Positions 1 through 32,065 of a DNA stretch of 32,065 nt are shown here, one piece after another. Position 1 is the stretch's first letter. Each line of letters begins with the position of its first letter. The notes beneath the pieces are model-generated. The model did no database searches and had not been told where the DNA came from. It worked only from the letters and a program-made list of their open reading frames with translations. The position numbers were made by a program, and so were the translations under genes. Source of the DNA: a virus; the IMG/VR virus record IMGVR_UViG_3300042317_001440, positions 1 to 32,065 of that record; one strand, written 5' to 3'.

Positions 1-21
1 TCGACCTTTCGTTGTGGTTAT

Positions 22-57
22 AGTAGGTAGTATACACGAGCACACCGACATTATCAA
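22..57 (-). promoter_or_regulatory. leftward sigma70-type promoter for a gene beyond the left edge
   Basis: Read on the - strand there is TTGATA (57-52), a 17-bp spacer and TATACT (34-29). A GAAAGG ribosome-binding-like sequence follows at the very edge of the window, so the start codon must lie just outside. The spacer begins ATGTCGG, and similar ATGTCAG elements sit at the same place in the promoters near 913 and 1156. A CRP-like palindrome is centred about 75 bp upstream of the predicted start. An alternative -10, TACTAT at 25-20, is also shared with the 1156 promoter, so the exact start point is uncertain. Confidence 0.6.
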
Positions 58-89
58 CACGACACGCCGTGTTTCAAGAAATCTTTTTT

Positions 90-105
90 TGTGATAAACC
101 TCACA
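90..105. promoter_or_regulatory. CRP/GlxR-like operator, box 1
   Basis: TGTGATAAACCTCACA is a perfect TGTGA-N6-TCACA palindrome, and the symmetry extends to 8-bp arms (TTTTGTGA/TCACAAAA). This is the recognition form of the CRP-FNR regulators CRP (proteobacteria) and GlxR (actinobacteria). It lies upstream of the leftward promoter at 22-57, with a CGACACGCCG motif (60-69) in between. Binding by a host CRP-type protein is inferred. Confidence 0.6.
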
Positions 106-200
106 AAATTCAAGGGGTTCTATAACACTAGCGTAACGACACGCCCGACCCCGTGCCTTTGCGGGCCAGCTTGACTTTGTCAAGCCGACACGCCGTAGCG

Positions 201-311
201 TTAGCGTAATTTATTGTGAATTAGATCACGAATTACTAGGCGTAGCATAATTAGGGCGGGGATACCGATACCTAATTGGACTAGCGTAGTTAGTATGCGA
301 TTAGTAGTCAT
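201..311 (-). CDS. 36-aa single-pass membrane micro-protein
   Basis: Small protein not recognised as any known family. It starts with ATG at 311 overlapping the TGA of the preceding gene (ATGA) and ends with TAA at 203-201. Residues about 7-25 (LTTLVQLGIGIPALIMLRL) form one hydrophobic segment followed by a basic tail (RLVIRD...HNKLR), which fits a membrane-anchored peptide. It is the last gene of a four-gene leftward run. CRP-like box 2 lies inside its last codons. The coupling of start and stop supports it being real; function is unknown. Confidence 0.55.
   Translation of the reverse strand: MTTNRILTTLVQLGIGIPALIMLRLVIRDLIHNKLR
215..230. promoter_or_regulatory. CRP/GlxR-like operator, box 2 (one mismatch)
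   Basis: TGTGAATTAGATCACG is TGTGA-N6-TCAC with the last base changed. It matches the GlxR-type centre NNTANN (ATTAGA). It overlaps the 3' end of the 36-aa gene. On the leftward side are a CCGACACGCCG motif (185-195) and a hairpin CTTGAC-TTT-GTCAAG, but no clear -10 and no gene before the next box. It may be a relic or an auxiliary site. Confidence 0.4.
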
Positions 312-466
312 TTACGATTACCCCATTTCTTATAAGCCTTGTAGGCTACTACCGCTAGGGCGGTAAGAATAATAGTGTGCCAAGGTAGGTAGATAGCCCC
401 TAAGAAACTATCTAACTCAAATCCGTATTCGTTAGTTATGTGTAATTCAAATCCGTTGATAGTCAT
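308..466 (-). CDS. 52-aa single-pass membrane protein
   Basis: Starts at 466, two bases after the stop of the upstream gene, and its TGA overlaps the next start (ATGA). Residues 1-28 are polar. Residues about 29-45 are hydrophobic (WHTIILTALAVVAYKAY), followed by a basic end (KKWGNRK). This predicts one membrane helix with a cytoplasmic C-terminus. It sits between an acidic soluble protein and a second membrane micro-protein in the same operon. No family is recognised; a role in early host takeover would be only a guess. Confidence 0.6.
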   Translation of the reverse strand: MTINGFELHITNEYGFELDSFLGAIYLPWHTIILTALAVVAYKAYKKWGNRK

Positions 467-468
467 TA

Positions 469-651
469 TTAGTTATCCCAACTTAGTGCGAATACTTTTG
501 CTAGTTCTTCATCATCAACATCATCAAAGTCATCTAGTGGCGGTTGTTCTTCATCTGCCTCATCTAGATAAGAGTATGCGTCTGCGACATCTGATTGGAT
601 AGACTCGTATTTATCTATCGTGTTTGTATTGTATGAGTATGCGTATGACAT
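469..651 (-). CDS. 60-aa acidic protein
   Basis: Begins with ATG inside a TAATG overlap with the upstream gene's stop; GAGG lies about nine bases upstream, so translation is probably coupled. The protein is Tyr/Ser-rich at first (AYSYNTNTID), then strongly acidic with repeated Asp/Glu (DEADEEQ, DDFDDVDDEEL). It has no membrane segment and no cysteine. Such charge could suit a DNA-mimic or small inhibitor, but nothing in the sequence proves that. Function unknown. Confidence 0.6.
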   Translation of the reverse strand: MSYAYSYNTNTIDKYESIQSDVADAYSYLDEADEEQPPLDDFDDVDDEELAKVFALSWDN

Positions 652-803
652 TACTTGACCTCTACTTCTCTAATGTTGTAAGTGAAACCCTTACCTAGTT
701 TTTCTAATTCTTTTATTACGGCTAAGATTTCTTCGGGCTTACTAGCCTTTTGATTTACGGCTAATAGTTGAGAGCCTTGCCATAGTGTATAGGTGATAGT
801 CAT
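651..803 (-). CDS. 50-aa hypothetical protein, first gene of the leftward operon
   Basis: The ATG at 803 is preferred, giving MTITYTLWQGSQLLAVNQKA; GAAGAA stands just upstream. A longer frame opens with GTG at 863, but that GTG lies inside a 17-bp direct repeat and its AAAGG has no spacing. The protein looks like a short beta hairpin followed by a helix (PEEILAVIKELEKLGKG) and a strand. It reads from the promoter at about 913, downstream of CRP-like box 3. Function unknown. Confidence 0.55.
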   Translation of the reverse strand: MTITYTLWQGSQLLAVNQKASKPEEILAVIKELEKLGKGFTYNIREVEVK

Positions 804-846
804 TATCTGTTCTTCTTTCGTTAGTAGTTGGTTATGTGTTGAGCGG

Positions 847-888
847 TTATTTGCTAGGCTCACCTTTCGGATTATTTGCTAGGCTCAC
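847..888. repeat. 17-bp direct repeat in the leader of the 803 gene
   Basis: TTATTTGCTAGGCTCAC occurs at 847-863 and 872-888, separated by 8 bp. On the - strand each copy begins GTG and ends TAA, so the two copies together form a 13-codon reading frame that stops in the leader. The repeat could be a leader peptide, a regulatory site, or simply a local duplication. Confidence 0.6.
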
Positions 889-912
889 GCTCTAATTCTT
901 ATTTAGTTGTTA

Positions 913-943
913 TGCTGTAATTGTAGCCGATAGGGCTGACATT
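913..943 (-). promoter_or_regulatory. leftward CRP-linked promoter, copy 3
   Basis: On the - strand, TAAATGTCAG (from about 945) is followed by the -10 TACAAT (925-920). The ATGTCAG element stands 17 bp before the -10, as in the copies near 22 and 1156. There is no good -35, which fits an activator-dependent promoter. CRP-like box 3 is centred 57.5 bp from the -10, about one helical turn closer than in the other two copies. Confidence 0.5.
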
Positions 944-969
944 TACTAGCCGACACGCTATTGCTAGCG

Positions 970-985
970 TGTGATTTACCTCACA
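970..985. promoter_or_regulatory. CRP/GlxR-like operator, box 3
   Basis: TGTGATTTACCTCACA is a perfect TGTGA-N6-TCACA palindrome with the GlxR-type central TA; the arms extend to GTGTGA/TCACAC. It contains the stop codon of the 50-aa gene at 976-1128 and lies upstream of the promoter at 913-943. A CCGACACGC motif (950-958), part of the hairpin ACACGCTA-TTGC-TAGCGTGT, adjoins it. Confidence 0.6.
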
Positions 986-1128
986 CAACAAGCGCAATAG
1001 GTAGGTAGGCTAAAGAGGTGCTTTAGCAACGCCTTGCGCTCATAGGTAGTCAATTCGGGGTGGTTAGACTTCACGCCCCCGTGTTGGTATTCATAGACGA
1101 TTGCGTCTAGTGTTTTTTGAGTGAGCAT
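976..1128 (-). CDS. 50-aa hypothetical protein with a strong ribosome-binding site
   Basis: ATG at 1128 follows AGGAG with 8 bases between, the best ribosome-binding site in this arm. The protein begins MLTQKTLDAIVYEYQHGGV and continues with an ELTTYERKALLKHL helix. It ends in a Cys-rich tail (YCACCVR) whose stop codon lies inside CRP-like box 3. It is transcribed from the promoter at about 1156 below CRP-like box 4. No family recognised. Confidence 0.7.
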   Translation of the reverse strand: MLTQKTLDAIVYEYQHGGVKSNHPELTTYERKALLKHLFSLPTYCACCVR

Positions 1129-1155
1129 TTATTTGCTCCTTTCGTTTGTTCTTAT

Positions 1156-1185
1156 AGTAATAACTCTACACTAGGGGACTGACAT
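1156..1185 (-). promoter_or_regulatory. leftward CRP-linked promoter, copy 4
   Basis: On the - strand, ATAAATGTCAG is followed by TAGAGT (1168-1163) and then TACTATAA (about 1159). The leader continues AACAAACGAAAGGAG into the 50-aa gene. The ATGTC(A/G)G element, TACTATAA and ACGAAAGG all recur in the promoter at the window's left edge, so this is a repeated unit rather than a chance match. CRP-like box 4 is centred 67.5 bp from the -10. Confidence 0.5.
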
Positions 1186-1222
1186 TTATGCCCGTTTCTC
1201 GGGCGTGTCGGTAAAAAACTTT

Positions 1223-1238
1223 TGTGAGTCGCATCACA
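1223..1238. promoter_or_regulatory. CRP/GlxR-like operator, box 4
   Basis: TGTGAGTCGCATCACA is a perfect TGTGA-N6-TCACA palindrome. A GGGCGTGTCGG motif (1201-1211), here inverted relative to copies 1 and 3 and part of a GCCCG-TTTCT-CGGGC hairpin, separates it from the leftward promoter at 1156-1185. Confidence 0.6.
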
Positions 1239-1544
1239 CTCACGCTCAAGGTCGGAAGCCTATGTGCTCACTATCGGGCAAATCGGACATTTTCTATAGT
1301 GTGTATCATACAAGTTAAAAATATATTAACATTTTCTCAAATTTCAAAAAGCTATTGACTTTCGAAAATACCTAATGTTATACTTCCATAGGGGGGTCGG
1401 GGGGTCAGCAAATCAATAAATAATAAATATATATAAAGACCTAAGACCTAAGATCAAGTGATACAACTAAAAAAAATATTTTATTAACATTTAGTATACT
1501 ATATAAAGCAGTTGACTAGAATGAAAGGGTGGTATAATAATACT
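1239..1544. other. AT-rich gene-free divergent control region
   Basis: About 300 bp with no credible reading frame on either strand. It holds a rightward promoter-like pair TTGACT (1355-1360), 18 bp, TATACT (1379-1384); a tandem GGGGGGTC (1391-1406); a tandem GACCTAA (1438-1451); and a rightward start region at 1510-1544. It separates the leftward micro-gene arm from the rightward small genes, so it is the switch point between two transcription directions. Confidence 0.5.
1510..1538 (+). promoter_or_regulatory. operator-like AGTTGACTAG plus leaderless promoter
   Basis: AGTTGACTAG (1510-1519) is followed by GGTATAAT (TATAAT at 1533-1538). The ATG of the next gene starts at 1545, 6 bases after the -10, so the transcript should begin at or next to the start codon. 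The TTGACT-to-TATAAT spacing is 15 bp, short for a -35/-10 pair. The repeated decamer may therefore be a regulator site rather than a -35 element. Confidence 0.55.
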
Positions 1545-1712
1545 ATGACAAACAACATTATTAGAACTAATTTAGGCGATTGCCCTATTTGCGAAGAAAA
1601 CAGATGGGGAGTTAAGTTAAATTCAGATGGGGTAGTTGCACCATTCTGCATTGAATGTTCTGGAGACTATGCTGCAAAGCTAGCCTGGGAAGAATCTTTA
1701 AATAACATCTAA
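1545..1712 (+). CDS. 55-aa zinc-finger-like protein
   Basis: Begins MTNNIIRTNLGDCPICEE. The ATG at 1545 is chosen because the -10 lies 6 bases upstream; the longer frame from 1512 would start inside the promoter. Two CxxC pairs (CPIC near residue 13 and CIEC near residue 38) form a likely four-cysteine zinc site with a short beta hairpin between. Small treble-clef or zinc-ribbon proteins of this size are common in phages and usually bind nucleic acid or protein. The specific function is unknown. It is first in a rightward cluster with an HNH gene. Confidence 0.7.
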   Translation: MTNNIIRTNLGDCPICEENRWGVKLNSDGVVAPFCIECSGDYAAKLAWEESLNNI

Positions 1713-1729
1713 TTAATAAAAACTTGTAA

Positions 1730-1735
1730 TATAAT
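1730..1735 (+). promoter_or_regulatory. leaderless-type -10 before the HNH gene
   Basis: TATAAT ends 6 bases before the ATG at 1742; the sequence TATAATTAAGATATG closely resembles the start of the fibre gene at 16472 (TATAATATAAGATATG). No good -35 and no ribosome-binding site are present. Confidence 0.5.
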
Positions 1736-1741
1736 TAAGAT

Positions 1742-2023
1742 ATGTCTCCAGAGAAGATATCGATCAAGAAACAAAAAGAAACTCTGGCACGTTATTTAAA
1801 AGAAGTTAAAGAAAAAAACCCATGTATGGATTGCAAGGTCTGGTACCCTTACTACATGATGGACTTTGATCATGTGCGTGGACAAAAGCATGCGAATGTG
1901 GCGGAACTAATCAATACGTTATCCAAGAAACGAATCGATGAAGAAATAGCCAAATGTGAAGTAGTATGTTCTAATTGCCACAGAGCAAGAACATATATGA
2001 GAAAAGTGCGGAAGGCAGGATAA
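1742..2023 (+). CDS. HNH endonuclease-like protein
   Basis: 93 residues. After a basic helical N-terminus, CMDC (about residues 28-31) is followed by the DFDHVRGQK core (about 41-49) and CEVVCSNCHRART (about 72-84). This is the zinc-bound HNH fold: two CxxC knuckles, the catalytic His of DxDH and the final Asn-x-His. Phage HNH proteins of this length are either homing nucleases or helpers of terminase at cos sites; no terminase is visible here, so the role is open. The start is fixed by the leaderless -10, and the next gene begins on the base after its stop. Confidence 0.85.
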   Translation: MSPEKISIKKQKETLARYLKEVKEKNPCMDCKVWYPYYMMDFDHVRGQKHANVAELINTLSKKRIDEEIAKCEVVCSNCHRARTYMRKVRKAG

Positions 2024-2134
2024 ATGAGATTTTGTAGCTATTGCGATAAGGCATCGTATACATCTAAACTATTACAAGATGGATCTATGAAATTCTATTG
2101 TCTAGAACATGCTATTAATATTACAGTTGACTAG
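2024..2134 (+). CDS. 36-aa CxxC...CxxH mini zinc-finger protein
   Basis: ATG directly follows the HNH stop codon (TAAATG), indicating coupled translation. The protein has FCSYC (Cys 4 and 7) and YCLEH (Cys 26, His 29), a CxxC-x18-CxxH arrangement suited to one zinc ion. Its stop codon lies in the AGTTGACTAG motif of the next promoter. The family is not recognised. Confidence 0.55.
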   Translation: MRFCSYCDKASYTSKLLQDGSMKFYCLEHAINITVD

Positions 2135-2148
2135 GATTATGGTATAAT
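2125..2148 (+). promoter_or_regulatory. second AGTTGACTAG plus leaderless promoter
   Basis: AGTTGACTAG (2125-2134) and GGTATAAT (TATAAT at 2143-2148), with the ATG at 2155, repeat the arrangement at 1510-1545, including the TATAATAATA-n-TATG string. Here TTGACT and TATAAT are only 10 bp apart, which a -35/-10 pair would not tolerate. This favours the decamer being an operator. Confidence 0.55.
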
Positions 2149-2154
2149 AATAAT

Positions 2155-2304
2155 ATGCACGATCATGAAAATATAGTATTAACCACAGGTTCAGGAATAA
2201 CTGAAATGCAACTGATGTGGATTGTTATGGGTTTAATGGCTATTCATCACACATGGATGTGGTGGAAGATGCGACAAAAGAAATGTACTTGTAAAAGACG
2301 ATGA
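2155..2304 (+). CDS. 49-aa single-pass membrane protein
   Basis: Starts 6 bases after the -10 TATAAT (leaderless). A polar His/Asp N-terminus (MHDHEN) leads to a hydrophobic helix at about residues 18-37, rich in Met and Trp (MQLMWIVMGLMAIHHTWMWW). A short basic tail follows with CTC (KKCTCKRR). It overlaps the next gene by ATGA. The size and topology recall small phage membrane proteins, but no family is recognised. Confidence 0.55.
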   Translation: MHDHENIVLTTGSGITEMQLMWIVMGLMAIHHTWMWWKMRQKKCTCKRR

Positions 2305-2444
2305 AGAAAATCTATGGTTTAATTGCGTTAACTGCGACAGCAGTCTTTTCAGGTCTAGCTATGTCTAAATTCTTAAATTGGGCGGGACAGCAAGATATCT
2401 TTGATTTTGACCTAAATGAAGACATAGACAATGAACAGTTCTAA
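2301..2444 (+). CDS. 47-aa protein with an N-terminal signal or anchor helix
   Basis: ATGA overlap with the preceding gene. MKK is followed by a hydrophobic stretch to about residue 21 (IYGLIALTATAVFSGLA), then a polar acidic tail (DFDLNEDIDNEQF). This predicts a membrane-anchored or exported peptide. It has no recognised family. Together with its neighbours it forms a run of three membrane micro-proteins. Confidence 0.5.
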   Translation: MKKIYGLIALTATAVFSGLAMSKFLNWAGQQDIFDFDLNEDIDNEQF

Positions 2445-2469
2445 ATCACTCATTGGTCATTATAGCTAA

Positions 2470-2583
2470 ATGAATACAATATTAAATACAATCTATCTTG
2501 GTGTATATCATTTAATTCTTCCAGTAATGTCTCTGGTTATATTATCCTCTATAGTTGTATATATAAAAAGTTTCAAATCTTAA
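2470..2583 (+). CDS. 37-aa membrane micro-protein, tentative
   Basis: An ATG frame nearly all of which is one hydrophobic helix (about residues 8-32, LGVYHLILPVMSLVILSSIV), ending in a basic KSFKS. No clear ribosome-binding site precedes it, so the call rests on amino-acid composition and position after two similar genes. Confidence 0.35.
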   Translation: MNTILNTIYLGVYHLILPVMSLVILSSIVVYIKSFKS

Positions 2584-2639
2584 TTCTCCCGCCCTTTTCT
2601 GGGGTCTTAGTATCGGAGATACCAAATATGACCCGTTAA

Positions 2640-2664
2640 GGGCTTAGAGCCCCCGTAGAGGGCT
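2640..2664 (+). promoter_or_regulatory. mutually exclusive GGGCT/AGCCC hairpins
   Basis: GGGCT (2640-2644), AGCCC (2648-2652) and GGGCT (2660-2664) allow two competing 5-bp hairpins. A smaller GTATC-GGA-GATAC hairpin lies just upstream. No T-run follows, so it is not an ordinary terminator. It lies about 130 bp before the 2781 gene. The structure could act in the mRNA or be incidental. Confidence 0.3.
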
Positions 2665-2768
2665 TGTATGACATATTCTACAAATGATCACATATGAAGA
2701 TATGGCTCTTCTTTCGACGGCGCACTTTTTTCGCACTTTTTGCACTATACAGGTCTAAATACATTTGC

Positions 2769-2774
2769 TATACT
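2769..2774 (+). promoter_or_regulatory. leaderless-type -10 for the 2781 gene
   Basis: TATACT is followed after 6 bases by the ATG at 2781. This start matches the N-terminus of the related proteins, whereas the upstream ATG at 2694 would add a basic stretch not seen in them. Confidence 0.5.
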
Positions 2775-2780
2775 GTTGTA

Positions 2781-3542
2781 ATGAGTAATATTGAATTTAT
2801 ATCTATGATGCCAGGACTACAAGAGATACAGCAGTGTAAGCCAAAGCCATCAAAGCAGTTTGTGCCGCAATGGTTTAAAGATACCCCAAACATGTTGGAT
2901 CAAAGCCATATGCTTGATGGTCCAGGATCGGCTCAGCTTGGTTCGATTAATTTTCCTTCATCATTTACTGTAAAAATTTGTCCATCTTTTCCAGATTTCT
3001 TTTCTCAAGGCTACGTTCTTCCAATGTGGTGCGACACAGAACTAGGATTCAACGATAAAACACAAGAATTCCTATGGAAGACCTCTAACGAATCATTTGC
3101 TTGGAGCATTCATACAAATAATCAGTTTTTAAAGTGGGCAGACGCAAGCCTACATGGAGATAAAGCAAAGTTTGTATTTAAGGCCGAGTGTCCTTGGAGA
3201 ATTATTACTCCTAAAGGCTGGTCTGTGTTACAGCTTCCAATGTTTTATCATTATAATAAAAACTTTTCAGTCCTCCCTGGTATTATTGATACTGATATAC
3301 ACCATGAAATCAATCAACAGGTTTTGTATCATGGAGGCAATGAAAAAATTACAATTAATCGAGGGGATCCTTTTGTACACTATATTCCCTTTGAAAGAAA
3401 GTCAAAGCTAGGACTTGAGATTAGGGAATTGACTGACATAGACAGAAAACGCTTTCAGAAAAACGAAATGAATATAGCGTCAAAGTTTGTTCCAAATGGT
3501 TTGTATAGGCTATTACAAAGAGAACGAGATAAAAAGAAGTAA
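2781..3542 (+). CDS. DUF6065-like protein, paralogue 1
   Basis: 253 residues from the ATG at 2781. Features shared with the other four copies: an opening strand (IEFISMMPG), the VPQWFKD motif (28-34), a VKIC...GY segment, TPKGW, PGIIDTD, and a final strand of the type GDPFVHYIPFER. The spacing of Gly, Pro and Asp suggests an all-beta barrel. I recall this consensus as the domain of unknown function DUF6065, found in bacteria and phages; that label needs a profile search. Unlike paralogues 2-4 it lacks the HP(L/F)NR-DLPF motif, having FYHYNKNFSVLPG there. It ends 11 bp before a strong terminator and is separated from the tail genes. Confidence 0.7.
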   Translation: MSNIEFISMMPGLQEIQQCKPKPSKQFVPQWFKDTPNMLDQSHMLDGPGSAQLGSINFPSSFTVKICPSFPDFFSQGYVLPMWCDTELGFNDKTQEFLWKTSNESFAWSIHTNNQFLKWADASLHGDKAKFVFKAECPWRIITPKGWSVLQLPMFYHYNKNFSVLPGIIDTDIHHEINQQVLYHGGNEKITINRGDPFVHYIPFERKSKLGLEIRELTDIDRKRFQKNEMNIASKFVPNGLYRLLQRERDKKK

Positions 3543-3553
3543 AAAGAAAAAAT

Positions 3554-3586
3554 CCCATTCAGAGGCGGATCCGAATGGGCTTTTCT
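3554..3586. terminator. bidirectional intrinsic terminator
   Basis: CCCATTC (3554-3560) and GAATGGG (3573-3579) form a 7-bp stem with a 12-base loop. CTTTTCT follows on the + strand, and ATTTTTTCTTTTT on the - strand. It therefore serves the convergent ends of the rightward 2781 gene and the leftward 5781-3649 operon. Confidence 0.8.
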
Positions 3587-3648
3587 AGTGTATTACTACA
3601 CATTATATAGGGAAGCATTACTGCCGTCACCTACACATCTTAATTGTA

Positions 3649-3948
3649 TTACACGTTATTTTCTAAGTCAACTGTTTTTTCAACAATTTTTTCAGCAGCA
3701 GGATATTCAGTAATCCAGCCATAAGGATCTACATTGGTCTCAGGATTGTTTCCTAGGTATACCAGATATTCGGGCAGATTGGTTATTTCAGCCAAGAGTA
3801 CCATTAAGTCTACACATCTAGCATGTGCTTTTTGATTAGTCGTGTGGCATTTATATTTGTCGTCTACATTGGGGCATACTTTTAATATTTCCATAAGTCT
3901 AAAAACAACCTTATGGGCAAAATCCATTTGTTCTTGAGAGTAAGACAT
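3649..3948 (-). CDS. 99-aa hypothetical protein, last gene of the leftward operon
   Basis: Start overlaps the upstream stop by one base (TAATG). It is mostly helical, with the opening SQEQMDFAHKVVFRLMEILK, three cysteines (two near residues 25 and 34, one in HARCVDL) and an acidic end. No signal peptide or membrane segment. Not recognised. Its position in a single operon with an endolysin and a DUF6065-like gene suggests co-expression, but nothing shows its task. Confidence 0.65.
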   Translation of the reverse strand: MSYSQEQMDFAHKVVFRLMEILKVCPNVDDKYKCHTTNQKAHARCVDLMVLLAEITNLPEYLVYLGNNPETNVDPYGWITEYPAAEKIVEKTVDLENNV

Positions 3949-4172
3949 TATTTTTTTTCTCCTGGAGTAAATGCTGGTTCAGGTCCTAGCAAATATCCTT
4001 CTTGATGATATTCAATCATCCTTGTTGCTTTTTCTGTGTCAAAATGATTTGCAATAAGAGTCATCATATCGTATATGCGATGTAGCATAATATAATTAAC
4101 CATAGGCAAATTATCTTCAATGGTTCCAGCATCTCTAATTACTGCTCCATCAGGTAGTTTTGATTCATCCAT
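3948..4172 (-). CDS. 74-aa hypothetical protein
   Basis: TAATG overlaps at both ends tie it to its neighbours. It starts MDESKLPDGAVIRDAG, followed by a helical core (YIMLHRIYDMMTLIANHF) and a PGEKK tail. The tail resembles small phage proteins that act as adaptors, but no family is recognised and there are no cysteines or membrane segments. Confidence 0.65.
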   Translation of the reverse strand: MDESKLPDGAVIRDAGTIEDNLPMVNYIMLHRIYDMMTLIANHFDTEKATRMIEYHQEGYLLGPEPAFTPGEKK

Positions 4173-4324
4173 TATTCTTTTACTCCTCCGTCTGTATTAG
4201 GGAAGATTACAGGCATCTTCCAATCGTATGTATTAAATCCAGAAGATTCATATTGAATTTCTTCTGGGGTATTTATTTGAATTCCTTTTCCGCACATACA
4301 ATTGCCACATTCGCAATCTGACAT
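4172..4324 (-). CDS. 50-aa protein with an N-terminal four-cysteine cluster
   Basis: Lies exactly between its neighbours with TAATG overlaps on both sides, which makes it convincing despite its size. Residues 1-14 are MSDCECGNCMCGKG, with Cys at 4, 6, 9 and 11, a compact CxCxxCxC metal-binding candidate. The remainder (about 36 residues) is polar with an acidic start (TPEEIQYE). The four close cysteines could hold one zinc ion or bridge a dimer. No family is recognised. Confidence 0.7.
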   Translation of the reverse strand: MSDCECGNCMCGKGIQINTPEEIQYESSGFNTYDWKMPVIFPNTDGGVKE

Positions 4325-5025
4325 TAGTTGTATTCCTTTCTGTTCCAGTATTTATTTTTATACCAGCCAATAATATGTTTTAAAGATTCGCTACGGGCCA
4401 GCTTTGCTTCAGACAATAAATTTGTATTTCTTTCAAGTTTCCAGGGCTCTGACTTAACAGGTATTATTTGTGCAATTGGAGTTCCAGCCTTAATTATTCC
4501 TTCAAAGCCCATCTTGAGTAAGAACGGCAACTTGCCACCATTCATTGGGTAGTTTGCGTCAACTAGCCCAGACATTGTTCTAAAAGGCAGATCATCTCTA
4601 TTCAAAGGGTGTGTTATTAAAAGGCTGTAGCCATCCTCCACCTTAAGAATTTGTTTTGTGCTCCATGAAAAATGGTTATCGTGAAACCCTTGTGGAATGG
4701 GTAGTGTTGGAATCATGCCCTTGTCTCTTTCAATAACAAAATCAGTTTCTTTGTATTCAGCATCAAAAAAATTCCAACTTATTTTTGGTCCGTTTGGCGT
4801 TTGCTCAACTAAAAAATCAACAGGAGCGGGCATATAATATCCAGTTAAAAAGGCATCCATAAAAGGAGCACAGCTTTTTACTGTTATTGTAGATGGCATA
4901 ATGCTAAGTTTGCCACCAGCAAATTTTTCTATTTTTTTAAACCATTCAGGCATTACGTCTTTCATGTAGCCTATCTGTTCAAAAACTGGATGATAGACAT
5001 GGTGTTCTAATTTTTTAGATTTCAT
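4324..5025 (-). CDS. DUF6065-like protein, paralogue 2
   Basis: 233 residues. Shared family marks: MPEWFKK (about 25-31), VKSCAPF...TGYYM, HFSW, HPLNRDDLPF, SGLVD, FEGIIKAGTPIAQIIP, and a basic aromatic end (NKYWNRKEYN) matching KKRFWQRKVYK and KRLFWKRKKYQ in paralogues 3 and 4. It is closest to paralogue 3 (13670) although encoded on the other strand 9 kb away. It overlaps the upstream gene by 11 bases and the downstream gene by one. The biochemical role of the family is unknown to me. Confidence 0.7.
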   Translation of the reverse strand: MKSKKLEHHVYHPVFEQIGYMKDVMPEWFKKIEKFAGGKLSIMPSTITVKSCAPFMDAFLTGYYMPAPVDFLVEQTPNGPKISWNFFDAEYKETDFVIERDKGMIPTLPIPQGFHDNHFSWSTKQILKVEDGYSLLITHPLNRDDLPFRTMSGLVDANYPMNGGKLPFLLKMGFEGIIKAGTPIAQIIPVKSEPWKLERNTNLLSEAKLARSESLKHIIGWYKNKYWNRKEYN

Positions 5026-5224
5026 TTTTAACCGCTGCTTCTATTTTGCTGTAAGCTTCTAAACCTATGTTGTTCTTGTAATCACAAGACAAGCAATATA
5101 AAAATATATTTTCTTTAACATCCTGATTAGGATAAAGAGAGCCTTGATCCATTGGGCATAAAAGCTCTGGAACAAGGCCCTCTCTAGATAAAGAGAGATA
5201 CTTCGATACATATTGTATCTTCAT
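5015..5224 (-). CDS. 69-aa protein with a two-knuckle cysteine pattern
   Basis: ATG at 5224 has AGGA five bases upstream and follows the endolysin stop by 5 bp. Residues in LLCPMDQGS and FLYCLSCDYKN give one lone Cys and one CxxC, spaced like a degenerate zinc ribbon (CPxD...YCxxC). No membrane segment. It resembles short phage or C1-like zinc-ribbon proteins, but I cannot name a family. Confidence 0.65.
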   Translation of the reverse strand: MKIQYVSKYLSLSREGLVPELLCPMDQGSLYPNQDVKENIFLYCLSCDYKNNIGLEAYSKIEAAVKNEI

Positions 5225-5229
5225 TTATC

Positions 5230-5781
5230 CTACTTCTTTTCAGTTGTTGGGAATCGCAATAGCCATTCCTGTGCTTTGGGGGTCATACCCTTCCAGCTGG
5301 ACCAATCTTGACCGCCATTGGTCATATAGTACGTTATCTCTGCGTTTGTTACTGGGTCGAATAACTCTTTGTTACTCTTTAGGTTGAATTTCTCTAGTCT
5401 TTCTGGACCGAGATTTCCAATCATGTTTATCTGGAACATTCCATAAGAATGATCTCCAGTGTTCCTATCCCCGTTATATGCAAGCGGTCTTCCGTTAGAT
5501 TCACGCTTTGCTATGGACCAAGCTTTCTTAAGGCCTACTCCTTCGAATCCTACAGTCTTAAGTAGTAATACTAGCTCTTCGTCTGTAAGCATCTCAGATG
5601 GCTTGTAAATTTCTTTACTGAACTTATCTAAGACTTCTTGCTTTAGTTGGGCTTCAGTTTTCACTAAAGGTTTTACTTCTAGTGCATTCACTGGCTGTAC
5701 AGGAAACATAAATAATGTAATCATTACTATTGTAACCATGTTGTGAGCCAGATCACTCACCTGTTGTTTTATTTTCTCCAT
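5230..5781 (-). CDS. secreted lysozyme/transglycosylase-like endolysin
   Basis: 183 residues from the ATG at 5781, which has AGGAGG at the ideal 8-base distance; the ATG at 5787 is only 2 bases from it. Residues about 12-31 are a hydrophobic export signal (MVTIVMITLFMFP) with a possible signal-peptidase site after VNA. The C-terminal half has the SLT/lysozyme-like pattern: AKRESNGR with catalytic-type Glu94, then DHSYGMFQIN (110-119), FDPVTNAEITYYM and WSSW. This enzyme class cleaves the glycan strands of peptidoglycan. Export by the host would let it reach the wall without a holin pore, or with timing by one. It leads the leftward operon. Confidence 0.85.
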   Translation of the reverse strand: MEKIKQQVSDLAHNMVTIVMITLFMFPVQPVNALEVKPLVKTEAQLKQEVLDKFSKEIYKPSEMLTDEELVLLLKTVGFEGVGLKKAWSIAKRESNGRPLAYNGDRNTGDHSYGMFQINMIGNLGPERLEKFNLKSNKELFDPVTNAEITYYMTNGGQDWSSWKGMTPKAQEWLLRFPTTEKK

Positions 5782-5814
5782 TGGCATTTCCTCCTCTAGA
5801 GATAACGAACTACA

Positions 5815-5844
5815 AGCATAACATTAATTACATAGACCTGTCAA
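5815..5844 (-). promoter_or_regulatory. leftward promoter of the endolysin operon
   Basis: On the - strand TTGACA (5844-5839), 18 bp, TATGCT (5820-5815), followed by AGGAGG (5795-5790) and the endolysin start. One arm of the AGTTGACT inverted repeat (5848-5856) adjoins the -35, so a bound repressor there could block it. Confidence 0.65.
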
Positions 5845-5847
5845 GCC

Positions 5848-5889
5848 AGTCAACTAGAATAATCATAAAGTATACGTGTATAGTTGACT
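5848..5889. promoter_or_regulatory. 9-bp inverted repeat AGTCAACTA/TAGTTGACT, operator-like
   Basis: AGTCAACTA (5848-5856) and TAGTTGACT (5881-5889) are exact reverse complements 24 bp apart. Together with AGTTGACTAG at 1510 and 2125 they make four copies, all next to promoters. The copies at 1510 and 5847 also share ACTAGAAT flanks. A phage-encoded or host regulator site is inferred. Confidence 0.5.
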
Positions 5890-5949
5890 AATAATATTTT
5901 AAAATAAAGGCAATAAATATATTTTACGCTTCCCATATGAATAGTTGTT

Positions 5950-5958
5950 TGGTAGAAT
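5950..5958 (+). promoter_or_regulatory. extended -10 promoter for the reductase gene
   Basis: TGGTAGAAT (-10 TAGAAT at 5953-5958) without a recognisable -35. The leader of about 50 nt contains CCGCTAGGCGG, whose arms could pair close to the translation start at 6014. Confidence 0.45.
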
Positions 5959-6013
5959 AGGGTCTTCACACTAAATTTAACTTAACCGCTAGGCGGAGAA
6001 AAAGGTACTATAA

Positions 6014-7948
6014 ATGTCTAAGACTATTGCAAACCCATATGAAAATTTTATTGCGTTATCAAGATATGCAAGATGGATATCAGAAGATAATCGCCGTGAG
6101 ACTTGGGGTGAGACAGTAGATAGATATTTTAACTTCATGCTTGGCCACTTAGAAAAAAATCATAATTATATTCCAAATGAGAAGCTTGTTGCGGAATTAA
6201 AAGAGTTTGTTTTTGAACGAAATGTAATGCCATCAATGCGTTCTGTTATGACTTCAGGAGCAGCATTGGAAAGAGATAATGTAGCAGGATATAACTGTGC
6301 TTTTCTACCAGTTGATTCACCACGTTCATTTGATGAGACAATGTATATTCTTATGTGCGGTACAGGCGTAGGATTTTCTGTTGAGTATAAGTACATCAAT
6401 AAGCTTCCTGCCGTCCCAGAAACTTTAGAGAAGTCAACTACAGTTATTACAGTAGAAGACTCAAAGCAGGGTTGGGCTAAAGCATACCGTGAGTTGCTAG
6501 CACTACTTTGGTCTGGACAGATTCCAGCAATTGATGTTTCTAAGGTAAGACCAGCAGGGGCAAGACTTAAGACAATGGGTGGAAGATCTTCAGGACCACA
6601 ACCACTTATTAACTTATTTGATTTTACAATTGCAAAGTTTAAGAATGCTACAGGAAGAAATCTAAAGCCAATTGAATGCCACGACATTATGTGCAAGATT
6701 GGTGAAGTAGTCGTTGTTGGAGGAGTTCGTCGCTCAGCAATGATTTCTCTTTCTAATATTAATGATATTGAAATGGCACAGGCAAAGTCAGGTAACTGGT
6801 GGGAAGCAAGTCCACAACGTGCCTTGTCAAATAACTCTGTTGCGTATTCACGCAAGCCAGACATGGAGCAGTTTATTGCAGAATGGAAATCTCTATATGA
6901 TTCAAAATCAGGAGAACGAGGTATATACAATGTGGCCGCAGCTCAAGCCCAAGCAGCCAAGTTTGGTAGAAGAGATCCAGATATACACTACGGAACTAAC
7001 CCATGTTCAGAGATTATTTTACGTCCTTACCAGTTTTGTAACCTTTCAGAAGTCGTACTACGTGAAAATGATACAAATAAAGAAATTGAACGTAAGGTTG
7101 AACTTGCAACTATTCTTGGAACGTGGCAGTCAACGCTTACAGACTTTAAATATCTTCGCAAGATTTGGAAAGACAACACAGAAGAAGAGCGTCTACTAGG
7201 CGTTTCCTTAACTGGACAATTTGGACATAAGTTCATGTCGGGTAAAGAAGACCTTGTTTCATTAGAATCTTTCTTAATGACCCTTAGAGAAAAAGCAAGA
7301 GCAAAGAATAAAGATGAGGCTGGGAAAATTGGGATTCCTGAGTCTGCCGCTATTACATGTGTGAAGCCATCAGGAACAGTATCTCAATTGGTCGGGGTAT
7401 CTTCAGGAATGCATGCTTGGCATTCTCCGTATTATATTAGAACTGTTCGTGGTTCAAAGGGAGATCCAATTTCTACCTTCCTAAAAGAAGTAGGCATTCC
7501 AGTAGAAGATGATGTAATGAAGCCAAACGATACATACGTATTCTCATTTCCAGTAAAAGCACCAGAGGGTGCAATTGTTAGAAATGATCTTACTGCTATT
7601 GAGCACCTAAACATCTGGCTAGTTTACCAACGTGCATGGTGTGAGCACAAGCCATCAATTACAGTTTCTGTAAAGGAAGAAGAGTGGATGGAAGTTGGAG
7701 CTTGGGTATATAAGCATTTTGACGAGGTATCTGGAATTTCATTCCTACCTCATTCAGATCACTCATACAAACAAGCGCCTTACCAAGAGGTAGACAAAGC
7801 AGAATACGATGCACTTGTTGCAAGAATGCCAAAAGATATTCGTTGGGAAGATTTGTCTTTCTACGAAACAGAGGATGGCACATCCACTAATGCTACCCTT
7901 GCCTGCAGTTCAGACGGAAATTGTGAGCTAGTAGACATTTCTGCCTAA
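6014..7948 (+). CDS. nrdJ: adenosylcobalamin-dependent (class II) ribonucleoside-triphosphate reductase
   Basis: 644 residues. Converts ribonucleoside triphosphates to deoxy forms for phage DNA synthesis, using a cobalamin-generated thiyl radical, in the cytoplasm. Visible marks: GYNCAF (Cys95) and YQFCNLSE (Cys342), the redox pair; NPCSEI with Cys331, the thiyl site, and Glu333; and CSSDGNC at the C-terminus (Cys631, Cys637), the re-reducing pair. The 331/342 spacing equals the 408/419 spacing of the Lactobacillus leichmannii enzyme, the model of the monomeric form. That enzyme is about 740 residues, so this is a compact version. The terminal pair has five residues between, against four in the model. 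VGGVRRSAMISL and KPSGTVSQL are further family motifs. It is the only nucleotide-metabolism gene in the window. It needs B12 from the host. Confidence 0.95.
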   Translation: MSKTIANPYENFIALSRYARWISEDNRRETWGETVDRYFNFMLGHLEKNHNYIPNEKLVAELKEFVFERNVMPSMRSVMTSGAALERDNVAGYNCAFLPVDSPRSFDETMYILMCGTGVGFSVEYKYINKLPAVPETLEKSTTVITVEDSKQGWAKAYRELLALLWSGQIPAIDVSKVRPAGARLKTMGGRSSGPQPLINLFDFTIAKFKNATGRNLKPIECHDIMCKIGEVVVVGGVRRSAMISLSNINDIEMAQAKSGNWWEASPQRALSNNSVAYSRKPDMEQFIAEWKSLYDSKSGERGIYNVAAAQAQAAKFGRRDPDIHYGTNPCSEIILRPYQFCNLSEVVLRENDTNKEIERKVELATILGTWQSTLTDFKYLRKIWKDNTEEERLLGVSLTGQFGHKFMSGKEDLVSLESFLMTLREKARAKNKDEAGKIGIPESAAITCVKPSGTVSQLVGVSSGMHAWHSPYYIRTVRGSKGDPISTFLKEVGIPVEDDVMKPNDTYVFSFPVKAPEGAIVRNDLTAIEHLNIWLVYQRAWCEHKPSITVSVKEEEWMEVGAWVYKHFDEVSGISFLPHSDHSYKQAPYQEVDKAEYDALVARMPKDIRWEDLSFYETEDGTSTNATLACSSDGNCELVDISA

Positions 7949-7950
7949 TG

Positions 7951-7984
7951 TGGTAAAATTATAGTATTGGGGTAAGTCCCCCAA
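7951..7984 (+). promoter_or_regulatory. extended -10 promoter followed by a leader hairpin
   Basis: TGGTAAAAT (7951-7959) lies just after the reductase stop. The predicted start point is followed immediately by the hairpin TTGGGG/CCCCAA (7967-7984), which would cap the 5' end of the holin mRNA. There is no T-run, so it is less likely to be a terminator. Confidence 0.45.
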
Positions 7985-8020
7985 AATTCTGGGCACACCG
8001 CTCAAAATGGAGATGATAAT

Positions 8021-8263
8021 ATGGCTATCAAAAAATTTGATAAAGCTGATTTAAATAAAGATGGGAAAGTAACAATGCAAGAACAGATTTTAGCAGCAAT
8101 TGGAACTTACGGAAGAGCATTTTTGGCAGCAGCCACAGCTCTATACATGACTGGCAACACAAATCCAAAAGATTTGATTGCAGCAGGAGTAGCAGCAATT
8201 GCTCCAGTTATTCTAAAGGCTCTAAGCCCAAGTAACAAAGAATTTGGATTTACAAGCAAGTAA
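8021..8263 (+). CDS. holin candidate with an N-terminal EF-hand
   Basis: 80 residues; GGAG lies nine bases before the ATG. Residues 10-21, DLNKDGKVTMQE, fit the canonical 12-position EF-hand loop (Asp1, Asn3, Asp5, Gly6, Val8, Thr9, Glu12), a calcium-binding site. Then come two hydrophobic stretches (about 33-45, AFLAAATALYMTG, and 52-68, LIAAGVAAIAPVILKAL) and a charged tail. Length and topology match small actinophage holins that make membrane holes at lysis. It stands alone between a promoter and a terminator, which also fits a timed lysis gene. Assignment is by topology; an EF-hand in a holin is unusual, and a minor membrane protein of the virion is the alternative. Confidence 0.6.
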   Translation: MAIKKFDKADLNKDGKVTMQEQILAAIGTYGRAFLAAATALYMTGNTNPKDLIAAGVAAIAPVILKALSPSNKEFGFTSK

Positions 8264-8282
8264 TTGTTATTAGATTAGGAGT

Positions 8283-8314
8283 GCCCTTATGGTAAAATAT
8301 CCATAAGGGCTTTT
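8283..8314 (+). terminator. intrinsic terminator with an embedded extended -10
   Basis: GCCCTTATGG (8283-8292) and CCATAAGGGC (8301-8310) are perfect 10-bp arms followed by TTTTCT, ending the holin transcript. The stem-loop also contains TATGGTAAAAT (8288-8298), a member of the window's extended -10 series. A transcript from it would start within the second arm and so lack the hairpin. It therefore appears to end one unit and begin the tail operon. Confidence 0.75.
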
Positions 8315-8330
8315 CTAATTAGGGGTAACC

Positions 8331-8678
8331 GTGGCAGCGCAAAAAAACTTTGAAGTTGATCAAAATACTACTTTTTCATTTGTTATTGACTATACAGATA
8401 ACAATGATGTACCTATAAACCTTTCTGGAGCCACCGCAAAAATGCAGGTTAGAGATACAAAAGGCGGATCTAAATTATCATTTACTTTGACTTCACCATC
8501 TGGCGGAATTACAATTAATGGACCGCTTGGAAGAGTTACATGCACAATGACTCCTGCTCAAACAAGCAAGCTATTTCACCCAAAATCTTCCTACGACATA
8601 ATGATTACAGATAGCAATAATACAAAAACAAAACTTGTTGAGGGATTTTTAACTCTAAGTAGATCGGTAACCATCTAA
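8331..8678 (+). CDS. Ig-like baseplate/tail protein (BppU N-terminal type)
   Basis: 115 residues with a GTG start and AGGGG upstream. The sequence follows the pattern seen in small tail proteins related to the BppU N-terminal domain: a strand (FSFVIDYTD), DVPINLSGATAKMQVRDT, GGITI, GRVTCTMTPAQTSKL, and YDIMIT...LVEGFLTLS. Such domains are beta sandwiches that sit at the start of a fibre or in the baseplate. It opens the structural block and its stop overlaps the next start (TAATG). Confidence 0.7.
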   Translation: MAAQKNFEVDQNTTFSFVIDYTDNNDVPINLSGATAKMQVRDTKGGSKLSFTLTSPSGGITINGPLGRVTCTMTPAQTSKLFHPKSSYDIMITDSNNTKTKLVEGFLTLSRSVTI

Positions 8679-9130
8679 TGGCAGAAAATATTGTAAAGAT
8701 TACGGAACAGATAAACAAGGTTGTTCTTTCATCTCCAGGCCCTCAAGGACCTAGAGGAAAATCTATACTTAGTGGACCATCTGCCCCACTAGACAGCGTT
8801 GGAATTGAAGGAGACTTTTACTTCAATACAACAACAAATGAATTTTACGGACCAAAGCTATCAATCACCACTTGGAGCGGGGCCAACAAGATTGATCTTG
8901 CTACCAAAGACGATATCGCTTTCGTTTACTCCTGGGAAATGTCTCAGGTTCAAGGCCCAGTAGATGGGGTATATTCTGTAGTAATAAATCATAATTTAGG
9001 ATTCGGTCCCAATGTAACCGTAATATCTAGCGCAGGCGACGTATTGGAAACAGGAATAGATTATAATAGTCTTAATAGATTAACACTGACGATGGCCCAA
9101 CCATTTTCAGGGACAGCGCATCTGTCGTAA
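8678..9130 (+). CDS. short tail fibre with a collagen-like linker
   Basis: 150 residues. A short N-terminal attachment segment is followed by GPQGPRGKS, a brief Gly-X-Y stretch. A GDFYFNTTTNEFYGP unit then appears, the fibre-surface motif common in marine and freshwater phages. The C-terminus (INHNLGFGPNVTVISS... LTLTMAQPFSGTAHLS) is a small beta domain also present at the end of the 9143 protein. It is likely a trimeric fibre component on the tail. Confidence 0.7.
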   Translation: MAENIVKITEQINKVVLSSPGPQGPRGKSILSGPSAPLDSVGIEGDFYFNTTTNEFYGPKLSITTWSGANKIDLATKDDIAFVYSWEMSQVQGPVDGVYSVVINHNLGFGPNVTVISSAGDVLETGIDYNSLNRLTLTMAQPFSGTAHLS

Positions 9131-9142
9131 AGGAGAAAGAAA

Positions 9143-10444
9143 ATGGCAAAAAAATTCTTAGTTAGTTTAGACCTCAATAAGAATGAGTTACTAAATGCTA
9201 GAATCCAAAACTTAGGTGCTGCTCCATCCAACCCAGTATCTGGACAGATTTACTATGACACATCTAATAATACAATGTATTATTACAATGGACTTACATC
9301 ACCAAATGGCCCATGGATGCCGATGTCTGGATCCACAGAGGTTATTCAGGATGTAATTGGTTCAGCAATTATAGGCGGAGTTGGTTTAACATCAACATAT
9401 AGCGATACCGCTGGAACACTAACAATAGATTTAGATAATACCGCAGTAACTGCTGGTTCATACGGTTCAACAACAAAGATCCCAACATTTACAGTAGATG
9501 CACAAGGTCGTTTGACTGCAGCAAGCGAAGCAGATGTAGCAACAAACCTTTCAATAGCAGGAGACACTGGAACAGATACAGTTAATCTATTAACTGACAC
9601 ATTAACTGTTGCTGGTGGAGAAGGAATTGATGTAGCTGTAACAAATAATACAATTACAGTTTCAGCAGAAGATGCAACAGACACAAATAAGGGTGTTGCT
9701 TCATTTAACGCAACAGACTTTACAGTAACATCAGGCGCAGTATCTATTAACAAAGATTCAGTAATTACACTCTCAGGAGATGTAAGCGGTACTGGAACAA
9801 TGACGAACCTTGGCGATGTAACAATCAACACAACAGTACAGCCAAATTCAGTAGCACTTGGAACAGACACAACAGGCGATTATGTTGCAAATATTCAAGG
9901 AACTGCAAATGAAGTAACAGTAAGCCCTACAACAGGAGAAGGCACAACAGTAACAATTGGTCTTCCAGATAACGTAACAATTACTAATGATTTAAATGTT
10001 GGCGGAGACTTAAACGTAACAGGAACAATTAACTCAGTAAATACTACTCAAGTAAATATTGTTGATAATAAGATTAATTTAAATACCGACTTTGTTGGAA
10101 TTCCTTTAGCAGATGCTGGAATTCGTGTAGAGCGTGGAGATGGTGCAGATGTTGAAATTCTGTGGAATGAAACAAGCGACAACTGGACACTCACAAATAA
10201 TGGTACAAACTACCATGCAATTGCTCGCAAATATGCAGCAGATCTTGCAAATCCAGATACATTAACCTCTTTAGTTATTACACACAATTTAGGGTCAGAT
10301 GATGTAACTGTTCAAGTTTTTGAAACAGCAGGAACTAAAGCTCTTGTTGAAACAGATGTTGAGCGTACGTCAGCAAATACAATTACATTAAAATTTGCAT
10401 CAGCGCCTGCAAGTGGAGCATATAGAGTCGTAATTACTGGTTAA
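9143..10444 (+). CDS. tail fibre protein
   Basis: 433 residues with AGGAG before the ATG. N-terminal: LGAAPSNPVSGQIYYDTSNN, a fibre-surface module. Middle (about 70-300): many Thr/Val/Asn/Gly-rich beta repeats typical of trimeric fibres (DAQGRLTAAS, GGEGIDVAVTNNTITVS, SGDVSGTGTMTNLGDVTI). Next: NVGGDLNVTGTINSVNTTQ and DNKINLN..., the shaft-end motif of many phage fibres. C-terminal beta domain about 380-433 (HNLGSDDVTVQVFETAG ... SGAYRVVITG). Probably host recognition; the receptor is unknown. Confidence 0.8.
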   Translation: MAKKFLVSLDLNKNELLNARIQNLGAAPSNPVSGQIYYDTSNNTMYYYNGLTSPNGPWMPMSGSTEVIQDVIGSAIIGGVGLTSTYSDTAGTLTIDLDNTAVTAGSYGSTTKIPTFTVDAQGRLTAASEADVATNLSIAGDTGTDTVNLLTDTLTVAGGEGIDVAVTNNTITVSAEDATDTNKGVASFNATDFTVTSGAVSINKDSVITLSGDVSGTGTMTNLGDVTINTTVQPNSVALGTDTTGDYVANIQGTANEVTVSPTTGEGTTVTIGLPDNVTITNDLNVGGDLNVTGTINSVNTTQVNIVDNKINLNTDFVGIPLADAGIRVERGDGADVEILWNETSDNWTLTNNGTNYHAIARKYAADLANPDTLTSLVITHNLGSDDVTVQVFETAGTKALVETDVERTSANTITLKFASAPASGAYRVVITG

Positions 10445-10456
10445 GGGGAGTTTTAA

Positions 10457-10711
10457 ATGTCAGTACAAAGATTAGTCCCTTTACATGCAGTAGCATTAGC
10501 CTCAGATCCAGCACAAGCTAGAATTGGCGACCTTTATTATAATACTGTAGAAAAAGCTTTAAAGTTTTATGACGGAACCGCATGGAGTTTAGTTGGCGGC
10601 GGCGCAGTAACTGGCCTACTAGATCATATTCACACTTATGACGGAGCCGTATACTCAGTTCAAGAAATTGTTGTCGCTTCTCCAGGAGAAGTTGACGGAG
10701 GAACTCCATAA
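10457..10711 (+). CDS. small fibre-surface protein
   Basis: 84 residues; GGGGAG lies before the ATG. Contains DPAQARIGDLYYNTVEKALKFYDGTAW, the module that recurs inside the 9143, 8678 and 16472 proteins as A-P-x-N-G-x-x-Y/F-x-D...W. After it come 40 residues ending GEVDGGTP. It may be a tail-fibre accessory or a remnant of a longer fibre. The stop overlaps the next start. Confidence 0.65.
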   Translation: MSVQRLVPLHAVALASDPAQARIGDLYYNTVEKALKFYDGTAWSLVGGGAVTGLLDHIHTYDGAVYSVQEIVVASPGEVDGGTP

Positions 10712-11874
10712 TGGCAATTTTAAGAATAAGACGTGGAACTACAGCGCAGTGGGCTGCATCAACCAAAGTAATGAAGTTGGGCGAGCTTGGTATAGATACA
10801 ACTTTAAATAAAATTAAAACAGGAAACGGTATAGCCGTCTGGAATAATCTTCCCTATATAAATGTATTACCTCAAGAGTTTGCAGATGCAATTGCCAGCA
10901 TAGACAACACGCTTGGAGAATCATATGTCCAAGTTAGCTTAATAGGAGTTGCAGATGGTCTTGCTACCCTAGGCCCAGATGGTAAAATTCCAGACTCAGA
11001 AATACCAGCGGGAATTGCAAGAGATACAGAAGTAGCGTCTGCAGTAGCTAATCTTGTAAACTCAGCACCAAACACATTAGATACATTGAAAGAGCTTTCA
11101 GACGCACTTGGAGCAGACGCAAATTTTGCCACTACAGTCTCAACCGCTTTAGGAGATAAGTTAAATTCTGCAACTGCTGCAACTTTGTATTTGCCTTTAT
11201 CTGAGCCAGCAGTAGATTATTATATTACAAACTCAGGAACAGGATCTTATCTTGTAAATGGAGTTGTTAATGGAAGCATTCATTTTAAAAAGGGTAAAAA
11301 ATATAGAATTATTGTAAACGCACCAGGGCACCCATTTTGGATTCAAACAGTATCTGGCGGTTATTCTTCATCTAATGTTTATAGCACGGGTATTACAAAT
11401 TCAGGAACTGATAATGGAAGAATACTAGTTGAGCTTCCACAAAGTGCTCCTGATGATTTGTATTATGCTTGCCAATACCACTCATCTATGGCAGGATCAA
11501 TTTCAACTCGATCTATCAGCCAAGAAATTGAAGATTCTTTAGATTCAAAAAGTGGAAAGACAATGGAGTACGTTGTTTTATCAGGAACAACAAAAACACT
11601 TGCTCAATCAGATCTTTATAAGATAATTGAAACAACTTCAAATAGCGCTGTTACAATTACAATCCCAAACGATGCAGATGACTCTGTATTTCCAGTAGGC
11701 TCGTCCTTTGAGGCAAGACAAATGGGAGACGGAAGAATAGAATTTGCATATGCCAGCCCAGTAGTACTTTATTCAACGGAAGGTTATGTTAAAACAAGAC
11801 TTAAGTACTCATCGGTAATGGTAGAAAAAAGATCAACAAATCTCTGGATATTGACAGGAGACATTGACGCATAA
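10711..11874 (+). CDS. tail fibre with a cupredoxin-like domain
   Basis: 387 residues. Residues 1-50 (LRIRRGTTAQWAAS ... LGELGIDTTLNKIK, NGIAVWNNLPYI) are the N-terminal fibre module related to that of major-tropism-determinant proteins. Residues about 105-150 hold the LVNSAPNTLDTLKELSDALG trimer module, also in the 16472 protein. Residues about 168-268 form a beta domain with GHPFWI (His207) and YYACQYHSSM (Cys254, His257, Met260). That His-Cys-His-Met set is the type I (blue) copper ligand set of cupredoxins. The C-terminal part (about 280-387) is another beta fibre segment. Metal binding is inferred. It is coupled to its neighbours by TAATG overlaps. Confidence 0.75.
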   Translation: MAILRIRRGTTAQWAASTKVMKLGELGIDTTLNKIKTGNGIAVWNNLPYINVLPQEFADAIASIDNTLGESYVQVSLIGVADGLATLGPDGKIPDSEIPAGIARDTEVASAVANLVNSAPNTLDTLKELSDALGADANFATTVSTALGDKLNSATAATLYLPLSEPAVDYYITNSGTGSYLVNGVVNGSIHFKKGKKYRIIVNAPGHPFWIQTVSGGYSSSNVYSTGITNSGTDNGRILVELPQSAPDDLYYACQYHSSMAGSISTRSISQEIEDSLDSKSGKTMEYVVLSGTTKTLAQSDLYKIIETTSNSAVTITIPNDADDSVFPVGSSFEARQMGDGRIEFAYASPVVLYSTEGYVKTRLKYSSVMVEKRSTNLWILTGDIDA

Positions 11875-13430
11875 TGAGAGCTAAAAGAAAATCAGTAGTT
11901 GCATCTTCAAGAAAAAAAGCTTTTTTAAGCTTTCAAGATTTATTTCAAAATAATTTAAGAAGCGGATGGAAGTTTATCAGAGGATCTTGGGTTGCAGCTT
12001 CTTCTGTTGCTACTAGCACTACTGCTGTTTCAAATTATCCACTTGCTTCCGTCCCAATGTCTTCTACTAACGTAACCATATCAATAAAAAATCCTGGAGT
12101 AGGTACAGGAGCAGCTCTCTGGGTAACAGATAGTGGAGATTGGTGGGGATTAGTTTCTTCTCAAGACCTAAGCCCTGGTACAGGAGGTTGTGCTTCAACA
12201 AACCCTTACAACCCTTGTGGTTCAACAAACCCTTACAACCCTTGTGGTTCAACAAACCCTTACAATCCTTGTCCAAACGGATCAGGAAACTGTATTGGCA
12301 CAGGAGGCAATTGTGCGGGCACAGGAGGTACTTGTAACAGCAGCAGCGGAAGCTGTGTTGGAACTGGAGGTAACTGTGTTGGCACAGGAGGAGAATGTAT
12401 TGGAGAAGGCGGACAACTTGGTGGAGGTAACTGCAACACAGGAGGAGGGGATTGCATTGCAACAGGTGGTAACTGCAACACATCAGGCGGAAACTGTAAT
12501 GTTGCTCCGCCCTATGGTGGTAACTGCAACACATCAGGCGGTAACTGTCGTGCTACTGGCGGAAACTGTAATGCAGGAACTGGCGGAAACTGTAGAAGCT
12601 TTGGCAACTGTTTAATTTATGGAAGTTATTATATATCTTGCTGTAAGTCATACAATCCGTACAACCCATGTCCTAGCACTAATCCATATAATCCATGTTC
12701 TAGCATTAACCCATATAATTCTTGTGTAAATATCAACCCATACAATCCTGGGAACCCATGCTTAAGCATAAACCCATATAATCCTTGCGTAAACGTTAAT
12801 TTTTACAATCCATGTTCTTCTCGTACCCCTTACAATCCTTGCGTAAACAGAAACCCTTATTTTGTTTATGAATATCTTCCTTGCGGCGACGTAACTCCAT
12901 ATAATCCTTGTGGTGCTACAAACCCATATAATCCTTGTGGTGCTACAAATGCTGGAAATCCTTGCGTAAGCATAAATCCATATAATCCTTGTGGTGGTAC
13001 AAACCCTTACAATCCTTGCGGTGCTACAAATGTTTGTCAGCCCACAGGTGGTAACTGCTCGGGTACAGGAGGCAATTGTGCGGGCACAGGAGGATCCTGT
13101 AGCTCTTATCACCCAACCTATCCAAGATATTTAAAGTTTATACGATTTAGCAATAATGTTGCAACAACTATATTTACCGTAGCTTTGGACGCAGTAACAG
13201 AGTTTGTTCAATTAAGAGGGCTAAAGGTAATTGTTTCAAATTCTGCTAAGGGTGGAACAACAGCCACGGTTACAGCAAAAGCTTATTCAGACACCAATAT
13301 GGTAACTCAAATTGGTGGGGACTTGATATATAACGCAACAAATGTTAAGATTGTATCTAATTACGGAATAGTCGCTTCTCCAAGCAGCTATAACGGTCTA
13401 AACAGTGTTGGAGAAATCACTATACAATAA
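11874..13430 (+). CDS. cysteine-rich repeat fibre (NPYNPC and GGNC repeats)
   Basis: 518 residues. The first 105 are ordinary fibre sequence and the last 110 are a Cys-free beta domain. Between Cys106 and Cys409 there are 38 cysteines. Two repeat kinds alternate: nine-residue units ending NPYNPC (nine perfect copies plus several decayed ones), and six- or seven-residue units such as GTGGNC and TSGGNC. The order is NPYNPC x3, a GGNC block, a long NPYNPC block, then a short GGNC block. The regular cysteine spacing would suit a disulfide-stapled or metal-binding extended stalk. No family recognised. The gene is followed by a chaperone-like gene. Confidence 0.7.
   Translation: MRAKRKSVVASSRKKAFLSFQDLFQNNLRSGWKFIRGSWVAASSVATSTTAVSNYPLASVPMSSTNVTISIKNPGVGTGAALWVTDSGDWWGLVSSQDLSPGTGGCASTNPYNPCGSTNPYNPCGSTNPYNPCPNGSGNCIGTGGNCAGTGGTCNSSSGSCVGTGGNCVGTGGECIGEGGQLGGGNCNTGGGDCIATGGNCNTSGGNCNVAPPYGGNCNTSGGNCRATGGNCNAGTGGNCRSFGNCLIYGSYYISCCKSYNPYNPCPSTNPYNPCSSINPYNSCVNINPYNPGNPCLSINPYNPCVNVNFYNPCSSRTPYNPCVNRNPYFVYEYLPCGDVTPYNPCGATNPYNPCGATNAGNPCVSINPYNPCGGTNPYNPCGATNVCQPTGGNCSGTGGNCAGTGGSCSSYHPTYPRYLKFIRFSNNVATTIFTVALDAVTEFVQLRGLKVIVSNSAKGGTTATVTAKAYSDTNMVTQIGGDLIYNATNVKIVSNYGIVASPSSYNGLNSVGEITIQ
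12189..13100 (+). repeat. Cys-repeat tract with three near-identical 27-bp units
   Basis: The 27-bp units at 12192-12218, 12219-12245 and 12246-12272 differ at only two or three bases, so they duplicated recently. Later NPYNPC units are diverged at DNA level. Such tracts can expand or shrink by slippage or recombination and may vary the length of the fibre. Confidence 0.75.
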
Positions 13431-13440
13431 GGAGAAAAAA

Positions 13441-13647
13441 ATGACAACATCAATACCAGTGTGGAGCAGAGTCGTAGTTGGCGCAGAGCCAGGAGTAGTA
13501 TCTTTTGCTTTATGTCTTGACGGAGTAGTTCAGCAAGTTATGAAAACAAACGTTCAAACAGCAGCGCTTCTTTTAGAGAATCCACAATTTATTATATGCA
13601 AAGATGATGCAGAGCCAGGACAAACAGCCGAAGAAGCTGCGCTTTAA
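13441..13647 (+). CDS. small fibre-associated (chaperone-like) protein
   Basis: 68 residues from the ATG at 13441, with AAGGAG ahead. Residues FALCLDGVVQQVMKT...AALLLENPQFIIC share a pattern with the 14347 and 31598 proteins (aliphatic strand, D-G/D-E-V, helix, I-D/I-C) and end acidic. It directly follows the Cys-rich fibre gene, as fibre-assembly chaperones usually follow their client. Role inferred from order and pattern only. Confidence 0.5.
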   Translation: MTTSIPVWSRVVVGAEPGVVSFALCLDGVVQQVMKTNVQTAALLLENPQFIICKDDAEPGQTAEEAAL

Positions 13648-13669
13648 TACTATATAGAATTGAGTTAGC

Positions 13670-14347
13670 ATGAAATTAATCAAGTTTATTCCTTTCATGG
13701 AGGGTAAAGAACTTGTGCGTCCTTCTGTTTCCAAAATACCACAATGGTGGAAAGATGGAGAATCAACAATATTTGACGATAGACCAGGGTTAAAATCCTG
13801 CATACCTTTTATGGAAATAATGAGTTCGGGATACACAATAAATTTACCTTTTGATATTTTTGTTGCAAAATCAGAAGATGGAGATATTACAATTAGGTGG
13901 AATAGCCCTGAAGAAGGGGCTTGGCCAAATTTTGTGGCAGAAAGACCTAAAGAATTAGGAGAAACAATTCCTAGACCAGCAGGACATTCTCCGAATCATT
14001 TTGTTTGGTCACAACAATGGGGATGGAAAACTCCTAAAGGATATTCTAGTATTGTTTGCCACCCATTTAACAGATTTGATTTACCATTTACGACAGTTGC
14101 GGGAATTATAGATTCAGATAAGTTTAACGGAAACGGCAATCTTCCATTTTTTTTAAAAGAAGATTTTCAAGGAGTTATTTATGAAGGAACTCCGATAGCT
14201 ACAATTTTCCCTTATAAAAGAGATAAGTGGCAGTCTTGGTTTGACGATTCAGTAATATCATCTGTTAAAGAAAAACAGTTAAAAGATCTCAGACAGCCTG
14301 GTGGAAGCTATAAAAAAAGATTTTGGCAAAGAAAGGTCTATAAATAA
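13670..14347 (+). CDS. DUF6065-like protein, paralogue 3
   Basis: 225 residues with all family marks: IKFIPFMEG, IPQWWKDG (23-30), LKSCIPFMEIMSSGY, HFVWSQQW, TPKGYS, HPFNRFDLPF, AGIIDSD, FQGVIYEGTPIATIFPYKRDKW, and the end KKRFWQRKVYK. It is the first of three consecutive members (with 14657 and 15334) lying between the Cys-rich fibre and the long fibre at 16472. The fold is probably beta. It has no signal peptide and no obvious catalytic triad. Confidence 0.7.
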   Translation: MKLIKFIPFMEGKELVRPSVSKIPQWWKDGESTIFDDRPGLKSCIPFMEIMSSGYTINLPFDIFVAKSEDGDITIRWNSPEEGAWPNFVAERPKELGETIPRPAGHSPNHFVWSQQWGWKTPKGYSSIVCHPFNRFDLPFTTVAGIIDSDKFNGNGNLPFFLKEDFQGVIYEGTPIATIFPYKRDKWQSWFDDSVISSVKEKQLKDLRQPGGSYKKRFWQRKVYK

Positions 14348-14679
14348 TGTTTAAGAAAAAAAGACAATATAAAATGAATCCTAAAAAAGATATTTTTAAT
14401 CCCCCAAAAAGCTTTCACGAAGAAAAAAAAATGTACTCTCTAGCATTAATTTTAGACGATGAAGTTCAAGATATAATTAGAACAGAAGAAAGGTTGTGGG
14501 CCCTTTTAGTAAGCGGCGCATCAATTGTAGACATTACGGATTTAGAAATTCAACCAGGAATAAACTGGCTATATGACGAAGAGACAGACGCTTTTGAGAA
14601 TCCAAATCAACCACAAGAATTAGAACATTTACATGAAGAGGGTGAGGCTCCTGAAGATGAAGATAAATCGACTCAGTAA
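14347..14679 (+). CDS. chaperone-like acidic protein
   Basis: 110 residues starting in a TAATG overlap. Basic N-terminus (KKKRQYKMNPKK), then the domain MYSLALILDDEVQDIIRTEE, ASIVDITDLEIQPGINWLYDEETDAF, ending in a very acidic tail (EEGEAPEDEDKSTQ). The IDITD...QPGI(N/M)W pattern recurs in the 31598 protein, so the two belong to one small family. It is embedded between two DUF6065-like genes. Confidence 0.6.
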   Translation: MFKKKRQYKMNPKKDIFNPPKSFHEEKKMYSLALILDDEVQDIIRTEERLWALLVSGASIVDITDLEIQPGINWLYDEETDAFENPNQPQELEHLHEEGEAPEDEDKSTQ

Positions 14680-15337
14680 AACAATAAAAGCTTTTTCAGA
14701 AAATATAGAAATTGATTGGGAAAAACCGTCTCCTGCAGTCAAATCTATTCCTGAATGGTTTAAGTCAATAACTCCAGTTGATGAGGAGAAACATGATTTA
14801 ACAATTAAAAAATGCGTACCCGTTTTAGATTCTTTTACAGCAGGATATCTTTTTAAAACTTCAGTTGATGTAATGTATGACGAAGAGTATAAAAGATTTG
14901 TTGACAACGGGTTGCACCCAGAAGTAACCTTTCACCCACAATTTCAAATTACAAACATGGAGCTTGATAGCAATTTGCACCCCTACCCATTTAAGTGGAT
15001 CAATAGGTTCTACTGGCAAACTCCTAAAGGCTATAGCACGATGTTTATTCATCCTTTAAACAGATCAGATTTACCATTTCAATCTTTATCGGGAATTGTT
15101 GATACTGACGAGTTTCCCCTTTCTGTTCAATTCCCATTCTTTATGAAAAAAGGATTTAGCGGATTAATCCCAGCAGGCACACCAATCATTCAAGCTATAC
15201 CATTCAAAAGAGACGACTACAATTTAATTTTTCCAGATCAAAAAGAATCCTATGAGTACGAACATTTCTGGAACTGGTTTCAACCACCAATGGCAAAATA
15301 TAAAAGGCTTTTTTGGAAAAGAAAAAAATATCAATGA
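14657..15337 (+). CDS. DUF6065-like protein, paralogue 4
   Basis: 226 residues from the ATG at 14657 (GGTGAGG nine bases upstream); this start matches the length of paralogue 3, whereas one at 14633 does not. Family marks: IPEWFKS (31-37), IKKCVPVLDSFTAGY, TPKGYSTMFIHPLNRSDLPF (one continuous motif), SGIVDTDEF, FSGLIPAGTPIIQAIPFKRDDY, and the end KRLFWKRKKYQ. It overlaps the previous gene by 23 bases and the next by ATGA. Confidence 0.7.
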   Translation: MKINRLSKTIKAFSENIEIDWEKPSPAVKSIPEWFKSITPVDEEKHDLTIKKCVPVLDSFTAGYLFKTSVDVMYDEEYKRFVDNGLHPEVTFHPQFQITNMELDSNLHPYPFKWINRFYWQTPKGYSTMFIHPLNRSDLPFQSLSGIVDTDEFPLSVQFPFFMKKGFSGLIPAGTPIIQAIPFKRDDYNLIFPDQKESYEYEHFWNWFQPPMAKYKRLFWKRKKYQ

Positions 15338-16182
15338 AAAATAAAAAAAATAGACCGTGGGACAAATACGTAGAAAAAATAACCGCCCCACCTTCTTTTG
15401 TAGATGAAATTCCTAAAACTTATATAAATGACAAAGGTTTTGAGGTTCCAGAAGACACGCTAGCATATTATAAAACAGCAGATTACGACTTTGATCTTTC
15501 CGATTTAGTTGAAAGCTTAATTGGCAAACCAGACAGAGATTGGTTTTCTATTACAGCTTTTAGCTTTTGTCTACCCTTAACTATTGCAAACCAATACGGA
15601 TTTGTTGTAAAGTCCAATTGGGACGCAGAGATATCTTGGGATGGAGATCCAAACAGCACAGTCGAAGTCAAATCAGAAGCGTGGCAGAATCACCAAAGCA
15701 TACAACCCTTTGTAGGAGATTTTGGCAACGGAATCCTAACTTTAGAAAATAAAGTTATTATAAGAACTCCCCCAGGCATAAATTTAATGACGATGCAGCC
15801 CCCAAACAGTTTTATAAAAGGGCTTCATGTAATGCAAGGGGTAATAGAGTCTGACAATTTAAGAAGAAACCACAGTTTTAACATAAAAATAACTGAGCCA
15901 AACACTGTAATAAAAATTAAAAAAGGAGATTGGCTTGCGGCCTTTATTCCAATACCTAGGTTTTTTGTAGAAAATTTTAAATTAAAAGACGCTTCTAAAA
16001 TTTTTAGTTCTGATATAATAGAAAACGAAATTGATTCAACTCACAAACTAGGATGGGAAAGATTGAATTCGGATAGAGATAAGATTAATGGCTCGGGAAG
16101 AAGATACTTTAAAGGAATACATGTAAACGAAACCCGCTATAAAAACCATCAGAAAAGGATAACAGACCGCCGTGAAGAATGA
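15334..16182 (+). CDS. DUF6065-like protein, divergent paralogue 5
   Basis: 282 residues, ATGA start. More distant than paralogues 1-4: it keeps IRTPPGINLM, GVIESDN, IKKGDWLAAFIPIPRFF, and NQYGFVVKSNWDAEISWDGD in the N-terminal half. It adds an N-terminal extension of about 60 residues and a long basic tail (RRYFKGIHVNETRYKNHQKR). This copy looks closest to the DUF6065 consensus as I recall it. The function is unknown. Confidence 0.65.
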   Translation: MKNKKNRPWDKYVEKITAPPSFVDEIPKTYINDKGFEVPEDTLAYYKTADYDFDLSDLVESLIGKPDRDWFSITAFSFCLPLTIANQYGFVVKSNWDAEISWDGDPNSTVEVKSEAWQNHQSIQPFVGDFGNGILTLENKVIIRTPPGINLMTMQPPNSFIKGLHVMQGVIESDNLRRNHSFNIKITEPNTVIKIKKGDWLAAFIPIPRFFVENFKLKDASKIFSSDIIENEIDSTHKLGWERLNSDRDKINGSGRRYFKGIHVNETRYKNHQKRITDRREE

Positions 16183-16435
16183 AGATATCCCAAAATGGGA
16201 AAAGGTTACAGCAAGACCGTGGGACCTTTTTAACAACAAAATAGGCCGAGTGTCTGCAGAGATTGCAGCAGAAAGATTGGCCATATGTAAGGCTTGTCCA
16301 GAACTTATTAAGGCAACAAAGCAATGTAAAAAATGTGGTTGCATAATGAATTTAAAGGTTAAGCTGCCACACGCATCTTGCCCAATAGGTAAATGGGACG
16401 CAACTGAAGAAGAAGTTGAAGAAGAGATAATCTAG
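16172..16435 (+). CDS. Cys-rich RPWD protein (zinc-binding type)
   Basis: 87 residues with a GTG start, overlapping the preceding gene by 11 bases. It has TARPWDLFN, ISAE-like AEIAAERLAICKACPEL and KQCKKCGCIMNLK, then HASCPIGKWD and an acidic end. Six cysteines (CxxC, CxxCxC, C) suit one or two zinc ions. Proteins with an RPWD start and an A-E-R-L-A-I-C-x-x-C core occur in many phages next to DUF6065-like genes; I do not know their role. Confidence 0.75.
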   Translation: MKNEDIPKWEKVTARPWDLFNNKIGRVSAEIAAERLAICKACPELIKATKQCKKCGCIMNLKVKLPHASCPIGKWDATEEEVEEEII

Positions 16436-16458
16436 AATAATTATAAAGGGTTAGGGGG

Positions 16459-16464
16459 TATAAT
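16459..16464 (+). promoter_or_regulatory. leaderless-type -10 for the long fibre gene
   Basis: GGGGGTATAAT places TATAAT at 16459-16464; the ATG at 16472 follows after 7 bases and there is no ribosome-binding site. The string to the start codon nearly repeats that before the HNH gene at 1742. Confidence 0.5.
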
Positions 16465-16471
16465 ATAAGAT

Positions 16472-19036
16472 ATGGCTACCTCATTTCCTACCTCTAAAGA
16501 CATACTGATAAACCCAGACGGGTTAGACTCAGTTGCAGAAGTATCTCATTCCGCTCAACATGCAAATGCAAATGATGCCATAGTAGCACTTGAAACAAAG
16601 GTCGGTGTTAATAATTCTACCGACGTAAACTCTCTGGACTATAAGGTAAAGCAGCTTGAGCTAAATTTCCAGGACGAAAATGAAATAAAGGACCTAGCCG
16701 CCAGCATTATTACAGGTGGATCCCATACTGGTATTTCAGTAAGCTACAATAACACAACAAATCTTTTAAGCCTATCTGCTACATACGACGACGACGAAGT
16801 AGTTAGCGCAGTAGCTCAGGCATTAACTGCAGGAAACGGTATCTCAAAGTCATTTAACGACACAACAAATGTAATTACTATTCAGGTTGACACAACAGTT
16901 ATTGCAGATAAGACTTATGTAAATACAGCAATATCTAACCTAGTAGATGGCGCCCCCGCTCTTCTGGACACATTGAATGAAATTGCAGCAGCAATTGGTG
17001 ATGATGCTAATTTTATAACAACTATTACAACCGCTCTTTCAACAAAAGCCCCATTAATTTCACCAGCATTGACTGGAATTCCTACTGCACCAACTGCCGA
17101 AGCAGATACTAGCACAACTCAAATTGCAACTACAGCTTTTGCTAAAGCAGAAGCAGATGCTGCACAAGCAGCCGCAGCAACAGACGCAACAACTAAAGTT
17201 GCCGCAGAAGCAGCGCTTAGAGTCACAGGCGATGCCGCATCGGTTACAACCGCAGCGCAAGATGCAACTGACAAGGTTGCTGCAGAGGCAGCGCTTAGAG
17301 TATCAGGCGATGCTGCTTCCGTGTCAACGGCAGCAACAGACGCAACAACTAAAGTTGCTGCAGAAGCAGCGCTTAGAGTATCAGGCGATGCCGCATCAGT
17401 TGCAACCGCAGCGCAAGATGCAACTGACAAGGTTGCTGCAGAGGCAGCGCTTAGGGTTACAGGCGATGCAACATCGGTATCAACCGCAGCCGCTGACGCT
17501 ACTGCTAAAGTTGCTGCAGAAGCAGCATTAAGAATTACAGGAGATGAAACATCAGTATCAACAGCTGCAACAGACGCAACAACTAAAGTTGCTGCAGAAG
17601 CAGCATTAAGAATATCAGGAGACGCAGCTTCGGTTTTAACTGCAGCATCAGATGCAACTACAAAAGCAAATGCCGCTCAAGCAGCTGCAGAGGCAACAGC
17701 ATCAACGGATGCAACTACCAAGGTTGCTGCAGAAGCAGCACTTAGAATATCAGGAGATGCGGCATCTGTAGCTACCGCAGCAGCGGACGCAACAGCAAAA
17801 GCAAATGCAGCCCGTACAGCGGCAGAACTTACAGCAACAAATACTTTTGTACCAATAGCAGGGTTTGCAGAATTAGCTCAAGATTCTGTTTCTAGCCTAC
17901 TTGCTCACTCAGGACATACAAACGTTACAGCAACTTATGACGATGTTGCAAATAAAATTAATTTAGCAGTTACAGCACAACTTACACAAGAAGAAGCTCA
18001 AGACTATATAGCACCATTGTTTGTTCATGGCTTGAATCCTAATATTAATGCTACTTACGATGACGTGGCTAACAAGCTTGTTCTGGAAGCTGTTATTCCA
18101 CCATCAACAGCAATAGTTTCAGCATCAGCACCAGCAAATCCAATAAATGGACAGTTTTGGTTTGATTCAGATGAGTTTAGAACTGGAAGCACACGGGCTC
18201 TTAAAGTTTGGCAATCTTCCACATCTTCTTGGCAATATGTGGCATCAGATCTTTCTTTGTCAACAACTAATACGTGGACTTCTGACAATACATTTACAAA
18301 TGGAATAGTTATTGGATTGAATGCTAATCCGCCAACCGCAGTACACGGACAAATTTATTATAATAAACTTTCAGATAAACTAAAGGTTTTTGCGTCTGGG
18401 CTTTGGCAAGACGTGCAAGTTGGTGAAGGTGGCGGCGGCTTAAGTTTAATATCTACAGATAACACTTTGCCACCTACTACTTTTTTTGTAGGACTTGTTG
18501 CTCCACCAGCACAATCAACAAGCAACGGAGATTTATGGATTGACGTTGATGATATTGACACACCTTTTAATCAATTCTATACAGGTGGAGTTTCTCCAGA
18601 TCCTGCTCAATATGAATTTTGGGTAGACAACGTTGAGCCAATTCAAGAATTAATTTATAGTGCAGATGAACCAGCAACACCTTCATACCCAGGAGAACTT
18701 TGGATAGACACAGATGAATTTGATGGTGCAATTGTAGAATTTGGCGCAACGCCACCCAATCCAAATAATGTTCAACTATGGGTAGACATAAATGAAAATG
18801 AAAGTCCAAGCTATTATGATCAATTAACTTTTACTAATTACGCTACTGTTGCCAATTTCCCTCAAAATGCTCCTAATGGTTTTGTTGCGTCAGACGCATC
18901 TACTGGGTTAGCCTATGTTAGAAGTCAAGGCCAGTGGCTTGCAATAGTAACAGCATCTAATATAAATAATATTATTTCTTCAAATTCAACAGTGTTTGAA
19001 GATTTAAAAGCTTTGGCTTGGATGGGCTTTGAATAG
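16472..19036 (+). CDS. long tail fibre with a 26-residue repeat shaft
   Basis: 854 residues. The N-terminus (SFPTSKDILINPDGLDSVAEVSHSAQHANANDAI) is the phage-attachment region common in actinophage fibres (quoted here only in part: VSHSAQHANANDAI). A trimer module with NLVDGAPALLDTLNEIAAAIG follows near 150-180. Residues 238-438 hold the Ala-rich 26-residue repeats, probably a coiled-coil or triple-helix shaft. After about 545 come four surface modules of the form NGQFWFDSDEF, HGQIYYNKLSD, NGDLWIDVDD and PGELWIDTDEF, then a C-terminal tip. It is likely the main host-contact fibre, driven by its own promoter. Confidence 0.85.
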   Translation: MATSFPTSKDILINPDGLDSVAEVSHSAQHANANDAIVALETKVGVNNSTDVNSLDYKVKQLELNFQDENEIKDLAASIITGGSHTGISVSYNNTTNLLSLSATYDDDEVVSAVAQALTAGNGISKSFNDTTNVITIQVDTTVIADKTYVNTAISNLVDGAPALLDTLNEIAAAIGDDANFITTITTALSTKAPLISPALTGIPTAPTAEADTSTTQIATTAFAKAEADAAQAAAATDATTKVAAEAALRVTGDAASVTTAAQDATDKVAAEAALRVSGDAASVSTAATDATTKVAAEAALRVSGDAASVATAAQDATDKVAAEAALRVTGDATSVSTAAADATAKVAAEAALRITGDETSVSTAATDATTKVAAEAALRISGDAASVLTAASDATTKANAAQAAAEATASTDATTKVAAEAALRISGDAASVATAAADATAKANAARTAAELTATNTFVPIAGFAELAQDSVSSLLAHSGHTNVTATYDDVANKINLAVTAQLTQEEAQDYIAPLFVHGLNPNINATYDDVANKLVLEAVIPPSTAIVSASAPANPINGQFWFDSDEFRTGSTRALKVWQSSTSSWQYVASDLSLSTTNTWTSDNTFTNGIVIGLNANPPTAVHGQIYYNKLSDKLKVFASGLWQDVQVGEGGGGLSLISTDNTLPPTTFFVGLVAPPAQSTSNGDLWIDVDDIDTPFNQFYTGGVSPDPAQYEFWVDNVEPIQELIYSADEPATPSYPGELWIDTDEFDGAIVEFGATPPNPNNVQLWVDINENESPSYYDQLTFTNYATVANFPQNAPNGFVASDASTGLAYVRSQGQWLAIVTASNINNIISSNSTVFEDLKALAWMGFE
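17183..17785 (+). repeat. 78-bp tandem repeat in the fibre shaft
   Basis: Six 78-bp units (17183-17650), a 57-bp interruption and a seventh unit (17708-17785) encode DATTKVAAEAALR-V/I-T/S-GDAASV-x-TAA with small changes. The unit length is a multiple of three, so gain or loss of units keeps the frame and alters the shaft length by 26 residues. Confidence 0.85.
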
Positions 19037-19042
19037 CCATTC

Positions 19043-19051
19043 TGGTATAAT
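19043..19051 (+). promoter_or_regulatory. extended -10 promoter for the collagen-like gene
   Basis: TGGTATAAT lies just after the fibre stop; the leader carries AGGAGG about 7-10 bases before the ATG at 19072. A short GCCATTCTGG stem precedes it. It supplies fresh transcripts to the 19-25 kb block. Confidence 0.45.
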
Positions 19052-19071
19052 TTAGGATAGGAGGGTCATAA

Positions 19072-19692
19072 ATGTCACTAAAAAGATGGAACGGTACCTC
19101 ATGGGTTACCGTCGCTGGTTCAAGACCAGGACCCCAAGGTGCTACAGGACCTACAGGTTCTGCAGCAACTATTTCTGTTGGAACAGTAACAACTGTCGCA
19201 GCAGGAACAGCAGCATCAATTGTAAATGGTGGAACATCATCAGCTGCAATATTTAATTTTCAAATTCCAGCAGGACCAACTGGCGCAGCAGGTGCTGCAG
19301 GATCACAAGGTGTGGCGGGACAAAGAGGTTCTTATACATTTACAGGTATAAACAATCCAACAGGATCAAACCCAGCAAGCAAGCTAGGACTAGATACATA
19401 TTTAAATACAACCACTGGAGATTATTTCCAATATAATTCTACAAATACTACATGGGTACTTCAAGGAAACTTAAAGGGTCCAGTAGGAGCAGCAGGAGCA
19501 CAAGGCATTACAGGTCCAACGGGCTCAACAGGCCCAGCGGGAGAAACAGCAGTACAAAATGTAATAACAGAACTAGATAGCTGGAAAGCAGACCAGATAC
19601 TCAATCTTGGTGTATACTATCCAAAGTACGAGTTCTTAACAAATATGACCCAGCAAAATGCAACACTTTTAGCAACAAGCATGATATTTTAG
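19072..19692 (+). CDS. collagen-like tail fibre protein
   Basis: 206 residues. Three Gly-X-Y stretches (GPQGATGPTG near 23; GPTGAAGAAGSQGVAGQRG near 69-87; GPVGAAGAQGITGPTGSTG near 137-155) form collagen-type triple helices. Between them lie beta segments and a GLDTYLNTTTGDYFQY surface module. The C-terminus is a helical region ending TSMIF. Phage collagen-like fibres extend from the tail or head surface. It precedes the largest gene of the window by 12 bp, so the two may form one structure. Confidence 0.8.
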   Translation: MSLKRWNGTSWVTVAGSRPGPQGATGPTGSAATISVGTVTTVAAGTAASIVNGGTSSAAIFNFQIPAGPTGAAGAAGSQGVAGQRGSYTFTGINNPTGSNPASKLGLDTYLNTTTGDYFQYNSTNTTWVLQGNLKGPVGAAGAQGITGPTGSTGPAGETAVQNVITELDSWKADQILNLGVYYPKYEFLTNMTQQNATLLATSMIF

Positions 19693-19704
19693 GAGAAAAA
19701 AACT

Positions 19705-22700
19705 ATGGCAAGAAAAATTTTAAGTTTAACAGATATTGATTTCGTACCAGGCACAGGAACCTTAACCATTCCTAAGCTTATTCGTAGAGAAAAGCTACTG
19801 TTAATCACAAATACAACAGCTAATAAGATTGTTTATAACTTTGCCGACCCTGCCCTAGGACTATATAGTCATTCATTTAGCACTCCTGCTTCAGATGCAT
19901 ATCATGATGCCGCTCACGGAAAAACAATTTTAGTATTAAAATATAACACATCTTCAATGTCGCCTTCAGATGACTGGCAAATTGTTTATGATACAGAAAA
20001 TGAAGTATTTGAGCCAGCCGATTATTTGGTGGATGCAGTAGGAAAGCTTCGTACAGCAAACCCTACATCTCTTATTGATACTGACTTTGAATATGGTATT
20101 CAGAACTCTAAATGGGAAACCCTTACAATGATTCAAAACTACCCAGGGTTCTTCGGCAGATCATCTGGCGGAAACGCAATTGACATTCAGTTAATTCAGG
20201 GAAATGGAGCTTCTCCATTATCTACAATGACTGTTACATGTAACTCCCCACACGGCTTAAGCTCAGGAGATGTTATTTCTGTTCAAGAAACAACCTCAGA
20301 CAATGCAGATGGAACATTTCTATGCTTCCCAACTGGAGCAACAACATTTACTTACACAGCAAAGGGTGTTGTTAGCGGAAACGTTCAAGACGGAACTCTT
20401 ACATCAATCTACGGCGGCGGAATTTTTGACAATGCTCACATCATGGGTGGAGTTGTTGGACAGCTTGGATCATTTGCTGCAGTATCAGATCAAGCAACTC
20501 CATCAAGAATTACAATTGTTTCACCAAAACCACACGGGCTTCTTCCAGGCACACCAGTTCTTATTACACAAAAAGAAGGAAGCAACTTTTTTGGAAGCTT
20601 CTTTATTGATACAGTAGATACACCAAACTCAATGTCATTTTTAGCAAATGGACAAATTCTTAATCCAATTAATACAACTGATCAAGGATTTTATGCAAAG
20701 CCTGAAGGATACGTAAACCATAGACCACATGATGGTGGAGTTATCATGTCTACAGGAAATAACGTATGTGGTACGCAAACAATGCGCCAGACACGTAGAT
20801 ACTTCAGATATCAGTCTGGAAAATCAATTCAATTTTCAACAGGAACAAAGTTTACTCCTACATTTCAGGTAGAGTATTTAGCTGCTAATGGAATAGTTCC
20901 AGGATCTACAGATATTACTGTAACTACTCTTAATTCACACAATTTGCAGCCAGGTGCATATGTTAAAATTGAAGGAACAGAGACATCTGGAAGCTACAAC
21001 CCATTTAATGGCGTTCACCTTGTAACAGCAATTATTGATGCTACAACATTTAAGTACAATGTAGTGTTTACTCAAACACTATCAGCAATTGATCAAATTC
21101 CAGGCGGAGTAAATGTATTCTGTACAGCATACATTTGGAAGGGTGCATCAACAAGAGCTGGTCTATATTCAGAGCAAGATGGATTCTTTTTTGAATATGA
21201 TGGACAAGGAATCTTTGCTTGTCGTCAATGGTCTACTCAAGTACTTAGAGGAAATGTATCTGTTATTAAATATAACTCAACAGTAACTGGAAACGGAACA
21301 ATCTTTAGAAAGCAATTAGTTTCAGGAGATAAAATTGTAATCCGTGGACAATCTTATAGAGTTCTTCAAATTGCTTCAGATACATCTTTGACTATTGCCC
21401 CAGCATACCGTGGAGCAACCCAGTCAAGCGTAAAAGTTCGCAAAACCCAAATTATTAAAGTAAAGCAAGACCAGTGGAATCTAGATAAATTTGACGGAAC
21501 AGGTCCATCAGGACACGTTTTCGATCCATCAAAGATGCAGATGACATATATTGATTATTCATGGTACGGAGCAGGAACAATTAGATACGGATTTAGAGGC
21601 CAAGGTGGAAAGATTACTTGGTGTCATGAAATTTCTAATAACAATAATAACCTTGCTGCATATCAAAGATCAGGTAACTTGCCAGCTAGATATGAAGCAA
21701 TCAATGAACCAACGAAGTTTTCAAAACTAGTTGCAGGAGGAACGGCAGTAAGAGGATCTAATCTTCTTCCACAAGATACAGTAATGTATGTTGATAACGT
21801 CGACTACTGGCCAGCAAGTGGATATCTTAGAATTCAAGATGAAAATTATGTAGAAATTGCAAGATTTACATCAATTGGTGCATACAATCAAACAGCAAAG
21901 GGATATGCTATGAATCTTATTCGTAGACAACCTTACGTAACATATTATGCAGGGTCATCCTATAGTCTTAATGGAACTTACGTAGCAGCAACCTTTAGAC
22001 CAGATGCAACAATTCCTGGAGGATCAGGATCTGCACAAGTTTCAATTCAAGTTATTTCTCAGGAATGCGCTCCAGTTATGAGCCACTGGGGTTCTTCAGT
22101 AATTATGGACGGAGGCTTTGATGATGACGCTTCCTTTATCTTTACAGCTGGTATGCAGCGCTACCTACAGGTTGGTGGATCTGGATCGGTTTCAGCAACA
22201 ATTGTTTCTAGAGCAAGAGCATCAGGAGTTGCAACATTAACGACTTCAGCACCTCACTCATTACTTGCAGGATATAACGCAGTAATTTCAGGCGTAAATG
22301 ATGTCTCTGTAATCACTTACAAGCAACTAACTAATAACACAGCAAGTCTTACAACATCTGTTGCCCACAGACACAGAGTTGGCCAGACGGTGGTAGTCTC
22401 TGGAGTTGACAATGTGTTCAATGGTACATGGACAATTACTGGAGTTACATCTACAACATTCTTGTTTACTAGAAATTCTAGCAATATTCCATTCCAAGCA
22501 GTATCGCCATTTAATAGCCCAACAGCTTTAACTTCAAGCTATTACAATGGAACGTTTTTGATAAATAACGTTACATCAAATACTATTCAGTATGCGCTTG
22601 CTCAAGCAGATGAAACCTCATCTGCGGTTAATCCAAACGGAGCTATAACTCAGGTATTTGGAGCAACACAGCAGGCACGTCCTCTAATTTCACTTAGAGT

Positions 22701-23211
22701 TGCACCATCTGCAGATAATGGTACTGGACGTAACTTTGGACTTCGTGAGCTATCAAATAACATGCAGCTAAAGCTTTACAGCGTAAACATTTTGGCGCAA
22801 GGTCAGTTCCTTGTAGAAGGAATTCTAAACGCACAATCTCTAAACGGTGTTAATGTCCCAGATGCCTGGGCACTTAACAGAGTGGGTTCAGGATCACTTG
22901 CTCAAATTATTTACCACGATAATACAGGTATACCTGGGTCACCAGTTCTTTCTCCTACGAATACAGTTTCTGGAGGAGACCGTGTATTTGCTTTCTATAC
23001 AGATAACGGCGGAGGTACAAACTACTCCGTAACACGTATCGATCTTACAAAAGCAAGAGACCTAGGAAACTCTATTCTAAATGGAGATGGAAGCACGGCT
23101 ACGCCAGGTTTCCCAAATGCTCCAGACATCCTTACAATCGTTGCTACAAATCTTGGTTCTTCAGCGGCCAACATTTCAGCAGTGCTTGCATGGACGGAAG
23201 CGCAGGCTTAA
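19705..23211 (+). CDS. large tail/virion surface protein with repeated beta domains
   Basis: 1168 residues, AGGAG before the ATG. At least four repeats share the pattern P-H-G/S-L-x-x-G-x-x-V-x-(I/V)...G-T-F..., near residues 176, 275, 410 and 850 (SPHGLSSGDVISV; KPHGLLPGTPVLI; NSHNLQPGAYVKI; APHSLLAGYNAVI). Between them are long aromatic-rich segments (DYSWYGAGTIRYGFRGQGG, near 610). The C-terminus has RVAPSADNGTGRNFGLREL and a beta end. I recall this architecture from large structural proteins of cyanophages and marine phages; a tail-spike or adhesin role is inferred. Four cysteines only. Confidence 0.75.
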   Translation: MARKILSLTDIDFVPGTGTLTIPKLIRREKLLLITNTTANKIVYNFADPALGLYSHSFSTPASDAYHDAAHGKTILVLKYNTSSMSPSDDWQIVYDTENEVFEPADYLVDAVGKLRTANPTSLIDTDFEYGIQNSKWETLTMIQNYPGFFGRSSGGNAIDIQLIQGNGASPLSTMTVTCNSPHGLSSGDVISVQETTSDNADGTFLCFPTGATTFTYTAKGVVSGNVQDGTLTSIYGGGIFDNAHIMGGVVGQLGSFAAVSDQATPSRITIVSPKPHGLLPGTPVLITQKEGSNFFGSFFIDTVDTPNSMSFLANGQILNPINTTDQGFYAKPEGYVNHRPHDGGVIMSTGNNVCGTQTMRQTRRYFRYQSGKSIQFSTGTKFTPTFQVEYLAANGIVPGSTDITVTTLNSHNLQPGAYVKIEGTETSGSYNPFNGVHLVTAIIDATTFKYNVVFTQTLSAIDQIPGGVNVFCTAYIWKGASTRAGLYSEQDGFFFEYDGQGIFACRQWSTQVLRGNVSVIKYNSTVTGNGTIFRKQLVSGDKIVIRGQSYRVLQIASDTSLTIAPAYRGATQSSVKVRKTQIIKVKQDQWNLDKFDGTGPSGHVFDPSKMQMTYIDYSWYGAGTIRYGFRGQGGKITWCHEISNNNNNLAAYQRSGNLPARYEAINEPTKFSKLVAGGTAVRGSNLLPQDTVMYVDNVDYWPASGYLRIQDENYVEIARFTSIGAYNQTAKGYAMNLIRRQPYVTYYAGSSYSLNGTYVAATFRPDATIPGGSGSAQVSIQVISQECAPVMSHWGSSVIMDGGFDDDASFIFTAGMQRYLQVGGSGSVSATIVSRARASGVATLTTSAPHSLLAGYNAVISGVNDVSVITYKQLTNNTASLTTSVAHRHRVGQTVVVSGVDNVFNGTWTITGVTSTTFLFTRNSSNIPFQAVSPFNSPTALTSSYYNGTFLINNVTSNTIQYALAQADETSSAVNPNGAITQVFGATQQARPLISLRVAPSADNGTGRNFGLRELSNNMQLKLYSVNILAQGQFLVEGILNAQSLNGVNVPDAWALNRVGSGSLAQIIYHDNTGIPGSPVLSPTNTVSGGDRVFAFYTDNGGGTNYSVTRIDLTKARDLGNSILNGDGSTATPGFPNAPDILTIVATNLGSSAANISAVLAWTEAQA

Positions 23212-23214
23212 AAA

Positions 23215-23889
23215 ATGCCAGACTACTCATCCTTAACCACACAGATTAATCAATTTAAAACAGCAGCAACTGCTTTAATGACTAATGCTAACGACCCGCT
23301 AAATGCAAATGAATTGCAACTTGTAGGAGCGGCATTAAATCAGATGGGTAATACTTTAGGTGTTGCAGACATAAATAATGCTACTACCGACGCTCTAGCA
23401 ACAATTGGAGCGGCAGGAACACTAGCAATTAATTCATTTAATAACAGCGTTAATGGAGAAAGATTAACTTTTGCAGAAGACGATATTGTAAATTTGCAAG
23501 GAAGAGTAGTAAATATTGAAGGGTTTGTTAATACAAACTCAGCTCAATATACAACTCTTCAGTCTACAGTATCAGCACTTCAAACATCTTTGTCTACAGT
23601 GCCATCAAGTTGGAAACTAATTACAACAGCATATACAGCGGTTAATAATGACAGACTGCTTGTTCAAGCACCAGGGTCGGGATTAATTATAACATTGCCT
23701 CAAAGTCCTACTACAGGATTTACGGTTGAATTTGTAGACGCTTTAGGAACTGCAGCTACAACTAATTTTACAATTGCAAGAAATTCACAAAACATACAAG
23801 GAGTTGCACAAAATCTTGTGTTTAACGTAAGCGGTGCTTATATTAGACTTATTTATGTAGATGCAACAAGAGGGTGGATAAGAGTATAA
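23215..23889 (+). CDS. tail protein with MPDY module and C-terminal fibre domain
   Basis: 224 residues. The first 45 (MPDYSSLTTQINQFKTAATA, then LQLVGAALNQMGNTLGVADI) match the start of the 29651 protein. A helical middle with probable coiled coil follows. The C-terminal 90 residues (LITTAYTAVNNDRLLVQ, ITLPQSPTTGFTVEFVDA, YIRLIYVDATRGWIRV) form a beta domain common at fibre ends. Overlaps the next gene by one base (TAATG). Confidence 0.7.
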   Translation: MPDYSSLTTQINQFKTAATALMTNANDPLNANELQLVGAALNQMGNTLGVADINNATTDALATIGAAGTLAINSFNNSVNGERLTFAEDDIVNLQGRVVNIEGFVNTNSAQYTTLQSTVSALQTSLSTVPSSWKLITTAYTAVNNDRLLVQAPGSGLIITLPQSPTTGFTVEFVDALGTAATTNFTIARNSQNIQGVAQNLVFNVSGAYIRLIYVDATRGWIRV

Positions 23890-24266
23890 TGGCAAACTTA
23901 AGCGAAGTTTTAGCGGAAACAGCTGTAAAAACAAATCTTGATCTTCAGACCTATCGGACTGGAAGAAGAGATCTTGGAACCGTAAACGGTGCAGTTAATC
24001 TTGATTTATCTCTTTCAAACGATTTTACTGCAACAGTAAATGGAAATACTACATTTACAATTATAAACACCCCCTCTACTGGCGTTGTAGGATTTTCTCT
24101 ACAGCTAATTGGTGGCGGAGCATATACAATAACATTTGCAAATGGAAAATACCCATCAGCAACAGCACCAGCCTTAACATCAGGTGGAATTGATGTTATA
24201 ACATTTATCACCTATGATAATGGCACAAACTGGCGTGGAACTCTAGCAATGAAGGACTCAAGATAA
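23889..24266 (+). CDS. small fibre or collar beta protein
   Basis: 125 residues from the ATG at 23889 (TAATG); the alternative start at 23874 lies inside the upstream gene. Pattern: LGTVNGAVNLDLSLSND, FTATVNGNTTFTIIN, GAYTITFANGKYPSATAP, GGIDVITFITYDNGTNWRG. This Thr/Asn-rich beta domain occurs as a repeated head or tail appendage in many phages. Likely part of the fibre complex with its neighbours. Confidence 0.7.
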   Translation: MANLSEVLAETAVKTNLDLQTYRTGRRDLGTVNGAVNLDLSLSNDFTATVNGNTTFTIINTPSTGVVGFSLQLIGGGAYTITFANGKYPSATAPALTSGGIDVITFITYDNGTNWRGTLAMKDSR

Positions 24267-24766
24267 TGTACGCACAAGTTATAGATGAAGAAATTGTAAG
24301 AGTTATTGATGAGCAATCTTTAAGAGAGATGTACTCATCTACACATTTTCCAGCAGTAATAACTCAAGAAGCACTAGAGGGATTTGATAATTGGTATGTT
24401 GTAGTAGACTCTACAGATTTGCCAGAATTTGACAAGGCTTCTAAGAAATTAGAGTTTACTAGATATTTTAACGGAACATCAGTTGTCGGTCAATACTCAG
24501 TTGTTGATCTTTCAAATGCAGAAAAAGCTGCAGCAAAAGAATCAAGAAAAAGCGAAGTTAGATACCATAGAGACAATACTCTAAATGCAACAGACTATCT
24601 TATGACATCAGACCTATTCAATTCATTTTCATCAACAGATCAAGAAAAGATAGTTGAATACAGACAGGCTCTAAGAGACTTAACAAGCCAAGCAGATCCA
24701 TTTAATATTACCTGGCCATCACTCGATATTGAATCGGTTACCCTAAAATATAAAGTAGAGATCTAA
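24266..24766 (+). CDS. tail-fibre assembly chaperone-like protein
   Basis: 166 residues with TAATG overlaps on both sides. N-terminal beta half (MYAQVIDEEIVRVIDE ... NWYVVVDSTDLPEFD). C-terminal half carries the typical mark of fibre-assembly or DUF4376-type proteins: RYHRDNTLNATDYLMTSDLF, then EYRQALRDLTSQADPFNITW and P. Such proteins help phage fibres fold and trimerise and may remain on the fibre tip. Its client is probably 23889 or 24766. Confidence 0.75.
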   Translation: MYAQVIDEEIVRVIDEQSLREMYSSTHFPAVITQEALEGFDNWYVVVDSTDLPEFDKASKKLEFTRYFNGTSVVGQYSVVDLSNAEKAAAKESRKSEVRYHRDNTLNATDYLMTSDLFNSFSSTDQEKIVEYRQALRDLTSQADPFNITWPSLDIESVTLKYKVEI

Positions 24767-25680
24767 TGCCATTTCCGCCAGCCAGATACTCGACAGCAAC
24801 GGGAGTAAAATCTTTTTTTCTAAGACAAGTTATCACAAAAGGCTACGTACTTGCTGGATATAGAAACAGCCAGCCATGGACAAGCGTTAACGAAGTAACA
24901 CACTCAACTGACACAACTATTGATCTGGGCGGCGCAATGAATAACTCTAGCGCATACCCAGGAGGTATGTGTGATGATACATATACATACCTGCTTAAAG
25001 CCAACAACGCTGTAGGAGGACAGAGCTCCAATATGAATAGGTATAACATGAGAACTAATGTATCTGTTCAATATGGAAACTCTCCATATGAGGTAGCAAA
25101 TGCAGGAACACTTATGCACCACGAGCAATTTTACGCATACGGTAAGCCAGCTCAAGGGTCAGCAGCAATTATGAAATTTAATTTTACAACAGGAGCATGG
25201 ATGAGCTCACTAGGCGCATCTTTCGGAAACAACTCTCAAACAATGTCATCTTTTTATCATGAAAGATTTGGATACCATTACGGAGACGACAATGGTGTAA
25301 AATTTACTTTTGCAACAGAAACACAAGCCAATTCTCCCATGAATGGTGTTCACGGACAACAAAAAGGAATTTCTTCAAAGCTAGCATATGTGTACGCAGG
25401 TAACGAAGGCAACTACGCTGGAGGATATAACTTAAGAAGATTTAGTGTTGTTACAGAAACAAACGTAGGAAACGTATCAAAGCCCATTGGAAACTGTGGA
25501 GAAGAAGATTTTGATATGGGACAGAATTGGCAGTACATGCTCGGAAACTATAATGGAGAGCAAAACAATAGATCTTGGAGATTTAACTATGCAACAGACT
25601 CTGGCTATGAAGGCGGAGGAGGAATGCAGTCTAAGGGAGTTCCAGGCAGAAGTTCTGCTCAAAACGGTTACCGTTCTTAA
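24766..25680 (+). CDS. propeller-like tail-tip protein, putative
   Basis: 304 residues. Rich in Gly, Asn, Tyr and Ser, with segments of similar form repeated about every 45-50 residues (DTYTYLLKANNAVGGQSSNM, EQFYAYGKPAQGSAAIMKFN, KLAYVYAGNEGNYAGGYN, WQYMLGNYNGEQNNRSW). The spacing suggests a kelch- or propeller-like beta fold, a known shape for receptor binding. Coupled to the chaperone-like gene before it. Family not recognised with certainty. Confidence 0.55.
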   Translation: MPFPPARYSTATGVKSFFLRQVITKGYVLAGYRNSQPWTSVNEVTHSTDTTIDLGGAMNNSSAYPGGMCDDTYTYLLKANNAVGGQSSNMNRYNMRTNVSVQYGNSPYEVANAGTLMHHEQFYAYGKPAQGSAAIMKFNFTTGAWMSSLGASFGNNSQTMSSFYHERFGYHYGDDNGVKFTFATETQANSPMNGVHGQQKGISSKLAYVYAGNEGNYAGGYNLRRFSVVTETNVGNVSKPIGNCGEEDFDMGQNWQYMLGNYNGEQNNRSWRFNYATDSGYEGGGGMQSKGVPGRSSAQNGYRS

Positions 25681-25695
25681 TAGATAGGAAATAAA

Positions 25696-26427
25696 ATGAG
25701 ATACATAAACGATATAACATCGGATGTTTCTAATTACACAAAATCACAAAAAGACATTCTTCTTTACGCTACCAATAGACACTGGGGCACACCAACGTTT
25801 AAAATAGATAATTTTGTTGGTGGATCGCAGTTTACACCTTTTGGTAAATTAAGACAGCTTCTTTTAGAGCTTGGGGCAAGAGAAACCATGATCGTAGAAC
25901 AAGAGCTAAAAATAGAAAGAGTTAAACTAGAAATTGAACTAGAAAAAGAAAAGATTAGCTTTAGCACTTCTCCTATTGAGATAAAAATTCATGAGCTTAA
26001 TATTAAAGAAAAAGAAAGAACTCTGCTAAATCTAAAAAATGGAGTTAGTTTGGTATACGAAGAGCGAGATAAGTATATGATGCTAATTGATAAGTTTAAT
26101 AATTCCGAAGAAGGAAAACTTCCAGATGGCCGACAAATTATGGACATCATTGGTAATTACGAAGAAGAAGAAAGACTTGAAGCAGAGCTTTGGGGAATTA
26201 GACTTGGAGCACAGGCTGCTTATGATCTAATGTTTTACGGAAGAGTTAATGGCGGAAACATGGAAGCAATTGATCAGCTACCAAAAGAGGTTAGAGAAAT
26301 AGCTCTTGAAACTGCGGTAGTTAAAGCAATTGAAACTAACAAGCATTTAGATGCACTTCAAATAGAAACTAGAAAAAGACTAGAATTGTCTGATTCAGAA
26401 GACGGCCTTTGGGAAGAAATTGAATGA
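25696..26427 (+). CDS. coiled-coil protein, first gene of the 25.7-29.5 kb island
   Basis: 243 residues, GATAGGA ahead of the ATG. N-terminus polar with aromatic residues (YTKSQKDILLYATNRHWGTP). Residues about 55-125 are a strong coiled coil (EQELKIERVKLEIELEKEKI, KIHELNIKEKERTLLNLK), and the rest is helical (RLEAELWGIRLGAQAAYDLMFYG near 155-185). No cysteine, no export signal. Possibly a scaffold or adaptor. It overlaps the next gene by ATGA. No known family. Confidence 0.65.
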   Translation: MRYINDITSDVSNYTKSQKDILLYATNRHWGTPTFKIDNFVGGSQFTPFGKLRQLLLELGARETMIVEQELKIERVKLEIELEKEKISFSTSPIEIKIHELNIKEKERTLLNLKNGVSLVYEERDKYMMLIDKFNNSEEGKLPDGRQIMDIIGNYEEEERLEAELWGIRLGAQAAYDLMFYGRVNGGNMEAIDQLPKEVREIALETAVVKAIETNKHLDALQIETRKRLELSDSEDGLWEEIE

Positions 26428-26972
26428 TCTATTTTTTATTTAACCCAGAAGACAATGCTCCATATATAAAAGAGGTAGGGGTATGGGGTAATGTTTGTGT
26501 CGGTGCAATAGATGAAGTTTTATTATCTTATATAAAGCTTCCAACTTCAATATCAGTATCAGAAGAAATTGCATACGCATGGAAGTTTGCTGGAAAGTAT
26601 AAGGGAGAGATCAGTGTTAGAGAAAATACTAACTCTTATGACCAATTAGACCCTTCTTTACTTAAGCCACATAAAGATAAGTTTAAATATACTTTATCAG
26701 AAAAGGATAAGGAAAATGGCTTCCTTTTTCACAAAGCAGTAATGTACTTCATGTTAAACAAACATTATTATAATAAGTTTTTAATTTCAAAGTCTACCCC
26801 TGAAGAATTAAGAGGCGCAGATTGGAAATCCGAAGAAGACTTATTAAAAGATAAAAACAAAATAATTGAAGAAATAAAGTCTTGCCAAGATTGGCATGAG
26901 ACTGGTATACTAATATCTAACAGATTCGGAATTGCCCATATTCCTGAAGCGCAGGCCAAAATAGATTTGTAG
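26424..26972 (+). CDS. 182-aa protein of unknown function
   Basis: Start ATG overlaps the TGA of the coiled-coil gene. Opens with beta-like strands (MIYFLFNPEDNAPYIKEVGV), then helical sequence with basic and acidic patches (ELRGADWKSEEDLLKDKNK). Two cysteines. No membrane segment. No recognisable family. Being 4 bp ahead of the U32-methyltransferase gene it is probably translated with it and may serve as partner or substrate. Confidence 0.6.
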   Translation: MIYFLFNPEDNAPYIKEVGVWGNVCVGAIDEVLLSYIKLPTSISVSEEIAYAWKFAGKYKGEISVRENTNSYDQLDPSLLKPHKDKFKYTLSEKDKENGFLFHKAVMYFMLNKHYYNKFLISKSTPEELRGADWKSEEDLLKDKNKIIEEIKSCQDWHETGILISNRFGIAHIPEAQAKIDL

Positions 26973-26976
26973 GAAA

Positions 26977-28620
26977 ATGTTTAGCGTTCCATTAAACCCA
27001 AAGTTAAACGAAAAGCAAATGTCTGATTTTATTCAGTTTTTAAAAGAATATAAACAGTACATTTACGATTTTTATTTTACTTGCAGAATACCCCCGTTTA
27101 CTCAAGATGCAATGGGAGATGTATTTGAGGGCCAAGAAGAAGACTACGACTATCTAATTAATTTGGCGCTATATGTGCAGTCCGAAACTGGAGTTCTAGC
27201 TTCAGCAGTTTTTAATAATACAGAAGTAAGACCTTCTCAACAAAATCTAGATCTATTTATTAAATCTTTTGCTTCAGTTTACGACGCAGGAATTCGATCC
27301 GCAACAATACCTCACACGCACTGGATGGCTACAGGGCAAATTAAAAAAGCGTTTCCAGAGCTTTTTGTAAAGAATACAATTCTTAGAAATGTATCAGAGC
27401 CTAGAGATATTGAAAAACTAGCAAAAGCTGGCTTTGACTATATTAATTTAGACCGTGATCTAATGCGTGACCACGAAAAGCTTAAGCGTTTTAAAAAAGC
27501 CAAGCAGCAGTATGGAGTAAAGCTTTCGCTTTTAGCTAACGAAGGATGCTACGGCGGGTGCATAATGATGGATGAGCACTATCAATTCAATAACACCAGA
27601 ACAGATGGACCTCAATATTTTAATGACCCTATAAGCAGGGTTTCCTGCCCAAAATGGGACCATGAAGACTTTGCCGTATCTTTAAAGACAGCTAATTTCC
27701 CACCTTGGAGAGAAGATTGGCAGGAGTTTATTGATGACTTAGGTATTGATGTTATTAAGATGCATGGTAGAGAATCACACACCAGGCTCAAAGAAACCAT
27801 GGATATAGTCAGGAGATATGCCAACAATGAAGAAATTTTATTTGACAGCTTTAATGATTTTATTGAAGAGACTAATATGGTTGACAAACCAATTACCGTC
27901 TGGCGTAATAAGATCAAAAATTGTAAATTTGATTGCTGGGATTGCGGCTATTGTGACAAAATAATGGCTGTCAAATATGGAAACCACATAAGCCCAAAGG
28001 TTGCTATTGTTGCACAGCAATTAGTTGACTCAGTAAACAATCCAATAGAAATTAATATACCAGGATTAACATCTACAAGAGTTCAATCTTTAATTAATGG
28101 TCTGGCTAAGTCGTCTTCTAAATACCTCGAAATTGGTTCTTATCAGGGTGCTACAGCCGCTGCTGCATTAAGTGGTAACAATATACATGCATACTTTGTA
28201 GACACGTGGCAGGATGCCCCACAGGCCGTAAGAGAAGAATGGGAAACTCCAGAGACCAATTCCCTTGAAGAATTTAAAAAGAACATAGAGCCTTATAAAG
28301 GAAGCAACAAGGTCTTTATATCTAACTCAGATATGTTTAAGGTTAACGTTAAAAGCATCTCAGACATAGATCTGTTTTTTTATGACGGACCACATGATCT
28401 TGAGTCTACAAGAAAAGCTGTTAAGTATTATTCGCCATCATTTGCTAATCAATCTATTTTAATATTTGATGATGCAAATTGGACGGAAGTGGTTCAAGGG
28501 GCACATAAGGGAATAGTTGATTCTGGATTAAAAATATTGTATAGTAAGAAAGTGTTAAATGCACTTGAGTCAGACACCGAGTGGTGGAATGGGCTATATA
28601 TAGTAGTAGTAGAAAAATAA
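26977..28620 (+). CDS. U32-like Fe-S protein fused to a SAM methyltransferase
   Basis: 547 residues. Residues 1-335 follow the U32 (UbiU/UbiV, RlhA, TrhP) family: NLDRDLM, then the core VKLSLLANEGCYGGC with Cys191 and Cys195, SCPKW (Cys224), and KNCKFDCWDCGYC (Cys316, 320, 323, 326). An early Cys36 may join. These cysteines fit an Fe-S cluster, used in that family for hydroxylation of RNA or ubiquinone precursors. Residues about 350-547 are a class I methyltransferase of the methyltransferase-24 type: LEIGSYQGATAAA (glycine-rich SAM loop from 384), FYDGPHD (Asp470), LIFDDANW. Stop and next start overlap (TAATG). The substrate is unknown. Confidence 0.75.
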   Translation: MFSVPLNPKLNEKQMSDFIQFLKEYKQYIYDFYFTCRIPPFTQDAMGDVFEGQEEDYDYLINLALYVQSETGVLASAVFNNTEVRPSQQNLDLFIKSFASVYDAGIRSATIPHTHWMATGQIKKAFPELFVKNTILRNVSEPRDIEKLAKAGFDYINLDRDLMRDHEKLKRFKKAKQQYGVKLSLLANEGCYGGCIMMDEHYQFNNTRTDGPQYFNDPISRVSCPKWDHEDFAVSLKTANFPPWREDWQEFIDDLGIDVIKMHGRESHTRLKETMDIVRRYANNEEILFDSFNDFIEETNMVDKPITVWRNKIKNCKFDCWDCGYCDKIMAVKYGNHISPKVAIVAQQLVDSVNNPIEINIPGLTSTRVQSLINGLAKSSSKYLEIGSYQGATAAAALSGNNIHAYFVDTWQDAPQAVREEWETPETNSLEEFKKNIEPYKGSNKVFISNSDMFKVNVKSISDIDLFFYDGPHDLESTRKAVKYYSPSFANQSILIFDDANWTEVVQGAHKGIVDSGLKILYSKKVLNALESDTEWWNGLYIVVVEK

Positions 28621-29537
28621 TGGAAATCACAACATCTTTAATTACAGATAATCAACAGTATTTGTTGCTACTTGCAACAGTTATGGGGCTGTCCTTTTGG
28701 GCAAAGAAAACACAAGTATTCCTGCCAGTATATAAATTTATTGCAGATAAAGTAAAGTCAAAGAGAGCAGTTGTTGCTTTAATTTCTTTAATTTCAGGAG
28801 TGCTCCCAATCAACGGAAGAGCTTCAGTTTCTGCTGGAGCCCTAGATACAATTGCTCCAAATAATGAAAAAAGAAAAGTCTTTGGAATTATTGATTATCT
28901 TTCAACCCATCATTACTACTTCTGGTCTCCATTAGAGGCAACAGTTCTTGTACCAATGGCTGCTTTAAGCATTTCTTATTGGGAGTTCATGGGAAGAATT
29001 TGGCCTCTTCTTGCTACAGCTTTAATTGTAATTTTTTATTATATATTTAAGATTGTAAAAGAAGATGAGGTGGAAATTAATATATCTAAATCCATAGCAC
29101 CTTCAACGTGGAAAGAAGACAGAAAGCAAATCAAGTCCTATGCAACAACCTTGCTATTTGTCGGACTAGTTATAATTCTAAGCAATATTGTAAAAGCAAA
29201 TTTTGATCAAATCAATGCTTGGGTAAATGGCGCACATGATAATGGTCTACTAGTTCTAGTTGCAGTTGCAGGATTCCTTGCAAGCTTTGCATTAGGCTCA
29301 AGCGGTAAGTTTGCTGGTTTCACATCCCTATCCGCTACAGTTTATGGCATAGACTATTTGCCATTGTTCTTTGCAATAGATTATGCGGGATACATGCTGG
29401 CCCCAACTCACAAATGCCTTGTCATCACCAAGTCATATTTTGACACTCCGCTAAAGAAGCACTACAAGGCAATTTTTGCCTTGGTCCTGCCAATTGTTCT
29501 TGTGGGAATATTGACCTATTTAACCATAGATAAGTAG
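28620..29537 (+). CDS. multi-pass membrane protein, DUF401/permease-like
   Basis: 305 residues from the ATG at 28620 (TAATG); the frame extended to 28581 lies within the upstream gene. Roughly seven to eight hydrophobic helices, e.g. YLLLLATVMGLSFWA (near 14), ALISLISGVLPING, LLATALIVIFYYIF, TLLFVGLVIILSN, LVLVAVAGFLASFALG and IFALVLPIVLVGILTYL. The LPINGRASVSAGAL and THHYYFWSPLEATVL loops resemble the DUF401 family of membrane proteins, thought to be ion or anion carriers. This is by recollection. It is very unusual among tail genes and is translationally coupled to the U32-methyltransferase gene. Confidence 0.65.
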   Translation: MEITTSLITDNQQYLLLLATVMGLSFWAKKTQVFLPVYKFIADKVKSKRAVVALISLISGVLPINGRASVSAGALDTIAPNNEKRKVFGIIDYLSTHHYYFWSPLEATVLVPMAALSISYWEFMGRIWPLLATALIVIFYYIFKIVKEDEVEINISKSIAPSTWKEDRKQIKSYATTLLFVGLVIILSNIVKANFDQINAWVNGAHDNGLLVLVAVAGFLASFALGSSGKFAGFTSLSATVYGIDYLPLFFAIDYAGYMLAPTHKCLVITKSYFDTPLKKHYKAIFALVLPIVLVGILTYLTIDK

Positions 29538-29650
29538 TACCCCTGCTGGCTTCTTAAATGCCTGTGGGGTATAATGGGTTAAGCAAAGGCAGTATAACTG
29601 TCTTTGACGATAAAGATTTATGATATACTTTTAGGTATAGGAGATACAAA
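29538..29650 (+). promoter_or_regulatory. intergenic region with two promoters and hairpins
   Basis: Contains the inverted pair TACCCC/GGGGTA around 29538-29571, then GGGGTATAAT (TATAAT 29570-29575), then a hairpin AAAGGCAGT-ATA-ACTGTCTTT, then TTGACG (29604-29609) and TGATATACT (29622-29629). AGGAG (29639-29643) stands seven bases before the next ATG. It therefore separates the island from the following tail genes and restarts transcription. Confidence 0.55.
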
Positions 29651-29983
29651 ATGCCAGATTATGCAAGTTTAACGTCCCAAGTAGAGTTATTCAAAACTAA
29701 GGTAGCCGCCCTCAGCGGTTCTTCGCTTGGAGCACAAGAATTGGTTTACCTAGCTAAAGCAATTGAATCAATGGGAAATCTTTTGGGAGTCAACGACGTA
29801 TTGGCAGCTACAAACACCAAGCTCAACGACATCTCAACTGCTGTAACTGGCGCCGTAACAACAGTGTCATCCGCAGGAAGTACACAAGTAGCAGCAGTCG
29901 CTGCAGCAGGAGCAACACAGGTAGCAGCTGTTGCAAATGAATTAAACAACTTTACAATCTATCAGAATATGGGAGTAATATAA
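29651..29983 (+). CDS. short tail protein with MPDY module
   Basis: 110 residues. The first 45 (MPDYASLTSQVELFKTKVAA; ELVYLAKAIESMGNLLGVNDV) match the 23215 protein. The rest is Ala/Val-rich with a repeat VSSAGSTQVAAVAAAGATQV, and the C-terminal beta domain of 23215 is missing. Probably a fibre or adaptor subunit that assembles as a helical bundle. One base separates it from the next gene's start codon context. Confidence 0.65.
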   Translation: MPDYASLTSQVELFKTKVAALSGSSLGAQELVYLAKAIESMGNLLGVNDVLAATNTKLNDISTAVTGAVTTVSSAGSTQVAAVAAAGATQVAAVANELNNFTIYQNMGVI

Positions 29984-29984
29984 A

Positions 29985-30305
29985 ATGCCAACAACAGTTA
30001 GCTTACCAGCACGTTTTTATGCAGGAACACTTACAAATGCCGAAGTAGGAGTCTGGACAGTTCCAGCAGCAGAGACAGACGTAATCACATCGATTACAGT
30101 ACAAAATATCACACTTGCTGCTCAATCATTTGATGTTAAAATGGCAGGAACATTCTTGGCTTACCAGCTAAGTCTTCCACCACAAACATTCATGACTTTG
30201 GATATCAAGCAGGTTCTTAATACCGCTGAAAGTATTCTAGTTAAAGCCTCAAATAACAACGCAGTGACGATGTTTATTTCAGGCGTAAAAATAACATCAT
30301 CATAA
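29985..30305 (+). CDS. small beta tail protein
   Basis: 106 residues. Starts MPTTVSLPARFYAGTL, followed by TVPAAETDVITSITVQNIT, QSFDVKMAGTFLAYQLSLPP and VTMFISGVKITSS. The alternating strands suggest a single beta sandwich of the kind seen in fibre-end or neck proteins. No cysteine. Likely part of the same structure as its neighbours; precise role unknown. Confidence 0.6.
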   Translation: MPTTVSLPARFYAGTLTNAEVGVWTVPAAETDVITSITVQNITLAAQSFDVKMAGTFLAYQLSLPPQTFMTLDIKQVLNTAESILVKASNNNAVTMFISGVKITSS

Positions 30306-30321
30306 TTTAAAGGAGTAAAAA

Positions 30322-31317
30322 ATGTCACAAGTTTCCAACACTACAAGTTCAATTTATTTGCCAGGACTAACTACAACAATCAATGCTGCCGTAACACAGG
30401 GACTACAGACTGGTATTACAGCAGAAGCGATTGCTTCTGGTGGTGTAAGCTCAATGTTCATGCCTCTTGAAACAAGAATTTATTCTTCTTCAAACTGGAC
30501 ACGTCCAGCAAACACAGGACCAGTTATTAAACTTGTTCTTGTCGGTGGTGGAGGTTCAGGTGGGTCTGGGCACTCTTGGTCACACAATGGATCTGGTGGC
30601 GGCGGAGCAGGACAACTTATTGAAAGATGGTTAGATATTTCTTCAATACCAGTTGGAGGAACTATTCCAGTTACTATTGGAAACGGTGGGCCAGCAGTTT
30701 CTGGAAACTCAAACGGAAACAATGGAGCAAACTCTTCATTTGGTGTAAACGGAAACTCATACTATTGTATTGCATACGGTGGAGGCGGAGGAGGATATCC
30801 TTACGGAACTGGTAACAATGGAAACTCTGGAAGCATGGGACCTGGCATGGGCAATCAAAACGGCGGAGGCTCAGGCGGAGGCGGAGGCGCAGGAGGAGAT
30901 TGGCAATATGGCGCAGCAGGCGGAGGCGGAGGCGCAGGAGGCGCAGCAGGCCCTGGAAGAAACACTACTTCAAGCAACGGTACAGGTTCTCCAGGATACC
31001 AAGGTGGATTTGGTTGGGGACCAGGAGCATCTGGTGGAGCACCAGGATCTAACCACAGTTGGACTTCATGGATTGGAGTTGGCGGTTTCGGCGGAATTGG
31101 TCAATATGGAATTGCAGGCGGAGGCGGCGGAGGCGGCGGAGCAGGCGGCGGAGGCTCATGCGGTGGCGGAGCAGGTGGCTCACCAACAACTGATAACTCA
31201 GGTGGAGAAGGCAGAAACGGAACAGGATCTGGTGGTGGTGGAAATTCTCACTCAAACGGAGTCGGCAACAGAGGAGGTTCTGGCGTAGCTATTATTACAT
31301 ACTACGTTAAGGCATAA
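30322..31317 (+). CDS. glycine-rich tail-tip fibre protein
   Basis: 331 residues. N-terminal: SSIYLPGLTTTINAAVTQGL, then a short strand WTRPANTGPVIKLVLVG. From about residue 75 it is dominated by Gly (GGGGSGGSGHSW, GGGGAGGAAGPG, GGGGGGGGAGGGGSCGGG), with a closing strand GSGVAIITYYVKA. It is a polyglycine-helix type region like that in receptor-binding phage proteins. Two cysteines only. A second copy starts at 31852. The following genes are probably its helpers. Confidence 0.8.
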   Translation: MSQVSNTTSSIYLPGLTTTINAAVTQGLQTGITAEAIASGGVSSMFMPLETRIYSSSNWTRPANTGPVIKLVLVGGGGSGGSGHSWSHNGSGGGGAGQLIERWLDISSIPVGGTIPVTIGNGGPAVSGNSNGNNGANSSFGVNGNSYYCIAYGGGGGGYPYGTGNNGNSGSMGPGMGNQNGGGSGGGGGAGGDWQYGAAGGGGGAGGAAGPGRNTTSSNGTGSPGYQGGFGWGPGASGGAPGSNHSWTSWIGVGGFGGIGQYGIAGGGGGGGGAGGGGSCGGGAGGSPTTDNSGGEGRNGTGSGGGGNSHSNGVGNRGGSGVAIITYYVKA

Positions 31318-31319
31318 TT

Positions 31320-31598
31320 ATGAGAGACTACGTATTTATTAATGAAGATGGTACAGTACATAACATACTAAGCCTAGTTGGACCTGAAGCAATTGAAGCA
31401 AACGAAGACCTAAAAGATCTTTTACACTTTGATTACACTGACTGGGATTATGATGATAAGCCAGGACCTGGCTCTACATATAACAGAGAAACAGAATCTT
31501 GGACTAAGCCAATTCCACCTATTACAAATGTTGTTGTGGAGCACCGAGTACCAATTACAGAACCAATAGCGGATGAATTAGCGGGAGGTCAAGAATAA
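31320..31598 (+). CDS. small fibre-chaperone-like protein A
   Basis: 92 residues, two bases after the fibre stop. MRDYVFINEDGTVHNILSLV and LLHFDYTDWDYDDKPGPGSTYN recall the short acidic proteins after phage fibres, with strand, helix and a D-x-T-D-x-D...PG pattern as in 31598 and 14347. Likely helps the 30322 fibre fold. Confidence 0.55.
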   Translation: MRDYVFINEDGTVHNILSLVGPEAIEANEDLKDLLHFDYTDWDYDDKPGPGSTYNRETESWTKPIPPITNVVVEHRVPITEPIADELAGGQE

Positions 31599-31852
31599 TG
31601 TCAAGAGTATGGGCACTATTAGTAGATAACATTATAGGAAATGTAATTCTTGCAGAAGAAGATTTTATTGAATCTCATCCAGATTTTTCAGGATTAGATC
31701 GGATTGACATTACAGACTATGACCCACAACCAGGAATTATGTGGGTACTAGAAGACAATAAGTTTAAGGCACCAGAATCAGTAAAACCAAAACCAGAACA
31801 CCTTGAGCTTGACCCAGTTAACAGTGTTTACGAAATTGAGGTAATATCATAA
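31598..31852 (+). CDS. small fibre-chaperone-like protein B
   Basis: 84 residues in TAATG overlap with both neighbours. MSRVWALLVDNIIGNVILAE, then RIDITDYDPQPGIMWVLEDN, an acidic end. IDITD...QPGIMW matches the 14347 protein (VDITDLEIQPGINW). It belongs to the same small family and sits between two glycine-rich fibre copies. Confidence 0.6.
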   Translation: MSRVWALLVDNIIGNVILAEEDFIESHPDFSGLDRIDITDYDPQPGIMWVLEDNKFKAPESVKPKPEHLELDPVNSVYEIEVIS

Positions 31853-32065
31853 TGGCAACATACGGAACAATTAATCAGATATACGTACCAGGACTAGATG
31901 CTCAAATTTTAGCATCAACAACAGCGCTTTCAACATCTATTGCAATTCCATTAATTGCAGCAAATCTTTCAGGTTTTTATAATGCATATGAAGTGACACT
32001 TCTAAGCGGAGGTTCATGGACACGTCCAGCTAATAGCGCACCAAACATAGAAGTAACACTTGTGG
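31852..32065 (+). CDS. glycine-rich tail fibre, second copy (cut by window end)
   Basis: Reads in frame to the end of the window, so its 3' end is unknown. Visible sequence, 71 codons, starts MATYGTINQIYVPGLDAQIL and includes SGGSWTRPANSAPNIEVTLV. IYVPGL and WTRPAN match IYLPGL and WTRPAN of the 30322 protein. Probably a tandem paralogue whose Gly-rich part lies beyond the edge. Confidence 0.75.
   Translation, partial: MATYGTINQIYVPGLDAQILASTTALSTSIAIPLIAANLSGFYNAYEVTLLSGGSWTRPANSAPNIEVTLV

Follow-up and report, generated by a model that had tools for sequence, protein, structure and literature searches.

Holin triggering is usually ascribed to holin concentration together with membrane potential. 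Among described systems, the closest to the phage protein reported here are the class II two-helix holins and pinholins (phage 21 S68/S71; compare mycobacteriophage LysF1a), which are likewise small, have two helices, and take an N-in/C-in topology by charge. Relatives of our protein adjoin endolysin genes, as class II holins do, and the phage 21 holin gene also has two in-frame starts (excerpt of PMC13056207). Our protein differs from class II holins in having no holin-family match, in carrying a calcium-type loop before helix 1, and in being encoded apart from the endolysin. A 12-residue loop with one flanking helix, the arrangement found in our protein, is known from dockerin and from the CHAP domain of LysGH15, where the loop ligands are positions 1, 3, 5, 7, and 12; the LysGH15 site, a switch, lies close to the active site within an enzyme domain, whereas in our protein the loop lies on a membrane helix (excerpt of PMC4022735). 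EndoT5 of phage T5 also carries a regulatory calcium loop on a lysis protein, but it is an enzyme and not a membrane protein (excerpt of PMC10487532); the likeness is that of a loop on a lysis protein, and no sequence relation is claimed. Among the papers listed in searches of the open-access literature, no title or opening of an abstract concerned a holin with an EF-hand.

A distant relative is encoded by the Actinomycetia phage DSL-LC01, whose stated source is a lake. This protein (WJZ48444; OQ999401.1, 20187-20381) shares 52% identity over residues 16-80 of ours and has an annotated endolysin gene 1.4 kb downstream; it differs in its length of 64 aa, in lacking the loop, and in being annotated as hypothetical. 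Because of this relative the host of our tailed phage is probably actinobacterial.

The window, by which we mean the whole stretch of 32,065 nucleotides of viral DNA that was analysed, carries the gene among the following features.

5230-5787, minus strand: lysozyme-like protein (SLT_3), candidate lysin (Pfam, conserved context)
6014-7948, plus strand: ribonucleotide reductase, upstream neighbour (185 of 185 testable loop-bearing loci)
7932-7959, plus strand: sigma-70-like promoter TAGACA-16-TAAAAT with TG (10 of 12 consensus matches)
7967-7984, plus strand: leader hairpin P1, TTGGGG..CCCCAA (stem search, covariation)
7990-8004, plus strand: leader hairpin P2, TGGGC..GCTCA (stem search, covariation)
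8021-8263, stop included, plus strand: holin-like protein, 80 aa (ATG start; GGAG at 8009-8012)
8048-8083, plus strand: EF-hand-like calcium-type loop DLNKDGKVTMQE, residues 10-21 (sequence, pattern, conservation)
8075-8077, plus strand: internal ATG in frame, coding for Met19 at loop position 10, candidate second start (loop-less homologues begin nearby)
8087-8149, plus strand: first membrane helix, approximate, residues 23-43 (AlphaFold models, hydropathy, alignment)
8165-8224, plus strand: second membrane helix, approximate, residues 49-68 (AlphaFold models, hydropathy)
8283-8310, plus strand: intrinsic terminator-like hairpin, 10 pairs then TTTTCT (consensus match)
8331-8678, plus strand: LtfC-like, tail-fibre-assembly-like protein, downstream neighbour (PHROGs matches, Pfam LtfC under cut-off, context)

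The open reading frame at 8021-8263 (plus strand), with its GGAG eight bases 5' of the ATG, translates as MAIKKFDKADLNKDGKVTMQEQILAAIGTYGRAFLAAATALYMTGNTNPKDLIAAGVAAIAPVILKALSPSNKEFGFTSK. An earlier sequence-only reading had described the product as a small two-helix membrane protein. AlphaFold modelled helices at residues 19-43/44 and 49-68 and nothing helical N-terminal of the loop, a region of low confidence in which mean pLDDT for residues 1-10 and 11-20 was 45 and 57 in one model and 47 and 64 in another. Helix 1 is weakly hydrophobic, with a 19-residue hydropathy maximum of 1.46, helix 2 reaches 1.88, and R32 in the first helix is invariant in the alignment. The 80-aa protein thus shows the general holin trait of a small protein with at least one membrane helix and charged tails. 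Under the positive-inside rule, charge counts alone from 173 loop-bearing loci (C-tail +3.0/-1.0, turn +0.7/-1.4) would place both the N- and C-terminal tails in the cytoplasm. Searches with the protein matched no curated holin family in Pfam, NCBIfam, or PHROGs, and a curated family for the membrane core was rejected, the matches from these collections being weak, unrelated, and under cut-off. A search for cellular homologues in genome contigs with residues 16-80 gave 459 pattern matches, none of which was confirmed; a PDB fold search gave five matches with nothing useful (best E 8.5), and phmmer against PDB chains returned EF-hand-type loops at weak E values, the best being calsenilin at 0.021.

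Relatives were collected by six IMG/VR scans in which the window protein and proteins related to it served as queries, the best 80 loci of each being kept, so that the sample leans toward near relatives. At least 441 loci were obtained, including the window and DSL-LC01, and at least 237 are unique around the gene. Among the 237 unique loci listed, 185 bear the loop, always 20 codons ahead of a conserved aromatic residue, and 52 lack an intact loop, 4 of them in the ribonucleotide-reductase context and 48 in other contexts. These 48 carry the evidence on function. A same-strand peptidoglycan-hydrolase gene was found within 1.6 kb in 47 of them, at distance 0 from the matched stretch in 31 and within 77 nt in 45; in the exception, L117, the sequence ends 126 nt upstream. 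The eight query hydrolases came from the neighbourhoods of loop-less homologues and of DSL-LC01. Among representatives, neighbouring hydrolases exceeded Pfam cut-offs for CHAP (L085, L084, L098), Peptidase_M15_4 (L111), and VanY (L126, L083), as did the second of two L136 genes for SLT_3, the first being weak; the L123 hydrolase narrowly missed the NLPC_P60 cut-off, and weak Pfam matches came from L162 and the annotated DSL-LC01 endolysin. Foldseek further returned viral structural neighbours named 'Holin', namely both of the first two matches and four of the first seven (A0A6J5T8U2, E 1.9e-3; A0A6J5SKC1, E 1.6e-2), none of the Foldseek matches reaching E 0.001.

On account of the cassette neighbours, the Foldseek names, and the charge-based topology, we regard the family as holin-like. 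Our protein is probably a holin-like membrane protein of lysis-cassette type, a reading to which the cassette context lends strong indirect support, and lysis by the loop-less homologues presumably needs no loop. The holin candidate of the sequence-only reading thus gained relatives beside hydrolases and structural neighbours with holin names, and found no counterpart among curated holin families. In mycobacteriophage F1 cassettes, a two-helix N-in/C-in protein looks more antiholin-like (excerpt of PMC13056207). Separately, another family of small membrane proteins, phrog_25359, has members close to the endolysins of loop-less cassettes (L123:5380-5667 and L126:4745-5014).

Turning to the loop, residues 10-21 (D10 L11 N12 K13 D14 G15 K16 V17 T18 M19 Q20 E21) satisfy EF-hand loop positions 1, 3, 5, 6, 8, 9, and 12, and therein the 12-residue arrangement of ligands at 1, 3, 5, and 12, glycine at 6, and a hydrophobic residue at 8. 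In EF-hands, position 7 serves as a main-chain ligand. The pattern D.[DNS].[DNS]G.[ILVMF]...[ED] matched once in the 36 window open reading frames taken as genes (9443 residues), compared with 0.03 matches on average in shuffles of these frames; in shuffles of the 80-aa protein alone its frequency was 6e-5. These shuffles, together with conservation among relatives, rule out a chance motif. Coordinates, ligand pattern, and shuffles therefore confirmed that residues 10-21, at 8048-8083, fit the key EF-hand positions.

The earlier term "canonical EF-hand" proved right for the 12-residue loop with its ligands, and too strong in other respects. No helix was modelled before the loop by AlphaFold, at low confidence there, so that the site is not a helix-loop-helix. 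Only 9 residues precede the loop in the window protein and 3-14 across loop-bearing loci, with just 3 in 54 of 173. A modelled helix begins at residue 19, which is loop position 10, giving a loop followed by one helix, and the first membrane helix runs on from this exiting helix as a single modelled helix (19-43/44). Pfam EF-hand_5 scored the protein at E 5.5e-5 and 22.9 bits, under its cut-off of 25.9, and reached E <= 0.1 in 32 of 52 loop-bearing members. The PROSITE signature PS00018 requires a hydrophobic residue where the 80-aa protein has Q22, and so it found no match. The loop is therefore an EF-hand-like "loop-F helix" and not a full helix-loop-helix.

We further found that the ligand positions are under constraint. 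No change was seen at D10, G15, or E21 in 106 distinct coding sequences or in a set of 167, while N12 and D14 vary only by D/N exchange in one locus, L110, whose loop, DLDKNGKVTEME, combines an N/D and a D/N exchange and preserves the ligands. The test proposed at the outset, conservation of Asp10, Asn12, Asp14, and Glu21, thus came out in favour of the loop in loop-bearing homologues, with L110 as the only departure. On a core-DNA tree of the 167 distinct loop-bearing sequences, loop positions 1, 3, 5, and 12 underwent 0, 1, 1, and 0 amino-acid changes against 2, 19, 11, and 22 codon changes. Pooled, this makes 2 amino-acid changes per 54 codon changes, compared with 25 in 96 at the non-ligand positions 2, 4, 7, 9, 10, and 11 (Fisher p 3.4e-4, taking parsimony counts as independent, with position 1 contributing 2 codon changes). 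The first 45 core positions averaged 3.5 amino-acid and 25.7 codon changes. Because many membrane-core positions are equally invariant, the telling contrast is the one within the loop and that with the freely varying tail before it.

The loop is restricted essentially to one clade. In a protein tree of 105 distinct cores minus the loop, taken from the first 165 unique loci and thus without L394, L442, and L443, the loop-bearing rows and L137 formed one group (95/95), with L137 placed beside the loop-bearing L110 at weak support (93/76). L137 and L394 lie in the ribonucleotide-reductase context and have no loop; L442 and L443, in the same context, carry DLKQNGLLEMQE in its place, with the position-3 ligand lost, and are the only loci with a recognisable degenerate loop. 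Two changes are needed on both trees, and therefore gain and loss of the loop are not distinguishable. Homologues lacking the ligands, which the sequence-only reading had named as evidence against its proposal, do exist (48 loci in other contexts and 4 in the same context), whereas the loop-bearing clade keeps its ligands; since such homologues exist, the loop is a clade-specific add-on, inessential to the family. In the alignment, the loop-less relatives keep the same core as loop-bearing members.

The reading we tentatively favour, at a rough probability of 0.4, is that of a small two-helix holin-type lysis protein whose N-tail carries an EF-hand-like loop-F calcium site on helix 1 and whose gating is triggered by lesions. 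Free calcium in the bacterial cytosol is very low. As long as the host membrane is intact, the loop would accordingly face very little internal calcium and would be empty and flexible. The first lesions would let outside calcium flow in, upon which the calcium-loaded loop would fold and cap helix 1, the open or assembled state would be stabilised, and lysis would follow abruptly. That calcium leads to gating is our proposal, and from the sequence we infer that the loop may bind calcium and that this may affect lysis.

A constitutive structural cap is possible, if doubtful. Here the loop would hold calcium, magnesium, or no ion and stabilise the N-terminus of helix 1, with lysis timing independent of calcium. 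Such a cap would suit the shared core of the loop-less relatives, the fixed distance at which the loop adjoins helix 1, and the low confidence with which the loop is modelled; however, a helix cap does not obviously need the retention of positions 1, 3, 5, and 12 with a ligand-preserving exchange.

The inner start inside the loop bears on another alternative. In 173 of 173 loci, loop codon 10 is ATG or GTG or loop codon 11 is ATG, and a Met stands at that place in 12 further loci, included in the 185, for which the start chooser took the inner ATG. These 12 have no Met ahead of the loop; TTG is available there in the four whose DNA was inspected. In these loci (L344, L349, L358, L370, and eight more), the loop-bearing form seems to be TTG-started, with ATG as the inner codon. 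Loop-less homologues, such as the 61-aa protein of L085, start within a few codons of the inner start in the alignment, and two products from one frame are possible. Scored against the anti-Shine-Dalgarno letters, the Shine-Dalgarno-like stretch before Met19 had a mean of -7.5, compared with -2.8 at background internal ATGs of the window; 39% of synonymous draws on average matched it in strength, and because the peptide sequence explains most of it we did not count it as evidence.

It is conceivable but unlikely that the short, 62-aa form begun at Met19 is the holin, while the long product, charged and carrying the loop, acts as an antiholin or lysis inhibitor whose effect calcium either lifts or enforces. 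The conserved inner start, its position near the beginnings of loop-less homologues, and the 12 loci without a Met before the loop would fit this arrangement, and dual-start holins with a charged N-terminal antiholin extension are known from phage 21 (excerpt of PMC13056207). Against it, the peptide sequence predicts a Shine-Dalgarno-like stretch almost as strong as the one observed, and loop position 10, with 4 amino-acid changes on the tree, shows no special constraint, not having fewer than several other non-ligand positions.

Promoter-like and terminator-like consensus matches suggest that the holin-like gene stands as a separate unit. In 7700-8500, 4 promoter-like sites were found, compared with 2.3 expected in shuffles, and 4 terminator-like sites, compared with 0.8. 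Between the promoter and the ribosome site, two hairpins were present in 56 of 61 leaders (near-copies of more than 85% position identity removed), compared with 8% of shuffled leaders. Compensated double changes occupied 30 alignment cells, compared with 4.3 in shuffles; further pair types, one of five measures, did not stand out (12 versus 10.4). MAFFT with RNAalifold recovered hairpin P2 alone, and for this reason a stem search run on each sequence, together with a specified structure, was used to score P1. A covariance model of the leader matched strongly at the holin-like leader in 11 of 11 records, the next-best match elsewhere having E 0.0036, and found no match in four loop-less cassette loci. 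Three Rfam matches, far under gathering scores, were taken as chance. The leader hairpins may tune translation or mRNA life. One could further imagine a calcium-gated dual-product switch, in which the loop was captured upstream in-frame with the old start kept, one mRNA yields a long form that senses calcium and a short plain holin, the leader tunes the ratio of the two, and calcium entering through the first lesions turns the long form from brake into partner; we consider this improbable.

The surroundings of the loop-bearing gene are constant. Besides the ribonucleotide reductase, the neighbours include the LtfC-like gene downstream (169 of 169 testable loop-bearing loci) and, upstream, the lysozyme-like SLT_3 gene (163 of 163). 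The SLT_3 protein, found in all 14 loop-bearing records searched, has a signal-peptide-like N-terminus (by eye and hydropathy), with a hydrophobic N-terminal stretch in 128 of 176 homologues at a threshold set in the analysis, and could serve as a second lysin. The search with the cassette hydrolases found no homologue within 1.6 kb at any of 189 ribonucleotide-reductase-context loci, some of which are cut shorter, so that the cassette link of the loop-bearing gene is by homology only. The loop-bearing phages have a CHAP endolysin with 46% identity to the L085 cassette endolysin and matches to PHROGs endolysin families. Of 14 loop-bearing records, 12 contain a homologue of it, separated from the holin-like gene by 34-76 kb in record coordinates, and in 8 of the 14 CHAP reaches the Pfam cut-off.

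Each of 15 records has one member of the holin-like family. Near four of the CHAP genes, 1.5 kb to each side, there is no same-strand open reading frame of at least 50 aa with a 19-residue hydropathy above 1.6. Among 17 loop-bearing records, 4 encode a phrog_25359 protein. The CHAP gene was located in just one of these 4, G006, where the phrog_25359 gene is about 0.3 kb away from it and its product could act as the holin. Elsewhere in the window, three proteins match phrog_7084 (2694-3539, plus strand; 4324-5025, minus strand; 13670-14344, plus strand).

A membrane protein outside lysis, serving superinfection exclusion or linked to the ribonucleotide reductase or tail genes, might be read from the gene's place between these neighbours in all testable loop-bearing loci and from the distant CHAP homologue in the 12 records having one, but it is very improbable in view of the loop-less relatives, 47 of 48 of which adjoin hydrolases of several types, the gene's own promoter-like and terminator-like signals, and the holin names of its viral structural neighbours.

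Calcium control in phage lysis has been described for enzymes, EndoT5 and LysGH15. The family has hundreds of matches in IMG/VR contigs, and its loop-bearing, loop-less, and loop-degenerate members provide natural controls within it. Fused to a helix of holin type, a conserved calcium loop would offer a sensor for lysis triggering that is open to direct test.
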